DNA of 64,000 bases from Stigmatella erecta (GTDB lineage Bacteria > Myxococcota > Myxococcia > Myxococcales > Myxococcaceae), in the NCBI RefSeq assembly GCF_900111745.1, contig NZ_FOIJ01000002.1, positions 372,001 through 436,000 on the forward strand. Reading direction: 5' to 3'. How positions within the stretch are numbered: position 1 is the first letter of the stretch; the number at the start of each line of letters is the position of its first letter. Positions 1 to 64,000 of this stretch are shown one piece after another. The notes under the pieces were generated by a model. The model did not search any database. It was not told the DNA's origin and worked only from the letters and a program-made list of their open reading frames with translations. The translations under genes were made by a program, and so were the position numbers.

Positions 1-1021
1 GCGTGGTGGTGTGCACCCCCGCCGTGAGCCGGTTCAGGTGATCATGGATGAAGAAGCGGTAGAAGAACCCCTTGCCCTCGTCATCCACCCCGTCGAACAG
101 GCTCAGGGTGAGGTACCAGGGCACCGCCACCGCCGCGAACACGAGCACCCCGGTGCCCAGCCGCATGCGGAACATCTGGCCCCACAGCACGGGCATGGGC
201 TGGCGGCCCTCGCGCACCTCCTTGCGGAAGGCGCGGGACACCAGCCACTTGCCGTGCGCCCGGAGCGCCTCCAGGCTCCAGGGGATGACCGCCAGCAGCG
301 CGTAGAGCAGCAGGATGACGGCCGGCAGCCCCACGCCCAGCAGCCCTTTGGCCAGCACGGACAGGCCACAGAAGATGTAGAAGGCGTACCACCAGGCGGC
401 CCGGTGCTTCGTGGTCTCGTCGAGCTGGCCGATGAGCGCGCACGCCATGGCGCAGACCAGCGTGGTGACGAACGGCGTGTCCGTCACCGTCTGCCGCGTG
501 AGCAGGTAGTACAGCGGCATGGTGGCCAGCACGAACCCCGTGGCCAGGCCCGCCCGCAGGGTGGCGATGCGCGCCACCGCCAGCGACAGCAGCACCACCG
601 CGGCGATGCTCAGCAGGGCGAACGGCACCCGCATGCCCCACTCGGTGTAGCGGCTCAGCTCCCCGGGCGCGTCCAACGAGCCCACCACCTTCATCCCCAG
701 CGCCTGGAGCCACATCGTCATCGGCGGCTTGGAGAAGAACCACGCGCTCTCCCAGAAGGGGTACACGTAGTCGTTGCGCTGCACCATCATGCGCGCCACT
801 TCCCCGTAGTGCGTCTCCCACGGGTCCCACAGCCCCACCGCGCCCAGGTATGGCAAGAAGAGGAACGCCGCCAACCCCGCTGTCACCAGCACCACCCGGG
901 CCGTCAGCGGCAGCGCCACCCAGCGCTTCACCCACGCCTCGTCATGGAGGCGCTTTCCGCCCAGCATGGCCTCGGCGAAGGTGTCTGCCTGCTCGTTCTT
1001 GTCACTCACCTCGGACGACAA
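1..1021 (-). CDS. GT39/ArnT-like membrane glycosyltransferase (partial, runs off window start)
   Basis: About 340 N-terminal residues of a polytopic membrane protein are visible; the C-terminus lies outside the window. After a short charged N-terminus comes a first membrane segment, then WDPWETHYGEVARMM, which matches the periplasmic loop of the GT-C/GT39 (PMT_2, ArnT) family where an acidic residue is catalytic. The following FSKPPMTMW and several hydrophobic segments also fit. Such enzymes transfer a sugar from a polyprenyl-phosphate donor to lipid A, protein or another glycan in the periplasm; the acceptor cannot be told. I chose TTG at 1021 because GGAGG lies 5 nt upstream; GTG at about 1009 or ATG at 966 are alternatives. 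The upstream gene ends at 1104 on the same strand, so the two may be co-transcribed. Confidence 0.8.
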   Translation of the reverse strand, partial: MSSEVSDKNEQADTFAEAMLGGKRLHDEAWVKRWVALPLTARVVLVTAGLAAFLFLPYLGAVGLWDPWETHYGEVARMMVQRNDYVYPFWESAWFFSKPPMTMWLQALGMKVVGSLDAPGELSRYTEWGMRVPFALLSIAAVVLLSLAVARIATLRAGLATGFVLATMPLYYLLTRQTVTDTPFVTTLVCAMACALIGQLDETTKHRAAWWYAFYIFCGLSVLAKGLLGVGLPAVILLLYALLAVIPWSLEALRAHGKWLVSRAFRKEVREGRQPMPVLWGQMFRMRLGTGVLVFAAVAVPWYLTLSLFDGVDDEGKGFFYRFFIHDHLNRLTAGVHTTT

Positions 1022-1103
1022 GGATGCCTCCGGCTCCGGCCCGCGCCCGTCACGGGTGGCGGGTCTTATAGCCGCCGCCCGGTCCTGGGTCGACCACCGC
1101 GGC

Positions 1104-2687
1104 TCAGGGGCCCGGGACGACCGTGGCGCGCAGCGCGGCCTCCGCGGCCCGCAGCCGCGAATCCAGCGGGGCGATCCGCCGCGCGGCCTCCAGCCGCCGC
1201 AGCGCCCCCTCGGCATCGCCCCGGGCCAGCTCGCAGCGCACCCCCGCCTCCAGGGCGATGGCCTCGGTGGGCCCGTAGACCTGCGCCTCCTCCGCCGCGC
1301 GGCACCCCTCCTCCACGCGGCCGGACTCGAAGAAGGCCCGCGCCAGCTCCACCCGCGTGCCCACCCACGCCGGCGACAGCTTCACGGCCGCCTCCAGCGG
1401 CGCCACGGCCTGCGCGGGCCGCCCCCACCGCCGCAGCGCCGTCCCCAGCGCGTGCAACGGCTCGCCCGCCCCCGGCACGAGCAGGGCCCGCGCCCGGGCC
1501 TCGCGCAGCACCGCCGGCTCATCCAGGCGCAGCTCCGCCACCATGCGCTCCACCACCCGGGCATAGCCGGGAAAGGCCCCGGGCCAGGTGAAGACGAGCT
1601 GGTAGACGAAATCTCCCTGCGGCACGAAGAACGCCATCAGGTGCGTGAGGCCCCCGGGCCCCGGAAGCTCCGCCCGAACGCGCAGGGCCCGCTGGCCGTT
1701 CACCCGCGCAGGCTCCGGCCCCTGGCTCCGGACCGGAAGCTCCCCGGCCCCCCCTGGCACGAGCACCGTCTCCAGGAAGCGCCGCGCCTGGGGCTCCCCA
1801 TCCCCGGGCTCGCCCATGTCGAGGGCCTCCGCGGCGAAGCTGGCCCGCCCCAGGCCCGGCAGTCCATTGGAGAAGGCCACCCGGCCAAACCGGTCCGCGC
1901 CCTGGCGCCACCCCTGGGGCATGGACACCGACACGCCGAACACGCCATCCCGCTCCACCCGCCACGTGGAGCGGCCCCACACCCCGAGCGCCGCGCCCCC
2001 GCACGCCACGAGCACCAGGCCCCCCGCGCGCAGCAGGCCCACGCGCCGCGGCTCCTGGGGGGTGAGCTTCCGGGGGACCAGGAACACCCCGGCCCACAGG
2101 CCCGCCAGGAAGCCGCCCAGGTGCCCGGCGTTGTCCACGCCCACCGACGTCCACCCCATCCAGAGGAAAACGAGCACCGTGGGCAGCACGCCCTCGCCCG
2201 CCATCCGCCGGGCCAGCGGCGAGAGGACCGCCCGGTGCCTCCGCCCCAGGACGATGAGCCCGCCCACGCAGCCATACGCCATGCCGGAGGCCCCCACGCT
2301 CACCTCCTCGGCCCATATTAAGGAGGCGGTCATGGTGGCGAGCCCCGAGGCAACCAGCAGCGCCGCGTAGTCCAGCCGCCGCCAGGCCCCCTCCAGCACC
2401 CAGCCCACCGCCAGCAGCACCAGCATGTTGAGGCCCACATGGGGCAGGTCCCGGTGGAGGAAGTTGGCCGTCACCAGCCGCCAGGGCTGGCCCGCCTCCG
2501 TCATCAGGGGGCCCACCTTGGCGCCCCAGCGGACCATGGCATCCACGTCCAGGGGGCCCGCGGCCGCGGTCCAGGCGTACACGCCAAACTGGACCAGCAC
2601 CACACCCAATGTTACCCAGGGCAGGTGCTTCCAGCCGCCCCCCGGGGTACCGTCTGGTACCAGGGTTCCTCCCGAAGGGGACGTCAC
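1104..2687 (-). CDS. Rhomboid-family intramembrane serine protease with C-terminal TPR region
   Basis: The N-terminal half is a rhomboid domain. HRDLPHVGLNML matches the HxxxxHxxxN segment, GASGMAYGCVGG carries the catalytic Ser, and GHLGGFLAG carries the partner His, so the active site looks intact. About six membrane segments are followed by a long soluble region containing an alpha-helical TPR-like stretch (VAPLEAAVKLSPAW, then VEEGCRAAEEAQVYG). Rhomboids cut substrates inside the membrane; the TPR part probably recruits partners. The start is uncertain: GTG at 2687 places about 23 residues before the first membrane helix, while GTG at 2771 adds 28 residues without recognisable domain content. 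It is divergent from the FHA gene at 2861 and lies upstream of the glycosyltransferase. Confidence 0.85.
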   Translation of the reverse strand: MTSPSGGTLVPDGTPGGGWKHLPWVTLGVVLVQFGVYAWTAAAGPLDVDAMVRWGAKVGPLMTEAGQPWRLVTANFLHRDLPHVGLNMLVLLAVGWVLEGAWRRLDYAALLVASGLATMTASLIWAEEVSVGASGMAYGCVGGLIVLGRRHRAVLSPLARRMAGEGVLPTVLVFLWMGWTSVGVDNAGHLGGFLAGLWAGVFLVPRKLTPQEPRRVGLLRAGGLVLVACGGAALGVWGRSTWRVERDGVFGVSVSMPQGWRQGADRFGRVAFSNGLPGLGRASFAAEALDMGEPGDGEPQARRFLETVLVPGGAGELPVRSQGPEPARVNGQRALRVRAELPGPGGLTHLMAFFVPQGDFVYQLVFTWPGAFPGYARVVERMVAELRLDEPAVLREARARALLVPGAGEPLHALGTALRRWGRPAQAVAPLEAAVKLSPAWVGTRVELARAFFESGRVEEGCRAAEEAQVYGPTEAIALEAGVRCELARGDAEGALRRLEAARRIAPLDSRLRAAEAALRATVVPGP

Positions 2688-2860
2688 GAGAGCCCGCCCC
2701 GTTGCTCTTCCCCCCAGAAGGGCAGCGCCCCGGCCATTCGCCGGATGGACAACACTCCCCTCCGTGGCCACACAATGCCGAAAAGCCCTGTTATTTGGAG
2801 GGGATGCATGTCTTGTAACGGTTCAGCCCCTTCTGCTATAGCTGTAAGCGGATCCGACCC

Positions 2861-4660
2861 GTGCTGAAGCTCATCATCGAAGACGACGAGGGGCGCAAGA
2901 CCGTTGTTCCCTTCGTGCGTGAAGAGATCACGATCGGCCGTCAGGAAGGCAACACCATCCGCCTGACGGAACGAAACGTGTCGCGCCGCCACGCCCGGCT
3001 GCTGCGCCAGAATGGGCGCGTCGTGGTGGAGGACCTCGGCAGTTCCAACGGGACTCGCATCAACGGCGAGCGCATCAGCGGACAGTCGGCCATCAAGGAC
3101 GGCGACCTGCTCCAGATCGGCGATTACGATCTGGCCCTGCAGAACGAGGCGGCGCTCGCGGCCAGCAAGGCTGCCCCCTCCACCTCGGCCTCGACCCGGC
3201 CCACCATCCCGGCGACACCGGCCCTCAGGCTGGGCGCGGACGAGCCCAGCGACCCGGGCACGGAAGCCGAGACGGAGTTGGAGACGCCCGTCGAGGAGAC
3301 CTCCGGCTCCAGCCCCGGCGCCGATGGCCGGAGGCACTCCACCGCCATCATCCGGATGGACCAGGTGGAGGCCACGCGCTCGCGCAAGGTGGAGGAGCTG
3401 GATGCCGCCCAGGCGCCCCGGCTCGTCGTGGTGAACTCGGAGTTCAAGGGCCAGGAGTTCTCCTGCCTGCGCACGGAGATGCGCGTGGGCCGCACCGAGG
3501 ACAACGACATCGTCCTCGACCACCGCTCGCTGTCGCGCACCCACGCGAAGATCGTCCGCGAGGACAACGGGGAGTGGCGCGTCATCGACATGCAGTCCGC
3601 CAACGGGATGACCATCAACGGCGAGAGCTACGCCCAGGCCACGCTGAACGCGGGAGACATCATCGAGCTGGGCCACGTGAAGCTGCGCTTCGTCGCGCCC
3701 GGGGCGGCCGCGGCGAAGAGCCCGGGCAAGGGCCTCTACCTGGTAGCGGTGCTGGTGCTGCTGCTGGTGGCCGGGGGTGGCGCCTTCTTCCTGCTCACGG
3801 GCACCCCGGACACGCCTCCGGCCCCGCCCTCCGTCACCGAGCGGCCCGTGCCCCCGCCGGCGAAGACCGAGCCGCCGCCTACCCAGGAGGAGCCGCCGCC
3901 CGGGCCGGAGACGCCCGAGAAGACCGCCGTGCCCCCCGAGCCGAAGCCCACCCCCGTGGTTCCCCCGGCACCGCCCCCCGGGCCTACCCCGGCGGAGCTG
4001 GCCCAGCAGAAGCTCGCCGCGCTGGTGCAGGAAGCCCAGCAGGCGCTGAAGGTGGGCGACCTGGACAAGGCCGAGGACACCCTGGGCAAGACGCGCAAGG
4101 ACGGCAAGCTGCCGCCCGAGGCCCAGGCGGTGGCCGCCACGCTGGAGGCCGAGCGCAAGGCGGACCGGGCCCTGCGCGACGGCCAGACGGCCCTCCGGAA
4201 CAAGAAGTTCGACGAGGTCGACCGCCAGCTGGCGCTCGCCGAGTACACCACGGCGTTCGCCAAGAACCGCGATGACCTGGCCGCGGCGCTGGCCAAGGCC
4301 CGCGAGGCCCAGGCCAAGACCGAGCCGAAGGTGCCCGTGCTCGCCGGAAAGCCCTCCTCGGGCCCCTCCACCCCCAGCGCCCAGGAGCAGGCGCGGGCCG
4401 CCTACGACGACGCCGTGAAGCTTTTCAAAGCCCGGCAAATCGGACCTGCCATCGAGCAGGGTAAAAAGTGCGTGGAGCTTGATTCCAACAACGGTGAATG
4501 CCACATGGTGCTCGGCGCCGCGTATGCCACGCAGAAGGACATGACCACGGCCGCCGAGCACTACCGCAAGTTCCTGAAGCTGGCCCCGGACCACAAACAG
4601 GCTCCCAAGGTCAAAAAGAGCCTGGAAGAGTACGAGAGCCAGCAGACCCCCAAGCAATAA
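2861..4660 (+). CDS. Double FHA-domain membrane protein with Pro-rich linker and TPR tail
   Basis: 599 residues from a GTG start. FHA domain 1 (about residues 3-95) has GRQEGN, SRRHARL and SSNGTRING; FHA domain 2 (about 187-280) has GRTEDNDIVL, SRTHAKI and SANGMTING, so both retain the phosphothreonine-binding Arg, Ser and Asn positions. One membrane helix (about 290-314) follows, then a long Pro/Glu-rich linker and a C-terminal TPR-like region (about 510-595). Both FHA domains should be cytoplasmic, with the TPR outside the inner membrane. FHA domains read Ser/Thr kinase signals, which are abundant in myxobacteria. The receiver-HTH gene starts 57 nt downstream, suggesting an operon that links kinase signalling to transcription. 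Confidence 0.85.
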   Translation: MLKLIIEDDEGRKTVVPFVREEITIGRQEGNTIRLTERNVSRRHARLLRQNGRVVVEDLGSSNGTRINGERISGQSAIKDGDLLQIGDYDLALQNEAALAASKAAPSTSASTRPTIPATPALRLGADEPSDPGTEAETELETPVEETSGSSPGADGRRHSTAIIRMDQVEATRSRKVEELDAAQAPRLVVVNSEFKGQEFSCLRTEMRVGRTEDNDIVLDHRSLSRTHAKIVREDNGEWRVIDMQSANGMTINGESYAQATLNAGDIIELGHVKLRFVAPGAAAAKSPGKGLYLVAVLVLLLVAGGGAFFLLTGTPDTPPAPPSVTERPVPPPAKTEPPPTQEEPPPGPETPEKTAVPPEPKPTPVVPPAPPPGPTPAELAQQKLAALVQEAQQALKVGDLDKAEDTLGKTRKDGKLPPEAQAVAATLEAERKADRALRDGQTALRNKKFDEVDRQLALAEYTTAFAKNRDDLAAALAKAREAQAKTEPKVPVLAGKPSSGPSTPSAQEQARAAYDDAVKLFKARQIGPAIEQGKKCVELDSNNGECHMVLGAAYATQKDMTTAAEHYRKFLKLAPDHKQAPKVKKSLEEYESQQTPKQ

Positions 4661-4717
4661 GACGGATTCGGCCCATCCGTTCCACCCGAGTTTCCTAACC
4701 GCAGGCGAGGAGAGGCT

Positions 4718-5311
<594 letters not shown>

Positions 5312-5321
5312 GCGCGCCGCC

Positions 5322-6092
5322 CTAGCGGCCCTGGAACCGGGGGGCGCGTTTCTCCAGAAACGCCGCCCTCCCCTCCTTCACATCCTCGCTGTCGAAGGAG
5401 GCCCTGCGCAGGGCCCGGGCCCGCGCGCGGGCGTCCTCGGACAGCGCAGGCTCCCCCAGCAAGCCCAGCACCTCCTTCATGCCGGACACCGCCAGCGGCG
5501 CGTGGGAGGCCAGCGTGCGGCACAGCTCCAGGGCCACCGCCTCGGCGGCCTCCGGCGCGGGGCACTCGTCCAGCAGTCCCCAGGAAAGCGCCGTCTGCCC
5601 ATCCAGCTTCCGGGCGGTGAGGAACAACGCCTTGGCGCGCGCCAGCCCCACCCGCCGGGCCACCCGCGCCATGCCGTCCACCGCGTAGACGATGCCCAGC
5701 CGGGCCGGGGGCATGCAGAACACGCTGTCCGGTGTCCCCACCCGGAAGTCACACGCCGAGGCCAGGTCGAACCCCGCCCCGAAGGCCGCGCCCTGCACCA
5801 GCGCCACGCTGGGCACCGGGTGGCGCTCCAGCCGGGACAGGAAGGCCATCAGCGGGTCATCCGGCAGCCGTCCATCCGCGGAGGACGGCCCCAGGTTCGT
5901 CAAGTCATAGCCCGAGCAGAAGGTGCCGCCCGCCCCGCGGAGCAGGAAGGCGCGCGTGGAGGCGGGCGCCGCGAGCGCCGCGTCCAGCAGGCCCAGGAGC
6001 CGGTCATCGAGCGCATTGCGCCGCGCGGGGTTGACGAGCGTCAACACCCGGATGCCGCCCTCGCGGTCCTCCACTTCCACCGTCGGCTGCAC
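5322..6092 (-). CDS. Crotonase-superfamily protein, methylmalonyl-CoA decarboxylase-like
   Basis: 256 residues from a GTG start. The crotonase fold is clear: an oxyanion-hole segment (FCSGYDL, then GAAFGAGFDLA) and the trimerisation tail. The two Glu residues that catalyse hydration in enoyl-CoA hydratases do not appear at their usual positions (PPARLGIVY and RAKALFLTA). The GIVY Tyr and the C-terminal pattern RRASFDSEDVKEG followed by FLEKRAPRF recall the ScpB/YgfG methylmalonyl-CoA decarboxylase group. It lies 15 nt behind the biotin-carrier gene and is probably co-transcribed with the carboxylase subunits. A plain enoyl-CoA or methylglutaconyl-CoA hydratase (as in leucine breakdown) remains possible. 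Confidence 0.75.
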   Translation of the reverse strand: MQPTVEVEDREGGIRVLTLVNPARRNALDDRLLGLLDAALAAPASTRAFLLRGAGGTFCSGYDLTNLGPSSADGRLPDDPLMAFLSRLERHPVPSVALVQGAAFGAGFDLASACDFRVGTPDSVFCMPPARLGIVYAVDGMARVARRVGLARAKALFLTARKLDGQTALSWGLLDECPAPEAAEAVALELCRTLASHAPLAVSGMKEVLGLLGEPALSEDARARARALRRASFDSEDVKEGRAAFLEKRAPRFQGR

Positions 6093-6107
6093 GAGCGCCC
6101 CGTGCGC

Positions 6108-6320
6108 CTAGCCGAGCACCACGAGGACATCGCCCTCGTTGACCGGCTGGGCCTCCTTGCAGCGGATCTCCTTCACGGTGCCCCCTTCGGGCGCCTCCAC
6201 GGGCATCTCCATCTTCATGGACTCGAGGATGACCAGGGTGTCTCCGGAGGAGACCTGCTGGCCCACCTTCACCTCGATCTTCCACACGGTCCCGGTGATA
6301 TGCGCCGCCACGTCCGCCAT
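6108..6320 (-). CDS. Stand-alone biotin carboxyl carrier protein (70 aa)
   Basis: A complete biotinyl domain forms the whole protein: 70 residues with the biotinylation motif ESMKMEMP, where the middle Lys (residue 36) receives biotin. It starts at ATG 6320 with GAGGAGG upstream. The carrier is much shorter than AccB of fatty-acid synthesis, which has an additional N-terminal region, so it more likely serves an acyl-CoA carboxylase of the propionyl-CoA or methylcrotonyl-CoA type. It lies 65 nt behind the biotin carboxylase gene and directly ahead of the crotonase gene. No carboxyltransferase subunit is present in the window and must be encoded elsewhere. Confidence 0.9.
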   Translation of the reverse strand: MADVAAHITGTVWKIEVKVGQQVSSGDTLVILESMKMEMPVEAPEGGTVKEIRCKEAQPVNEGDVLVVLG

Positions 6321-6385
6321 ACGCTGTTGCCTCCTCGCGCGCTTGCCGAGCGCCGAAAGTAGAGATGGGTGCCGCCGCGCGCAGC

Positions 6386-7735
6386 CTAGGGCTTCGCGTG
6401 CTGTTCCAGGAAGCGCGTATCCAGCGCCCCCGACTGAAAAGCCTCGGAGCGCAGGATGCGCAGGTGCAGCGGGATGTTCGTCTTGATGCCCTCGATGCGG
6501 AACTGCTCCAGCGCCGCGATGGAGCGCTCGATGGCCTGGGCGCGCGTGGCCCCCGAGACGATGAGCTTGGCAATCATGGGATCGTAGTTCGGCGTGACGG
6601 TGTTGCCCTCGGCATAGCCCGAGTCCAGGCGCACGCCCTCGCCCGTGGGCGGCGTGAACACCTTGAGCGGCCCCGGCGAGGGGAAGAACTTCACCGGATC
6701 CTCCGCGTAGATGCGGAACTCGAGCGCCGCGCCCCGCCGCACCACGTCCTCCTGGCGCACCGTGAGGCGCTCGCCGCTGGCGATGCGCAGCTGCCAGCCG
6801 ATGAGATCCACCCCCGTCGTGAGCTCCGTCACCGGGTGCTCCACCTGGAGCCGCGCGTTCATCTCGATGAAGTAGACGTTGCCCTCCGAGTAGAGGAACT
6901 CCACCGTGCCCGCATTCGCGTAGCCGAAGGCCTTGGCCGCCGCCACCGCCGCGGTGAACAGCTTCTGGGACACCTCCGGGTGCTGCCCGCCCGCGAACAG
7001 CGGCGAGGGCGCCTCCTCCACCACCTTCTGGTGGCGGCGCTGGATGGAGCACTCGCGCTCCAGCACGTGGATGAGGTGGCCGTGGTGGTCCCCCAGAATC
7101 TGCACCTCGATGTGGCGGGGCGCCGGGAAGTAGCGCTCCAGGTACACGCCCTCGCGGCCGAAGGCGGCCTTCGCCCGGTCCGTGCACTGGCGGAACACCT
7201 TCTCCAGCTCGGCCGGATCCTTCGCCGCGGCCATGCCGATGCCGCCGCCGCCGCCCGCCGCCTTGCAGAGCACCGGGTAGCCAATGCCCTCGGCCTGCGC
7301 CAGCGCCGCGCCCACGTCCGGCACCACGCCCTCGGTGCCGGGCACCACCGGAACCCCCGCGGCCGCCACCAGCTTCCGGGCCTGGCTCTTGTCCTTCATC
7401 CGCAGCATGGCCTCCGGGGGCGGGCCCACGAAGGTGATGCCCGCGGCCTGGCAGGCGGTGGCGAACTCGGCGTTCTCCGACACGAAGCCGTAGCCGGGGT
7501 GGATGGCCTCGGCCCCCGTCTTCTTCGCCGCCTCCAGGATGGCGGCGATGTTCAGGTAGCTGTCCTTGGCGGGGGCAGGGCCAATGCGCACCGCCTCGTC
7601 CGCCTCCCGGACAAAGGGCAGGTCCACATCCGCGTCCGAGTAGACGGCGACGGTGGCCACCCCCATGCCCCGTGCGACGGCTCCAATGCGGCGGGAAATT
7701 TCACCCCGGTTAGCAATGAGCAGCTTCTTGAACAT
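6386..7735 (-). CDS. Biotin carboxylase subunit of an acyl-CoA carboxylase
   Basis: 449 residues, the usual length for the stand-alone biotin carboxylase subunit. It begins with the biotin-carboxylase N-terminal pattern FKKLLIANRGEISRRI, has the ATP-grasp glycine loop GGGGIGM, and the catalytic segment EMNARLQVEHPVTE. It uses ATP and bicarbonate to carboxylate biotin on the carrier protein encoded just downstream. The small separate carrier and the neighbouring crotonase suggest catabolic acyl-CoA carboxylation (propionyl- or 3-methylcrotonyl-CoA) rather than the housekeeping acetyl-CoA carboxylase, but sequence alone does not decide the substrate. It is divergent from the small gene at 7887. 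Confidence 0.92.
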   Translation of the reverse strand: MFKKLLIANRGEISRRIGAVARGMGVATVAVYSDADVDLPFVREADEAVRIGPAPAKDSYLNIAAILEAAKKTGAEAIHPGYGFVSENAEFATACQAAGITFVGPPPEAMLRMKDKSQARKLVAAAGVPVVPGTEGVVPDVGAALAQAEGIGYPVLCKAAGGGGGIGMAAAKDPAELEKVFRQCTDRAKAAFGREGVYLERYFPAPRHIEVQILGDHHGHLIHVLERECSIQRRHQKVVEEAPSPLFAGGQHPEVSQKLFTAAVAAAKAFGYANAGTVEFLYSEGNVYFIEMNARLQVEHPVTELTTGVDLIGWQLRIASGERLTVRQEDVVRRGAALEFRIYAEDPVKFFPSPGPLKVFTPPTGEGVRLDSGYAEGNTVTPNYDPMIAKLIVSGATRAQAIERSIAALEQFRIEGIKTNIPLHLRILRSEAFQSGALDTRFLEQHAKP

Positions 7736-7821
7736 GCTGGGCGCCCCGGCTTGAGAAGGGCCGCCAACCTAATTGCCGCCTCCTGCCCTGACAAGCAGGC
7801 AGCCAAGGGAGTGATACAGGG

Positions 7822-7835
7822 GTGAACAGGTTCAC
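7822..7835. promoter_or_regulatory. Perfect 14-bp dyad, candidate operator of the carboxylase operon
   Basis: GTGAAC-AG-GTTCAC is a perfect inverted repeat with a 2-nt centre, in the 151-nt divergent region between the carboxylase operon (start 7735) and the small gene at 7887. Its position and symmetry suit a dimeric repressor such as a TetR- or GntR-type acyl-CoA regulator. A second structure, a 7-bp stem GTTGCGG/CCGCAAC with a 4-nt loop (7849-7866), lies beside it. Function is inferred from symmetry and location only. Confidence 0.4.
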
Positions 7836-7886
7836 ACAGGGCGGTTCAGTTGCGGCCTTCCGCAACCCTGGCATACCGTCCGATTC

Positions 7887-8264
7887 GTGAAGCACACCGA
7901 GAACGACACAGGACGGGTGGTGGACCTCCAGGGCGCACGCCGCGAGCGCCGGCTGGAGCTGTACCGGGCACGGCTGGCGGACCGGCTGGGCGCCAACCGG
8001 CAAACGCTGGAGACGCTCTCCCAGGCCGGCACGCTCTTCTCCCCGGAGGGCACCCTGCGCGGCCGCGCCCTGCTCAAGGCCCGCCAGATGCTCCAGCGCG
8101 CGGGCACGCTCGTGGAAATGCTGGCCGGCGAGGGCGTGGTACCCGCGCCCCGGCTCCCCGAGCGCATCGAGGAAGTCTACGAAGAGCTGGACGCGCTCAT
8201 GGCGCGCAGCGACGCGCTCTTCGGCCGGGATGAGGCGAGCGTGGCCCGCCTCCCCCACCGCTAG
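7887..8264 (+). CDS. Small helical protein of unknown function
   Basis: 125 residues from a GTG start. The sequence is rich in Arg, Leu, Glu and Ala and appears fully helical, without signal peptide, membrane segment or recognisable motif. It is divergent from the carboxylase operon and convergent with ftsZ, with 6 nt between the stop codons. I do not recognise the family. Reading-frame length, codon use typical of the neighbourhood and tight packing against ftsZ support a real gene. Confidence 0.65.
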   Translation: MKHTENDTGRVVDLQGARRERRLELYRARLADRLGANRQTLETLSQAGTLFSPEGTLRGRALLKARQMLQRAGTLVEMLAGEGVVPAPRLPERIEEVYEELDALMARSDALFGRDEASVARLPHR

Positions 8265-8270
8265 CCCCTC

Positions 8271-9494
8271 TCAGGGCATCTCGGTCTGTCCCTGCCGCCG
8301 CAGGAAGGTAGGGATGTCGAACTGATCCTCGTCCAGCGGGAGCGCCGCGTCCTTCACCACCGCGGTGCGCGAGCTGGTGATGGACTTGTTCTCGACCGAG
8401 GAGAGCGAGCGCCCGCCGGACTTGGCGGGCACCAGGGTGGCCACTTCCTCGCGCGCCACGCTGAGCACCGAGGAGGACGGGCGGTTGACGAGCGGCACCG
8501 GCGTGGTCTGCGCGGCCACCACGCGCTGCTGCTTCATCTCGCGGTGCACGAAGCCCGTGGCGATGATGGTGATTTTCACCTCGTCCTGGATCTGCTCGTC
8601 GATGAGCGAGCCGAAGATGATCTCCGCCTCGTTGTCGGCGGCGTCATGCACCAGGGTGAGCGCCTCGTTGACCTCCTGAAGCGTCATGTCGCGGCCGCCG
8701 GTGATGTTGATGAGCAGGCCGGTGGCGCCGTCGATGGAGACGTCCTCCAGCAGCGGGCTGGAGATGGCCTGCTGCATGGCGATGAGCGCGCGCTTGTCGC
8801 CGGACGAGGACCCGGTGCCCATGAGCGCCAGGCCCTTGTCGCTCATGATGGTCTTCACGTCGGCGAAGTCCACGTTGATGTAGCCGTGGTACTGGATGAG
8901 GTCCGAGATGCCCTGCACGGCGTTGAGGAGCACCTCGTCGGCGCGCTTGAAGGTCTCCAGCAGCGGCATGGGCTCGGTGCTCAGGGTGAGCAGCCGCTGG
9001 TTGGGGATGGTGATGAGGGTGTCGACGGCGGCCTTGAGCTCCACGAGGCCCTGCTCGGCCTGCTTGCGGCGCTTGTTGCCCTCGAAGAGGAAGGGCTTGG
9101 TGACGACGCCCACCGTGAGGCAGCCGAGGCTCTTGGCGATGTCCGCGATGATGGGCGCGGCGCCCGTGCCGGTGCCACCGCCCATGCCCGCTGTGACGAA
9201 CACCATGTCCGCGCCCTCGAGCACGGCGGCGATCTGGTCCCGGGACTCCAGGGCGGCCTCGCGGCCCATCTCGGGGTTGGCGCCTGCGCCCAGGCCCTTG
9301 GTGAGCGTCTGGCCGATCTGAAGCCGCGTGGGCGACTTGTTGGCGGCCAGGGCCTGCACATCGGTGTTCGCGGCGATGAAGTCGACCCGTTCCAGCTTGG
9401 CCAAGATCATCGTGTTGACGGCGTTGCAGCCAGCTCCACCCACGCCAACAACACGAATCTTCGCGGCCTGCTTGTTCTGCTCGAACTGGTCCAT
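8271..9494 (-). CDS. ftsZ: Cell division GTPase FtsZ
   Basis: 407 residues. FtsZ is the tubulin-like GTPase that forms the Z-ring at midcell. The nucleotide-binding signature [10 protein letters not shown], the N-terminal [13 protein letters not shown] and the T7-loop region are all present. The linker is short and ends in DIPTFLRRQ, the conserved C-terminal peptide that binds FtsA and other partners. ATG at 9494 is preferred because AAAGGA lies 6 nt upstream; a GTG 24 nt further upstream also exists. Unusually, ftsZ is separated from ftsA by 15.5 kb holding one giant gene. A perfect dyad lies about 90 nt upstream of the start. Confidence 0.97.
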
Positions 9495-9584
9495 GGTGAT
9501 CCTTTCAACGGGAGCCACGCGTCGCCCGTCGCGGGGGTCTCCAGGTCATCCATCATCAGCAAGTCGCGGTCTTTGGCAAGTATT

Positions 9585-9614
9585 CCGCAACGTGGATGTA
9601 GCGCCACGTTGCGG
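9585..9614. promoter_or_regulatory. Perfect 11-bp inverted repeat in the ftsZ leader
   Basis: CCGCAACGTGG - 8 nt - CCACGTTGCGG forms a perfect 11-bp stem 91-120 nt upstream of the ftsZ start. No T-run follows on either strand, so it is not an ordinary terminator. It may be a protein-binding operator or an RNA hairpin in the ftsZ leader. The 252-nt region between the giant gene and ftsZ should hold the ftsZ promoter, but no clear -35/-10 pair is visible to me. Confidence 0.45.
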
Positions 9615-9746
9615 TCTCAAGTCCTGACAGGCACTTACGCGGAGCCCAGGCCCCCGGTCCGCCGGCACCGGTGGGCCCCGCTCACATCTTGACTCGCGAT
9701 TCGAGCCGCGCTTGGCCCCGCGATGACGCTGGCCAGGCGAGCATGC

Positions 9747-12700
9747 TCAAGGCGCGGAGCGTTCCACCTCCATCGGCTTGACCTTCACGACGGAGAACTC
9801 CACGCGGCGGTTGCTCTCGCGGCCCTTGTTGGTCTTGTTGCTGGCCAATGGACGCGCCTCGCCGAAGCCCACCGACTCCAGCCGCTCCGCCGCGACCCCC
9901 TCCTGCACGAGGCGGTCGAGCACGGCCTTCGCGCGGCGCTCGGACAGGCGCAGGTTCTCCTCGTCGGCGCCCTGATCATCCGTGTAGCCCTCCACGCGAA
10001 TCTTCTCGATTTCTGAGTGGGCGTTCATCACCTGGGCCACCTGCCTCAGCAGGCTGAAGGACTTCGGCAGGATGACGTCCATGCTGGAGGTGAAGAAGAT
10101 CTTCTCGAGGATGACGATCTTCTCGCGCTCCACGAGCACCTTCACCTTGCCCTTGTCCGGGCAGCCATCCTCGTCCTTCACGCCGTTGATGGTCTCCTTC
10201 TCGTTGGGGCACTGGTCGGCCGCGTCCGCGACGCCATCCTGATCGTTGTCCGGGTCCGGGCAGCCGTCCTCATCCTGGAAGCCGTCCTTGTCCTCGGGCG
10301 CCCCCGGGCAGCGGTCCACATCGTCCGTCAGGCCGTCGCCATCGGTGTCCACCGGCGGCGGCGGGGGCGCCTCGTCCGGGCAGCCGTCCTCGTCCTGGAA
10401 GCCGTTGAGCGTCTCCTTCTCGTTGGGGCACTTGTCGCTCGCGTCCAGCAGGCCGTCCCCGTCGTTGTCCGGGTCCGCGCAGCCGTCCTCGTCCTGGAAG
10501 CCATCGACGTCCTCCGGGCCCTGCGGGCACACCGGCGCGGCGGGCGCCACCGCCGGCGCCGTCACGACGGGCGGCGGCTCCCCGGGGGCCGGGGCCTTCT
10601 TTTCCGACAGGGACCAGTAGGAGACCCCCGCGAAGACGCGGAACTCCGGGGTGCCGTACCCCTTGGTGAAGCCCGGCCCTCCGCCCACGTGGGCGTCGAA
10701 CGCATTCAAGAACCGGTACTTCACCGTGGCCAGGAGCTCGAGCGGCCGCTCCTCGGCGCCCTTCTGTCCCAGCCCGAGGGCGCCCGCCAGCGACCCGCCC
10801 GCGGTCAGCTTGCCGAAGGGCACCTCCGCGCCCACGCCATAGGTGAACTCATTGGAGACGGTGAGGTTGCGCAGCTGCTCCTTGGGCCGCAAGGCGAGGC
10901 CCAGGTTGGCCAGCACCCGCAGCCCACTGCCGTGGCGCCACTCGCCGAGCGCCCGGGGGTGCACCGAGAAGGGGCCCCCCCGGAAGTCCGCGCTGCCCGT
11001 GGGCAGGTGAACCGGCAGCGCGGCGCCCAGCTCCAGGGACTCCGTGGACAGCAGGCGTGCCTTCGGCACCAGCCGCAGGTTCCCCAGGCCCGTCGAGTCC
11101 GCGGCCGGAACGGCAGGCCCCGTGTCCGGCTGCAGCGAGGAGGTCTGCGAGGTGATGGGCAGGGCCAGGCCCAGCTCGAACCGGTCGAACAGGGCGATGG
11201 CTCCCATCAGGTCCACGGTGAGCTGCGACGCCACCAGCTTGTGAATCACCTCGCCCGAGGCCCCTTTGGAGAGGGTCAGCGGGTCCTTCGCGTACCCCAG
11301 CGAAAGCCCCACGTTCCAGTCCAGGTGGTGCCCCACCCTCGCGCTGTGGAGGCCGAGCAGATCGTGCAGGCCTGGGGCGGGCTTGTACTGCTGCGCATCG
11401 ATCTTGTCGGACGCCGGGATGGAGACGGTCTGGGCCTGAGCGGACAGGCTGCCCAAGCCGCTCAGGACCGCCACCACGCCCCAGACACCGGCGCGGGAGG
11501 GCGCCCGGAGGCCCTGCCGGCGGCGCCGCAGCCACGGCGCCCCGAGCAGCAGCGCCAGCGGCATCAGGCTCGTGGTGCCCGCCGCGCCGCAACCGCTGCC
11601 CCCGACGACGAAGTCATCGGTGGGGTCCAACGGATCTCCGCCGCCAGCCACCTCTTCACCGTCGTTCACCCCACCCTCGTCGGTGTCCGCCTTGTTCGGA
11701 TCCGTCTCGCCCGGATCGATGGCGCCCGAGTGGTTCTTGTCCTCCTCGCCGTCGCTCAAGCCGTCGCCATCCGTGTCCGCCTTGCGCGGATCGGTCTTCG
11801 ACAACGGATCGGCATCCGGCCGGAAGTTCGGCGAGCTCGGGTCGGTCCCGGACGGCGCCGTGTCCGCCGTCACGCCCCGCTCCGTGCCATCGAGGATTCC
11901 GTCGTCGTCGCTGTCCTCGTCGAGGGCATCGATGCGGCCGTCGCCATCGGTGTCGGTCAGACCATCCGAGCCGTCGGGAACGCCGTCGTCATCCGAGTCG
12001 TTGTCGAACGGATCGGTGCCCACCTGCACCTCGCGCTCGTAGTCCACGCCGTCCCGGTCACCATCCCGGTCGTCGGACGGATCCTGCGGGTTGAGGTCGC
12101 CCACATCGACGCGGCCGTTCTGGTTGCGGTCCTCGATGCCGTCGAACACGCCACCACTGTCGGTGTCCTTCTGGAGCGGATCCGTCTTCGTGGCGGGGTC
12201 CGCATCCGGCTTGAACTTCGCCGGATCCGTATCCGTGCCTTCCGGCTTCGTCAGGCCCAGCTCCAGACCGTCGCTGAGGCCGTCCTCGTCCGTATCGAAC
12301 TTGAGCGGGTGGGTCTCTTCGGCATCCACCACACCGTTGTGATTGGCGTCCTCGGAGCCGTCCAGCAGACCGTCGTCGTCCGAGTCGTCGTCCATCGGAT
12401 CGGTCTCCAGCCGGGCCTCCACGTCGTCGGGGAGCCCGTCACCGTCGGAGTCCCCGACGGACGTCACCGTCACCGTGGCCGTGTCTGTACCGTCGTTGCC
12501 ATCGGAGATGGTGTACGTGAACGTCACGGTGCCGTTGAAGCCCTCCGGCGGCGTGAAGGTCACCTGGCGGCCGGTGATCGCCACCGAGCCCGCGCTGGGC
12601 TGCGTCACCGAGATGATCGAGAGGATCTCCCCGATATCCGGCTCCGCGGTGTCATTGGCCAGGACATCGAGCGGCGTGGGGCCGCTGTCCGAGGCCACGG

Positions 12701-15700
12701 TGAAGCTGTCGTCGTTGGCGGTGGGCGCATCGTTCACCGGCGTCACTGTCACGGTGACGGTGGCCGTGTCCGTGCCTCCGTTGCCGTCGGACAGCGTGTA
12801 CGTGAACGCCGTAGTGCCATTGAAGTTGGCCTCGGGCGTGAAGCTCACGACGCCGTCCATCAACGTCACCGTGCCATGGTCTGGCTGCGTCACCGACGCC
12901 ACCGTCAGCGTCTCGCCCACGTCCGGTGCCGCCGTGTCGTTGGCCTTGACCTCCAGCACCACGGCCCCGCTGTCCTCCGCCACCTCGAAGGTGTCGTCCT
13001 CCGCGACGGGCGGCCGGTTGATCGGGCGCACGCGCACCACCACGTTGGCCGTGTCCGTCAGGCCGCGGCCATCCGACACGGTGTAGGTGAAGCCCGTGGT
13101 GCCCGTGAAGCCCGCGGCAGGCGTGAAGGTCACCAGGGTGGCCGTGAAGGTCACCGCTCCGTTCATGGGCTGAGTCACCGCCGTGATGGAGAGCGTCTCG
13201 CCCACATCCGGGGCCGTCGTGTCGTTGGCGAGCACGTCCAGCGCCTTGGCCGTGCCATCCGCCACCACGGTGAAGTCGTCATCCACCGCGGTGGGCGGCC
13301 GGTTGAGCGGCGTGACCGTCACCGTCACCCGCGCCTGGTCCCTGCCGCCGTTGCCGTCGGAGACCGTGTAGAGGAACGTCGCCGTCCCGTAGAAGTTGGC
13401 CGCGGGCGTGAAGGTCACCCCCGTGGCGGTGAACGTCACCGAGCCCCGGACAGGCTGCGTTACCCCAATAATGGTGAGCGTCTCGCCGGTGTCCGGCGCC
13501 GTCGAGTCATTGGCCAGCACGTCAAACGGCGTGGGGCCGCTGTTCTCGGTCACCGTGAAGCTGTCGTCGTTGGCCACCGGCGGGTTGTTCGAACCGGAGA
13601 CCACCACCGTCACCGTGGCCGTGTCCGTGCCCCCGTTGCCGTCGGAGATCTCGTAGTCGAAGGACGTGGTGCCGGCGAAGTTGGCCGCCGGCGTGAAGCG
13701 CACCACGCCCCCCGTCAGCTCCACCGTGCCGTTGGCGGGCTGGGTCACCGACGTCACCGTCAGCGTCTCGCCCTCGTCGGGCGCGGAGGTGTCGTTGAGC
13801 AGCACGTCCAGCGCCGTGGTGCTGCTGTTCTCCGCCACCCGGAAGCTGTCATTGACGGCCGTGGGCGGATCGTTCACCGGCGTCACCGTCACCGTGACCG
13901 TGGCCGAGTCCGTGCCGCCGTTGCCATCGGAGATGGTGTACGAGAACACCGTGACGCCGTGGAAGTTGGCCTCGGGCGTGAAGCGCACCACGCCGCCCGA
14001 CTGAGACGTGGAGCCGTGCGCGGGCTGCGTCACCCCCGTCACCGTCAACGTCTCGCCCGTGTCCGGAGCGGACGTGTCGTTGGCCAGCACGTCCAGCACC
14101 GCGGTCCCGCTGTCCTCGGCCACCGTGAAACGGTCGTTGACGGCATCCGGCGGATCATTGACCGGCGTCACCGTCACCGTGACGTTGGCCGTGTCCGTGC
14201 CGCCGTTGCCGTCGGAGACGGTGTACGTGAACGTCGCGATGCCGTTGAAGCCAACTGAGGGCGTGAAGCGCACCAGGCCGCCCGTCAGCGACACCACGCC
14301 GTTGACCGGCTGGGTCACGGCCACCACGGACAGCGTCTCGCCCGTGTCCGGCGCGAACGTGTCGTTGGCCAGCACGTTCAGCTGCGTGCTCGTGGTGCCT
14401 TCGGCCACCGTGAAGCTGTCGTCATTGGCCGTGGGCGGATCATTCACCGGCGTCACCGTCACGGTGACCAGCGCGGAGTCCACCCCGCCATTGCCGTCCG
14501 AGGCCGTGTACGTGAACGCCGTGGTGCCGTTGAAGTTGGGCTCCGGCGTGAAGCTCACCCCGGTGCCCGTCACCGTCACCGTGCCGTGGGCCGGCTGGGT
14601 CACCGACGCGACCGTCAGCGTCTCGCCCGTGTCCGGAGCCGTCGTGTCGTTGCCCAGCACGTCGAACTCCGTGGCCGCGCTGTCCTCGGCCACCGTGAAC
14701 GCATCGTCGTTGGCGGCCGGCGGGTGGTTGGCGCCCTCCACCGTCACCGTCACCGTGGCCGTGTCCGTCGCACCGTTGCCATCCGACACGGTGTAGGTGA
14801 ACGTCGTGGTCCCGGTGAAGTTGGCCGCGGGCGTGAAGCTCACCCCGCTTCCGGTCAACGCCACCGTGCCGGAGGCGGGCGGCGTGATCGACGCCACCGT
14901 CAGGGTCTCCCCCACATCCGGGGCGATCGTGTCGTTGAGCAGCACGTCCAGCAGCGTGGGCCCGCTGTTGGCGGCCACCGTGAAGGCATCGTCGTTGGCC
15001 GTGGGCGGGTCGTTCACCGGCGTCACCGTCACCGTCACCGTGGCCGTCGCGGTCCCGCCGTTGCCGTCGGAGATCGTGTACGTGAACGCCATGGTGCCGA
15101 AGAAGTTCGGCGCGGGCGTGAAGCTCACATTCGAGGCCGTGAAGGTCACCGTGCCGTTCGCGGGCTGGGTCACGGACGTCACCGTCAGCGTCTCCCCCGT
15201 GTCGGGCGCGCTCCTGTCGTTGGTGAGCACGTCCAGCACCGTGGCGGTGCTGTCCTCGGCCACCGTGAAGCTGTCGCTGACGGCATCCGGCGGATCGTTC
15301 ACCGGCGTCACCGTCACCGTGACGGTCGCCGTGGCGGTGCCGCCATTGCCGTCGGACACCGTGTACGTGAACGTCGTGGTGCCGTTGAAGTTCGCCGAGG
15401 GCCGGAAGCGCAAGGCCCCGCTGACCAGCAGCACTTGGCCATGGGCCGGCTGGGTCGCCGTCGTGACGGTCAGCGTCTCCCCCGTATCGGGCGCCACCGT
15501 GTCGTTGGTCAGCACGTCCAGCACCGTGAAGCCGCTGTCCTCCAGGACGGAGAACGCGTCGTCCGTGGCCGTGGGCGGATCGTTCACCGGCGCCACCGAC
15601 ACCGTCACGAGGGCCGTGTCCGTGCCCCCGTTGCCGTCGGACACCGTGTACGTGAACGCCGTGATGCCGTTGAAGTTGGCCGCGGGCGTGAAGCTCACGC

Positions 15701-18700
15701 TGGAGGCCGTGAAGGTCACCGCCGCGTTCGCCGGCTGCGTCACCGAGAGGATGGAGAGCGTCTCGCCCGTGTCGGGCGCGGACGTGTCGTTCACCAGCAC
15801 ATCCAGCACCGTGGCGGCGCTGTCCTCGGCCACCGTGAAGCTGTCGTCGTTGGCCACCGGCGGCCGGTTGGTCCCGCCCACGGTGACCGTCACCGTGGCC
15901 GTGGCCGTGCCCCCGTTGCCGTCAGACACCGTGTACGTGAACGTCGTGGTGCCCGTGAAGTTGGCCGCGGGCGTGAAGCTCACGTTGGAGGCCGTGAACG
16001 TCACCGTGCCGTTCGCCGGTTGCGTCACCGCCGTCACCCGCAGGGTCTCCCCCACATCGGGCGTGATGGTGTCGTTGATCAACACGTTCAGCGCGGTGGG
16101 GCCGCTGTTGGCCGCCACCGTGAAGCTGTCGTCGTTGGCCGTGGGCGGATCATTGACGGGCGTCACCGTCACCACCACGACGGCCGTGTCCGTGCCGCCC
16201 CGGCCATCCGAGGCCGTGTAGGTGAAGGAGACCGTCCCGAAGAAGTCGGCCGGAGGCGTGTAGCTGACCTTGTCCCCGGTGATGGCCACCGTGCCGTTCG
16301 CGGGCTGCGTCACGGCCACCACCGACAGCGTCTCGCCGAGGTCCGGCGCCGTCGAGTCGTTGGCCAGCACGTCCAGCTCCGTGGCGGCGCTGTCCTCGGC
16401 CACCGTGAAGGTGTCGTCGCCCGCGGTGGGCGGACGGTTCACGGGCGTGACCGTGACCGTGACCGTGGCCGTGTCGGTGCCGCCGTTGCCGTCGGACACC
16501 GTGTACGTGAACGTCGTGGTCCCGCGGAACCCGATGGCCGGCGTGAACGTCACGTCCGTGGCCGTGAAGGACACGGTGCCGTTGGCCGGCTGGGTCACCT
16601 CGGTAATGGTGAGCGTCTCGCCCACGTCGGGCGCGAACGTGTCGTTGACCAGCACGTTCAGCACCGTGGTGCCCAGGTCCTCGGACATGGTGAAGGTGTC
16701 GTTGATGGCATCCGGCGGGTCATTCACCGGCGTCACCGTCACCGTCACCGTGGCCTCGTCCGAGGCCCCCCCACCGTCCGTCACCGTATAGGTGAACGTC
16801 GTGGTGCCGTAGTAGTTGGGCGCGGGCGTGAAGCTCACGTGGGCCGCGGTGAAGGTTACCGTGCCGTTCGCGGGCTGCGTCACCGCCGACACCCGCAGCG
16901 TGTCGCCCGTCTCGGGGCCCGTCGAGTCGTTGGCCAGGACATCCACCACCGTGGCCCCACTGTCCTCCGCCACCGTGATGGTGTCGTCGTTGGCCGTGGG
17001 CGGATCATTGACCGGCGTCACCGTCACCGTGACGGAGGCCGTGTCCGTGCCGCCGTTGCCGTCGGACACCGTGTACGTGAAGGACGTTGCGCCGAAGTAA
17101 TTGTCCGGGGGAGTGTAGCTCACCGTGTCGCCGGTGCTGACCACCGTGCCGCGGGTCGGCTGCGTCACCGCGATGATGGAGAGCGTCTCGCCCGTGTCTG
17201 GCGCCGTGGTGTCGTTGGCCAGCACGTCCAGCTCGGTGGCGCCGCTGTCCTCTGCCACCGTGAAGCTGTCATTTACAGCGTCGGGCCGGTGGTTGGTGCC
17301 GCCCACGACGATGGTCACCGTCGCCGTGGCGGTGCCGCCATTGCCGTCGGACACCGTGTACGTGAACGCCGTCGTCCCGTTGAAGTTCGTCGCGGGGGTG
17401 AACCGCACCACCCCGCCGGTCAGCGTCACCGAGCCATTGGCCGGCTGCGTGACCGCGGTGATGGTCAGCGTCTCGCCAATGTCCGGCGCCGTGGTGTCGT
17501 TGGCCAGCACATCCAGCGCCGTGGCCCCGCTGTTTTCCTCCACCGAGAAGGAGTCATCGCTGGCCACCGGCAGGTCGTTCACCGGCGTCACCGTCACCGT
17601 CACCGTGGCCGTCGCGGTCCCACCGTTGCCGTCGGAGATGGAGTACGTGAACGTGACGGTGCCGTAGTAGTTGGCCGGCGGCGTGTAGCTCACGTTGCCC
17701 GAGGTGAAGGTCACCACGCCATTGGCCGGCTGGGTGACGGCCGTGATGGTCAGGGTCTCCCCCGGCTCCGGAGCCGACGAGTCGTTGGCCAGCACGTTCA
17801 GCACGGTGGTGCCGCTGTCCTCGGCCACCGAGTAGGCATCGTTGTTCGCCGTAGGCGGATCATTCACCGGCGAGACGTTCATCGTCACCGTGGCCGTGGC
17901 CGTCCCCCCGTTACCATCGGAGAGCGTGTAGGTGAACGAGGTGGTGCCGTAGTAGTGGGGCGCGGGCGTGAAGGTGATGTTCGAGGCGGTGAAGGTCACC
18001 GTGCCCCCGCCCGGCTGCGTCACCGCGATGATGGAGAGCGTCTCGCCCGTGTCCGGCGCGGACGAGTCGTTGGCCAGCACGTCCAGCGCCGTGGGCCCGC
18101 TGTCCTCGGCCACCGTGAAGCTGTCGTTGACCGCGCGGGGTGGATCATTCACCGGCGTCACCGTCACCGTGACGGTGGCCGTGTCCGTGCCCCCGTTGCC
18201 GTCGGACACCGTGTACGTGAACGTCGTGGTCCCGTTGTAGTTGGCCTCGGGCCGGAAGCGGACCACGCCGCCCGACAGCGTCACCGAGCCATGCGTGGGC
18301 AGGGTCACGGCGATCACCGAGAGCGTCTCGCCCGTGTCCGGCGCCGTCGTGTCGTTGGCCAGCACGTCCAGCGCCGTGAAGGCGCTGTCCTCGGCCACCG
18401 TGAAGGCATCGTCGTTGGCCGTGGGCGGATCGTTGACCGGCGTCACCGTCACCGTGACGTTGGCCGTGTCCGTGCCCCCGTTGCCGTCAGACACCGTGTA
18501 CGTGAACGCCGTGGTCCCGTTGAAGTTGGCGGCCGGCGTGAAGCTCACATTGGAGGCCGTGAACGTCACCGTGCCGTTCGCCGGCTGCGTCACCGCCGTG
18601 ATGGTGAGCGTCTCGCCCGGGTCGGGCGCGGTGGTGTCGTTGGCCAGGACATCCAGCACCGTGGCCGCACTGTTCTCCGCCACCGTGAAGTTGTCGTTCC

Positions 18701-21700
18701 TGGCGTCGGGCGGGTGGTTCACCGGCGTCACCGTCACCGTCACGGTGGCGGTCGCCGTGCCCCCGTTGCCGTCGGACACCGTGTACGTGAACGTCGTCGT
18801 CCCACGGAAGTTGGTGGCGGGCGTGAAGCGCAGCACGCCGCTCGCCAGCGTCACCGTACCGTTCGCGGGCTGGGTGACGGACGCAATGGAGAGCGTCTCC
18901 CCCACGTCCGGGGCCAGCGTGTCGTTGGCCAGCACGTTCAGCGCCGTGGCCCCGCTGTTCTCCGCGACCACGAAGGCATCGTCCAGCGCCACCGGCGGGT
19001 CGTTCACCGGCGTCACCGTCACCGTGACGGTCGCCGTGTCCGTGGCCCCGTTGCCGTCGGACACCGTGTACGTGAACGTCGTGGTGCCGTTGAAGTTGGC
19101 CACCGGCGTGAAGCTCACGTTCCCCGTACCGAGCGTCACCGTGCCGTTCGCCGGCTGCGTCACCTCGGTGAGGGTGAGCGTCTCCCCCGTGTCCGGCAGC
19201 GTCGTGTCGTTGGCCAGGACATCCAGCACCGTGGCGGTGCTGTCCTCGGCCACCGTGAAGCTGTCGTTGACGGCATCCGGCGGGTCGTTCACCGGCGTCA
19301 CCGTCACCGTGACGGTCGCCGTCGCCGTGCCCCCGTTGCCGTCGGACACCGTGTACGTGAACGTCGTGGTCCCGCTGAAGTTGGCGGCCGGCGTGAAGCG
19401 CAGCACGCCGCCCGTCAGCGTCACCGTGCCATTCGTGGGCTGGGTGACGGCCGCGATGGAGAGCGTCTCGCCCGTGTCCGGGGCCAGCGTGTCGTTGGCC
19501 AGCACGTCCAGCGCCGTGGCCCCGCTGTCCTCCACCACCGTGAAGGCATCATCCAGCGCCACCGGCGGGTCGTTCACCGGCGTCACCGTCACCGTGACGG
19601 TCGCCGTGGCGGTGCCCCCGTTGCCGTCCGAGACGGTGTACGTGAACGTCGTGGTCCCGCTGTAGTTGGCGGCCGGCGTGAAGCTCACGTTCGCGGCAGT
19701 GAAGGTCACCGTCCCGTTCGCCGGCTGCGTCACTGCCGTGATGGACAGGATCTCTCCGAGGTCCGGCGCGGTGGTGTCGTTGGCCAGCACGTTGAGCACC
19801 GTGGCCGCGCTGTCCTCGGGCACCGAGAAGCTGTCGTTGGCGGCCACCGGCGGGTTGTTCTGCGCCACCACCCGGACCGTCACCGTGGCCGTGTCCGTGC
19901 CCCCGTTGCCATCGGAGATCGTGTACGTGAACGTCGTGGTGCCCCGGAAGCCCGTGGCCGGCGTGAAGCTCACGCCCGTGGAGGTGAAGGCCACCGTGCC
20001 GTTGGCCGGTTGAGTCACCGCCGTGATGCTCAGCGTCTCGCCCGTGTCCGGCGCGAACGTGTCGTTGGCCAGCACGTCCAGCACCGTGGTTCCCGACGTA
20101 TCCATCACCGTGAAGCTGTCGTTGACGGCATCCGGCGGGTCGTTCACCGGCGTCACCGTCACCGTGACGGTCGCCGTGGCGGTGCCCCCGTTGCCGTCGG
20201 ACACCGTGTACGTGAACGTCGTGGTCCCGTTGTAGTGGGCGGCGGGCGTGAAGCGCACCACGCTCGTGGTCGACGTCACCGTGCCATTCGCCGGCTGAGT
20301 CACCGCCGTGATGGTGAGCGTCTCGCCCGTGTCCGGCAGCGTGGTGTCGTTGGCCAGCACGTCCAGCACCGTGGCGCCGCTGTCCTCGGCCACCGAGAAG
20401 CTGTCATCCTGGGCCACCGGCGGGTCATTCACGTTCGTCACCGTCACCGTGACGATGGCCGTGGCGGTGCCGCCGTTGCCGTCGGACACCGTGTACGTGA
20501 ACGTCGTGGTCCCGCTGAAGCCCGGCGTGGGGGTGAAGCTCACCTGGGTGGCCGTGAACGTCACCGTGCCGTGAGCCGGCTGCGTCACCGCGGAGACGCT
20601 GAGCGTCTCGCCCGTGTCGGGCCCCGTGGTGTCGTTGGCCAGCACGTTGAACGCCGTGGCGGAGCTGTTCTCGGCCACCGTGTAGCTGTCGTTGGTGGCC
20701 ACCGGCGGGTCGTTCACCGGCGTCACCGTCACCGTCACCGTGGCGGTGTCCGTGCCGCCGTTGCCATCGGAGATCGTGTACGTGAACGTCGTGGTCCCGT
20801 TGTAGTTGGCCGGAGGCGTGTAGCGCACCACCCCGCCCGTCAGCGTCACCGAGCCCTGCGACGGCTGGGTGACGGACCTGACGGACAGCGTCTCGCCCGT
20901 GTCCGGCGCGAAGGTGTCATTGGCCAGCACGTCCAGCGCCGTGGCCCCACTGTCCTCCGCCACCGAGACAGCATCGTCCACCGCGTCGGGCGGATCATTG
21001 ACCGGCGTCACCGTCACCGTGACGGTGGCGGTGGCCGTGCCCCCATTGCCGTCGGACACCGTGTACGTGAACGTCGTGGTGCCATGGAAGTTGGCCGCGG
21101 GCTTGAAGCTCACGTTGGAGGTGGTGAAGGTCACCGTGCCGTTCGCCGGCTGAGTCACCGCCGTGATGGAGAGCGTCTCGCCCGTGTCCGGCGCCGTGGT
21201 GTCGTTGGCCAGCACATTGAACGGGGTGGCGGCACTGTCCTCGGCCACCGTGAAGGCATCGTCGTTGGCCGTGGGCGGGTCGTTCACCGGCGTCACCGTC
21301 ACCGTCACCGTGGCGGTGGCCGTGCCCCCATTGCCGTCGGAGATCGTGTACGTGAACGTCGTGGTCCCGTTGTAGTTGGCCACGGGCGTGAAGGTGACGC
21401 CGGTGGCGGTAAAGGTCACCGTGCCGTTGGCCGGCTGGGTGACGGCCGTCACCGTCAGCGTCTCACCCGTGTCGGGCGCGAATGAGTCGTTGGCCAGCAC
21501 ATCCAGCGCCGTGGCCCCGCTGCTCTCGGCCACCGTGAAGGTGTCGTTCTTCGCGGTGGGCGGGTCGTTCACCGGCGTCACCGTCACCGTGACGGTGGCC
21601 GTGTCCGTGCCGCCGCGGCCATCGGCCAGCGTATAGGTGAACGTCGTGGTGCCGTGGAAGTTGGCCGCAGGCCGGAAGCGCACCGTCGCGCCACTCAGGG

Positions 21701-24700
21701 TCACCGTGCCATTCGCCGGCTGCGTCACCGCCGAGACGAACAGCGTCTCGCCCACGTCGGGCTCCGCCGTGTCATTGGCCAGCACGTCCAGCACCGTGGC
21801 CGCGCTGTCCTCCGCCACCGTGAAAGCATCGTCATTGGCCGTCGGCGGATCATTCACGTCCGACACGGTCACGTTGACGGTCGCCGTGCTGGTGCCGCCG
21901 TTGCCATCCGAGATGGTGTAGGTGAACGTCGTAGTGCCCCGGAAGCCCGTGGCCGGCTTGAAGGTGACGCCCGTGGCGGTGAAGGTCACCGTGCCGTTGG
22001 CCGGCTGGGTGACGGCCGTCACCGTCAGCGTCTCGCCCGTGTCGGGCGCGAACGAGTCGTTGGCCAGCACATCCAGCACCGCGCCCGGGCTGTTCTCGTC
22101 CACCGTGAAGGCGTCGTTCACCGCGGTGGGCGGGTCGTTCACCGGCGTCACCGTCACCGTGACGGTGGCCGTGTCCGTGCCACCCCGGCCATCGGACACC
22201 GTATAGGTGAACGTCGTGGTGCCGTGGAAGTTGGCCGCAGGCCGGAAGCGGGCCCTCGTCGAGGAGAAGTTCACCGAGCCATTCGTCGGCTGCGTCACCG
22301 CCGTGATGGTGAGCGTCTCGCCCACGTCGGGCTCCGCGGTGTCGTTGGCCAGCACGTCCAGGTCCGTGAAGGCGCTGTCCTCGGCCATCGTGAAGGCATC
22401 GTCGTTGGCCGTCGGCGGATCATTCACGTCCGACACCGTCACGACGACCGTCGCCGTGTCGGTGCCGCCGTTGCCATCCGAGATGGTGTAGGTGAACGTC
22501 GTGGTGCCCCGGAAGCCCGTGGCCGGCTTGAAGGTGACGCCCGTGGCGGTGAAGGTCACCGTGCCGTTGGCCGGCTGGGTGACGGCCGTCACCGTCAGCG
22601 TCTCGCCCGTGTCCGGCGCCGTCGAGTCGTTGGCCAGCACGTCCAGCACCGTGCCGGTGCTCTGCTGATCCACGGTGAAGGCATCGTTCACCGCGTCCGG
22701 CGGATCATTCACGTTCGTGACGGTGACGGTGACGGTGGCCACATCCGTGCCGCCGTTGCCATCCGAGGCCGTGTACGTGAACGTGGTGACGCCCGCGAAG
22801 TTGGGGGCGGGCGTGAAGCGCACGTTGCCGGTGGTGAAGGTCACCGTGCCGTTCGCGGGCTGCGTCGCCGCCACGATGGAGAGCGTCTCACCCGTCTCCG
22901 GTCCCACCAGGTCGTTGGCCAGCACGTTGAACGTCGTCAGCGGGCTGTCCTCGAGCACCGTGTACGCATCGTCCACGGCGTCCGGCGGATCATTCACCGG
23001 GGTGATGGTCAGGTTCACCGTCGCGGTGGCCGTGCTGCCGTTGCCATCCGAGACGGTGTAGGTGAACGACGTGACGCCCGCGTAGTTGAGCGGCGGCGAG
23101 TAGCGCACCACGCCACCGGTCAGCGTCACCACGCCCCGCAGGGGCTGGGTCACGGCCGTCACCGTCATCGTCTCGTTCAGGTCCGGCGCCGTCGAGTCGT
23201 TGGCCAGCACGTCCAGCACCCCGTTGACGCTGTCCTCCTCCACGGAGAACGCGTCGTTGGTGGCGCGAACCGGGTCATTCACCGGCGTGACCGTCACCGT
23301 CACCGTGGCGGTGGCCGTGCCGCCGCGCCCGTCCGAGGCCGTGTACGTGAACGCCGTGATGCCCTCGAAGTCCGCCGTGGGCTTGAAGCTGACGTTCGTG
23401 GGGGTGAAGGTCACCGTGCCATTCGGGGGCTGCGTCACGGCCACCACGGACAGCGTCTCGCCCGTGTCCGGCGCCGTCGAGTCGTTGGCCAGCACGTTGA
23501 ACGCCGTGGCGGCGCTGTCCTCGGCCACCGAGTAGGCATCGTTGGTCGCCGTGGGCGGCTCGTTGGGCTGCCCCACCGCCACGGTGACGGTGGCCGTGTC
23601 CGTGCCGCCCCGCCCGTCCGCGATGGTGTACGTGAACGTCGTGGTGCCCTGGAAGCCCGCTGGGGCCGTATAGGAGACGCCCGTGGCGGTGAACGTCACC
23701 GAGCCACTCGCGGGCTGCGTCACCGCCGTCACCGTCAGCGTCTCGGGGCTGTCGGGCAGGTACGTGTCGTTGGCCAGCACGTTGATGGGGTAGTTCGTGC
23801 TGTCGCCGGGAACCCCGACGGAGTCATCCACCGCGTCCGGCGGATCGTTGATGTCCTTGACGGTGATGGGGATGACGTCGTTGTCGCTCAGCGCGTTGCC
23901 CAGACCGCTGTTCTTCAGGTCCAGGGTCGTGATGACGAGGGAGGTGGAGCCGTAGAAGTTCGCCCGGGGCTTGTACTTCAGCCCGTTCAGCGCGGCGTTG
24001 ATGTCCACCAGCTTGCCCTCGAAGGACATGGCGGCATCCGCGGTGCCATCACCGCCCAGGAAGGTCAGCCCCGAGGTGCCGCTGAGCGTGGCCGCGCCCT
24101 GGTTGGCGGCGAGCGTCACGCGCAGGTTGCGGTTGAACACGTCCACGTCCGAGGTGGAGATCGTCTTGTTCGTGCCCGAGAAGACGAGTTCCGTGTCCTC
24201 GTCCATCGTCTGCGCCACGGGCACCGGCAGCTTGTTAACCGGGGCGTCGTTCTGGCCGACGACCGTCTCCTGGGACGAGGTGTTGTCCCCCGGCACCGGG
24301 TCCGTGGTCGCCGAGCTGATGGTGACGTTCGAGAGCAGCAGGACATCGTCCTGGAACGGCGCCATCATCGTGAACTTGATGCTCTGCGAGACGTTGACGG
24401 CGAGCGTCGAGGCCGTGCACGTCCACACGTGCACGTTGCCCAGCGTGCCGCAGTTCCACCCCGTGGGTGGGGTGAAGTTCTGGAAGAAGGCCTGCGTGGG
24501 AAGGTTCACCGCCACCGACACGGTCTCCGCCGGGTTGGGCCCCAGGTTCTGGACGTCGATGGAGTAGGTGAAGATGGCCCCCTCGACGATCGGGTCGGCC
24601 GAGTCCTGCAGCGTGACGCGCAGGTTGGCGTTGCCGGCCAGCATCGGCTGGACGTGCACATCCGGGGCGATCCGCCAGAAGTCCGGCACGGTGTCCACGC

Positions 24701-24857
24701 GGGGCACCTGCAGGGACTGCGCGCTCAACGCGCCGCGCGCGGAGGCTTCATCGGATGCGTCGGGACCACAGGCCGTCCCCAGGGCGCTCACCAGGAGCAC
24801 GGCCAGCAGGGGATGGAGGGACAGGGGACGGGAGAAAGGCTCGGAAGAACCCATCAT
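9747..24857 (-). CDS. Giant surface protein: 40 Ig-like repeats, TSP3, internal MYXO-CTERM-like tail, fused to OmpA-type protein
   Basis: 5036 codons in one uninterrupted frame. Order: signal peptide with lipoprotein-like end GTAC (about residue 31); DUF11-like domain (about 75-205); a unique segment (about 210-335); 40 repeats of about 95 residues (about 336-4132) of the Big_9/cadherin-like type with DVLANDT, GETLT, VTQPANGTV, FTYTVSDGNGGT and NDPP; a Asp-rich TSP3 calcium-binding ladder (to about 4415); a MYXO-CTERM-like tail (GGSGCGAAG, hydrophobic stretch, RRRR, about 4419-4449); a second signal-like segment ending SAQA; a beta-barrel-like outer-membrane region; a second TSP3 ladder (about 4776-4900); and a C-terminal OmpA domain that should bind peptidoglycan. 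It is probably a giant adhesin or surface filament. It reads as two ancestral genes joined. It has its own leader after the ftsA terminator. Confidence 0.93.
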   Translation of the reverse strand: MMGSSEPFSRPLSLHPLLAVLLVSALGTACGPDASDEASARGALSAQSLQVPRVDTVPDFWRIAPDVHVQPMLAGNANLRVTLQDSADPIVEGAIFTYSIDVQNLGPNPAETVSVAVNLPTQAFFQNFTPPTGWNCGTLGNVHVWTCTASTLAVNVSQSIKFTMMAPFQDDVLLLSNVTISSATTDPVPGDNTSSQETVVGQNDAPVNKLPVPVAQTMDEDTELVFSGTNKTISTSDVDVFNRNLRVTLAANQGAATLSGTSGLTFLGGDGTADAAMSFEGKLVDINAALNGLKYKPRANFYGSTSLVITTLDLKNSGLGNALSDNDVIPITVKDINDPPDAVDDSVGVPGDSTNYPINVLANDTYLPDSPETLTVTAVTQPASGSVTFTATGVSYTAPAGFQGTTTFTYTIADGRGGTDTATVTVAVGQPNEPPTATNDAYSVAEDSAATAFNVLANDSTAPDTGETLSVVAVTQPPNGTVTFTPTNVSFKPTADFEGITAFTYTASDGRGGTATATVTVTVTPVNDPVRATNDAFSVEEDSVNGVLDVLANDSTAPDLNETMTVTAVTQPLRGVVTLTGGVVRYSPPLNYAGVTSFTYTVSDGNGSTATATVNLTITPVNDPPDAVDDAYTVLEDSPLTTFNVLANDLVGPETGETLSIVAATQPANGTVTFTTGNVRFTPAPNFAGVTTFTYTASDGNGGTDVATVTVTVTNVNDPPDAVNDAFTVDQQSTGTVLDVLANDSTAPDTGETLTVTAVTQPANGTVTFTATGVTFKPATGFRGTTTFTYTISDGNGGTDTATVVVTVSDVNDPPTANDDAFTMAEDSAFTDLDVLANDTAEPDVGETLTITAVTQPTNGSVNFSSTRARFRPAANFHGTTTFTYTVSDGRGGTDTATVTVTVTPVNDPPTAVNDAFTVDENSPGAVLDVLANDSFAPDTGETLTVTAVTQPANGTVTFTATGVTFKPATGFRGTTTFTYTISDGNGGTSTATVNVTVSDVNDPPTANDDAFTVAEDSAATVLDVLANDTAEPDVGETLFVSAVTQPANGTVTLSGATVRFRPAANFHGTTTFTYTLADGRGGTDTATVTVTVTPVNDPPTAKNDTFTVAESSGATALDVLANDSFAPDTGETLTVTAVTQPANGTVTFTATGVTFTPVANYNGTTTFTYTISDGNGGTATATVTVTVTPVNDPPTANDDAFTVAEDSAATPFNVLANDTTAPDTGETLSITAVTQPANGTVTFTTSNVSFKPAANFHGTTTFTYTVSDGNGGTATATVTVTVTPVNDPPDAVDDAVSVAEDSGATALDVLANDTFAPDTGETLSVRSVTQPSQGSVTLTGGVVRYTPPANYNGTTTFTYTISDGNGGTDTATVTVTVTPVNDPPVATNDSYTVAENSSATAFNVLANDTTGPDTGETLSVSAVTQPAHGTVTFTATQVSFTPTPGFSGTTTFTYTVSDGNGGTATAIVTVTVTNVNDPPVAQDDSFSVAEDSGATVLDVLANDTTLPDTGETLTITAVTQPANGTVTSTTSVVRFTPAAHYNGTTTFTYTVSDGNGGTATATVTVTVTPVNDPPDAVNDSFTVMDTSGTTVLDVLANDTFAPDTGETLSITAVTQPANGTVAFTSTGVSFTPATGFRGTTTFTYTISDGNGGTDTATVTVRVVAQNNPPVAANDSFSVPEDSAATVLNVLANDTTAPDLGEILSITAVTQPANGTVTFTAANVSFTPAANYSGTTTFTYTVSDGNGGTATATVTVTVTPVNDPPVALDDAFTVVEDSGATALDVLANDTLAPDTGETLSIAAVTQPTNGTVTLTGGVLRFTPAANFSGTTTFTYTVSDGNGGTATATVTVTVTPVNDPPDAVNDSFTVAEDSTATVLDVLANDTTLPDTGETLTLTEVTQPANGTVTLGTGNVSFTPVANFNGTTTFTYTVSDGNGATDTATVTVTVTPVNDPPVALDDAFVVAENSGATALNVLANDTLAPDVGETLSIASVTQPANGTVTLASGVLRFTPATNFRGTTTFTYTVSDGNGGTATATVTVTVTPVNHPPDARNDNFTVAENSAATVLDVLANDTTAPDPGETLTITAVTQPANGTVTFTASNVSFTPAANFNGTTAFTYTVSDGNGGTDTANVTVTVTPVNDPPTANDDAFTVAEDSAFTALDVLANDTTAPDTGETLSVIAVTLPTHGSVTLSGGVVRFRPEANYNGTTTFTYTVSDGNGGTDTATVTVTVTPVNDPPRAVNDSFTVAEDSGPTALDVLANDSSAPDTGETLSIIAVTQPGGGTVTFTASNITFTPAPHYYGTTSFTYTLSDGNGGTATATVTMNVSPVNDPPTANNDAYSVAEDSGTTVLNVLANDSSAPEPGETLTITAVTQPANGVVTFTSGNVSYTPPANYYGTVTFTYSISDGNGGTATATVTVTVTPVNDLPVASDDSFSVEENSGATALDVLANDTTAPDIGETLTITAVTQPANGSVTLTGGVVRFTPATNFNGTTAFTYTVSDGNGGTATATVTIVVGGTNHRPDAVNDSFTVAEDSGATELDVLANDTTAPDTGETLSIIAVTQPTRGTVVSTGDTVSYTPPDNYFGATSFTYTVSDGNGGTDTASVTVTVTPVNDPPTANDDTITVAEDSGATVVDVLANDSTGPETGDTLRVSAVTQPANGTVTFTAAHVSFTPAPNYYGTTTFTYTVTDGGGASDEATVTVTVTPVNDPPDAINDTFTMSEDLGTTVLNVLVNDTFAPDVGETLTITEVTQPANGTVSFTATDVTFTPAIGFRGTTTFTYTVSDGNGGTDTATVTVTVTPVNRPPTAGDDTFTVAEDSAATELDVLANDSTAPDLGETLSVVAVTQPANGTVAITGDKVSYTPPADFFGTVSFTYTASDGRGGTDTAVVVVTVTPVNDPPTANDDSFTVAANSGPTALNVLINDTITPDVGETLRVTAVTQPANGTVTFTASNVSFTPAANFTGTTTFTYTVSDGNGGTATATVTVTVGGTNRPPVANDDSFTVAEDSAATVLDVLVNDTSAPDTGETLSILSVTQPANAAVTFTASSVSFTPAANFNGITAFTYTVSDGNGGTDTALVTVSVAPVNDPPTATDDAFSVLEDSGFTVLDVLTNDTVAPDTGETLTVTTATQPAHGQVLLVSGALRFRPSANFNGTTTFTYTVSDGNGGTATATVTVTVTPVNDPPDAVSDSFTVAEDSTATVLDVLTNDRSAPDTGETLTVTSVTQPANGTVTFTASNVSFTPAPNFFGTMAFTYTISDGNGGTATATVTVTVTPVNDPPTANDDAFTVAANSGPTLLDVLLNDTIAPDVGETLTVASITPPASGTVALTGSGVSFTPAANFTGTTTFTYTVSDGNGATDTATVTVTVEGANHPPAANDDAFTVAEDSAATEFDVLGNDTTAPDTGETLTVASVTQPAHGTVTVTGTGVSFTPEPNFNGTTAFTYTASDGNGGVDSALVTVTVTPVNDPPTANDDSFTVAEGTTSTQLNVLANDTFAPDTGETLSVVAVTQPVNGVVSLTGGLVRFTPSVGFNGIATFTYTVSDGNGGTDTANVTVTVTPVNDPPDAVNDRFTVAEDSGTAVLDVLANDTSAPDTGETLTVTGVTQPAHGSTSQSGGVVRFTPEANFHGVTVFSYTISDGNGGTDSATVTVTVTPVNDPPTAVNDSFRVAENSSTTALDVLLNDTSAPDEGETLTVTSVTQPANGTVELTGGVVRFTPAANFAGTTSFDYEISDGNGGTDTATVTVVVSGSNNPPVANDDSFTVTENSGPTPFDVLANDSTAPDTGETLTIIGVTQPVRGSVTFTATGVTFTPAANFYGTATFLYTVSDGNGGRDQARVTVTVTPLNRPPTAVDDDFTVVADGTAKALDVLANDTTAPDVGETLSITAVTQPMNGAVTFTATLVTFTPAAGFTGTTGFTYTVSDGRGLTDTANVVVRVRPINRPPVAEDDTFEVAEDSGAVVLEVKANDTAAPDVGETLTVASVTQPDHGTVTLMDGVVSFTPEANFNGTTAFTYTLSDGNGGTDTATVTVTVTPVNDAPTANDDSFTVASDSGPTPLDVLANDTAEPDIGEILSIISVTQPSAGSVAITGRQVTFTPPEGFNGTVTFTYTISDGNDGTDTATVTVTSVGDSDGDGLPDDVEARLETDPMDDDSDDDGLLDGSEDANHNGVVDAEETHPLKFDTDEDGLSDGLELGLTKPEGTDTDPAKFKPDADPATKTDPLQKDTDSGGVFDGIEDRNQNGRVDVGDLNPQDPSDDRDGDRDGVDYEREVQVGTDPFDNDSDDDGVPDGSDGLTDTDGDGRIDALDEDSDDDGILDGTERGVTADTAPSGTDPSSPNFRPDADPLSKTDPRKADTDGDGLSDGEEDKNHSGAIDPGETDPNKADTDEGGVNDGEEVAGGGDPLDPTDDFVVGGSGCGAAGTTSLMPLALLLGAPWLRRRRQGLRAPSRAGVWGVVAVLSGLGSLSAQAQTVSIPASDKIDAQQYKPAPGLHDLLGLHSARVGHHLDWNVGLSLGYAKDPLTLSKGASGEVIHKLVASQLTVDLMGAIALFDRFELGLALPITSQTSSLQPDTGPAVPAADSTGLGNLRLVPKARLLSTESLELGAALPVHLPTGSADFRGGPFSVHPRALGEWRHGSGLRVLANLGLALRPKEQLRNLTVSNEFTYGVGAEVPFGKLTAGGSLAGALGLGQKGAEERPLELLATVKYRFLNAFDAHVGGGPGFTKGYGTPEFRVFAGVSYWSLSEKKAPAPGEPPPVVTAPAVAPAAPVCPQGPEDVDGFQDEDGCADPDNDGDGLLDASDKCPNEKETLNGFQDEDGCPDEAPPPPPVDTDGDGLTDDVDRCPGAPEDKDGFQDEDGCPDPDNDQDGVADAADQCPNEKETINGVKDEDGCPDKGKVKVLVEREKIVILEKIFFTSSMDVILPKSFSLLRQVAQVMNAHSEIEKIRVEGYTDDQGADEENLRLSERRAKAVLDRLVQEGVAAERLESVGFGEARPLASNKTNKGRESNRRVEFSVVKVKPMEVERSAP
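11433..11603 (-). other. Internal sorting-tail-like segment followed by a second signal-peptide-like segment
   Basis: Within the giant reading frame, GGSGCGAAG is followed by a hydrophobic run (MPLALLLGAPWL) and then RRRRQ. This is the order of a MYXO-CTERM tail (Gly-Cys motif, membrane helix, Arg cluster), which normally ends a protein. Immediately after it, GVWGVVAVLSGLG then SLSAQA reads like an export signal with an Ala-x-Ala cleavage site, followed by the barrel-like OmpA part. There is no stop codon in between, and no ATG or convincing ribosome-binding site for a separate downstream gene. The motif assignment is by eye from known family descriptions. Confidence 0.7.
12462..23849 (-). 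repeat. 40 tandem 285-bp coding repeats (Ig-like, Big_9/cadherin-like type)
   Basis: Counting the DVLANDT-type core gives 40 units; the span of about 11.39 kb divided by 285 bp agrees. Consecutive units are joined by linkers such as TPVNDPP, while some units carry variants (GGTNRPP, EGANHPP, SGSNNPP, DVNDPP). The repeat is visible in the DNA as well as in the protein, with long near-identical blocks. Some similarity is of higher order: units 5-6 resemble units 7-8 as a pair. Such arrays are prone to expansion, contraction and mis-assembly, so the unit number should be treated as provisional. Confidence 0.92.
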
Positions 24858-24879
24858 GGGAGATGTTCCAGGATCGGCG

Positions 24880-24902
24880 AGGGGCTGTGGCGAGCAGCCC
24901 CT
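24880..24902. promoter_or_regulatory. 8-bp inverted repeat in the leader of the giant gene
   Basis: AGGGGCTG - 7 nt - CAGCCCCT forms a perfect 8-bp stem 23-45 nt upstream of the ATGATG start of the giant gene. The 209-nt region between ftsA and the giant gene should contain its promoter. Ribosome-binding complementarity directly before the start is weak (GGA about 12 nt upstream), so a structured leader could matter. Function is unknown. Confidence 0.3.
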
Positions 24903-25001
24903 TCCTGCGATCGGTCGAAGATGAGTAACGACGTCAGCGGTGGGAGGGAATTGTCCTACCCGCGGCGTTACCCCCTGGATTCTACCCGAGGACTGTCAGA
25001 T

Positions 25002-25035
25002 AAAAAAAAGAGGGACCCCCAGAGGGATCCCTCTT
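25002..25035 (-). terminator. Intrinsic terminator after ftsA
   Basis: On the minus strand AAGAGGGA pairs with TCCCTCTT around a 12-nt loop and is followed directly by a run of T residues (eight consecutive A on plus, 25002-25009). It begins 32 nt beyond the ftsA stop codon, which marks the end of the mraZ-ftsA transcription unit. Confidence 0.85.
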
Positions 25036-25066
25036 CTTGCTTTCCGGGCTTCAGCAAGCAGCCGAG

Positions 25067-26299
25067 CTAGAAAATTTCCTCCAGCCACTCCCGCATGCGG
25101 CCCTTCACCTTCTTGTAGACGTTCTCCTCGCGGATCCGGAACATGCGCCGGTCCAGGTGCTTGGCCCCGTAGACGACAAGGCCCACGCCCGTGGCGTACA
25201 TGGGGCTCTTCACCACGTCCACCAGCCCGCCGATACCCCGGGGCATACCGCGCCGCACCGGCAGTCCGAGGACCTCCTCGGCCAGCTCGGGCATTCCCGC
25301 CAGCAGCGTGGAGCCGCCGGTAATCACGATGCCCGAGGCGAGCAGGTCCTCGTAGCCGCACTTCTGGATCTCGCGGTGCACGAGCTGGAAAATCTCCTCC
25401 ACGCGCGGCTCGAGAATCTCACAGAGGATCTGCCGGCCGAGCACGCGCGGCTGGCGCCCGCCCACGCTGGGCACCTCGATGGTCTCGTCCTTGTTCACCA
25501 TGGAGGCAAGCGCACAGCCGAACTTCTGCTTGATGCGCTCGGCCTCGTGCGCCGGGGTGCGCAGGCCGATGGCGATGTCGCTGGTGAGGTTGTTGCCGCC
25601 CAGGGCGATGACGGCGGTGTGGACGATGGAGCCGCCGGAGAAGATGGCGATGTCCGTGGTGCCCCCGCCGATGTCCACCAGGCACACCCCGAGCTCCTTC
25701 TCGTCATCGCCGAGCACCGCCTCGGCGGAGGCGAGCGGCTGCAGGACGATGTCGGAGACGTTGAGGCCTGTGCGGTTGGCGCACTTGACGATGTTCTGCG
25801 CGCTGGAGACGGCGCCCGTGACGATGTGGACCTTGGCCTCCAGGCGGACGCCGGCCATGCCCAGGGGCTCCTTGATGCCGCCCTGGTCGTCGATGATGAA
25901 CTCCTGGGGCAGGACGTGAATCACCTCGCGGTCCAGGGGGATGGCCACCGCCTTGGCCGCGTCGATGACGCGCGCCAGATCCGCCTCGCGGACCTCCTTG
26001 TCCTTCACCGCGACGATGCCCTGGGAGTTGAAGCCCTTGATGTGGCCCCCGGCGATGCCCGTGTAGACGTGGGAGATCTCCGCCCCGGCCATCAGCTCCG
26101 CCTCTTCCACGGCGCGGCGGATGGAGGCCACGGTCGCCTCGATGTTGACGACCACGCCCTTGCGCAATCCCTTCGACGGGTGCGTACCGATCCCGATGAT
26201 GTCGATGCCGCTGTCCGTCAGCTCACCGACGATCGCGCAGATCTTCGTCGTGCCGATGTCCAGGCCGACGATGATCTCCCCAGACTTCTGCTTCGCCAT
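25067..26299 (-). CDS. ftsA: Cell division protein FtsA
   Basis: 410 residues. FtsA is the actin-like ATPase that tethers FtsZ to the inner membrane and recruits later division proteins. The N-terminal phosphate-1 motif GLDIGTTKICAIVG, the adenosine-motif glycine cluster (VITGGSTLLAGM), and the C-terminal amphipathic membrane-targeting helix (VKGRMREWLEEIF) are visible. ATG at 26299 has GGGAGG 8-9 nt upstream; a GTG two codons earlier is less likely. It is the last gene before an intrinsic terminator, 43 nt behind ftsQ. The usual ftsA-ftsZ adjacency is broken by the giant gene. Confidence 0.96.
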   Translation of the reverse strand: MAKQKSGEIIVGLDIGTTKICAIVGELTDSGIDIIGIGTHPSKGLRKGVVVNIEATVASIRRAVEEAELMAGAEISHVYTGIAGGHIKGFNSQGIVAVKDKEVREADLARVIDAAKAVAIPLDREVIHVLPQEFIIDDQGGIKEPLGMAGVRLEAKVHIVTGAVSSAQNIVKCANRTGLNVSDIVLQPLASAEAVLGDDEKELGVCLVDIGGGTTDIAIFSGGSIVHTAVIALGGNNLTSDIAIGLRTPAHEAERIKQKFGCALASMVNKDETIEVPSVGGRQPRVLGRQILCEILEPRVEEIFQLVHREIQKCGYEDLLASGIVITGGSTLLAGMPELAEEVLGLPVRRGMPRGIGGLVDVVKSPMYATGVGLVVYGAKHLDRRMFRIREENVYKKVKGRMREWLEEIF

Positions 26300-26342
26300 G
26301 ACCACTGCCTCCCGTTGCCCTCACTCTCGTGAAGGGCAAGCC

Positions 26343-27197
26343 CTACTGCACCGGGCCTCCGCTCCTCTCGGACGCGGGGCTCGAAATCTTCACCGCCACC
26401 CAGCCGGGCCGGACCCGGTTGTCCAGGTGGATGACCTCCGCGGCCAGGCCCTTGGCGCTCAGCTCGCGCCGCACGCGCTCCAGCCGCGACAGCTTGGCCT
26501 CCGTCTCCCCTTCCCCCAACCGCACCACCTGGCCCGCCATCGTCACCAGCGACAGCCCCGTGGACTCCAGCCGCACCTCGGACAGCCGCTCGTGGCGTCC
26601 AGGCTTCAGCGCCGCGTAGGCGCGTGAGACGCCGAGCGCCTCCCGCATGCGCTCGCGCACCGCGTCCGGGTCCGCCACGTACTGCTCCCGCACCACGCCG
26701 GTCACGAGGGGCAAGTCCAGCCCGTCTCCGGGCGTCACCCGCTTGAAGGGCTCGCCCTCCTCGTCCAGCACGTACAAATCCCCCAGCACCACCAGCGCCG
26801 ACGGCGCGTGCTCTACCACTTGAATCGAAACGGCGGTGGGAAAGTGACGCGTCACCTCCACACTTCGCACCCACGGGTGCTGGAGCATGGCCCGCTCCAG
26901 CGCCGCCACGTCCAGCGAGAAGAGGTTCTGCCCCGGGGCCAGCCCCGACAGCCGCACCAGCTCCGCGCGCGAGGCGTGGGACAGTCCGGTAAACGACACC
27001 TCCTGCAGCTGGAAGCGGGGCGACGTGAGCGCCCAGGCGCGCAGCTCCACCCCGCCCCACACCAGGCCCGCGGTCAGCGCCGCGGCCAGCAAGCCCTTGC
27101 CCACCGAAGGCCCGTGGACCCGCACCGCGCCCTTCACCGCCTCCTTCTGCTGGGCGGTGTCCTGACGGCGGCGGTTCTTGGATTTGCCGAAGGCCAT
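26343..27197 (-). CDS. ftsQ: Cell division protein FtsQ
   Basis: 284 residues from ATG 27197. A Lys/Arg-rich cytoplasmic N-terminus precedes one membrane helix (about residues 30-50), then a POTRA domain (FQLQEVSFTGLSH, then HPWVRSVEVTRHFP) and the FtsQ beta domain in the periplasm. FtsQ with FtsL/FtsB activates the septal synthase FtsW-FtsI. The open frame continues upstream, but the start at MAFGKSKNRRRQD fits the family best. A 125-nt gap with a dyad separates it from ddl, wider than other junctions in the cluster, so a secondary promoter for ftsQ-ftsA is plausible. Confidence 0.93.
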   Translation of the reverse strand: MAFGKSKNRRRQDTAQQKEAVKGAVRVHGPSVGKGLLAAALTAGLVWGGVELRAWALTSPRFQLQEVSFTGLSHASRAELVRLSGLAPGQNLFSLDVAALERAMLQHPWVRSVEVTRHFPTAVSIQVVEHAPSALVVLGDLYVLDEEGEPFKRVTPGDGLDLPLVTGVVREQYVADPDAVRERMREALGVSRAYAALKPGRHERLSEVRLESTGLSLVTMAGQVVRLGEGETEAKLSRLERVRRELSAKGLAAEVIHLDNRVRPGWVAVKISSPASERSGGPVQ

Positions 27198-27248
27198 AGA
27201 AAACAGGTGCGCATGCTGCGCGCGGAAAGATCGCCGCGCCAGTTTTTG

Positions 27249-27270
27249 GCTACAGCCACGTCGCTGTAGC
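27249..27270. promoter_or_regulatory. 7-bp dyad in the ddl-ftsQ gap
   Basis: GCTACAG - 8 nt - CTGTAGC is a perfect inverted repeat 52-73 nt upstream of ftsQ. It is flanked on one side by TTTTT (plus strand), so it could be a weak plus-strand-opposed terminator or a protein-binding site. The elements CCACGT and TGTAGCG inside it also occur in the ftsZ-leader dyad at 9585-9614. Confidence 0.35.
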
Positions 27271-27322
27271 GGGAGGGACGCAACTTGCCCTCGGATTTTG
27301 AGAGAATGGAGGGTTGGACCGC

Positions 27323-28273
27323 TCAGGCCTTCAGGGAGGCCCCGAGCAAAATCCGCTCGCACAGCGCGGGGAAGTCGATGCCTCGACCCGCGGCGATCTT
27401 CGGCAACAAGCTGGTTTCCGTCATGCCCGGCAGCGTGTTGGTCTCCAGCACGAACACATCTCCTCCCTCGGTGACGATGACATCCGAGCGAGATGCCCCC
27501 TGGCATCCGAGCGCCCGGTGCGCGGCAAGGCACACCGCGTTCACGCGCTCATACTGATCTGCGGGCAGGGGTGCTGGGAAGAGGTAGTTCGTTCCGCTGC
27601 CCGCGGTGTACTTCGCCGTGTGGTCGTAGAATTCACGCGCGACGACCACCTCGATGACGCCCAGGGCCTCGTCATCCAGCACGGCGCCCTGCACCTCGCG
27701 CCCCCGGATGAACTGCTCCACCAGGAGCGTGCCCGCGTACTTCGACGCGTCGTCCACGGCGGCGAGGTAAGCCTCCTTCGTCTTGCACACGTGCACGCCC
27801 ACGCTGCTACCCTCGCGGCTGGGCTTGACGACCACGGGGAACGGGAAGGGCAGCGTGTCCGCCTCGGCCCGGGCGCTCGCCGCGTCGCGAAACGTCTTAT
27901 AAGGAGGCGTGGGGATGCCGTGGGTGCCGAAAATCCACTTGGCATAGACCTTGTCCATGCCCACCGCCGAGGCGAGCACGCCGCTGCCGGTGTAGGGGAT
28001 GAAGAGCGACTCGAGCAGCCCCTGGATGGCGCCGTCCTCCCCGTAGCGGCCATGGAGGGCCAGCCACGCCACGTCCACCTTCTCGGCGGCGAGGCGCGCG
28101 GCCACGTCCTTGCCCACGTCGATCTCCACCACGTCGTAGCCCAGCGAGCGCAGCGCCTTGGCGACCGCGGCCCCGGTGCGCAGGGACACCTCCCGCTCCG
28201 AGGACAGCCCTCCCAGCAGCACACCCACGCGCTTGGTCTTCAGCTCGGACTTGGACAGGACGCTCACGGTCAA
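27323..28273 (-). CDS. ddl: D-alanine--D-alanine ligase
   Basis: 316 residues. Ddl joins two D-Ala with ATP to make the dipeptide added by MurF. The N-terminal GVLLGGLSSEREVSLRTG, the ATP-grasp glycine-rich loop (KPSREGSSVGV), and the C-terminal metal-binding LETNTLPGMTETS are all conserved. The first codon is read as TTG at 28273, which overlaps the murB stop by 4 nt as in other junctions of the cluster; GTG at 28267 is an alternative. Confidence 0.95.
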   Translation of the reverse strand: MTVSVLSKSELKTKRVGVLLGGLSSEREVSLRTGAAVAKALRSLGYDVVEIDVGKDVAARLAAEKVDVAWLALHGRYGEDGAIQGLLESLFIPYTGSGVLASAVGMDKVYAKWIFGTHGIPTPPYKTFRDAASARAEADTLPFPFPVVVKPSREGSSVGVHVCKTKEAYLAAVDDASKYAGTLLVEQFIRGREVQGAVLDDEALGVIEVVVAREFYDHTAKYTAGSGTNYLFPAPLPADQYERVNAVCLAAHRALGCQGASRSDVIVTEGGDVFVLETNTLPGMTETSLLPKIAAGRGIDFPALCERILLGASLKA

Positions 28274-29198
28274 AACACTCCTACGCGCTTGACTTCGGGT
28301 TTGAGTTCGACGCCCTCCTGCTCCCGCACCCGTGTCTGCATCAGGGTGAGGAGCGAGAGCACGTCGTGGGCGGTGGCGCCGCCCAGGTTGACGATCCAGT
28401 TGGCGTGCAGCGGGGACACCTGCGCGCGCCCCAGAGTGTGGCCCTTCAGGTTCACCCGCTCAATCAGGCGTCCGGCGAAGTCGCCTGGCGGGTTGGTGAA
28501 GACACTGCCGAAGTTCGGCTGGCTCAGCGGCTGGGTGCGCTTGCGGTACCCCAGGTCCGTGTCCATCGCCTGCTTGGAGGCCACGACGTCGCCCTTGGGG
28601 AGCCGGAAGCGCACCCGGGTGACGATGCCGCCCGCGGGCAGCTCGGAGTGCCGGTAGGCATGGGGCACCTGGGCCTTCGTCAGCCACCCCACCCCGTCCG
28701 CGGTGGCCACCTCCACCGCCTCCAGCACCCGGAAGCACTCGCCGTTCTTCGTGCCGGCGTTCATCGCCACCGCGCCCCCGAGCGTGCCCGGAATGCCGGC
28801 GAGGAACTCGGCCCCCACCAGCCCCTGGGCCCGCATCAGGTTGATGAGCCGGACGATGGCCGCGCCCGCCCCGAGCGTAAGCCGCCCCTCCTCCCCGTCC
28901 ACCTCGGCCGTCTCCGGGAAGAGGTCCCCCGGCAGCCGCACGGTGATGCCGGGGATGCCGCCGTCGCCCACCAGCGTGTTCGCCCCGCCGCCCAGGACGG
29001 TGACGGGGGTGCCCTCGTCCCGGGCCCACTTCAAGAGGGCCACGAGCGCCCCGGGCGTGCGCGGACGGACGAGCGCCTCGGCCGGCCCGCCCACCCGGAT
29101 GCTGGTGAGGGGCGCCAGGGGCTCGTGGGCCTTCACCTCGCAGCCCTCCAGGAGCGCGAGCCGCTCCGGAAGGGGGGATGGGGGGCGCGGAACCATGC

Positions 29199-29202
<4 letters not shown>
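28270..29202 (-). CDS. murB: UDP-N-acetylenolpyruvoylglucosamine reductase MurB
   Basis: 310 residues from a GTG start that overlaps the murC stop by 4 nt. MurB reduces the enolpyruvyl group to give UDP-MurNAc, using FAD and NADPH. The FAD-binding N-terminus ([23 protein letters not shown]), [15 protein letters not shown] and the catalytic Ser segment GSVFTNP are present. The position inside an unbroken mur/fts run supports the assignment. Confidence 0.95.
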
Positions 29203-30622
<1,420 letters not shown>

Positions 30623-30626
<4 letters not shown>

Positions 30627-31774
30627 GGCTTGCTCGCTTTGGACGCCTTGGGCGCCGCATCCTGCGGCTCGCGCTCGCGGCCGGCCGCCCCGTAGGTCTG
30701 GACCATCAGGTCCACGCACACGTCCGCCAGCTCCTTGGAGGCCTCGGGCCGGCCCAGCAGGCCCGCCTTCTTCTCCATCTGCTTGAGCCGCATCGGCTCG
30801 CTCTTGAGCAGGCGGATCTGCTCGGCCAGCTTCTGCCCCGTCAGCTCCGCCTCGCGGAACATCACCGCCGCCCCGGCCTCCACCAGCGCCCGCGCGTTGA
30901 CGGCCTGGTGGTCATCCGTGGCGAAGGGGAACGGCACCAGGATGCTGGCCTTCTTGCAGACGGTCAGCTCCGCCAGGGTGGTGGCGCCCGCCCGGCACAC
31001 CACGAGGTCCGCGCGCGCATAGGCCGCGGACATGTCCTCGATGAACTCCACCACCTCGGCCTGGAAGCCCCGGTCCGCGTAGCCCTTGCGCACCCTCTCC
31101 ACGTCGTTCTTGCCCGTCTGGTGCACGAAGCGGATCTGCTCCTTCAGGTCCCCCAGGTGCTCCAGCGCGTCCACCATGCGCTGGTTGAGCCCCCGGGCGC
31201 CCAGGCTGCCGCCGAAGACAAGGACGGTGAAGTGCTCGTGCGCCACGTGCGAGCGCAGGTAGTTGTCCATCAGCTTGCGGCGGATGGGGTTGCCCACGAG
31301 CTGCACTTTCCCCTCGGGGAAGAAGCGCCGCGCCTCGTCGAAGGCGATGAACACCACCTTCACCAGCTTGCCGAGCACCTTGTTGGTGAGCCCGGGCAGC
31401 GCGTTCTGCTCCTGCACCGCGGTGGGGATGCCCAGCATCCACGCGGCCAGCACCACCGGCCCGCTGGCGTAGCCGCCCACGCCCACCACCACGTCCGGCT
31501 TGTGGCGGTTGAGGATGCGGAACGAGGCGAGCAGGGCCAGCGGCAGCGCCAGCAGCCCCTTGAGGAGCTGGAAGAAGCCCTTGCCCTTGAGCCCTTGCGC
31601 CTGGATGAACTCCAGCGGAAAGCCCGCCTGCGGCACCACGCGCGCCTCCAGGCCCCGCTCGGTGCCCACGAAGACGACCTGGTTGGCGTGGTGGCGCGTC
31701 ACCACCTCCTCCGCCAGGGCGATGCCTGGGAAGAGGTGCCCCCCCGTACCGCCGCCAGCGATGAGGACTTTCAC
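30623..31774 (-). CDS. murG: Lipid II-forming glycosyltransferase MurG
   Basis: 383 residues. MurG transfers GlcNAc from UDP-GlcNAc to lipid I on the inner face of the cytoplasmic membrane. The N-terminal [11 protein letters not shown] loop, [16 protein letters not shown], and the UDP-GlcNAc-binding [11 protein letters not shown] segment are clear. It overlaps ftsW upstream and murC downstream by 4 nt each. A Lys/Ala-rich C-terminal tail ([11 protein letters not shown]) extends beyond the usual family end. Confidence 0.96.
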
Positions 31775-32931
31775 GCCGCTACCTCCCGCATATCGCCGCC
31801 CGTACGGACGGCGCGGTTACTGGCCCCTTGGGCCCCCGTGCTCAGCGACAACAACACCCCGGCCGCCCCCATCAGCACCACCAGCGAGGTGCCTCCGTAG
31901 GAGACGAACGGCAGCGTCAACCCCTTGGTGGGCAAGAGCCCCATGGCCACGCACATGTTCACCGCCGCCTGGAAGGCGACGATGGAGGTGAGCCCCAGCC
32001 CCAGGTACGTGCCGAACGTCTCCGGCGCCGCCAGGCTCACGCGCACCCCGCGCCAGATGACGATGGCGTAGAGCGTCACCAGCAGCGCCACGCCGATGAG
32101 CCCCAGCTCCTCGCCGATGATGGCGAAGATGAAGTCCGTGTGCGCCTCGGGCAGGAAGAAGAGCTTCTGCCGCCCATCCCCCAGCCCCAGCCCCGTCAGC
32201 CCGCCGGAGCCGATGGACATGAGCGACTCGGCCACCTGGTAGCCGGTGTCGTGCCGGTGCGCCCACGGGTCCAGGAAGGCGAGCACGCGCTTCATGCGGT
32301 AGGGGCTCGTGGCGATGGCCACGTACGCCAGCGGCAGCGCCAGGAGCACCGAGCCCACCAGGTAGCTGAGCTTCGTCCCGGCCGCGAACAGCAGCACGAA
32401 CAGGAGGAAGACGAGCAGCACGCTGCTGCCGAAGTCCGGCTGGCGCATGCAGAGGGCCACCAGCACGCCGCACAGGGCCAGGTGGGGCAGGAAGCCCACG
32501 GAGAAGGTGGCCACCTTCTCGCGCTTCTTGGCCAGCGAGTAGGACAGGTAGACGACCCAGGCGAACTTGGCCACCTCCGCTGGCTGCAGGCCGAAGCCCG
32601 GGAAGCGGATCCACCGCCGCGCGCCGCCCGCCGTGGTGCCGATGCCCGGGATGAGCACCAGCACGAGCAGCACCAGCGTGACGAGCAGGAGCGGGTAGGC
32701 CAGGCGCGCCAGGCGGCGCCAGCCGACCTTCATCGCCACCGCCATGGCCACCACGCCCATGCCCGCGGCCATGAGCTGGCGCTTGAGGAAGTACAGGCTG
32801 TCGCCCAGCTTGTCCTGCGCGAGGATGGCGCTCGCCGAGTAGACCATCACCAGGCCCAGCGCCACGAGCGCCAGCACGGCGCACAGCAGGAGCGGATCGA
32901 ACCGCACGGGCGCGGCAGCGGATGTCTTCAT
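31771..32931 (-). CDS. ftsW: Septal peptidoglycan glycosyltransferase FtsW
   Basis: 386 residues, about ten membrane helices. FtsW is the SEDS-family polymerase that builds septal glycan strands from lipid II together with FtsI. SEDS signatures include YSASAILAQ near the N-terminus, GRQKLFFLPEAHTDFIFAI in the large loop, and LPFVSYGGTSLV near the C-terminus. The stop overlaps the murG start by 4 nt; murD ends upstream at 32942. Confidence 0.96.
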   Translation of the reverse strand: MKTSAAAPVRFDPLLLCAVLALVALGLVMVYSASAILAQDKLGDSLYFLKRQLMAAGMGVVAMAVAMKVGWRRLARLAYPLLLVTLVLLVLVLIPGIGTTAGGARRWIRFPGFGLQPAEVAKFAWVVYLSYSLAKKREKVATFSVGFLPHLALCGVLVALCMRQPDFGSSVLLVFLLFVLLFAAGTKLSYLVGSVLLALPLAYVAIATSPYRMKRVLAFLDPWAHRHDTGYQVAESLMSIGSGGLTGLGLGDGRQKLFFLPEAHTDFIFAIIGEELGLIGVALLVTLYAIVIWRGVRVSLAAPETFGTYLGLGLTSIVAFQAAVNMCVAMGLLPTKGLTLPFVSYGGTSLVVLMGAAGVLLSLSTGAQGASNRAVRTGGDMREVAA

Positions 32932-32941
32932 GCGCGGGGCC

Positions 32942-34306
32942 TCAGAGCGCCTTCACCAGGCGTTTGAACGTCTCGCCCCGGTCCTCGAAGTTCTTGAACT
33001 GATCGTACGACGCGCACGCGGGCGACAGCAGCACCGTGTCCCCCTCCCTCGCCAGCTCGCGTGCTCTCCGGACGGCCACGTCCAGGGTGCCGCAGGCCTG
33101 CACCGGGGCCACCCCCTGGTAGGCGGCGGCGAGCAGCTCCGCGTCCTGGCCGATGGTCAGCACGGCCTTCACCTTGCCCCGCCCCTCGTCCACCATGGGC
33201 TGGTAGGGCGCTCCCTTGCCCTTGCCGCCCGCGATGAGCAGCAGGTTTCCCGGAAAGGCGCGCAACGCCACCAGGACGGAATCCACGTTGGTGGCCTTGG
33301 AGTCGTTCACCCACTCCACCCCGTCTAGCACACGCACGCTCTCCAGCCGGTGCGGCAAGCCCGGGTAGCCCTCCAGCCCCGCCTGCACCGCCTCGCGCGG
33401 CACACCGCCCAGGCGGGCCAGCAACGTGGCGGCCATCGCGTTCTGGGCGTTGTGGGCCCCCCGCAGCGCCCGGTTCGTCAGCGTGTACGCCTCATTGAGG
33501 AAGTCCAGGCGGAAGCCCCCCTGCTGGGCGACGGCGAGCCCCTCCAGCTTCAGCGCGCCCACCGGCTTCCCCGTCACGCTGAACCCGTAGAGCGGCGCCT
33601 TCGCCTGGCGTGCCAGGCTCACCACGTCCGGGTCATCCACGTTCACCACCGCGAAGTCGCCCGCGGCCTGGTTGAGGAAGATGCGCGTCTTGGCCTGGCC
33701 GTAGGCCGCGTGGCTCTCGTACCGGTCGATGTGGTCCGGGGTGAGGTTGAGGAGGGCGGCGCCCCGGGCGCGCATCCCCTGAATGCCCTCGAGCTGGAAG
33801 CTGGAGAGCTCCACCACCAGCGCGTCCCAGCCGTCCGGCGTCAGGGCCGCCTCGGAGAACGGACGGCCCAGGTTGCCGCCCACGAACGTCCGGCCGCCGC
33901 CCCGGGCGAACAGCTCGCCGGTCAGCGCCGTGGTGGTGCTCTTGCCGTTGGTGCCGGTGATGCCGAACAGGGGCACCTTCGGGAGGAAGCGCCACGCCAG
34001 CTCGATCTCGCCCCAGATGGGCACGCCCGCCTCGCGCGCGGCCCGCAGCTCCGGCCGGGCCAGCGGCACACCGGGGCTCACCACGATGAGGCGCTGGGAC
34101 TCCAGGAGCCCCGGCGGCACCGGGCCGTGGACGAGCGTCACGCCCAGCGCCTGAAGCTCCCCCGCCACCGCGCCCAGCGCCGCCGCGTCCCGCTCGTCCA
34201 GCGCCGTCACCTGGGCGCCGTGCGCGCGCAGCAGCCGGATGGCCGCCACCCCACTCTTCGCCAGCCCGAATACCAGGACCTTCTGACCGGACAGCGAGAG
34301 CTCCAT
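32942..34306 (-). CDS. murD: UDP-N-acetylmuramoylalanine--D-glutamate ligase MurD
   Basis: 454 residues from ATG 34306. MurD adds D-Glu to UDP-MurNAc-L-Ala. The N-terminal VLVFGLAKSGVAAIRLL, the P-loop GTNGKSTTTAL, the ATP-binding NVDDPD region and the C-terminal SPACASYDQFKNFEDRG motif are diagnostic. The frame is open for 700 nt upstream inside mraY, but the start at MELSLSGQKVLVFG is the family start. It lies 17 nt behind mraY and 10 nt ahead of ftsW. Confidence 0.96.
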   Translation of the reverse strand: MELSLSGQKVLVFGLAKSGVAAIRLLRAHGAQVTALDERDAAALGAVAGELQALGVTLVHGPVPPGLLESQRLIVVSPGVPLARPELRAAREAGVPIWGEIELAWRFLPKVPLFGITGTNGKSTTTALTGELFARGGGRTFVGGNLGRPFSEAALTPDGWDALVVELSSFQLEGIQGMRARGAALLNLTPDHIDRYESHAAYGQAKTRIFLNQAAGDFAVVNVDDPDVVSLARQAKAPLYGFSVTGKPVGALKLEGLAVAQQGGFRLDFLNEAYTLTNRALRGAHNAQNAMAATLLARLGGVPREAVQAGLEGYPGLPHRLESVRVLDGVEWVNDSKATNVDSVLVALRAFPGNLLLIAGGKGKGAPYQPMVDEGRGKVKAVLTIGQDAELLAAAYQGVAPVQACGTLDVAVRRARELAREGDTVLLSPACASYDQFKNFEDRGETFKRLVKAL

Positions 34307-34323
34307 GGGACGCGGCTCCTGGC

Positions 34324-35502
34324 TTAGCGGAGTTTGAGGGACAGCAGCGCCACGCCGCCACACAGGATGGCGACGATCCAGAAACGGACGATGATCTTCG
34401 GCTCGGCCATGCCCTTGAGCTCGAAGTGGTGGTGCACGGGCGCCATGCGGAAGACGCGCTTGCCCGTCGTCTTGAAGGAGACGACCTGAATCATCACGCT
34501 CAGGATCTCCGCGAAGAAGATGCCGTGGATGATGGCGGACACCACCTCGTTCTTGGAGAGCACCGCGAGGCCGCCCAGCGCGCCGCCGAGCGCCAGCGAG
34601 CCCACGTCGCCCATGAACACGGAGGCCGGGTAGGTGTTGAACCAGAGAAACGCGATGCCCGCGCCCACGATGCTGGCGCAGAACACGGACAGCTCCGCGC
34701 CGCCCGGCACCTGGAGGATGCCCAGGTACTCGTAGAGCGGCTTGGCCACCACGCGCGACACGCCGTTCACCGTGGCCGAGTCCGCGATGTTCAGCGTGGT
34801 GCCCGCCACGTAGCAGAGCACCGCGAAGGTGGTGGCCGCGACGATGGTGGGCACGATGGCCAGGCCATCCAGGCCGTCCGTGAGGTTCACCGCGTTGGAG
34901 GTGCCCACCACGACGAACCAGCCGAACACCACGTAGAACCAGCCCAGGTCCGGGTTGAACCAGTGCGTGGGCACGAAGGGCAGCGTCAGCTTCGTGTTGA
35001 TGAGCAGCGAGGGGCCGAAGGAGCCATCCGGCTGCGTCCACGTGCACATCAGCCCGAAGACGGCCACGAGGTAGAAGAAGGTCTGCAGCGCCATCTTCTT
35101 GCGGCCCGCCAGGCCCTTCGAGTTGCGCTTGGACAGCTTCAGCCAGTCATCCAGGAAGCCGATGAAGCCGTAGCCGAAGGTGAGCAGCAACATCACCCAC
35201 ACCACCCGGCTCTTGAGGTCCGCGAACATCAGCGTCCCGCCGGCGATGCACAAGAGGATGAGCTGGCCGCCCATGGTGGGCGTGCCCTTCTTCTTCTGGT
35301 GCGTGTCGGGCGTGTCCTCGCGCACGTTGCTCTGGCCGTGCTGCTTCAGGCGCAGCCGGGCGATGAGCTTGGGGCCAATGAGCATCCCCAGCACCAGCGC
35401 GAACACCCCGGCCGCGACGATGCGGAAGGTGGGGTAGCGCAGGAAGTTGAGGAACCGGCCCGCCTCGGAGTCTTTGAGCCACTCATACAGCAGGAACAGC
35501 AC
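34324..35502 (-). CDS. mraY: Phospho-N-acetylmuramoyl-pentapeptide transferase MraY
   Basis: 392 residues, polytopic, from a GTG start whose first base is the last base of the murF TAG. MraY moves phospho-MurNAc-pentapeptide onto undecaprenyl phosphate to form lipid I. The signatures KKKGTPTMGG, NAVNLTDGLDGLA and the C-terminal APVHHHFELKG are all present. The length is slightly above the E. coli enzyme, mostly in an extra loop before the NAVNLTDG motif. Confidence 0.96.
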   Translation of the reverse strand: MLFLLYEWLKDSEAGRFLNFLRYPTFRIVAAGVFALVLGMLIGPKLIARLRLKQHGQSNVREDTPDTHQKKKGTPTMGGQLILLCIAGGTLMFADLKSRVVWVMLLLTFGYGFIGFLDDWLKLSKRNSKGLAGRKKMALQTFFYLVAVFGLMCTWTQPDGSFGPSLLINTKLTLPFVPTHWFNPDLGWFYVVFGWFVVVGTSNAVNLTDGLDGLAIVPTIVAATTFAVLCYVAGTTLNIADSATVNGVSRVVAKPLYEYLGILQVPGGAELSVFCASIVGAGIAFLWFNTYPASVFMGDVGSLALGGALGGLAVLSKNEVVSAIIHGIFFAEILSVMIQVVSFKTTGKRVFRMAPVHHHFELKGMAEPKIIVRFWIVAILCGGVALLSLKLR

Positions 35503-36905
35503 TAGTGAACTCCTCCGGGTGCCGCGGCGCCCGTGAGGGCCGCCACCACCCGCTCCAGACGCATGCCCCGGCTCGCCTTCACCAGGACCACATCCCCCAC
35601 CTTCAAACGGGCCTTCAGCCAGTCCACCAGCGCTCCGGGCTCCGTGAAGTGGGCCGTTGCCTCGCCCAGGCGGGAGGCCGCCTGAAAGCCCTTCTCCGAG
35701 CGCGGGCCGAAGAAGGCCACGAGCTGCGCCTTGCCGGCCGCCTGAGCCCCCAGCGCCGCGTGCTCTTCCAGCTCCCCTGGGCCCAGCTCCAGCATGTCCC
35801 CGAGCACCGCCACCGCGCGGCCTCCGGGCCCCACCAGGGTGCGCAGCGTGTCCAGCGCCGCCCCCATGGAGGCAGGGTTGGCGTTGTAGCAGTCATCCAC
35901 CACGGTGACGCCGTTCAGCCCGTCCACCACGTTGAGCCGCCGCGCGTACGGCCGCGCCGACTCCAGGCCGCGCACGCACTCCTCCGGCGAGTAGCCCAGC
36001 GCCAGCGCCAGGGCGAAGGCCCCGGTGGCATTGAGGGCGTTGTGCTCGCCGATGAAGTGCAGCCGCACCGCCCAGTCCTGTCCCCGGGTGCGCACCGTCA
36101 GCGCCAGCCCCTCGCGGCCCAGGGTTTCCACGCGCGCGAGGCGCACGTCCGCGCCCTCCGCGCGCCCGAAGGTGAGGCGCTTGCCCCGGCCTTTCGCGGC
36201 CTGCGCGGGGATGAGCGGATCATCCAGGTTCACCACCGCCACCGCCTCGGGCGGCAGCTCCCGGAACAGCTCCCCTTCCGCCTCGGCCACGCCCTCCAGG
36301 CTGCCCAGCCCCTCCAGGTGCTCCGGCTGCACCACGGTGATGAGGCCCGCCTGGGGCTGAATCACGCGCGTCAGCCGGGTGATTTCGCCCGGACGGTTCA
36401 TCCCGGCCTCGATGACGGCCGCGACGTGCGTGTCCTCCAGGCGCAGCAGCGTGAGCGGAACGCCCACCTCGTTGTTGAGGTTGCCCTCCGTCTTCAGCGC
36501 GGGCCCCCGCGTGGCGAGGATCGCGCCCACCATCTCCTTCGTCGTCGTCTTCCCGTTGGAGCCGCCCACCGCCCCCACCGGAATGCGGAAGCGCTCGCGG
36601 TGGAACCGGGCGAGGGCGCCCAGGGCCGCCAGCGTGTCCGGCACCTCGTACAGGGGAAAGTCCGCGGGCAGTGCCGGCAGCGCCTGCCCCGCGCGCACCA
36701 CCGCCCCCGCGGCGCCCCCCGCCTGGGCCTGCGCCAGGAAGGTGTGCGCATCGAAGCGCTCCCCCTGGAGCGCCACGAAGAGGCACCCCGGGGGCAGGGA
36801 GCGGGTGTCCGTGGAGAGGACCGGGTAGGCGGCGGGAGCGGCTCCCCCCCGCCGGTGGGCCCCGGTCGCCTTCAGCACGTCTGCGTCGGTGAATCGAGCG
36901 GCCAT
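35502..36905 (-). CDS. murF: UDP-MurNAc-tripeptide--D-Ala-D-Ala ligase MurF
   Basis: 467 residues. MurF adds D-Ala-D-Ala to UDP-MurNAc-tripeptide. An N-terminal uridine-binding domain (STDTRSLPPGCLFVALQGERFD) is followed by the P-loop GGSNGKTTTKEM, GMNRPGEI and DDCYNANPASM. It lies 34 nt behind murE and touches mraY by 1 nt. Confidence 0.96.
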   Translation of the reverse strand: MAARFTDADVLKATGAHRRGGAAPAAYPVLSTDTRSLPPGCLFVALQGERFDAHTFLAQAQAGGAAGAVVRAGQALPALPADFPLYEVPDTLAALGALARFHRERFRIPVGAVGGSNGKTTTKEMVGAILATRGPALKTEGNLNNEVGVPLTLLRLEDTHVAAVIEAGMNRPGEITRLTRVIQPQAGLITVVQPEHLEGLGSLEGVAEAEGELFRELPPEAVAVVNLDDPLIPAQAAKGRGKRLTFGRAEGADVRLARVETLGREGLALTVRTRGQDWAVRLHFIGEHNALNATGAFALALALGYSPEECVRGLESARPYARRLNVVDGLNGVTVVDDCYNANPASMGAALDTLRTLVGPGGRAVAVLGDMLELGPGELEEHAALGAQAAGKAQLVAFFGPRSEKGFQAASRLGEATAHFTEPGALVDWLKARLKVGDVVLVKASRGMRLERVVAALTGAAAPGGVH

Positions 36906-36939
36906 AAAGAGGATCCGGGGGGGCGATCCGGGGAACGGC

Positions 36940-38463
36940 TCAGGCCGGGGGACGGCTCGCCAGCGCCTTGGTCGCCGCCTCGCGGTCGTCGAACTGGCGC
37001 TTCTCGGTGCCGATGATCTGGTAGGTCTCGTGGCCCTTGCCCGCGACGAGCACCACGTCGTCCTCGCGCGCCATGCCCACGGCCGTCTCGATGGCGGCGC
37101 GGCGGTCCACGTCCACCAGGTAGCCCTTCTCGCCGCTCTTGGCCTTGCCCGCGGAGATGCGGCGCAGGCCGCCCTTCTCGAGGCCCGGCGTCACCTGGGC
37201 GATGATCTCCTCGGGGTCCTCGGTGCGCGGGTTGTCGCTGGTGACGACCACCAGGTCGGCGCCCTCGGCCGCCGCGGTGCCCATCAGCGGGCGCTTGCCC
37301 TTGTCACGGTCCCCGCCGCAGCCGAACACGACGATGACGCGGCCCTTGGCCAGCGTGCGCGAGGCCTCCAGCGCGCGCTTGAGCGCATCGTCCGTGTGCG
37401 CGTAGTCCACGAGCACCGCCGGCGCGGGGCCGGGCATGTAGTTCTCCACGCGCTCCATGCGGCCCGGCAGGCCGCCCATGCGCTCGATGCCCGTCTGCAC
37501 GTCCCGGCGCGCGATGCCCGCGCCCAGCGCCACACCGGCCGCCGCCAGGATGTTCTCCAGGTTGTGCGGGCCCACCAGGCGGCTCTTCACGGGGATGTCG
37601 CCCGCGGGCGTCTTCAGCGTGGCCTTGATGCCCTGCAGCGAGAAGGAGGCGTCCGCGGCGGAGATCTCCCCCGCGCCCGTGCGGCTGAACTTCCACGACA
37701 TGCGCTTCTGGCCGCGCAGCTCGTTGTAGATGCGCGAGGCGTAGGTGTCGTCCCCGTTCACCACGGCGACGCCGGTGGCCGAGAGGTTCTCGCCGAAGAG
37801 CCGGCGCTTGGCCTGGAAGTACTCCTCGATGTCCTTGTGGTAGTCGAGGTGGTCGCGCGACAGGTTGGTGAAGGCCGCGGCCTTGAAGGTCAGCCCGTGC
37901 ACGCGCTCCTGCACCAGGGCGTGGCTGGACACCTCCATCACCACTGTCTCCACGCCGGCATCCACCATCTCGCGGAAGATGCGGTGCAGCTCCAGCGGGT
38001 CCGGCGTGGTGTTGGCCGTCTCCACCACCTTGCCGCCAATCTTGTAGCCCAGCGTGCCGATGACGCCCGTGGAGGCGTACGCCGCGGTGCTGATGGCCTC
38101 CAGCAGGTACGCCGTCGTCGTCTTGCCGTTGGTGCCGGTGACGCCCAACAGGGTGAGCTGCTGCGCGGGCCGGCCGTAGAAGTTGGCCGCGATGAGGGCC
38201 AGGGCCTTGCGCGCGCTGCTGACCTTGAAGAAGGGCACCTGCGAGGAGCCCACCGGCTTCTCGGACACCACCGCCACCGCGCCGCGGGAGACCGCCTCGC
38301 CCACGTACTGGGCGCCGTCCTCCTTCGTGCCCGGAACCGCCACGAAGAGGTCGCCAGGCTTCACGCGGCGGGAGTCCTGCGTCACCCCCGTCACGTCGAC
38401 CGAGGAACGGCCGCCTGACACCTGCTCGGCACCACACCCTGCGAGGACATCCGTCAGCTTCAT
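36940..38463 (-). CDS. murE: UDP-MurNAc-tripeptide synthetase MurE
   Basis: 507 residues from ATG 38463. The P-loop is GTNGKTTTAYL. The segment SDNPRTEDP contains the DNPR motif found in MurE enzymes that add meso-diaminopimelate, so peptidoglycan should be of the mDAP type as in other Gram-negatives. The N-terminal VTQDSRRVKPGDLFVAVPG binds the uridine nucleotide. It lies 50 nt behind ftsI and 34 nt ahead of murF. Confidence 0.96.
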   Translation of the reverse strand: MKLTDVLAGCGAEQVSGGRSSVDVTGVTQDSRRVKPGDLFVAVPGTKEDGAQYVGEAVSRGAVAVVSEKPVGSSQVPFFKVSSARKALALIAANFYGRPAQQLTLLGVTGTNGKTTTAYLLEAISTAAYASTGVIGTLGYKIGGKVVETANTTPDPLELHRIFREMVDAGVETVVMEVSSHALVQERVHGLTFKAAAFTNLSRDHLDYHKDIEEYFQAKRRLFGENLSATGVAVVNGDDTYASRIYNELRGQKRMSWKFSRTGAGEISAADASFSLQGIKATLKTPAGDIPVKSRLVGPHNLENILAAAGVALGAGIARRDVQTGIERMGGLPGRMERVENYMPGPAPAVLVDYAHTDDALKRALEASRTLAKGRVIVVFGCGGDRDKGKRPLMGTAAAEGADLVVVTSDNPRTEDPEEIIAQVTPGLEKGGLRRISAGKAKSGEKGYLVDVDRRAAIETAVGMAREDDVVLVAGKGHETYQIIGTEKRQFDDREAATKALASRPPA

Positions 38464-38513
38464 CTTTTCCCCTTCACACGCACTACAAGCACGGGCCCCG
38501 GTCTGGTGCGGCC

Positions 38514-40529
38514 TCAGGGCCGCATCGCCAGATCCAGCGTCACCCGAGCCCCCTTTTCCACCAGCGAACCGGCGGCGGGGGTTTGCGATACCACGCGTCC
38601 ACTGCCCAACAGTTGTGGCTCCAGCGCCGCGGCGAGCAGTTTCACCACGGCCTCGCGCCCTGCCTGCCCCTGCACGTCCGGTACACGCACCGTGCCGTCC
38701 CCCTGCACTTCCTGTTCGGCCACGGCGGGCTTCTCGGGAAGAGGCTTGGGGCTCAGAGGGGATTTCACCGCCACCGGAGGCGCGACCGGTGCTTCCGCCA
38801 CCACCGGCGCGGCCGTGCGCGATGGCGGCACGGCCAGGTGCGCCATGGCGGCGGTTGCGATTTCCTTGAAGGCGGGGGCAGCCACGCGTCCCCCGTACAC
38901 GTCCGTCTTCGGCTCGTCCACCACTACGAGTATGACGGCACGAGGATTCTCGGCCGGCACCACGCCAGCGAAGGAAGCGATGCGCTTGTCCGAGTACCCG
39001 CGGGCCACCGGGTCGGCCTTCTCGGCGGTGCCCGTCTTTCCGGCGACCCGGTATTCTTCCATGGCGGCCCGGACGGCGGACCCTTCCTTGGTGACCACGC
39101 TTTCGAGCATGTTCACGACGCGGCGGGCCGTCTGGGATGACACGACGCGGCGTACTTCCAGGGGCCGGTTCTCCAGGAGCACCACCCCGTCGGGGTCCAC
39201 CACCTTGGAGACCAGGTAGGGGCGCATCAGCACCCCGTCATTGGCCAGCGCCCCGTAGGCGGCGGCGAGTTGCACCGCGGTGACCGTCATGCCCTGGCCG
39301 AAGGACTGGGTGGCCAGCGCCACCTCGGCCTTGGGAAAGGGGATGACGCCCTTGCCCTCGCCCGGCAGCGCCAGGCCCGTGCGCGCCGCGAAGCCGAAGT
39401 CCTGGTAGTAGCGCACCAGCTTCTCCCGGCCCAGCGCCTGCGCCACCTTGGCGGTGCAGATGTTGGAGGAGTTCTGGAGGATGCCCTCGGCGGTGAGCCA
39501 GCCGTTCGGGTGGGTGTCGTTGATGGTGTGGCGGCCGATGCGCCACGAGCCGTTCTCGCAGTAGAAGAGCTCGTCGGTCTTGATGGCGCGCGTCTCCAGC
39601 GCGGCGGCCACGACGAAGGACTTCATCGTCGAGCCGGGCTCGAAGGTGTCCAGCGCGGCCCGGTTGCGCAGCGTGGAGCGTTCCAGCTCGCCCGGGGTGT
39701 TGGGGTTGAAGCGCGGGTAGTTGGCCAGCGCCAGGATCTCCCCCGTCTTCGGGTCCAGCACCACTGCCATGCCGCCCACGGCCTTGGAGTCCTCCGCAGC
39801 GCGGGACAGGGCCTTCTCCGCCACGTACTGGAGGTGGCGGTCCAGCGTCAGCGTGACGGCGGCGCCCTGGCGCTCCAGGGGGTCCAGCGTGCCGCCCTGC
39901 ATGAGCAGCTTGCGCCCCTTGGCGTCCCGCAGGCCCGACAGGCGCGAATTCTGGCCGGACAGCTCGTCATCGAAGCCCAGCTCCAGCCCCTCCAGGCCCC
40001 GCCCGTCCGTGCCCACCATGCCCACCACCTGCGCGGCCAGCTCGCGCTGGGGGTAGAAGCGCCGGGGCTCCTTCATGAACCCCAAGCCGGGCAGCCCCAG
40101 GGCCTTCACCGCCTCCACCTCCTGGGGCTTCGCCTGGCGCTTCACCCACGCGAAGCGCTTGCCGCGAGCCAGCCGCGCGTGCAGTTCCTCCGCGTCCAGC
40201 TTCAGCGCCTTGGCCAGCGCGCGCGACGCCTTGCGCGCGTCCTCCAGCAGGGACGGGTCGATCCAGATGGAGTCCACCTCCACGCTCTGGGCCAGCGGCG
40301 CCCCGCGCCGGTCGAAGATGTCCCCGCGCCGGGCGGGAATCTCAATCTGGCGCACGTACTGGTCCTGCGCCATGCCGTGCAGCTTGTCGCGCTCGTAGAC
40401 CTGCAGGAAGACGGCACGGCCGAAGGCCACCGCGAGCAGGCTCAGAAAGAGCCCTCCCAGCAACGTCACGCGCAGCTTGAGCCAGCGCGCATGGGGCTCC
40501 ACGGACCGCGAGGCCTTCAGGTCTCTCAC
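38514..40529 (-). CDS. ftsI: Septal transpeptidase FtsI (PBP3) with C-terminal PASTA domain
   Basis: 671 residues. A short cytoplasmic N-terminus and one membrane helix (about residues 20-40) lead to the PBP dimerisation domain (RRGDIFDRRGAPLA) and the transpeptidase domain with its three catalytic motifs: STMK, SSN and KTGT. After a Pro/Ala-rich linker, a single PASTA domain (VRVPDVQGQAGREAV, then VVSQTPAAGSLVEKG) closes the protein. FtsI crosslinks septal peptidoglycan with FtsW. PASTA is absent from E. coli FtsI and typical of Gram-positive PBP2x/SpoVD. It overlaps ftsL by 4 nt. Confidence 0.95.
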   Translation of the reverse strand: MRDLKASRSVEPHARWLKLRVTLLGGLFLSLLAVAFGRAVFLQVYERDKLHGMAQDQYVRQIEIPARRGDIFDRRGAPLAQSVEVDSIWIDPSLLEDARKASRALAKALKLDAEELHARLARGKRFAWVKRQAKPQEVEAVKALGLPGLGFMKEPRRFYPQRELAAQVVGMVGTDGRGLEGLELGFDDELSGQNSRLSGLRDAKGRKLLMQGGTLDPLERQGAAVTLTLDRHLQYVAEKALSRAAEDSKAVGGMAVVLDPKTGEILALANYPRFNPNTPGELERSTLRNRAALDTFEPGSTMKSFVVAAALETRAIKTDELFYCENGSWRIGRHTINDTHPNGWLTAEGILQNSSNICTAKVAQALGREKLVRYYQDFGFAARTGLALPGEGKGVIPFPKAEVALATQSFGQGMTVTAVQLAAAYGALANDGVLMRPYLVSKVVDPDGVVLLENRPLEVRRVVSSQTARRVVNMLESVVTKEGSAVRAAMEEYRVAGKTGTAEKADPVARGYSDKRIASFAGVVPAENPRAVILVVVDEPKTDVYGGRVAAPAFKEIATAAMAHLAVPPSRTAAPVVAEAPVAPPVAVKSPLSPKPLPEKPAVAEQEVQGDGTVRVPDVQGQAGREAVVKLLAAALEPQLLGSGRVVSQTPAAGSLVEKGARVTLDLAMRP

Positions 40530-40924
40530 CGCGCATCCCCCCGGCCAGCCACGCGCACGCCCGGCGCCGTGCGGGCCTCGGCGCGCGCCGCGGCGCGCTT
40601 GGGCCCCGGCAGCTCCGGCGACAGCGCCACCACCGCCGAGCCCGAGGGCATGGACATGCCCAGCTGCTCGCGCGCCGCGCGCTCGAGCCGCGAGGGCGCC
40701 CGGAGCGTGGCCAGCTCCAGCTTCAGCCGGTCATTCTCCCGCGTCAGCGAGCGCCCCTCGGCCTCCGCGCGCGACATCCGGTAGCCCATGTCCACCACCA
40801 TCACCCGGCTCGTCACGTGGAGGATGCCCACGGCGGCCAGGAGGGCGAAGAGGAGCACCGCGGGAAACAGGTGCAGCAGCACCCGGCCCACCGAGGCGCC
40901 GTTGCGGGAACTCACCGGACTCAT
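40526..40924 (-). CDS. ftsL: FtsL-like cell division protein
   Basis: 132 residues: short N-terminus, one membrane helix (about residues 15-40), then a coiled coil ([25 protein letters not shown]) broken here only for description, and a basic Ala/Arg-rich tail. FtsL is poorly conserved in sequence; identification rests on this architecture and its position between rsmH and ftsI, each overlapping by 4 nt. With FtsQ and FtsB it controls septal synthesis. Confidence 0.85.
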
Positions 40925-41826
40925 CGAATCTTCTCCACCGCGCGCAGGTGCGCGCTGCGAGAGCGGGGGTTGAGCTCCACCTCGTGCTCCGAGGCGGAGA
41001 TGGCCTTCTTCGTCACCGGGGCGAAGTCACCCTCGCCACCGCACACGCACACCGGCAGGCCCGGGGGGCACTTGCACCTGCCCACGAGCTCGCGGAATGC
41101 CTCCTTCACCTTGCGGTCTTCCAGGGAGTGGAACGCGATGACCGCCGCGCGCCCGCCCACCTTGAGCAGCCGGGGCAGCGCGGCGAGCAGCGCATCCAGC
41201 GCCTCCAGCTCCCCGTTGACGGCCATGCGCAGCGCCTGGAACGTCTTGGTCGCCACGTGGATGCGCTGGGGCCAGGCCTTGCGCGGCACCGCGCGTTTCA
41301 CGGCCTCGGCGGCCTCCAGGGTGCGCGTGGGCAGCGCCCGCTTGAGCTCCCGGGCGATGGGCCGCGAGAAGGACTCCTCGCCCAGCTCATAGATGATGCG
41401 CGCCAGCTCCCGCTCGTCCTCCTCGGCGATCAGCTCCGCGGCGGTGCGCCCCTCGGCGCCCATGCGCATGTCCAGCGGCCCATCGTTGTTGAAGGAAAAG
41501 CCGCGCTCGGCCACATCCAGCTGGGGCGAGGACACGCCTAAGTCCACCAGCACGCCGTCCACGGGCAGCACGTCCGAGGCCACCTGGAGCAGCTGCCCGA
41601 AGTTGCCCGCGCGGGCCTGGAAGTGGGCATGGCCCGCCAGCCGGGCCGTGGCCGCGGCGAGCGCCACCGGATCCCGGTCGACGCCAATCACGGTGGCGCC
41701 CCGGACGAGGAGCGCCTCCGTGTGGCCACCGCCGCCCAGGGTTCCGTCGAGGATCACCTTGCCCGCTCCCGGTTGCAGCAAGTCCACCGCCTCCGTGAGG
41801 AGCACGGTCTGATGGCTGAAGGCCAA
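40921..41826 (-). CDS. rsmH: 16S rRNA m4C1402 methyltransferase RsmH (MraW)
   Basis: 301 residues. RsmH methylates N4 of C1402 in the 16S rRNA P site. The N-terminal [13 protein letters not shown], the SAM-binding [24 protein letters not shown], and the C-terminal [13 protein letters not shown] are diagnostic. It is the third gene of the dcw unit, 15 nt behind the STAS gene and overlapping ftsL by 4 nt. Confidence 0.96.
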
Positions 41827-41841
41827 AGAAGGACGCCTTGG

Positions 41842-42225
41842 TTAGACGAAGGGCGCCCGCGAGAGCGCGAACGCGGCCCGGGCATCATTCATGTGGGGGT
41901 AGACTTCGAACGCGCCGTGGGCACCCGCGGCGCGGAAGATGGCGGCCAGGTACGGCGAGAGCCCCGACAGCTTGATGTCCCCGCCGGCGCGGCGGTAGCC
42001 CTCCACGCGCGCCACCAGCGCCTTCACGCCGCGGTAGTCCACGTGGCCCACCTCGCTGAAGTCGACCACCGCCTGGCGCAGCCCGCGCTGGAGCCTGCGC
42101 AGCAGGTCCTCGGACACCTGCAGGAGCTCCTGCTCGCTCAGCTCCCCTTCCAGGCACAGCGTCTCCACGCGCCCGCTCACCGCGCCCGCCGGGATGGACT
42201 GCCTCGACTCCGATGCCCAGTTCAT
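41842..42225 (-). CDS. STAS-domain protein without the phosphorylatable Ser
   Basis: 127 residues. After about 20 residues the sequence forms a STAS fold like anti-sigma factor antagonists: ETLCLEGELSEQEL, VVDFSEVGHVDYRGVKALV, and a C-terminal helix pair. In SpoIIAA-type proteins the loop reads DSSG with a phosphorylated Ser; here it reads DYRG, so classical kinase control by phosphorylation at that Ser seems lost. It lies between mraZ and rsmH, 46 nt behind mraZ, and should be co-transcribed with the division genes. No partner kinase or sigma factor is encoded nearby. Its role in division is unknown. Confidence 0.8.
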   Translation of the reverse strand: MNWASESRQSIPAGAVSGRVETLCLEGELSEQELLQVSEDLLRRLQRGLRQAVVDFSEVGHVDYRGVKALVARVEGYRRAGGDIKLSGLSPYLAAIFRAAGAHGAFEVYPHMNDARAAFALSRAPFV

Positions 42226-42271
42226 ACGCTCTCCACCCTCTCGGGTTTCCCGTCTTCCGTCGAGAAATCGG

Positions 42272-42721
42272 CTACTGCCTCAGCTCCGCGAGCACCCGCG
42301 CCACATCGGCCGAGTCCGCCGCGGCCCGCGCCTCTTCCTGGGCCTTCACCCACCCGTCGCGGCTCCACAGCTCGATGACCTTCACCATCCCCACCCACAC
42401 CAGGTCCTTCTCCAGCTTCGCGTGCGCCCGCAGCGAGGGCGGGATGAGGATCCGCCCGAGCTTGTCGAGCGGACACTCCTGCGCGCTCGCCACGTACAGC
42501 CGCATCAGCGTCTTCACCCCTGGCTCCATGGGGCTGCGCCGGCCCAGCGCCGTCTCCAGCGCTTCCCACTCGCGCACCGGGTACGCGTGCAGGCACGGGT
42601 CCAACGCCGTGGTGAGGATGAGCCGCTCGTCGTAGGCGCCCACCAGCGTTTCGCGGAGCCTCGCCGGGAGGCTCGTCCGCCCCTTTGCGTCAACTTGGTG
42701 CTCATAGACGCCACGGAACAC
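42272..42721 (-). CDS. mraZ: Transcriptional regulator MraZ
   Basis: 149 residues from a GTG start. MraZ is a ring-forming AbrB-like DNA-binding protein that controls the dcw cluster from repeats upstream of its own gene. Two SpoVT/AbrB-type halves are seen: [18 protein letters not shown] and [16 protein letters not shown]. It is the first gene of the cluster, and three evenly spaced TGGxx-type elements lie 56-80 nt upstream of its start. Confidence 0.95.
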
Positions 42722-43026
42722 GCGGAGCGCTTCCCCTCAGGAACGTTCCACCACTTCACCACCGACAGGGACTTCTCACCACTTCTTCCCACCCTTTGCC
42801 ACCGGGCCGCGGAAAATACGCGTGGCTTCCCACCCGGTCAAGAAATGCAACAGGCATGGATCTGCCTGGAACACGGGGTTGAATGCTTCGAGCCCGAAGT
42901 GTTGACCGTGGACAGCCGCAAACCGGGATCAGTCAGGTGTGACAGGGCTCCCCGGAAGGGCGGCCCCGCGCGGGGCGGCCTGGCCTTGTGTTTTCGGGCA
43001 GCACGCCAGAGAGTTCGTGGGTGAGC
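42722..43026. other. 305-nt divergent region between mraZ and the PilZ gene
   Basis: No gene is supported here. It holds the candidate MraZ operator at its left end and should contain the dcw promoter and the promoter of the PilZ gene. A GC-rich self-complementary stretch (CCCCGCGCGGGG, about 42963-42976) lies before the PilZ gene. No convincing -35/-10 pair is visible to me. Confidence 0.5.
42777..42801 (-). promoter_or_regulatory. Candidate MraZ-binding repeats
   Basis: On the minus strand TGGCA, TGGGA and TGGTG occur at exact 10-bp spacing (42797-42801, 42787-42791, 42777-42781), separated by 5-nt spacers. Known MraZ operators consist of TGGGN repeats with 5-nt spacers upstream of mraZ. 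Only the middle element matches TGGGN perfectly. Further TGGTG-type elements follow closer to the start. Confidence 0.5.
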
Positions 43027-43746
43027 ATGCAGAACTCTCCGGAGAACGAGTCCAGCGTCCGCCTCAAGGTGTCCTACAAGACGCCCGAGGCCCTCATTGA
43101 CGAGTACACCCGGAGCGTCAGCCAGGGCAGTGTCACCCTGGAGACGCGGCGCAGCCTGACGCGCGGCACGCGCTTCGTCTTCGAGATGCAGGCCGAAGGG
43201 GTGGAGCGCCCGGTGGAGGTGGTGGGCGAGGTGGTCCACGTGACGCCCCGGCCGGGCGGCCGCTACCACCTGACCGTGCGCTACGGCATGAGCACGGACC
43301 GGGCCGGGCTCGACGCGGTGCTCCAGCGCATCTTCGCCCAGGAGCAGGAGAAGCTGCGGCGCTACCCGCGCATCCCGCTGAACGTGCGCGCCATCGAGTC
43401 CACGCCCTTCTCCCCGGCCTTCTACGTGCGGGACATCTCCCGGGGCGGCGTCGGCATGGAGGTGGATGCCGCCTCGCTGCCGCCCATGGTGCGCGTGGGC
43501 GCGCCCTTCCTCCTGGAGATGGAGCTGGCGCCCGGCCCGCTGCTGCTGCCCGGCGAGGTGGTGTGGACCTCGACGGCCTTCCGGGCCCACTCGCCCGTCA
43601 CCCCCATCTTCGGCATCCACTTCAAGCCGCTGCCGCAGGAGACCGCGGACCGGCTGGAGGCGCTCTTGACGCTGGAGTCGCTGCCGCCGGGCCCCTGGTG
43701 GGCCCGCGTCTCCTTTGGACAGGAGGCCCTGTCCCGGCTCGCTTGA
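43027..43746 (+). CDS. PilZ-domain protein, c-di-GMP receptor candidate
   Basis: 239 residues from ATG 43027 (an in-frame GTG two codons upstream is possible). Residues about 95-220 form a PilZ domain with the c-di-GMP-binding RxxxR in RRYPRIP and DxSxxG in DISRGGVG. The first 85 residues look like a second, PilZ-related beta domain that lacks these motifs. The family resembles myxobacterial TIGR02266-type PilZ proteins linked to motility and polysaccharide control, but the output here is unknown. It diverges from mraZ and converges with the lipoprotein gene. Confidence 0.85.
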   Translation: MQNSPENESSVRLKVSYKTPEALIDEYTRSVSQGSVTLETRRSLTRGTRFVFEMQAEGVERPVEVVGEVVHVTPRPGGRYHLTVRYGMSTDRAGLDAVLQRIFAQEQEKLRRYPRIPLNVRAIESTPFSPAFYVRDISRGGVGMEVDAASLPPMVRVGAPFLLEMELAPGPLLLPGEVVWTSTAFRAHSPVTPIFGIHFKPLPQETADRLEALLTLESLPPGPWWARVSFGQEALSRLA

Positions 43747-43749
43747 GCC

Positions 43750-44538
43750 TCACGGGCCAGGCGTGGGGTACACCAGGCAGAGCGTCTCGAAGAGGGGCTC
43801 GCCCGGCGCGGTGTACACCCCGCTCAGCGCCCGCGCCGCCTGCGCCAGCTCCGTGCCAAACGAGGGCACCAGGCACAGGTCCTCGGCCGTCTTGAAGCGG
43901 CCCTTGAGCAGGCCCAGCCCCCGGCGCAGCGTGGCGAGGTCCTGCTTGCCGCCCCGCACGGGGACGGAGGGCCCATTGGGGTCTCCCCCCGGCAGCTTGC
44001 CCACGCTCGTGGCCAGCTCGAACCCGTCCGCGCGCTGGATGATGCGCAGCTTGCCGGGCGCCACCTCCGCCAGCCACTCCCGGAAGCCCGCCTCGTCCCG
44101 CAGGACGAGCCGGTACGCCACGTCCACATCCGGGTGACGCAGCCACACGTCCCCGGCGGCCTGGCGCAGCACCGTCAGCAGCTCGGAGCTCTGGGCCAGG
44201 AAGGTGTCCGCGTCGGGCACGAGGAGCACGGCCTTGCCCCGCACGCGCCCGGCCAGCCGGGACGCCTCCGCCGGGGTGCGGGGCGAGAACGCCTCCCCGT
44301 CGAGCCGGACGGTCTCCCCGGCGAGCTCCAGCCGCAGGGCCTTCGCCGGGAGCGCCTCGCCGAACACCTCCGCGGGCGCGGGCTGGAACCCAGGGTCCTC
44401 CCCTGCGTCCTTTCCAGGCGCGGCCAGCGAGGGCAGCGGCGCGGGCGCCAGGGACGCGAGGGGGGCCGCGGGCTTCTCCTCCCGGCACCCCGCCCCCCAC
44501 GCCAGCACGGCCAGCGCCGCCAGCGCCCGGCCCTTCAT
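43750..44538 (-). CDS. Lipoprotein of unknown function
   Basis: 262 residues from ATG 44538. A signal peptide ends in AWGAGC, a plausible lipidation site, followed by a Pro/Ala-rich linker and a soluble alpha/beta domain with the conserved-looking segments VLLVPDADTFLAQSS and WLRHPDVDVAYRLVLRDE. I do not recognise the family. Its ATG overlaps the stop of the App1-like gene (ATGA), so the two products are probably made together. It converges with the PilZ gene at a 3-nt gap. Confidence 0.75.
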   Translation of the reverse strand: MKGRALAALAVLAWGAGCREEKPAAPLASLAPAPLPSLAAPGKDAGEDPGFQPAPAEVFGEALPAKALRLELAGETVRLDGEAFSPRTPAEASRLAGRVRGKAVLLVPDADTFLAQSSELLTVLRQAAGDVWLRHPDVDVAYRLVLRDEAGFREWLAEVAPGKLRIIQRADGFELATSVGKLPGGDPNGPSVPVRGGKQDLATLRRGLGLLKGRFKTAEDLCLVPSFGTELAQAARALSGVYTAPGEPLFETLCLVYPTPGP

Positions 44539-45518
44539 GGCACGGTGTTCCCGGCGGTGGGCGCCTCCGGGGGAAACGCCTGGAGGACGCAGGCCGCATC
44601 GGCCAGTCCGCTCTTCACGGCGTGCCCGGCCGCGTCCCGCGCCTCGCGAAAGAGGACCATGTCCTGGAAGCGGCTGGCCTTGCCGGTGCGGCCCGCGTCC
44701 CGGATGTAGATGGCCTTCACGCGGCCGGGAAACTCCTCGCGGATCTGCGCGTAGATTTCGGGATCCTTCTCGCCCGAGTCCCCCACCAGCACCACCGGCT
44801 GGGGAAACTCGCGCAGCAACCGGCGGAGGGTGGGCTGCTTGTAGTTGGAGAGCGTGCCCGGGCCGAGGTTCCTCAAGTACAGCGCGAAGGGGGGAAACCG
44901 GTGGCGCCCGAGAAAGGCGGCCACCCGCGGCACGTACTGCACGGGCGAGCCGCTCACCAGCGCGAACGCCGGGGCCGCCGGCGCCCGGAGGCACCCATAG
45001 AAGTCCGCCATGCCGGGGACCACCTCTTGCGAGTCCGCGTCGCGCAGCAGGGCCGACTCCATCAGCTTCGCCGGCTGGGTGACATGGCTGACCGCCAGCG
45101 TGTCATCGAAGTCCGAGATGACGAGAAAGGGGCTGTCGTCCGGGATGATCTCCACCCCCACGGTGGCCTCCGCCCCGCCGGCCTTCGCCTGCGCCAGGGC
45201 AAACCCGGTGGCAAAGGACGTCCCCTCTGGCGGCGGAAGGTTCACCTCGAAGTGCCCCTCGTCCCCGCTGGTCACCGTGGCCGTGGCGCCCTGGAAGGAG
45301 ATCTCCACCCGGGCGCATTCCCAGGCCGGGGCGGTGAGGCGGCGCAGGTTGCGCGACAGCACGGAGCTCCCCGCGGAGGGCGCCTCCTTCAAGACGCGCC
45401 CCTGGAGCACCACCCCGTGGGCCCGGCCCAAGGCCGGATAGAGCAGCACCGCGGGCCCCGCGGACGCGGGCACGGCGGCAAGGAGCAGCACGGCGAGGAG
45501 CAGGTGGCTGGAGCGCAC
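44535..45518 (-). CDS. Secreted App1-like phosphatase (DUF2183)
   Basis: 327 residues from a GTG start. A signal peptide (LLLAVLLLAAVPASA) is followed by a beta-rich N-terminal region and a haloacid-dehalogenase-type domain with the nucleophile motif VISDFDDTLA, then SGSPVQY and LVGDSGEKDPEIY. This layout matches App1, a Mg-dependent phosphatidate phosphatase of yeast, and its bacterial DUF2183 relatives. The protein should act outside the inner membrane, perhaps on phospholipids. No strong ribosome-binding site precedes the start, so the exact start is uncertain. It is translationally coupled to the lipoprotein gene. Confidence 0.82.
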   Translation of the reverse strand: MRSSHLLLAVLLLAAVPASAGPAVLLYPALGRAHGVVLQGRVLKEAPSAGSSVLSRNLRRLTAPAWECARVEISFQGATATVTSGDEGHFEVNLPPPEGTSFATGFALAQAKAGGAEATVGVEIIPDDSPFLVISDFDDTLAVSHVTQPAKLMESALLRDADSQEVVPGMADFYGCLRAPAAPAFALVSGSPVQYVPRVAAFLGRHRFPPFALYLRNLGPGTLSNYKQPTLRRLLREFPQPVVLVGDSGEKDPEIYAQIREEFPGRVKAIYIRDAGRTGKASRFQDMVLFREARDAAGHAVKSGLADAACVLQAFPPEAPTAGNTVP

Positions 45519-45703
45519 AGGAAGGGCCCGGTAAGAACGCAACGGCCCCCATGATAGCGGCGGCCAGCGCGGGAGAGGACGGCAGGGCCCCCTGTAGCGG
45601 AATGGAGCATCCTGTAGCCAAAAAATTGATCGCCGGGGCGTCTTCCCTACCCTGTCGCGCATGGAGACCGTGCCCACGGCGGGCATGGCAGGGGAGAGCT
45701 GTC

Positions 45704-45907
45704 ATGAAGAAGTGGCTGACCATCCTGGCGCTGGGAACCGTGGCGACGGCGGCCGGAGCGATGTCTTCCCGGGTCACGGCCACCCCCGAGACAGGCCCCA
45801 GCGCGGCCGAAGTGGAGGCCCGGGTGGATGCGCGCCTGCGTGAGGTGCTTCACACCCACTTGGCGGCCCAGCAAGCGGATGCGCGCACGGCGGCAATCCT
45901 CCGGTAA
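45704..45907 (+). CDS. Small exported protein of unknown function
   Basis: 67 residues from ATG 45704, preceded by GGGGAGAG. A signal-like N-terminus (KKWLTILALGTVATAAGA) is followed by a short helical region. No domain is recognised. It lies 74 nt before carD on the same strand. Confidence 0.6.
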   Translation: MKKWLTILALGTVATAAGAMSSRVTATPETGPSAAEVEARVDARLREVLHTHLAAQQADARTAAILR

Positions 45908-45981
45908 TCTCGTGGCATCCCGTGGCGCTCGGTGGTACGACCGCCGCTTGAGCCCGTTGCCCTTACCCTATACGAGGGGAC

Positions 45982-46899
45982 ATGCCAGAAGGACTCCAGC
46001 TCTCCGTCGGTGACCGAGTGGTGTACCCCAACCAGGGGGTGTGCCTCATCTCGGCCATCGAAGTGAAAGAGGTGGCCGGTCAGAAGCTCACGTTCGTCAC
46101 CATGCGCCGGGAAGAGGACGGCGCGGTGGTGATGGTGCCGCAGGCCAAGGTACAGGCTATTGGCGTGCGCAAAGTGGCTGGCCCCGAAGAGGTCGAGCAA
46201 ATCTACGCCTTCCTCCGGTCGGACAGTGACAAGGCCGACCTGGACTGGAAGCAGCGTGCCCGCACCAACCTGGACCGGATGACCCAGGGCGGAATCCTCG
46301 GCCTGGCCGAGGTGGTGAAGGGGCTCCAGGTGCTCAGCGAGCTGCGGCCGCTGCCCACCAAGGAGCGCGAGCTCTACGACAACGCCCGGCACCTGCTCGT
46401 CAGCGAGGTGGCCGCCGCGCTGAGCATTCCCGAGGTCAACGCCGAGGACTCCATCGACATCGTCCTGTTCCCGCCGGGCAAGGAGCGCCCCAAGCGCACC
46501 GTGGCGGAGTTCAAGACGCGCGGCGAGGACGACGAGGACCTGGGGCTCGACGGCGACCTGCTGGGGCTCGACGGCGAGCTGGACCTGCCCGCCGAGGAGG
46601 AAGAGGCCCCGCCCGAGGAGGAGGCCTCCGAGGAAGCCGCCGGCGACGAGGACGAGGAAGGCGCCCCCAAGAAGGCCGCGCCCGCCGCCGAGGAGGGCGC
46701 GGAGGGCGAGCCGCCCAAGCGCAAGCGGGGCCGTCCGCCCAAGCCCAAGCCGGAGGGCGAGGCCGCCGAGGCCGCCGCGGCGCCCAAGAAGCGGGGCCGT
46801 CCGCCCAAGCCCAAGCCGGAGGGCGAGGCCGCCGCGCCCGCAGCGCCCAAGAAGCGGGGCCGTCCGCCCAAGAAGAAGCCCGAGGGTGAAACCGAGTAG
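45982..46899 (+). CDS. carD: Transcriptional regulator CarD with three AT-hooks
   Basis: 305 residues. The N-terminal CarD/CdnL/TRCF-type domain (residues about 5-165, GDRVVYPNQGVCLIS) binds the RNA polymerase beta subunit and CarG. A long acidic linker (Asp/Glu-rich) leads to an HMGA-like C-terminus with three KRGRPPK AT-hooks that bind the minor groove of AT-rich DNA. In Myxococcus xanthus CarD controls light-induced carotenoid synthesis and starvation-induced development with ECF sigma factors; there I recall four AT-hooks, so this one may have one fewer. It has GAGGGG before the ATG. carG follows 20 nt downstream. Confidence 0.95.
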   Translation: MPEGLQLSVGDRVVYPNQGVCLISAIEVKEVAGQKLTFVTMRREEDGAVVMVPQAKVQAIGVRKVAGPEEVEQIYAFLRSDSDKADLDWKQRARTNLDRMTQGGILGLAEVVKGLQVLSELRPLPTKERELYDNARHLLVSEVAAALSIPEVNAEDSIDIVLFPPGKERPKRTVAEFKTRGEDDEDLGLDGDLLGLDGELDLPAEEEEAPPEEEASEEAAGDEDEEGAPKKAAPAAEEGAEGEPPKRKRGRPPKPKPEGEAAEAAAAPKKRGRPPKPKPEGEAAAPAAPKKRGRPPKKKPEGETE

Positions 46900-46919
46900 T
46901 TCCACCGAGGTGATTGCCC

Positions 46920-47432
46920 GTGATTCGCGTGGTGACGCTGGACCCCTTCGATGACAAGCTGCTGGCCAAGTTCAGCCGCACGCTCTACACGGCGTTCGGC
47001 GTGGGCAGCGAGAACTCGGGCAGCGTGGAGCTGCCCGCTGGCGTGGCCGATCCCCTGGATGCCGAGAAGGTGCTGGAGCAGCTGAAGGGCGTGCGGGCCT
47101 ACAAGGACGACAAGGTCCTGGTCCTCACCTCGCGCAAGCTAAAGGACCGGCAGCTGCCCAGCGGGACGGCGCCCACGCACGGCTTCGCGCGGTTCGGCAA
47201 GGACCGGGCGATCATCTCCACCCACGGCCACAAGGACCTGGAGGCGGGGCTCAAGGCCGTCTCCCGGCACGCGCTGCACCAGCTGGGGCACCTGTGGGAG
47301 CTGCACCACTGCCTGGATCCGCGCTGCTCCATGTACCCGCCCTGGACGCCGTCGTTCTCCGCGGGCGAAGCGAGCTTCTGTACCTTCTGCCGTGAGAAGA
47401 GTGAGCAGAAGATCCGCCTTGCCAAGTCCTAG
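46920..47432 (+). CDS. carG: CarG, zinc-binding partner of CarD
   Basis: 170 residues from GTG 46920, with GAGG 9 nt upstream; a TTG two codons earlier is less well placed. The segment HALHQLGHLWELHHC and the later CSMYPPW and CTFCREK give the His/Cys zinc sites of archaemetzincin-like proteins. The catalytic Glu of metalloproteases (HExxxGH) is Gln here, as in CarG of M. xanthus, which is not a protease but an adaptor that works together with CarD. Adjacency to carD supports the identification strongly. Confidence 0.93.
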   Translation: MIRVVTLDPFDDKLLAKFSRTLYTAFGVGSENSGSVELPAGVADPLDAEKVLEQLKGVRAYKDDKVLVLTSRKLKDRQLPSGTAPTHGFARFGKDRAIISTHGHKDLEAGLKAVSRHALHQLGHLWELHHCLDPRCSMYPPWTPSFSAGEASFCTFCREKSEQKIRLAKS

Positions 47433-48369
47433 CCGCGCCCTGAGCGCCCTCCCCCTGGTGGAGCTGGGAGGGCTGCTGCTCGTGGCGCTGCTGTGCCTCG
47501 TCTTCCAGCTGCGGCTTCCCGGACGGCTGCCCACGGAGGCGGACCACCGCGCCGTGGCCACGTACCTCCAGGCGCAGCTGCGCCCCGGGGACGCCGTGCT
47601 GCTCTTTCCCTGGTGGACGGAGCGCGCCCGGCTGTTCGTGCCCCCGGAAGTCCCCGTGTACGGCTACTGGGGCTCGGACCGCGAGGACCTGCGGGAGCAC
47701 CCGCGCCTCTGGGTGCTGGCCCAGCCGGAGCTGCCCCGGGCGGACGCGGCGGCCTTCCAGGAGGCGTTCCTGCCGGGCCGCACCGTGGCGGGCGAGGCCT
47801 TCCAGGCCGGGCCGCTCACGCTGACGCCCTACACGAATGGCCGGTACCGGCCGAGGCGCTGGAGTGCCCTCCAGGCCTTCGCCACCGCCCGCGTCTACCT
47901 GGAGTCCCCGGAGGGCCAGCGCCAGCCCTGCCCCTTCAACGGCCAGGCCTACCGGTGCCCGGGAGCGCCCCACCTTTATATGGCGCCCGAGTGGCATGAG
48001 TTCCACTACGCCCCCCGCCGCTGCCTGTGGATGCACCCGCCGGGCGGGGCGGGCCGGCTGGTGGCGGAGTTCGACGGGGTGCCCGGGGGCACGGGGCTCC
48101 GGCTGGAAGGAGGCCTCATCGCCGAGGCCGCCGTGCGCAAATCTCCGGCCCTCTCCCCCACGCTCATGGGCGTGGACGACGCGCAGACCCACGAGCGGCT
48201 GCTGGAGATCGCCCTGCCGCCCGGGCTGGAAGGCGTGCAGCAGGCGGAGCGGACCTTGCCCCCGGGTGAGCCTCGCACCGTGAAGATCTGGACCCAGGCC
48301 ACCCGCGCGGAGAGCCGGCAGGTGTGCCTGGACGTGGCCGCGCTGGGCCCCGCGGGAGGCGGGACGTGA
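47392..48369 (+). CDS. Membrane-anchored protein of unknown function paired with a GT39 enzyme
   Basis: 325 residues from GTG 47392, overlapping the end of carG by 41 nt; GTG at 47401 or TTG at 47419 are alternatives. One membrane helix near the N-terminus (LVELGGLLLVALLCLVF) anchors a large domain that should face the periplasm. RPGDAVLLFPWWTERA resembles segments found in C-terminal domains of GT39 glycosyltransferases and their partners. The stop overlaps the start of the glycosyltransferase gene (TGATG), which implies joint function. I do not recognise a named family. Confidence 0.75.
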   Translation: MRRVSRRSALPSPSRALSALPLVELGGLLLVALLCLVFQLRLPGRLPTEADHRAVATYLQAQLRPGDAVLLFPWWTERARLFVPPEVPVYGYWGSDREDLREHPRLWVLAQPELPRADAAAFQEAFLPGRTVAGEAFQAGPLTLTPYTNGRYRPRRWSALQAFATARVYLESPEGQRQPCPFNGQAYRCPGAPHLYMAPEWHEFHYAPRRCLWMHPPGGAGRLVAEFDGVPGGTGLRLEGGLIAEAAVRKSPALSPTLMGVDDAQTHERLLEIALPPGLEGVQQAERTLPPGEPRTVKIWTQATRAESRQVCLDVAALGPAGGGT

Positions 48370-50207
48370 TGCTCGGACGGGCGCCCACGCGCGAGGAGCG
48401 GTGGCTGGCCTGCGGCCTGGGGCTGCTGGCGTTCGTGGCCCTGCTGCTGGCCGAGCCCGCGGTGGGCTTCGTGCGGGACGAGGGCATCTACTTCGCCGCC
48501 GCGGAGAGCTACGCGCACTGGTTCCGCCTGCTCTTCCACGCGCCCACCACGGCCCTCACGGACGCGGCGATCGTCCGGGCGTACGACATCAACCACGAGC
48601 ACCCGGTGCTGATGAAGCAGCTCTTCGGGCTCTCGCAGCTGCTCTTCCACGAGACGCTGGGGTGGCTGCGGCCCGCCACCGCCCTCCGCCTGCCCGCCCT
48701 GGCCCTGTCGGCCTCGGTTCCCCCGCTGCTGTTCCTGCTGGGCAGCGCGCTCTACGGGCGCGCCGCGGGGCTCTTCGCCGCCCTCGGCTTCCTGCTCGTT
48801 CCGCGCCATGCCTTCAACGCGGAGCTGGCGTGCTTCGATCTGCCCGTGGTGGCCATGTGGCTGCTCGTGGTCTACGCCTTCTGGCGCGCCCTGGAGGATG
48901 TGCGCTGGGGCTTCTGGAGCGGCCTTATCTTCGGGCTGGCGCTCGCCACCAAGCACAACGCGCTCTTCCTGCCCTTCGTCCTGGCCCCCTTCGCGCTCTG
49001 GCGCGCGTGGACGGAGAGCGCGCAGGCCCCCGCGGCCCGCGAGGGGCTCGGGCGCTTCGTGGGCGTGTTCTCCGCCACCGCGCTGCTCTATGGCCTGCTC
49101 TTCGTGGCGCTGGGGCCCGAGGGCTTCGTGCGGAAGTTCTTCCTGCTGAGCCCCCACGTGCTGCTCTTCGTGGCGATGGGCGGGGGCGCAGCCTGGGTGC
49201 TCCTCGGGCTGTACCGCACCCACGCGCCCACGGCCCGGGCGCTGCTGCCCATCGCCGCCTTCGCGGTGGCGGGCCCCGTGCTCTTCTACCTGCACTGGCC
49301 CTACCTCTGGCACCACCCGGTGGAGCGCGTGGCCTGGTACCTGGCCTTCCACGCCCACCACGAGCACTACCCGTGGTTCTACCTGGGCCAGCTGCTCCGC
49401 GAGCCGCCCTTCCCGCTCGCGTACGTGCTGGTGAAGACGGCGCTCACGGTGCCCACGAGCCTCTTCGTCCCCATGGTGACGGGCTGGCTCGCGGTGGTGG
49501 GACGGGCCCTGCTGAGCCTGCCCTCCCGCACCCGCGCCTGGGTCCAGCCCCCGTCCCTGTCCGAGGCGCTGGTGGCCGTCAACGCGGTGGCCTCCCTCCT
49601 CATCATCAGCCACCCCCAGGTGCCCCACTTCGGCGGGGTCAAGCACTGGATTCCCTCCATGGCGTTCCTGGGGCTGCTGGCGGGGGCCGCGGTGGTGCGC
49701 GGCTGCAATGCCCTGCTCGGGCACCTCCGGGCCCGCCGCCCCACCCTGCCCGCCTGGGCCATCCAGGCGCCCGTGTTCGCCCTGCTGATGCTGCCGGCGC
49801 TCGTGGGGCTCGTGCGGGTGTTCCCCTACGGCACGGGCTTCTACTCGGAGCTCGCGGGGGGCGTGCCCGGGGCGGCCTCGCTGGGCATGCAGCGCCAGTT
49901 CTGGTCCAGCCACGTGACGGGCGTGCTGCCGTGGCTCAACGCGAACGCGAAGCCCGGGGCGCGGGTCTACTTCCACGAGGTGACGGGCTACTCGGTGCGC
50001 GACTACCAGCGCAACGGCATGCTGCGGCCCGACCTCCAGGCGGTGTGGAGCCCCTTCGAGGCGGACCTTGTCGCCTACCAGTACCACCAGGAGTTCCGCT
50101 ACCAGGAGTTCGAGATCTGGCAGGCCTTCGGCACGCGGACGCCCGTCACCGGGCTCTACGTGGACGAGACGCCGCACATCATCGTCTACCAGCGGCCGGG
50201 CACCTGA
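48369..50207 (+). CDS. GT39/PMT-like membrane glycosyltransferase
   Basis: 612 residues, about 11 membrane helices. The periplasmic loop after the first helix, FVRDEGIYFAAAESYA, matches the acidic catalytic loop of GT-C glycosyltransferases of the PMT/ArnT type, and NHEHPVLMKQLFG resembles the KPPL-type segment. A C-terminal soluble part (VYFHEVTGYSVRDY) is typical. It should transfer a sugar from a polyprenyl phosphate donor on the periplasmic side; the acceptor is unknown. It is translationally coupled to the membrane-anchored protein upstream. A second member of this superfamily lies at the left edge of the window. Confidence 0.85.
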   Translation: MLGRAPTREERWLACGLGLLAFVALLLAEPAVGFVRDEGIYFAAAESYAHWFRLLFHAPTTALTDAAIVRAYDINHEHPVLMKQLFGLSQLLFHETLGWLRPATALRLPALALSASVPPLLFLLGSALYGRAAGLFAALGFLLVPRHAFNAELACFDLPVVAMWLLVVYAFWRALEDVRWGFWSGLIFGLALATKHNALFLPFVLAPFALWRAWTESAQAPAAREGLGRFVGVFSATALLYGLLFVALGPEGFVRKFFLLSPHVLLFVAMGGGAAWVLLGLYRTHAPTARALLPIAAFAVAGPVLFYLHWPYLWHHPVERVAWYLAFHAHHEHYPWFYLGQLLREPPFPLAYVLVKTALTVPTSLFVPMVTGWLAVVGRALLSLPSRTRAWVQPPSLSEALVAVNAVASLLIISHPQVPHFGGVKHWIPSMAFLGLLAGAAVVRGCNALLGHLRARRPTLPAWAIQAPVFALLMLPALVGLVRVFPYGTGFYSELAGGVPGAASLGMQRQFWSSHVTGVLPWLNANAKPGARVYFHEVTGYSVRDYQRNGMLRPDLQAVWSPFEADLVAYQYHQEFRYQEFEIWQAFGTRTPVTGLYVDETPHIIVYQRPGT

Positions 50208-50313
50208 CGCGGCGTATCAAAGTTCTCCAGGAAACGCCCCCCCTGCTCCGAATCACGGCCTTTGCGGGGAGAAGGCCCCGGCGGACATAAATTGGCCTCA
50301 CAGGAGGGGACAC

Positions 50314-50871
50314 ATGACGCGATGGCCATGGGCCGCGGCGGTGTTGGTACTGGGAGTGGGCTGTAACCGGGAGGGCAAGGAGGGCTCCACGGCCCGGGCG
50401 GAACTCCGGCGCGTGAGCGGCTCGACCCTGGAGGTGATTCCCAACGAAGGACAGCTTCCCTACTGCCTGCTCTACACGGTCTCCCAAAAGGGCGTCATCC
50501 GGCAGCTCACGATGACGCGCGAGAACCGCTCCATCAAATGCGAGACGGGGCGCCCCATCGCCAACACGAGCTTCCGCATCCCGGCGCAGGAGGGGCCGGT
50601 GAAGCTCTACGTCATCTTCTCGGACCAGCGCATCCCCGCGGGCTCCGTGGCCCAGCAGCTCTATGAGCTCCGGGACCGGCCCAACCTGTCCGGCATGGAC
50701 TTCCGCCTCCACGGCCAGGCCTTCGTGGAGCAGCTCGAGTTCACCCCGGAGGACGATGGCACGCCCGTCACCGGGGGCGTCGTCGGACAGCAGGGCGAGG
50801 TGGCCGATGGGCTGGGGGATCCGCCCCCGGACGCCGCCGAGCCAGCCCCTCCGCAAGACGGCGGCACCTGA
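50314..50871 (+). CDS. Small lipoprotein of unknown function
   Basis: 185 residues from ATG 50314 with a strong AGGAGGGG upstream. The signal peptide ends in LGVGC, a plausible lipidation site, followed by about 130 residues of a beta-rich domain and a Pro/Asp/Gly-rich tail that looks disordered. No family is recognised. It precedes the riboswitch-controlled ahcY gene but is probably a separate unit. Confidence 0.75.
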
Positions 50872-50970
50872 GCCCGCCCGGGGGAGTCCCAGGCGCCGGG
50901 CGCAGGGACGCTCCCCCGCCCCAGGCGCCTCTGGAGAAATGGGCCTGCTTGCGCTAGGGTTGCCTTCCAA

Positions 50971-51030
50971 CCTGAGGAGCGCTGCAACGGGGACTTCCCG
51001 CCAGGCTCAGGTTCATGTAACGGCGCTCGC
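50971..51030 (+). ncRNA. SAH (S-adenosylhomocysteine) riboswitch
   Basis: CCTGAG (50971-50976) pairs with CTCAGG (51006-51011) as P1. GAGCGC (50977-50982) pairs with GCGCTC (51023-51028) as the pseudoknot. The conserved cores GAGGAGCGCTGCAACGG and GCCAGGCTC match the known SAH-riboswitch consensus. The element ends about 77 nt before ahcY. SAH riboswitches switch on expression when S-adenosylhomocysteine accumulates, which fits the enzyme that removes it. Confidence 0.95.
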
Positions 51031-51106
51031 TGACTCGTGGCTGGTGGCCCGGGTGGCGAGCCCACCCCTCGAAAGCCCCCAGCTCCGTCCTACTCAGGAG
51101 CAAGAC

Positions 51107-52522
<1,416 letters not shown>

Positions 52523-52544
52523 CCGCTCGCCGCTTCCGCCTCCA

Positions 52545-52580
52545 GGCCCCCTCCCCGCTTCCGCCGGGGTGGGGGCTTTT
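52545..52580 (+). terminator. Intrinsic terminator after ahcY
   Basis: GCCCCCTCCCCG and CGGGGTGGGGGC form a long GC stem with one mismatch and a short loop, followed by TTTT (52577-52580). It begins about 25 nt beyond the ahcY stop. Confidence 0.8.
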
Positions 52581-52778
52581 CATTTCCTCGGGCGGGTTTT
52601 GACCGGCGGACACTGCCCTGCCCCCGCCGGGCAGGCTTGCGCGCCCACCAACATCGAGAACCCACCAACAGGCCGAGAAAGCTCAGCTCTCTCACTTTCA
52701 TCGATTTTCCCGGATAGGCACAACGACAGGGCGGGGGGGACGCCCCTTCGCCGCGTTCCGCCGGAAAGGAAGTCCGCG

Positions 52779-53855
52779 ATGAGCAAGCGCCAGGGGGGCC
52801 GTCTTCGAGGGTTGTGTGGCGCAGGGGCCGGTCTGCTCCTGCTGGGGGCCTGCGGCGCTCCCCCGGAAGGGCCTGACGACGCCTCGCCGCTGGGGGCGGT
52901 GGAGGCGGCCTCGGGCGAGCTGTCCGCGCACCTGTCGGCCGCGGCCCCGTCCTTCCGGGCCGAGGAGGAGGTGAGCCTCACCCTCACCCTCACCAACCCC
53001 ACCGCCCACCCGGTCCGCCTGCTCTCCTGGAACACCCCGGCCCAGGGGCTCACGGAGAACCTGCTCATCGTGACGTTCAACGGCGCCCCGGTGGCGTACC
53101 GCGGGCCCCAATTCAAGCGCGCCATCCCTCGCCCCGAGGACTTCCTCACGCTGGCGCCCGGGGAGAGCCTCACCCGCACCGTGACGCTCGCCGGCGTGTA
53201 TGACTGGTCCCGGAGCGGCCCCTACACCGTGCGCTACGCGGGGGTGGGCCCCGAGACCTTCTCCTCCAACAGCCTCACCCTGTGGGTCAGCGGCCGCCCC
53301 GCCCCCCAGGAGCCCCTCGAGGCCCCACCGGCTCACCCCCTGGGGCTCTCCTACCGCCAGTGCTCGGACCGCCAGAAGTCAGACATCGCCCAGGCCTTCA
53401 CCACCGCGCAGAGCATGGCCCACAAGGCGGTGAGCTACCTCTCCGAGACGCTGCCCTCCAGCACCCCGCGCTACAAGACCTGGTTCGGCCCCGCCACCGC
53501 CACCGGCTGGCTCACGGTGAGGGCCCACTTCAGCACCCTCAAGCACGCGCTCAACACCAAACCCGTGGTGGTGGATTGCGGCTGTACGCGCAACGCCTAT
53601 GCATACGTGTACCCCCACCGCCCCTACACGATTTACGTCTGCAATGCCTTCTGGAGCGCCCCCATGGCGGGCACGGACTCCAAGGGCGGCACGCTGATCC
53701 ACGAGATGAGCCACTTCACCGCGGTGGCAGGCACCGATGACCACGCCTACGGCCAGAGCGCCGCCAAGAGCCTCGCCCTCTCCCACCCCAGCAAGGCCCG
53801 GGATAACGCGGACAGTCACGAGTACTTCGCCGAGAACACGCCCGTGCTGCGATAG
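52779..53855 (+). CDS. M35-type (aspzincin) metalloprotease lipoprotein, copy 1
   Basis: 358 residues from ATG 52779 with AAAGGA upstream. The signal peptide ends in LLGAC, a good lipidation site. An N-terminal beta domain (about residues 45-170) is followed by a deuterolysin/peptidyl-Lys metallopeptidase domain with the zinc motif HEMSH and the aspzincin signature GTDDHAYG, then NADSHEYFAENTP. Paired Cys residues (DCGC, VCNAF) suggest disulfides outside the cytoplasm. M35 enzymes cut proteins before Lys or have broad basic specificity. A close paralogue follows at 54023. The N-terminal domain probably acts as a prodomain or folding aid. Confidence 0.9.
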   Translation: MSKRQGGRLRGLCGAGAGLLLLGACGAPPEGPDDASPLGAVEAASGELSAHLSAAAPSFRAEEEVSLTLTLTNPTAHPVRLLSWNTPAQGLTENLLIVTFNGAPVAYRGPQFKRAIPRPEDFLTLAPGESLTRTVTLAGVYDWSRSGPYTVRYAGVGPETFSSNSLTLWVSGRPAPQEPLEAPPAHPLGLSYRQCSDRQKSDIAQAFTTAQSMAHKAVSYLSETLPSSTPRYKTWFGPATATGWLTVRAHFSTLKHALNTKPVVVDCGCTRNAYAYVYPHRPYTIYVCNAFWSAPMAGTDSKGGTLIHEMSHFTAVAGTDDHAYGQSAAKSLALSHPSKARDNADSHEYFAENTPVLR

Positions 53856-54022
53856 CGCCCCCTTCACTCCAGGCGAACCGCTTGCGCTTCAAACAGCATT
53901 CAGCGTTCTGACAGTAACAATAATAAATATTGCTTTCTCAGAATACATGCATTTTCCTTCTGTTTCCGCGGAACGCGAGAGCCGCTCCGCGTCGCAGTGT
54001 ATCCCCCGAAAGGAAGTCCGAC

Positions 54023-55123
54023 ATGAGCAAGAGCCTGGGTGGTCGTCGTCAGTGGCTGGTGGGCGCGGTGACCGGTATGTCGCTGCTGGGTGCCTGTGGC
54101 GCCCCGCCGGAGACGGCCGGTGAGTCCACGGAGCTCAGCGCCCCGGAGGCCACCGCGGGTGAACTCTCCGCGCGGCTGTCCGCCGGGACGTCTTCCTTCG
54201 GCGCCCAGAGCGAGGTGAGCGTCACCATCACCCTCACCAACATCTCCAACCACGCGGTGAGCCTGCTGTCCTGGCACACGCCGGTGGACGGCCTCCAGGA
54301 CGACCTGCTGGAGGTGACGCTCAACGGCGCCCCCGTGGAGTACACCGGCCGCCACTACAAGCGCGCCGCCCCCCGCGCCGAGGACTTCCTCACGCTGGCC
54401 CCCGGCGAGAGCCTCACCCGCACGGTGGGCCTGTCGGATGCGTATGACCTGTCCCGCAGCGGCCACTACACCGTGAGCTTCTCCGGCTCGCACCACGCCG
54501 AGAGCCCGGCGATCCACAACGCCTTCGCCTCCAACAGCGTCTCCCTGTGGATCGAAGGCCGTCCGGGCCGCGAGAACGGCTACGAGGCGCAGGACGTCCG
54601 CGCCCAGGGCCTGTCGACCTCGACCAACTGCAGCACCTCCCGGAAGACGGACATCACCAGCGCGTTCTCCGCGGCCCAGTCGATGACGAACAACTCGCTC
54701 AGCTACCTCACCAACACCACGCCCGGCAGCACCCCGCGCTACACCACCTGGTTCGGTGCCTACAGCAGCACGGGCTGGAGCACGGCCAAGTCGCACTTCA
54801 GCGCCATCAAGAGCGCCTTCGACACCAAGTCGGTGGTGGTCGACTGCGGCTGCACGAGCAGCGCCTACGCCTACGTGTACCCCACCCAGCCCTACAAGAT
54901 TTACGTCTGCAACGCGTTCTGGAGCGCGCCCATGACGGGCACGGACTCCAAGGGCGGCACGCTGGTCCACGAGATGAGCCACTTCAACGCGGTGGCGGGC
55001 ACCGACGACCACGCCTACGGCCACACCGCCGCCAAGAAGCTGGCGACCACCAACCCCACGCGCGCCCTGGATAACGCCGACAGCCACGAGTACTTCGCCG
55101 AGAACACTCCCGCACAGAACTGA
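54023..55123 (+). CDS. M35-type (aspzincin) metalloprotease lipoprotein, copy 2
   Basis: 366 residues from ATG 54023. Same architecture as copy 1: lipidation site LLGACGAPPE, N-terminal beta domain, and M35 domain with HEMSH, GTDDHAYG and NADSHEYFAENTP. The 16 nt before both starts are nearly identical (AAAGGAAGTCC), so the duplication included the ribosome-binding site. The region before it (53880-53960) is unusually AT-rich and may hold its own promoter. Copy 2 is richer in Ser and Thr than copy 1, which suggests divergence in surface or substrate. It is followed by a strong terminator. Confidence 0.9.
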   Translation: MSKSLGGRRQWLVGAVTGMSLLGACGAPPETAGESTELSAPEATAGELSARLSAGTSSFGAQSEVSVTITLTNISNHAVSLLSWHTPVDGLQDDLLEVTLNGAPVEYTGRHYKRAAPRAEDFLTLAPGESLTRTVGLSDAYDLSRSGHYTVSFSGSHHAESPAIHNAFASNSVSLWIEGRPGRENGYEAQDVRAQGLSTSTNCSTSRKTDITSAFSAAQSMTNNSLSYLTNTTPGSTPRYTTWFGAYSSTGWSTAKSHFSAIKSAFDTKSVVVDCGCTSSAYAYVYPTQPYKIYVCNAFWSAPMTGTDSKGGTLVHEMSHFNAVAGTDDHAYGHTAAKKLATTNPTRALDNADSHEYFAENTPAQN

Positions 55124-55154
55124 CGCGCAAGCGGCATTTCTCGGGTAGGGAGCA

Positions 55155-55185
55155 ACGGGGGCGGAGACGCCCCCGTTTTTCTTTT
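55155..55185 (+). terminator. Intrinsic terminator after the second M35 gene
   Basis: ACGGGGGCG and CGCCCCCGT form a perfect 9-bp stem with a GAGA tetraloop, followed by TTTTCTTTTT. It lies 32 nt beyond the stop codon. Confidence 0.9.
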
Positions 55186-55220
55186 TCGCGGGTGGCCCTC
55201 CCGGGCGCCCTGGAGACGCG

Positions 55221-55805
55221 ATGAACCGGAGACATGTCCCTTGGCTCGCCCTGTCCTGTCTGGCGCTCGGCGCGGGCGCATGTGCCTCACGCAAGGAGGA
55301 GACCACCCCCACGGCCCCTCCACCCCAGCAGACGGCGGCCGCTGAGCCCCAAGGAACCCCCGTGGCCCCTTCCCTGACGTGCGAGATGAGCGTGCCCCCC
55401 CGGCTCAAGGTGGGAGTCCCCGTGGAGCTCCGCTTCAAGCTGAGCAACCCCACGTCCCAGACCGTCTACGCGCTGAAGTGGCACACCCCGCTGGAAGGGC
55501 TGCGCAACAACTTCCTGGAGGTGAGCCGCGACGGGACCGAGGTGCCCTACCAGGGCCCGATGGTGAAGCGCGCGGACCCCAGCGCGGAGGCCTACGCGCC
55601 CCTCGCCCCGGGCGCCTCCCAGGAGGCGCAGGTCGATGTGGCGATGGCCTATGACTTCACGCGGCCCGGCACGTACCGCATCGCGTTCCGGGGCACCTTG
55701 ATGGACCTGGGCACGTCCCAGGCGGACGTGCCCCGGAAGATGGACGCGTTCCAGTCCGTCGAGCTCCGCTGCCCGGCGGTCGAGACGGTGCTCTCCGCCG
55801 GTTGA
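55221..55805 (+). CDS. Lipoprotein that is a free-standing copy of the M35 N-terminal domain
   Basis: 194 residues from ATG 55221. The signal peptide ends in GAGAC, followed by a Thr/Pro-rich linker and a single beta domain. This domain matches the N-terminal domain of the two upstream proteases: LSNPTSQTVYALKWHTPLEG against LTNISNHAVSLLSWHTPVDG, then NNFLEVSRDGTEVPYQG and the VKRADPSAE segment. No zinc motif is present. It could be an inhibitor, chaperone or surface anchor for the proteases. A terminator separates it from the protease gene, so it is transcribed separately. Confidence 0.82.
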   Translation: MNRRHVPWLALSCLALGAGACASRKEETTPTAPPPQQTAAAEPQGTPVAPSLTCEMSVPPRLKVGVPVELRFKLSNPTSQTVYALKWHTPLEGLRNNFLEVSRDGTEVPYQGPMVKRADPSAEAYAPLAPGASQEAQVDVAMAYDFTRPGTYRIAFRGTLMDLGTSQADVPRKMDAFQSVELRCPAVETVLSAG

Positions 55806-55840
55806 GAAGAAACGGGGCGCGCCCAGCGTCCGCGCGCCCC
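55805..55840 (-). terminator. Terminator-like hairpin between convergent genes
   Basis: GGGGCGCGC and GCGCGCCCC form a perfect 9-bp stem with a 9-nt loop (55814-55840). On the minus strand it is followed by GTTTCTTCT, so it more probably ends the Cys-rich lipoprotein transcript. Confidence 0.5.
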
Positions 55841-55847
55841 TGCCACA

Positions 55848-56696
55848 TCACTTCTGGGACTGGGCCGTCGGGTAGCAGTCCGGCGGCCGGAGGTTCGCGT
55901 CCGTCCCCGTGGGGAAAGGCTCGAGGCAGCCGCCAGGGTCCGGGCAGAAGCCGCAGTCCTCGGTGCACGAGAAGCAGCTCTCGTTCTGGCCGCAGAGGCC
56001 ATCTCCACAGACCGAACAGGTGCCACAGTCCTGGGAGCACGAGTCACAGCTCTCGTTCCACCAGTTGCAGATACCGTCCCCACAGACCGTCGGACGCGCG
56101 CAGTTCACCGGCTGGTAAGCGCCGCCATTGCCCGTGTAGGCGTACGTGTCCATGGTCCCATGGCCATCGACGGCGCCGAAGAGCCCACTGTCCGAACGCG
56201 CCACCGCCAGGTACGTCCCCTGCGGCACGCCCAGGGCGTCATACCAGCCGAAGCCGTGCTTCGTGCAGATGTGCTTGAAGGGAACCTGGGCAGGGAAGTT
56301 GCTCTGTACCCAGTTCACATCCCACTCGGTGAGGGTGGCGAGCTGCCACTGCTCACACTTGCCCAGGTTCTGGCACAGGGCCGAGTCGGGGCCAATCCGG
56401 ATGACGATGAACCCGGTTCCCACGCAGGAGATGCCCAGGCGGAAGCGGCCCGTGTCCGGCAGGTAGACCACGCGCGTGTCCGGGTTTCGGCCGTGGTAGT
56501 CCGAGGACAGGTACTGGGGCATGCCCGGTACCGTCGTCTCCGATTGACACGGTCCTGGGTAGTCATTGCTGCTGGCGGCTTGCGTAGCGGTGGCAAGCGC
56601 CGCCTCGCCTGGGGCCTCCGCCTCCTCCACCACGCCACAGCCCACCCACGAGAGGGCAGTCAAAACAACGGGAAGCCAGCACTGACGAATGGCCAT
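55848..56696 (-). CDS. Cys-rich lipoprotein with CGDGxC repeats
   Basis: 282 residues from ATG 56696. The signal peptide ends in SWVGC. A middle domain with several Cys (HICTKHGFGWYDALGVPQG) is followed by two tandem Cys-rich units of the pattern CGDGxCxxxESCxxCxxDCG, a repeat common in myxobacterial exported proteins, and a short tail. Many disulfides are expected, so the protein is likely on the outer membrane or cell surface. Function is unknown. It is divergent from the WGR gene and convergent with the prodomain-like lipoprotein. Confidence 0.8.
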   Translation of the reverse strand: MAIRQCWLPVVLTALSWVGCGVVEEAEAPGEAALATATQAASSNDYPGPCQSETTVPGMPQYLSSDYHGRNPDTRVVYLPDTGRFRLGISCVGTGFIVIRIGPDSALCQNLGKCEQWQLATLTEWDVNWVQSNFPAQVPFKHICTKHGFGWYDALGVPQGTYLAVARSDSGLFGAVDGHGTMDTYAYTGNGGAYQPVNCARPTVCGDGICNWWNESCDSCSQDCGTCSVCGDGLCGQNESCFSCTEDCGFCPDPGGCLEPFPTGTDANLRPPDCYPTAQSQK

Positions 56697-56840
56697 GGTT
56701 CGCCTCTTTTCCTGTTTAAAACAGCTATTCACGACCGTGATACGCGAAAATTACAGCACTGTCAATCTTCGGTGGTCCTTTCACGGGTATGCGCACTGGA
56801 GAAGAGAGCGTCCCCGCTCCGAAAGAAGGCGGGTTAGCGT

Positions 56841-56862
56841 CCTCGGGCACAACGGCCCGAGG
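56841..56862 (+). promoter_or_regulatory. Hairpin covering the ribosome-binding site of the WGR gene
   Basis: CCTCGGGC - 6 nt - GCCCGAGG is a perfect 8-bp stem. The GAGG at its 3' side is the best Shine-Dalgarno sequence for the ATG at 56870, so folding would hide it. This only holds if translation starts at 56870 rather than at the upstream candidate 56789. Confidence 0.4.
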
Positions 56863-56869
56863 ACGTCCC

Positions 56870-58222
56870 ATGCCGCGGTACGAGTTCAAGGAAGGCAGTT
56901 CCAGCAAGTTCTGGGAGATCACCCTCTCCGGCAGCTCCTTCACCACCCGCTGGGGCCGCATCGGCACCGAGGGGCAGGAGAAGACCCAGCACTTCGACTC
57001 TTCAGCGGAGGCGCGAAAGGAGCACGACAAGCTCATCCGCGAGAAGGAAAAGAAGGGCTACGAGCCTGCGGGGGACGCCGGAGCGGAGGCCGGTGGCGGT
57101 AAGGCCACCCCGTCCGCCACCAACCCGGCGCTGGAGGCCGCGATCCTCGCGGATCCGGACAACGTCGAGGCGTATCTCGCCTATGGCACCTGGCTGAGCG
57201 AGCAAGGCGACCCGCGGGGCGAGCTCATCGCCCTGCAGCACGCGCTGTCGCAGGCCAGCGGCTCGGAGGCCAGCAACCTCAAGCGCAAGATCACCGTGCA
57301 CCTCAAGACCCACCAGGAGCACTTGCTGGGAGAGCTGGCGGAGGCGGTGGAGGACGAGGAGCTCTCGGTGGAGTGGTACCTGGGCTTCATCCGCTCCGCG
57401 CGCGTGGCCAAGAAGGACTACGACTCCACCCGGGACATTCCCGACACCGCGCTGGAGCTGCTCACGCACCCCTCGGCGAAGTTCCTCCGGGGACTCACCA
57501 TCGGCATGGCGGAGTTCGACGGTGAGAACGTCTACGACAGCGTCATCGAGAAGCTGGCCGAGGCCGGTGGCTCGAAGACGATCCAGGACCTGTTCATCGG
57601 AGACTTCCAGTACCCGGACGAGATGGAGATCTCCTGGTCCCACCTGAACGACGTGTCGCCCCTGCTCCAGGTGTTGCCGGCCCTGCGCACACTGCGGCTG
57701 CGGGGCGCTTCGCTGGAGCTGGGGAAGCTCCACCTGCCCGAGCTGCGTGAATTCACGGTGGAGACCGGTGGCCTGCCCCTGTCCGCGGTGAAGTCCATCG
57801 TCACGGCGAAGTGGCCCAAGCTGGAGCGGCTGGAGATCTGGTTTGGCAGCGAGAACTACGGCGCGGAAGGGGGCGTGAAGGACATCCGGCCCCTGCTCGA
57901 CGGCAAGGGCGTGCCGAACCTGAAGCGGCTGGGCCTGCGCAACTCGGAGTTCACGGACGCGCTGTGCGAGGCGCTGCCCACCGCGAAGGTGCTCCCGCAG
58001 CTGGAAACGCTGGACCTGTCCATGGGCACCATGTCCGACGAGGGCGCCGGTGTCCTGGCGGAGCACGCGGCGGCCTTCTCCCACCTGCGGGAGCTGGACG
58101 TCACGGAGAACACCCTCACCCCGGCGGGGCAGAAGCTCGTGGCGAAGCTGGCAGGCACCGTCAGCGCGGGCAACCAGCGCGAATACGACGAGGAGTACCG
58201 CTACGCGGCGGTAGGCGAGTAG
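56870..58222 (+). CDS. WGR-TIGR02996-leucine-rich protein (STM4015-like)
   Basis: 450 residues from ATG 56870. Residues 1-65 form a WGR domain (YEFKEGSSSKFWEI, TRWGRIGTEG), a module found in PARPs and DNA-linked bacterial proteins. Residues about 80-125 match the TIGR02996 repeat-companion domain (LEAAILADPDNVEAYLAYG). From about residue 200 the protein consists of leucine-rich repeats (LRTLRLRGASLEL, LETLDLSMGTMSDEGAG). The leucine-rich part resembles STM4015-family proteins. The STM4014-family gene follows 6 nt downstream, which is the partnership known from enterobacterial clusters. The joint function is unknown. Confidence 0.82.
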   Translation: MPRYEFKEGSSSKFWEITLSGSSFTTRWGRIGTEGQEKTQHFDSSAEARKEHDKLIREKEKKGYEPAGDAGAEAGGGKATPSATNPALEAAILADPDNVEAYLAYGTWLSEQGDPRGELIALQHALSQASGSEASNLKRKITVHLKTHQEHLLGELAEAVEDEELSVEWYLGFIRSARVAKKDYDSTRDIPDTALELLTHPSAKFLRGLTIGMAEFDGENVYDSVIEKLAEAGGSKTIQDLFIGDFQYPDEMEISWSHLNDVSPLLQVLPALRTLRLRGASLELGKLHLPELREFTVETGGLPLSAVKSIVTAKWPKLERLEIWFGSENYGAEGGVKDIRPLLDGKGVPNLKRLGLRNSEFTDALCEALPTAKVLPQLETLDLSMGTMSDEGAGVLAEHAAAFSHLRELDVTENTLTPAGQKLVAKLAGTVSAGNQREYDEEYRYAAVGE

Positions 58223-58228
58223 CGCCCG

Positions 58229-59362
58229 ATGGCGGTGGCCCCTCCGTTCATCCTCATCGGCAACGCGGAGAACCGCCGGGTCACCCTCTTCCAGGAAGCC
58301 TTGGCGGGCCAGGGCCTCCCCCCAGCGCACGTGGTCTCCTGGAGCGAGCTGCTCTCCCGTGAAGGGCGGCTCGAGGAACTCCCGGACACCGAGGCGATGG
58401 TCCGCATCGACTCGGCGGGAGAGAACTGGGAGGTGGAGAAGGCCCTGCTGAAGCGCGGCTACACGGACGCGCTGGAGCACGGGTGCTCCGTCCTGACGCC
58501 GGAGGAGGTGGACGCCCTGCCCCTGGACCTGGGGCGCATCCTCTGTCCCCGGCAGCACCACCTGGGCTTCCTGCGGATCCTCGCGCAACTGGAAGCCCTC
58601 TTCGCGCGGCGCCCCCGCTGGCGCGTGCTCCAGCCTCCGGCGGCCATCGCGGACCTCTTCGACAAGCGCATCACCTCGCGCCGCTACGCGGCCCTGGGCG
58701 TGCCCGTGCCCGAGCCCCTGGAGGACATCACAGACGTGGCGTCCCTCCGGGCCCGGATGCACGAGGCCGGCTGCCGCGAGGTGTTCGTGAAGGTGTCGTG
58801 CGGCTCGTCCGCCTCGTGCCTGGCCATCTTCCGGCGAGGCCGCTCCACGGAGTCACTGGTCACCACCATCGAGCAGGCGGAGACGGGCTGGTACAACTCG
58901 CTGAAGGTGCGCCGCATTCAGGAGCCCCGGCGCGTGGACGAGGTGCTGACGTTCCTGCTGCGCGAGGGCTCCCAGGTCGAGCGCTCGATTCCCAAGGCCC
59001 GGCTGGGCGGAGACTACTTTGACTGCCGGGTGCTGATGGTGCGCGGCGAGCCGGCCTTCACGGTGGTGCGCCAGAGCCACCGGCCCATCACCAACCTGCA
59101 CCTGGGCGGCTGGCGCGGGGACCTGGAGGACTTCCGCGCGGCGGTGCCCCCGAACCGGCTCGCGGATGCGATGGAGAGCTGCCGCGCCGTGGCGCGCGCG
59201 CACGACTGCCTGCACGTGGGCATCGACCTCATGTACGAGGAGCACTTCACGGGGCACCGCGTGCTGGAGGCCAACGCCTTCGGAGACCTGCTGCCCCGGC
59301 TGTGGCGCGACGGCCTCAGCGTGTACGCGTGGGAGATCCGCGAGGCCCTGCGCGAACACTGA
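58229..59362 (+). CDS. STM4014-family ATP-grasp protein
   Basis: 377 residues from ATG 58229. The N-terminal FILIGNAENRRVTLFQEALA is typical of the STM4014 family. The middle (DKRITSRRYAALGVPVPEPL, VFVKVSCGSSASC) and the C-terminal metal-binding LEANAFGDLLP fit an ATP-grasp fold that joins a carboxylate to an amine or similar nucleophile. In Salmonella and others this gene is found with radical-SAM (STM4011, STM4012) and hydrolase (STM4013) genes; none of those is encoded here. The substrate is unknown. It is co-transcribed with the WGR gene and convergent with the SbcC-like gene. Confidence 0.85.
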   Translation: MAVAPPFILIGNAENRRVTLFQEALAGQGLPPAHVVSWSELLSREGRLEELPDTEAMVRIDSAGENWEVEKALLKRGYTDALEHGCSVLTPEEVDALPLDLGRILCPRQHHLGFLRILAQLEALFARRPRWRVLQPPAAIADLFDKRITSRRYAALGVPVPEPLEDITDVASLRARMHEAGCREVFVKVSCGSSASCLAIFRRGRSTESLVTTIEQAETGWYNSLKVRRIQEPRRVDEVLTFLLREGSQVERSIPKARLGGDYFDCRVLMVRGEPAFTVVRQSHRPITNLHLGGWRGDLEDFRAAVPPNRLADAMESCRAVARAHDCLHVGIDLMYEEHFTGHRVLEANAFGDLLPRLWRDGLSVYAWEIREALREH

Positions 59363-59502
59363 CCGAGTGCCGCTTAACACGCTCGGCAGAGACGAATGCA
59401 GCCTTCGGCTCACCTCAACCCGGCCAACCGGGAGTTGTCACGGGAAGTGCTCGACGCAGGGTGTCTGCGTGCCTTTTCCCTGCTGGTCACCGCGCAGGCA
59501 GC

Positions 59503-62241
59503 CTATGCTGATTCACAAGAGAGCGCCTTCAGGTCGAACTCCTTCAAGCCTCGGAGTGTTCGATAGCGTTCCGGAAATGCGGTGAGGATGAGAACCTGAA
59601 GCGCATCTCCCGCGCTTTCGATCAGCTCCAGCGCGCGCCGATGCCGTGCCGCGTCCGTGTTGACCAACGCGTCGTCGAGGACAACGAGCTGCGGCTCGGG
59701 CCGGGGGCCCCGTGTGGACAGGAGGCTGCCAAGTGCGAGCCGCAGGGCGAACAAGGTCTGCTCCTGGGTTCCCCATGAGAAGCTGTCTAGTGGCCGCAGG
59801 CCGGCGGATGTCTGCATTTGAGCTTCGCTGAACTCGGAGTTCAAAACGAGGTGCTCGGGACGGCCTCCTCCCCGGATGTGCTCCAGGCGAGAATGGATCT
59901 CCTTCTCGATGGGCCCCACGAACGTTCGGCTCACCTGCTCTTGCCAAGCCAGCGCCAGGTTACGCAGCCGCTCGGTGGCACGCGCTCGCGTCTGAAGCTG
60001 ATGGGCGCGCTCCTTCATTAGTGCAAGCTTTTCTTCCACGTCGCAGAGCTGGGAGTACAGTCCCTCTGCTGCCGCTTGTCCAATGAGCGTCTCCGCGCGG
60101 ATGATCTCCTCGCGGGTCCTCTTCACACTGTCCGCGACGCGCGCATGGGCCTCTTGGAGCTGCTGACGCCGGGTCGCCGCGCGCTCCTCGGGACGAGGAA
60201 GCTGGGCACGCAAGCCCTGGAGCATGTTCTCCAGGCGAGCCAGCTCCGTACCCGCCTTTTCAACCTCCGCGCCGAGCTGCTCAAGCGTCAACCCCATCGC
60301 GCCAAGCTGGGACTGCACCTCCAAGCGCAAGGTGTGCGCCGTCCCGAGCGCGCCCTTCCTCTCTTGAATGAGGGCTTGCAACTGCCGCTCTGCCTTCCGG
60401 TACGCGGTCTCGGCCTCCTCTCGCGCCTTTTCGCGAGCCTTCACCTCGCGCTTGCAGACCTTCACCTCCTCAGCGAGCGAAATCACGTCAGCGAACGGGT
60501 ATGCAGCCAACCCCTCCTCCGGGATTCCGAGCTGGGCAACCCTGCCGCCGGTATCTCCCTGCACTTCCCGCAATTTCTGCTGAAGCGCCTCGACGCTCTC
60601 GACGTCCGCAGTCTCCAGGAAGGTGCTGAGCGCATCCTCGTGCTTCTGCTGCTCCTGGAGCAACAACTGCTGGGCCTCCCAGGCCTTGCGCAGCCCAGCG
60701 AGATCTCCGACCCCCTGCTCGCGAAGGCGACGCGCCAGCTCCTTGCGATACTTCTCAAGTTCGGCCTGGAGCTTGCCAACCTCCTCGGCCCCGGTGCGTA
60801 CGCTTAGCAGGCCCACGCCCTTGATGCGGAGCCCCGCGGCGCTCACGCCCGTGAAGACCTTCTGATCGTCCTTGGAAACTTTGTGCCGAATGGTATGGCC
60901 CTCCGCCTCCCACTCGATGTTCTGCGTACTCTCGGCCTTGAAGACGACCTCGATACCCTGGACCTCCAGCCGGGCCCGGGCCTGCTCCATCTTGCGCTGA
61001 ACATCCTCAGTGCGCTTGACGTCGGAATCGGACAACACCTTCAGCGCGGCAGTCTTGCGCCGGCTGGTCTCCCCGGCATTCGCCAACCGCGTCCCCTGCT
61101 TGACGAGCCCCTCCAGCCTGCGCTGCTCCTCCAGTAACTCCCGGGTGCCCTCCAACAGCCGCCCTCGATCCAGCCTCAGCTCCGCTTTCTCCAACTCTCC
61201 TTGCTGAGCCTTGAACCGGTCCGTGGCGTCCCGAAGCCCCTCCTCCGCGCGGCCGCACACCTCCTGCGCTGCTTGGATAGCGGATTCCTTCTGAGCCGCG
61301 AGGGCCTCGTATTGCGTTACCTTCTGCTGACGCACGAGGATATCACGCTGCTTCTGATCGAGGTTCCGCTGCTGCAGGCGCTGACTCTCGACGTCTTTCT
61401 CCCGGAGCACGGCCTGCCGCTCCAACTGTGCCTCTTGCTCGATGCGCTCGTGAAGATCGGCGAGCTTCAGCTCGTAATCCTTCTGCTCCTCTAATAGGGA
61501 GGCCAATGCGTAGTGGTTGTCCGTAATACCGTCGGCGAGCCGAGCCGTTTCTACCTTCCGCTGATTCAGCCGCTTGACTTCGTCATCCAAGGCCCGGACG
61601 TGCTCCTCCACTTGAAGCAAGTCGCCACCTGCGACGAGCTTGCCCTTCTTCGGCGTGTAGAACTGGCCGTAGGCCACCTCGATCGCCTTCAGCAGCGCCT
61701 GCTCCTCGTCACTCAGGGCTGCGACACCCACGGTCTCCAGGAGCCGCGCCTTGAGAGGAGTATCCAACTGTGGCACCTCCTGCCGCTCGGCGGACTGGTT
61801 CAGCCAGAGCAGGCGGGCCAGCCCCCAGTGGCCTACCTTCGTCGCGCCACTTCCCGGCACACTGGAAGTGAGAAAGCCACGAACAAGTTCATCCGCCTGT
61901 TGCGAGTCGGCGAGCCGCTCAAAGCGGGTTCCCGTCCACTCCTCCAGCATGCAGGAGGCGTCGTCTAGGAAGGACTTTTCCAGACGGTAACGCTTCCCGG
62001 CCGTCTCGAACTCCAGGGTGATGCGCGGAGAAAGGGTCGTCTGCCAAGGACGGAGCTGCTGAATCTCCCGGTCCTTCGTCGAGTAGCGATCGAACAGCGC
62101 TCGCGCGACCGCGAGGACGAGGCTCGACTTGCCCGTCTCGTTGGGCGCGTGGATGACGTGGATGCCCGTGCTCAACCCGGAGAGTTCCACTGGGTTGCGG
62201 AAGCAGCGGAAGTGTTGGACACGAAGCCTGCGCAGGATCAT
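59503..62241 (-). CDS. SbcC/YhaN-like AAA ATPase with long coiled coils
   Basis: 912 residues from ATG 62241, which overlaps the stop of the phosphoesterase gene (ATGA). Residues about 1-60 hold the Walker A motif APNETGKSS; near the C-terminus LVVLDDALVNTD is the Walker B/D-loop region, and SFSWGTQEQTLFAL the ABC signature region. Between them are two coiled-coil arms interrupted at about 430-490 by a beta-rich insert (VVFKAESTQNIEWEAEG). The CxxC zinc hook of Rad50 and SbcC is not visible. With its partner it should process DNA ends. Composition is less GC-rich than the window average. Confidence 0.85.
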   Translation of the reverse strand: MILRRLRVQHFRCFRNPVELSGLSTGIHVIHAPNETGKSSLVLAVARALFDRYSTKDREIQQLRPWQTTLSPRITLEFETAGKRYRLEKSFLDDASCMLEEWTGTRFERLADSQQADELVRGFLTSSVPGSGATKVGHWGLARLLWLNQSAERQEVPQLDTPLKARLLETVGVAALSDEEQALLKAIEVAYGQFYTPKKGKLVAGGDLLQVEEHVRALDDEVKRLNQRKVETARLADGITDNHYALASLLEEQKDYELKLADLHERIEQEAQLERQAVLREKDVESQRLQQRNLDQKQRDILVRQQKVTQYEALAAQKESAIQAAQEVCGRAEEGLRDATDRFKAQQGELEKAELRLDRGRLLEGTRELLEEQRRLEGLVKQGTRLANAGETSRRKTAALKVLSDSDVKRTEDVQRKMEQARARLEVQGIEVVFKAESTQNIEWEAEGHTIRHKVSKDDQKVFTGVSAAGLRIKGVGLLSVRTGAEEVGKLQAELEKYRKELARRLREQGVGDLAGLRKAWEAQQLLLQEQQKHEDALSTFLETADVESVEALQQKLREVQGDTGGRVAQLGIPEEGLAAYPFADVISLAEEVKVCKREVKAREKAREEAETAYRKAERQLQALIQERKGALGTAHTLRLEVQSQLGAMGLTLEQLGAEVEKAGTELARLENMLQGLRAQLPRPEERAATRRQQLQEAHARVADSVKRTREEIIRAETLIGQAAAEGLYSQLCDVEEKLALMKERAHQLQTRARATERLRNLALAWQEQVSRTFVGPIEKEIHSRLEHIRGGGRPEHLVLNSEFSEAQMQTSAGLRPLDSFSWGTQEQTLFALRLALGSLLSTRGPRPEPQLVVLDDALVNTDAARHRRALELIESAGDALQVLILTAFPERYRTLRGLKEFDLKALSCESA

Positions 62242-63368
62242 TTCCACGCCTCCATCACCAGTTCAGTGAGCACCTGCCGCGCCGCCAGCCGGACGGCGGC
62301 TTCCTCTGGAGCCTGCGACGCGGGGACCGCAGGCCCACCCAACTCTCTCAGCAACGAAGAGATGAGGCTGCTCGAACCGGCGATGTCGGCGAGGCGCCCC
62401 TCCGCCTTGTCTCGGGGGATGTCATTGCGCTCGACGCTGACATGCAGGAACCCCCTGCCCCAGAGCGCGTCCTCCAGACCGTTGAGCAGTGAGGTGGCGT
62501 CGTCCGCCGAAGTGCCGGTGGTGCGCAGACGCAGAAGAGTCCTCTCCGGATGGGGAAGCACCGCAGCAAGGGCTCGGACGCGCTCCACTTCCGGACCAGT
62601 CCCCTGGCTCAAATCCAGTTCCAGGACGCGCCACGCCAGCGATCCGGTCACGACAGGGGTCAACCGGGGCTCGGCACCGCGAGCGACAATCTCCACCAGC
62701 AACGCCTGCCCAGAGCCGTCCTCGCCGAACTTCGTCGTCTCGTGAGCGCCAGAGTAGGCGGTCCGCGCGTCGTGGAGGTACTGCCCGTGCCAATGACCGA
62801 GAGCGAGGTAATCCAGGCCGCTCCGGGCCACGGCGTTCAATGCGATGGGGAAGTCGTCCGCGGAATACTTGCCTTCAATGCGCAACGATCCATGCGCCAC
62901 GCCAATGCGGATGTCTGCCGGGTCGACCCGCGCGGCCCACTCGGCAGTAGGGTCCTTCATACCCTTCTTCTGGCGCAAGGGCGCGGGGAGCAGCACCGCG
63001 CTCGTCCGGGGAACGGGCACGGCCGAGTCCCCATCCAGCATGAAGACATGGGAGGGGCGCTGCTTCCAGGAGGGTCGACGGTAGATGGCGTCAGGCGTCA
63101 ACGCATCGTGGTTGCCGGGGAGGACGTAGACTGGGGCGCGCGAGTCCGCAAGTACCGCCAGGACTTCATGGACCAGCCTGTCCTCGACGAAGTTGTCCTC
63201 GAAGATGTCGCCTGCGAGGACTACCGCATTCACACTTAGGCTGTTTGCCTCGCGGATGACCTTGCGCGCCGCCTCCAGCCGAGCCTTGCGAACATCCGAG
63301 GCCACGCGCGCCACATGTTGCGCCCGGAGACCCACCTGCCAGTCCGCTGAATGAAGAATTTTGACCAT
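62238..63368 (-). CDS. SbcD/YhaO-like metallophosphoesterase (nuclease subunit)
   Basis: 376 residues from ATG 63368 with GGGGAGA upstream. Phosphoesterase motifs in order are LHSADWQVG, VLAGDIFEDN, LPGNHDAL, GVAHGS and GHWHGQ, matching the Mre11/SbcD/YhaO family. The first motif has Gln where DxH usually has His, as seen in some bacterial relatives. The C-terminal region (about 280-376) should bind the ATPase partner. It is translationally coupled to the ATPase gene, and the pair probably forms a DNA double-strand-break nuclease or a defence-related nuclease. Confidence 0.88.
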   Translation of the reverse strand: MVKILHSADWQVGLRAQHVARVASDVRKARLEAARKVIREANSLSVNAVVLAGDIFEDNFVEDRLVHEVLAVLADSRAPVYVLPGNHDALTPDAIYRRPSWKQRPSHVFMLDGDSAVPVPRTSAVLLPAPLRQKKGMKDPTAEWAARVDPADIRIGVAHGSLRIEGKYSADDFPIALNAVARSGLDYLALGHWHGQYLHDARTAYSGAHETTKFGEDGSGQALLVEIVARGAEPRLTPVVTGSLAWRVLELDLSQGTGPEVERVRALAAVLPHPERTLLRLRTTGTSADDATSLLNGLEDALWGRGFLHVSVERNDIPRDKAEGRLADIAGSSSLISSLLRELGGPAVPASQAPEEAAVRLAARQVLTELVMEAWK

Positions 63369-63636
63369 GTCTCCCCGAAACCACACAAGCCCTGAGCGCG
63401 GTGACTATTGTGCCCACCCGCCATGGAGGAGCACTTTCCCATCGACCATACCGGTAGCATAGACCACATGGAATACTCCCTTGGAGGTATGAGCCCGGCA
63501 CGGGCTCATGGCCGCAGGATACAGGAGCACTAAAGGTCTCCAATCCCGTCTACGCGTGCCATACACTTCGTCACGTAGAATTGTTAGCCGATTGGTGTTA
63601 CGATTCCCAGTCAGCAAACATCATATAGAGGGGATC

Positions 63637-63954
63637 ATGCTCCACTTGGTTATTCACCATCGCAAGGATTCGAGCCAGCCCTGGAAGAATGACTGGCTCG
63701 ACGATGACAGGGTTGGAACCATCACCACGACGAGCGAAATTGGCCGTCATTGCGAGAAGGCCAGGCGGAGTGGTGAGCGGGTTCGATTTCACAGGTGTAG
63801 CTACGGCCCGTCAGGACCTCTGATTTGTGCCGAAGCACGGGTTGCTTCCGTTCAGGACGTGGACAAGAAAACGTGCCTGGTGCGATTCGCCGAACACACC
63901 GTGATGCAATTAACACCACAGGTAATTCCGCAGCGAGGGACCAACTGGTATTAA
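63637..63954 (+). CDS. Small protein of unknown function in lower-GC DNA
   Basis: 105 residues from ATG 63637, preceded by GAGGGG at short distance. The sequence has HHRKDSSQPWKNDW, RVGTITTTSEIGRHCEKA and VDKKTCLVRFAEHTV. The pattern of short strands and the placement of aromatic residues faintly recall PUA/ASCH-like folds, but this is a guess. The 268-nt region between it and the phosphoesterase gene (63369-63636) is lower in GC than the rest of the window and shows no other gene. Confidence 0.55.
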   Translation: MLHLVIHHRKDSSQPWKNDWLDDDRVGTITTTSEIGRHCEKARRSGERVRFHRCSYGPSGPLICAEARVASVQDVDKKTCLVRFAEHTVMQLTPQVIPQRGTNWY

Positions 63955-64000
63955 GAATAAGACGTCTCAGCAACACGGGCAGAACTACCGGAAAAGCTTG

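Follow-up and report, generated by a model that had tools for sequence, protein, structure and literature searches.

Organization of the Locus

The window, that is, the whole stretch of 64,000 nucleotides from Stigmatella erecta analysed here, carries a giant gene in which an adhesin, an internal MYXO-CTERM tail, a signal-like segment and an OmpA-type protein follow one another in one frame, with no stop codon across its 5036 codons. The order of the neighbours is ftsQ, ftsA, the adhesin–OmpA gene and ftsZ. The 15-kb adhesin gene therefore sits between ftsA and ftsZ, within the dcw cluster (8271-26305), and the same ftsA–adhesin–ftsZ layout was also found in congeners and in other genera of the family. 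The features of the region are the following:

8271..9518, minus strand: ftsZ, downstream neighbour (PF00091/PF12327)
9747..24857, minus strand: single open frame, adhesin + internal tail + signal-like segment + OmpA-type protein (5036 aa)
9807..10094, minus strand: OmpA peptidoglycan-binding domain (PF00691, 72 bits, E 5e-20)
10152..10541 (boundaries approximate), minus strand: second TSP3-type calcium-repeat linker (DGDGL..D repeats; aligns with the periplasmic part of C. gingivalis OmpA 5wtl)
10611..11384, minus strand: 12-strand outer-membrane beta-barrel, FapF/COG4313-like (AlphaFold model; Foldseek and VIA, Z 22.7 to FapF 5o65)
11433..11486, minus strand: h- and c-region of the predicted internal signal peptide, ending SAQA^Q (xxA^Q in 62/62 fused homologues; helix 54-70 in the model)
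11487..11516 (boundaries approximate), minus strand: basic linker, the stretch of the junction under least constraint, predicted to be a cytoplasmic loop (pN/pS; R/K excess)
11517..11594, minus strand: internal MYXO-CTERM tail, closing with RRRR and with the invariant Cys encoded at 11589-11591 (TIGR03382; Cys in 62/62 fused homologues)
11655..12470 (boundaries approximate), minus strand: TSP3-like Asp-rich stretch before the tail (from the sequence; PF18884 weak, below cut-off)
12462..23782, minus strand: about 40 cadherin-like/Big_9 repeats with a 285-nt period (TRF; PF17963, 40 stretches)
24270..24623, minus strand: DUF11 domain of the adhesin (PF01345, 46.6 bits)
24771..24857, with Cys at 24768-24770, minus strand: lipobox-like export signal at the adhesin N-terminus, LVSALGTAC (from the sequence; Cys kept in congeners L040, L041 and L042)
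25067..26305, minus strand: ftsA, upstream neighbour (PF14450)

A lipobox-like Cys was recognized by eye on most of the readable adhesin N-termini, so that the adhesin, once released, might carry lipid at either end. A Pfam scan of the 4219-aa adhesin part gave no match to PA14 at E <= 0.01, in agreement with the original prediction, which had seen no such domain.

The barrel of the OmpA half was modelled with confidence, its best match being the 12-strand FapF and the COG4313 channel, followed by autotransporter translocators (Z 19.3 to NalP); the model of this half also contains an OmpA domain. The barrel of this TraB-like module (10611-11384) was thus modelled as FapF-type, with 12 strands, and not as the 8-strand barrel of OmpA, which may bear on how TraB works. 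The best NCBIfam hit of this half was the TraB model NF033763, at 281 and so below its cut-off of 700. The original prediction had pointed to a likeness to TraA–TraB in architecture and had claimed no homology; the architectural likeness stands, and the OmpA half turns out in addition to be a distant TraB homologue, with 32% identity to the TraB-like gene of the same genome (L081). Some fused variants stop right after the barrel and have neither TSP3 nor OmpA domain (L063:5171-6226, L064:5007-6068 and L070:2091-3167).

Sequence Signals at the Junction

The junction reads ...VVGGSGCGAAGTTSLMPLALLLGAPWLRRRRQGLRAPSRAGVWGVVAVLSGLGSLSAQA^QTVSIP..., where ^ marks the predicted signal peptidase I (SPase I) site, and the coordinates first proposed for the tail and the export signal, 11433–11603, are correct. 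The tail has the hallmarks of MYXO-CTERM, with an invariant Cys, a hydrophobic helix and an Arg cluster (GGSGC–helix–RRRR), and a check against profile HMMs, suggested along with the original prediction, supports the assignment through TIGR03382 (25.0 bits, over the curated cut-off of 15.85), while TIGR03901 stayed under its own (17.9 bits, cut-off 20). This tail is not C-terminal, as 589 residues are still to come after it. The second segment fits the Sec/SPase I pattern, with a basic n-region, a hydrophobic core and A at -3 and -1; a signal of this type is internal in the window gene and N-terminal in 17 free-standing homologues of the OmpA module. AlphaFold placed one helix before the basic loop (30–43) and one after it (54–70), both with low confidence (pLDDT about 50).

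To place the tail among those of its own genome, 28 hits were read in frame (27 fetched plus the second fused locus), with the window tail as the 29th; L106 was left out of the count as it is not a GC-type tail. Among the resulting 28 GC-type tails, the frame closes 1–13 residues further on in 26, and only two are internal, those of the window gene and its paralogue C10 (L066), both followed by the same OmpA module. The genome also encodes the myxosortase MrtX (NF040593, 443 bits, cut-off 180), the secretin GspD of the type II secretion system (T2SS; 649 bits) and SPase I (135 bits).

Conservation of Both Signals in Fused Homologues

A set of 62 distinct fused junctions was gathered from the loci of relatives and from 56 named loci, the latter located through a motif downstream of the junction; membership in the fused class was set by the length of the upstream frame, independently of the presence of a tail. 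The tail Cys was retained in all 62, and so was the xxA^Q site, with A at -1 in 62 and at -3 in 57, the spacing from tail to site ranging between 38 and 58 residues. This constancy of the Cys speaks against an ordinary membrane helix devoid of tail-like conservation, the case that the original prediction had named as contrary to it. Its central claim, that an adhesin and an OmpA protein are joined in one frame, is borne out as well: when orthologues and paralogues were compared for one or two genes at the junction, the fused homologues kept a single frame with both signals.

In an alignment of 38 sequences only 10 of 634 positions were invariant, and four of these were G18 and C21 in the tail and A73 and Q74 at the signal-peptidase site (hypergeometric P about 2e-6), so their clustering in the two signals is not due to chance. 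By contrast, pN/pS pooled over eight orthologous groups came to 0.89 in the linker, compared with 0.37 in the tail, 0.43 in the barrel and 0.55 in the signal core. Gaps were also most frequent in the linker, which is indel-rich and nearly neutral. Between the tail helix and the h-region, 287 Arg/Lys were counted vs 5 Asp/Glu over the 62 junctions, an excess that matches the positive-inside rule for a cytoplasmic loop. While both sites are constant, the N-terminal domains and the length and sequence of the linker vary among the fused loci.

Directly after the predicted SPase I site (11430-11435 in the window), Gln is the residue at 62/62 fused junctions, as it is in the 17 free-standing modules; it could give a pyroglutamate at the new N-terminus.

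In a survey of the phylum, at least about 110 fused loci in at least 75 of 195 genomes were found among the matches listed, counted by hand as matches beginning at the tail in long frames, and none of the fused matches listed had an internal stop. Fused forms are not confined to the family, further examples coming from additional families of its order and from elsewhere in the class and phylum (L208, L209, L213, L214, L224, L228, L229 and L233).

Split and Adhesin-Less Versions

Twenty free-standing homologues of the OmpA module were found, 17 of which form one supported clade; two fused Corallococcus loci (L143/L154) nest within it, this starred nesting being the only result used from the tree, a quick search without bootstraps in which some deep branches are long. 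All 17 modules keep the signal-peptide site before Gln, and the tail motif was present in none of them (0/17). In two the cut site is ambiguous, SPVQA^Q or SPV^Q in L130 and ARA^Q or AQA^Q in L138, which does not affect the conclusion. The count of labels on the tree (3 changes) cannot separate gain from loss of the adhesin. As several modules retain traces of an adhesin or a tail at their beginning (L142, L144, L148, L149; L131, L133, L136), we prefer the reading that they arose by adhesin loss from a fused ancestor.

At other loci the two halves are separate genes. In M. vastator (L132) and in genome G134 the upstream adhesin gene closes with a tail followed by stops, and the OmpA gene starts from a separate ATG with a signal of its own. 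Further two-gene versions are a MAG locus (L162) and the traA/traB pair of the same genome as the window (L081), with a 4-base ATGA overlap; in all four cases a tail closes the separate adhesin, while the OmpA gene carries its own signal. Comparing fused and split relatives, the second segment occupies the place that an ordinary N-terminal signal has in a lone module, and the tail occurs where an adhesin precedes. At L132:5052-5400 and at L237, in two Myxococcus genomes, the adhesin gene with its terminal tail is followed by two in-frame stops and a free OmpA gene; M. xanthus L137 has the same OmpA gene, with the upstream adhesin absent.

A Model for Processing of the Fused Product

What the DNA holds directly is one frame, both motifs with their conservation, a basic loop, a near-neutral linker and the genes for MrtX, SPase I and the T2SS. 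We consider it likely that the product is an envelope polyprotein, with an inner-membrane hairpin that is cut by myxosortase and by signal peptidase I to give an anchored adhesin and its OmpA partner; both cuts, the lipidation, the surface location and the partnership are what we infer. The adhesin would enter the Sec pathway through the N-terminal signal, the MYXO-CTERM helix would stop transfer (N-out/C-in), the basic linker would remain in the cytoplasm and the second hydrophobic segment would restart export (N-in/C-out). MrtX would then cut at the tail, probably after lipidation of the tail Cys, leaving a lipid-anchored adhesin that would reach the surface through type II secretion, while signal peptidase I would cut after SAQA, so that the barrel/OmpA protein could go to the outer membrane and peptidoglycan. 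The hairpin, about 50 residues long, would be discarded, and one translation would yield a TraA-like/TraB-like pair at 1:1.

This model is supported by several lines of evidence. Both sites are kept at all 62 junctions while their surroundings vary, and the loop between them is basic and evolves more freely than tail, signal or barrel. Free-standing modules keep the site before Gln and lack the tail, and split adhesins end in one. The fused frame recurs in distant parts of the phylum, and the three enzymes or machines required are encoded in the genome. Finally, MrtX has been shown to cleave the MYXO-CTERM of TraA and processing of the M. xanthus fusion MXAN_5598 has been proposed in the available account (PMC11980579), the product of the latter having been detected by mass spectrometry in vesicles and membranes of M. 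xanthus (PMC4158809). Against the model, the substrates described as experimentally tested, TraA and MXAN_4924, have their tails at the C-terminus, and both helices were modelled with low confidence.

The alternative that survives best, although we consider it unlikely, is that the chain stays uncut at the tail, or is cut only at SAQA, in such a way that the hairpin is a permanent inner-membrane anchor and the tail a relic or a membrane helix. The DNA does encode a single-frame product, and the conservation of the sites could come from an uncleaved hairpin that requires these residues. However, the signature Cys is universal among fused forms, is positioned as in terminal tails and is missing from modules without an adhesin, and an uncut chain would tether an inner-membrane hairpin to an outer-membrane barrel.

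A start codon inside the junction, giving a free OmpA protein besides the fused form, seems very improbable. In-frame ATG, GTG or TTG codons exist in most junctions, but their positions are not conserved and 3/62 have none at all; a Shine-Dalgarno-like stretch was detected in only 3/62, synonymous divergence in the junction is not reduced, and the window offers just two candidates, an ATG that falls within the tail helix and a GTG that precedes the cut by 15 codons. We give equally little credit to export of the autotransporter kind, in which the barrel would help to carry the adhesin of its own chain across the outer membrane. The fold matches the secretion pore FapF (Z 22.7) and NalP, and the adhesin is N-terminal and the barrel C-terminal; against this, TSP3 and OmpA domains come after the barrel, two hydrophobic segments and a basic loop of cytoplasmic type lie between passenger and barrel, likeness of fold is not likeness of function, and MYXO-CTERM proteins use the T2SS according to the available account (PMC11980579). 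The uncut hairpin and the autotransporter-like role are possible readings that fit less well than a cut hairpin. A sequencing or assembly error or a recent frameshift, which a single indel could produce in a pair overlapping by 4 bases such as traA/traB (ATGA; PMC3325183), can be dismissed, being refuted by the orthologues, with the at least about 110 fused loci in at least 75 genomes among the matches listed, several of these genomes being single-contig assemblies and none of the loci having an internal stop.

More tentatively than for the polyprotein itself, the excision of a hairpin by myxosortase and signal peptidase I may be a strategy used across the phylum, delivering each adhesin at 1:1 with a dedicated barrel that would anchor or even export it.

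Comparison with Known Systems

In an M. xanthus genome the fused frame has ftsZ beside its end and shares 56% identity over residues 2–633 (OmpA half), and for these reasons the window gene is, by sequence, the orthologue of MXAN_5598. As described in the available account (Guo, Haft & Wall 2025, PMC11980579), MXAN_5598 has adhesin and barrel/OmpA halves around an internal MYXO-CTERM and lies next to ftsA/ftsZ; its likeness to TraA plus TraB was noted there, and its N-terminal part was proposed to be processed and anchored. The two genes thus share, as far as that account goes, a giant adhesin, internal MYXO-CTERM, barrel and OmpA domain, and a place between ftsA and ftsZ. A fusion of this type is therefore already in print for one M. 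xanthus gene, of which the window gene is a further member, and the novelty is lower than the original prediction could know. The parts of the account dealing with MXAN_5598 call internal cases 'rare' and do not mention a second export signal, a fused family, or free-standing and two-gene relatives.

What is new here is that the join is conserved across loci, and so is not an assembly error or an isolated oddity. A curiosity published for one gene can now be seen as a conserved design that recurs and that occurs naturally in fused, split and adhesin-less versions, which makes the proposed processing directly testable in M. xanthus. Besides TraA–TraB there are now further candidate pairs of adhesin and barrel, one of which lies within the cell-division gene cluster. 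The recurrence of the design across the phylum suggests a genuine bacterial envelope polyprotein.

To our knowledge, bacteria rarely make polyproteins that are cut into separate functional proteins, and nothing relevant on bacterial polyproteins with signal peptides inside the chain turned up in the literature covered. In fbcH of Bradyrhizobium, a cytochrome b/c1 polyprotein, one gene gives two envelope proteins split by signal peptidase; these are respiratory subunits of the inner membrane, and no sorting tag is involved. Type Va autotransporters have their translocator barrel at the extreme C-terminus, whereas the window barrel, which matches them in fold, is followed by TSP3 and OmpA domains. 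Internal sortase and archaeosortase signals (LPXTG; ArtA substrates), cited as refs 45-46 in PMC11980579, resemble the window tail as C-terminal sorting tags that work inside a chain, but other enzymes act on them and, as cited, they do not lie between two partners that both carry an export signal. A further parallel is TraA–TraB, the pair for outer-membrane exchange, a MYXO-CTERM surface protein together with a barrel/OmpA protein homologous to the OmpA half studied here; in that system, however, traA and traB are two genes overlapping by 4 bases, and TraA has PA14 and Cys-rich repeats (PMC3325183), whereas in the window both partners are encoded in one frame.
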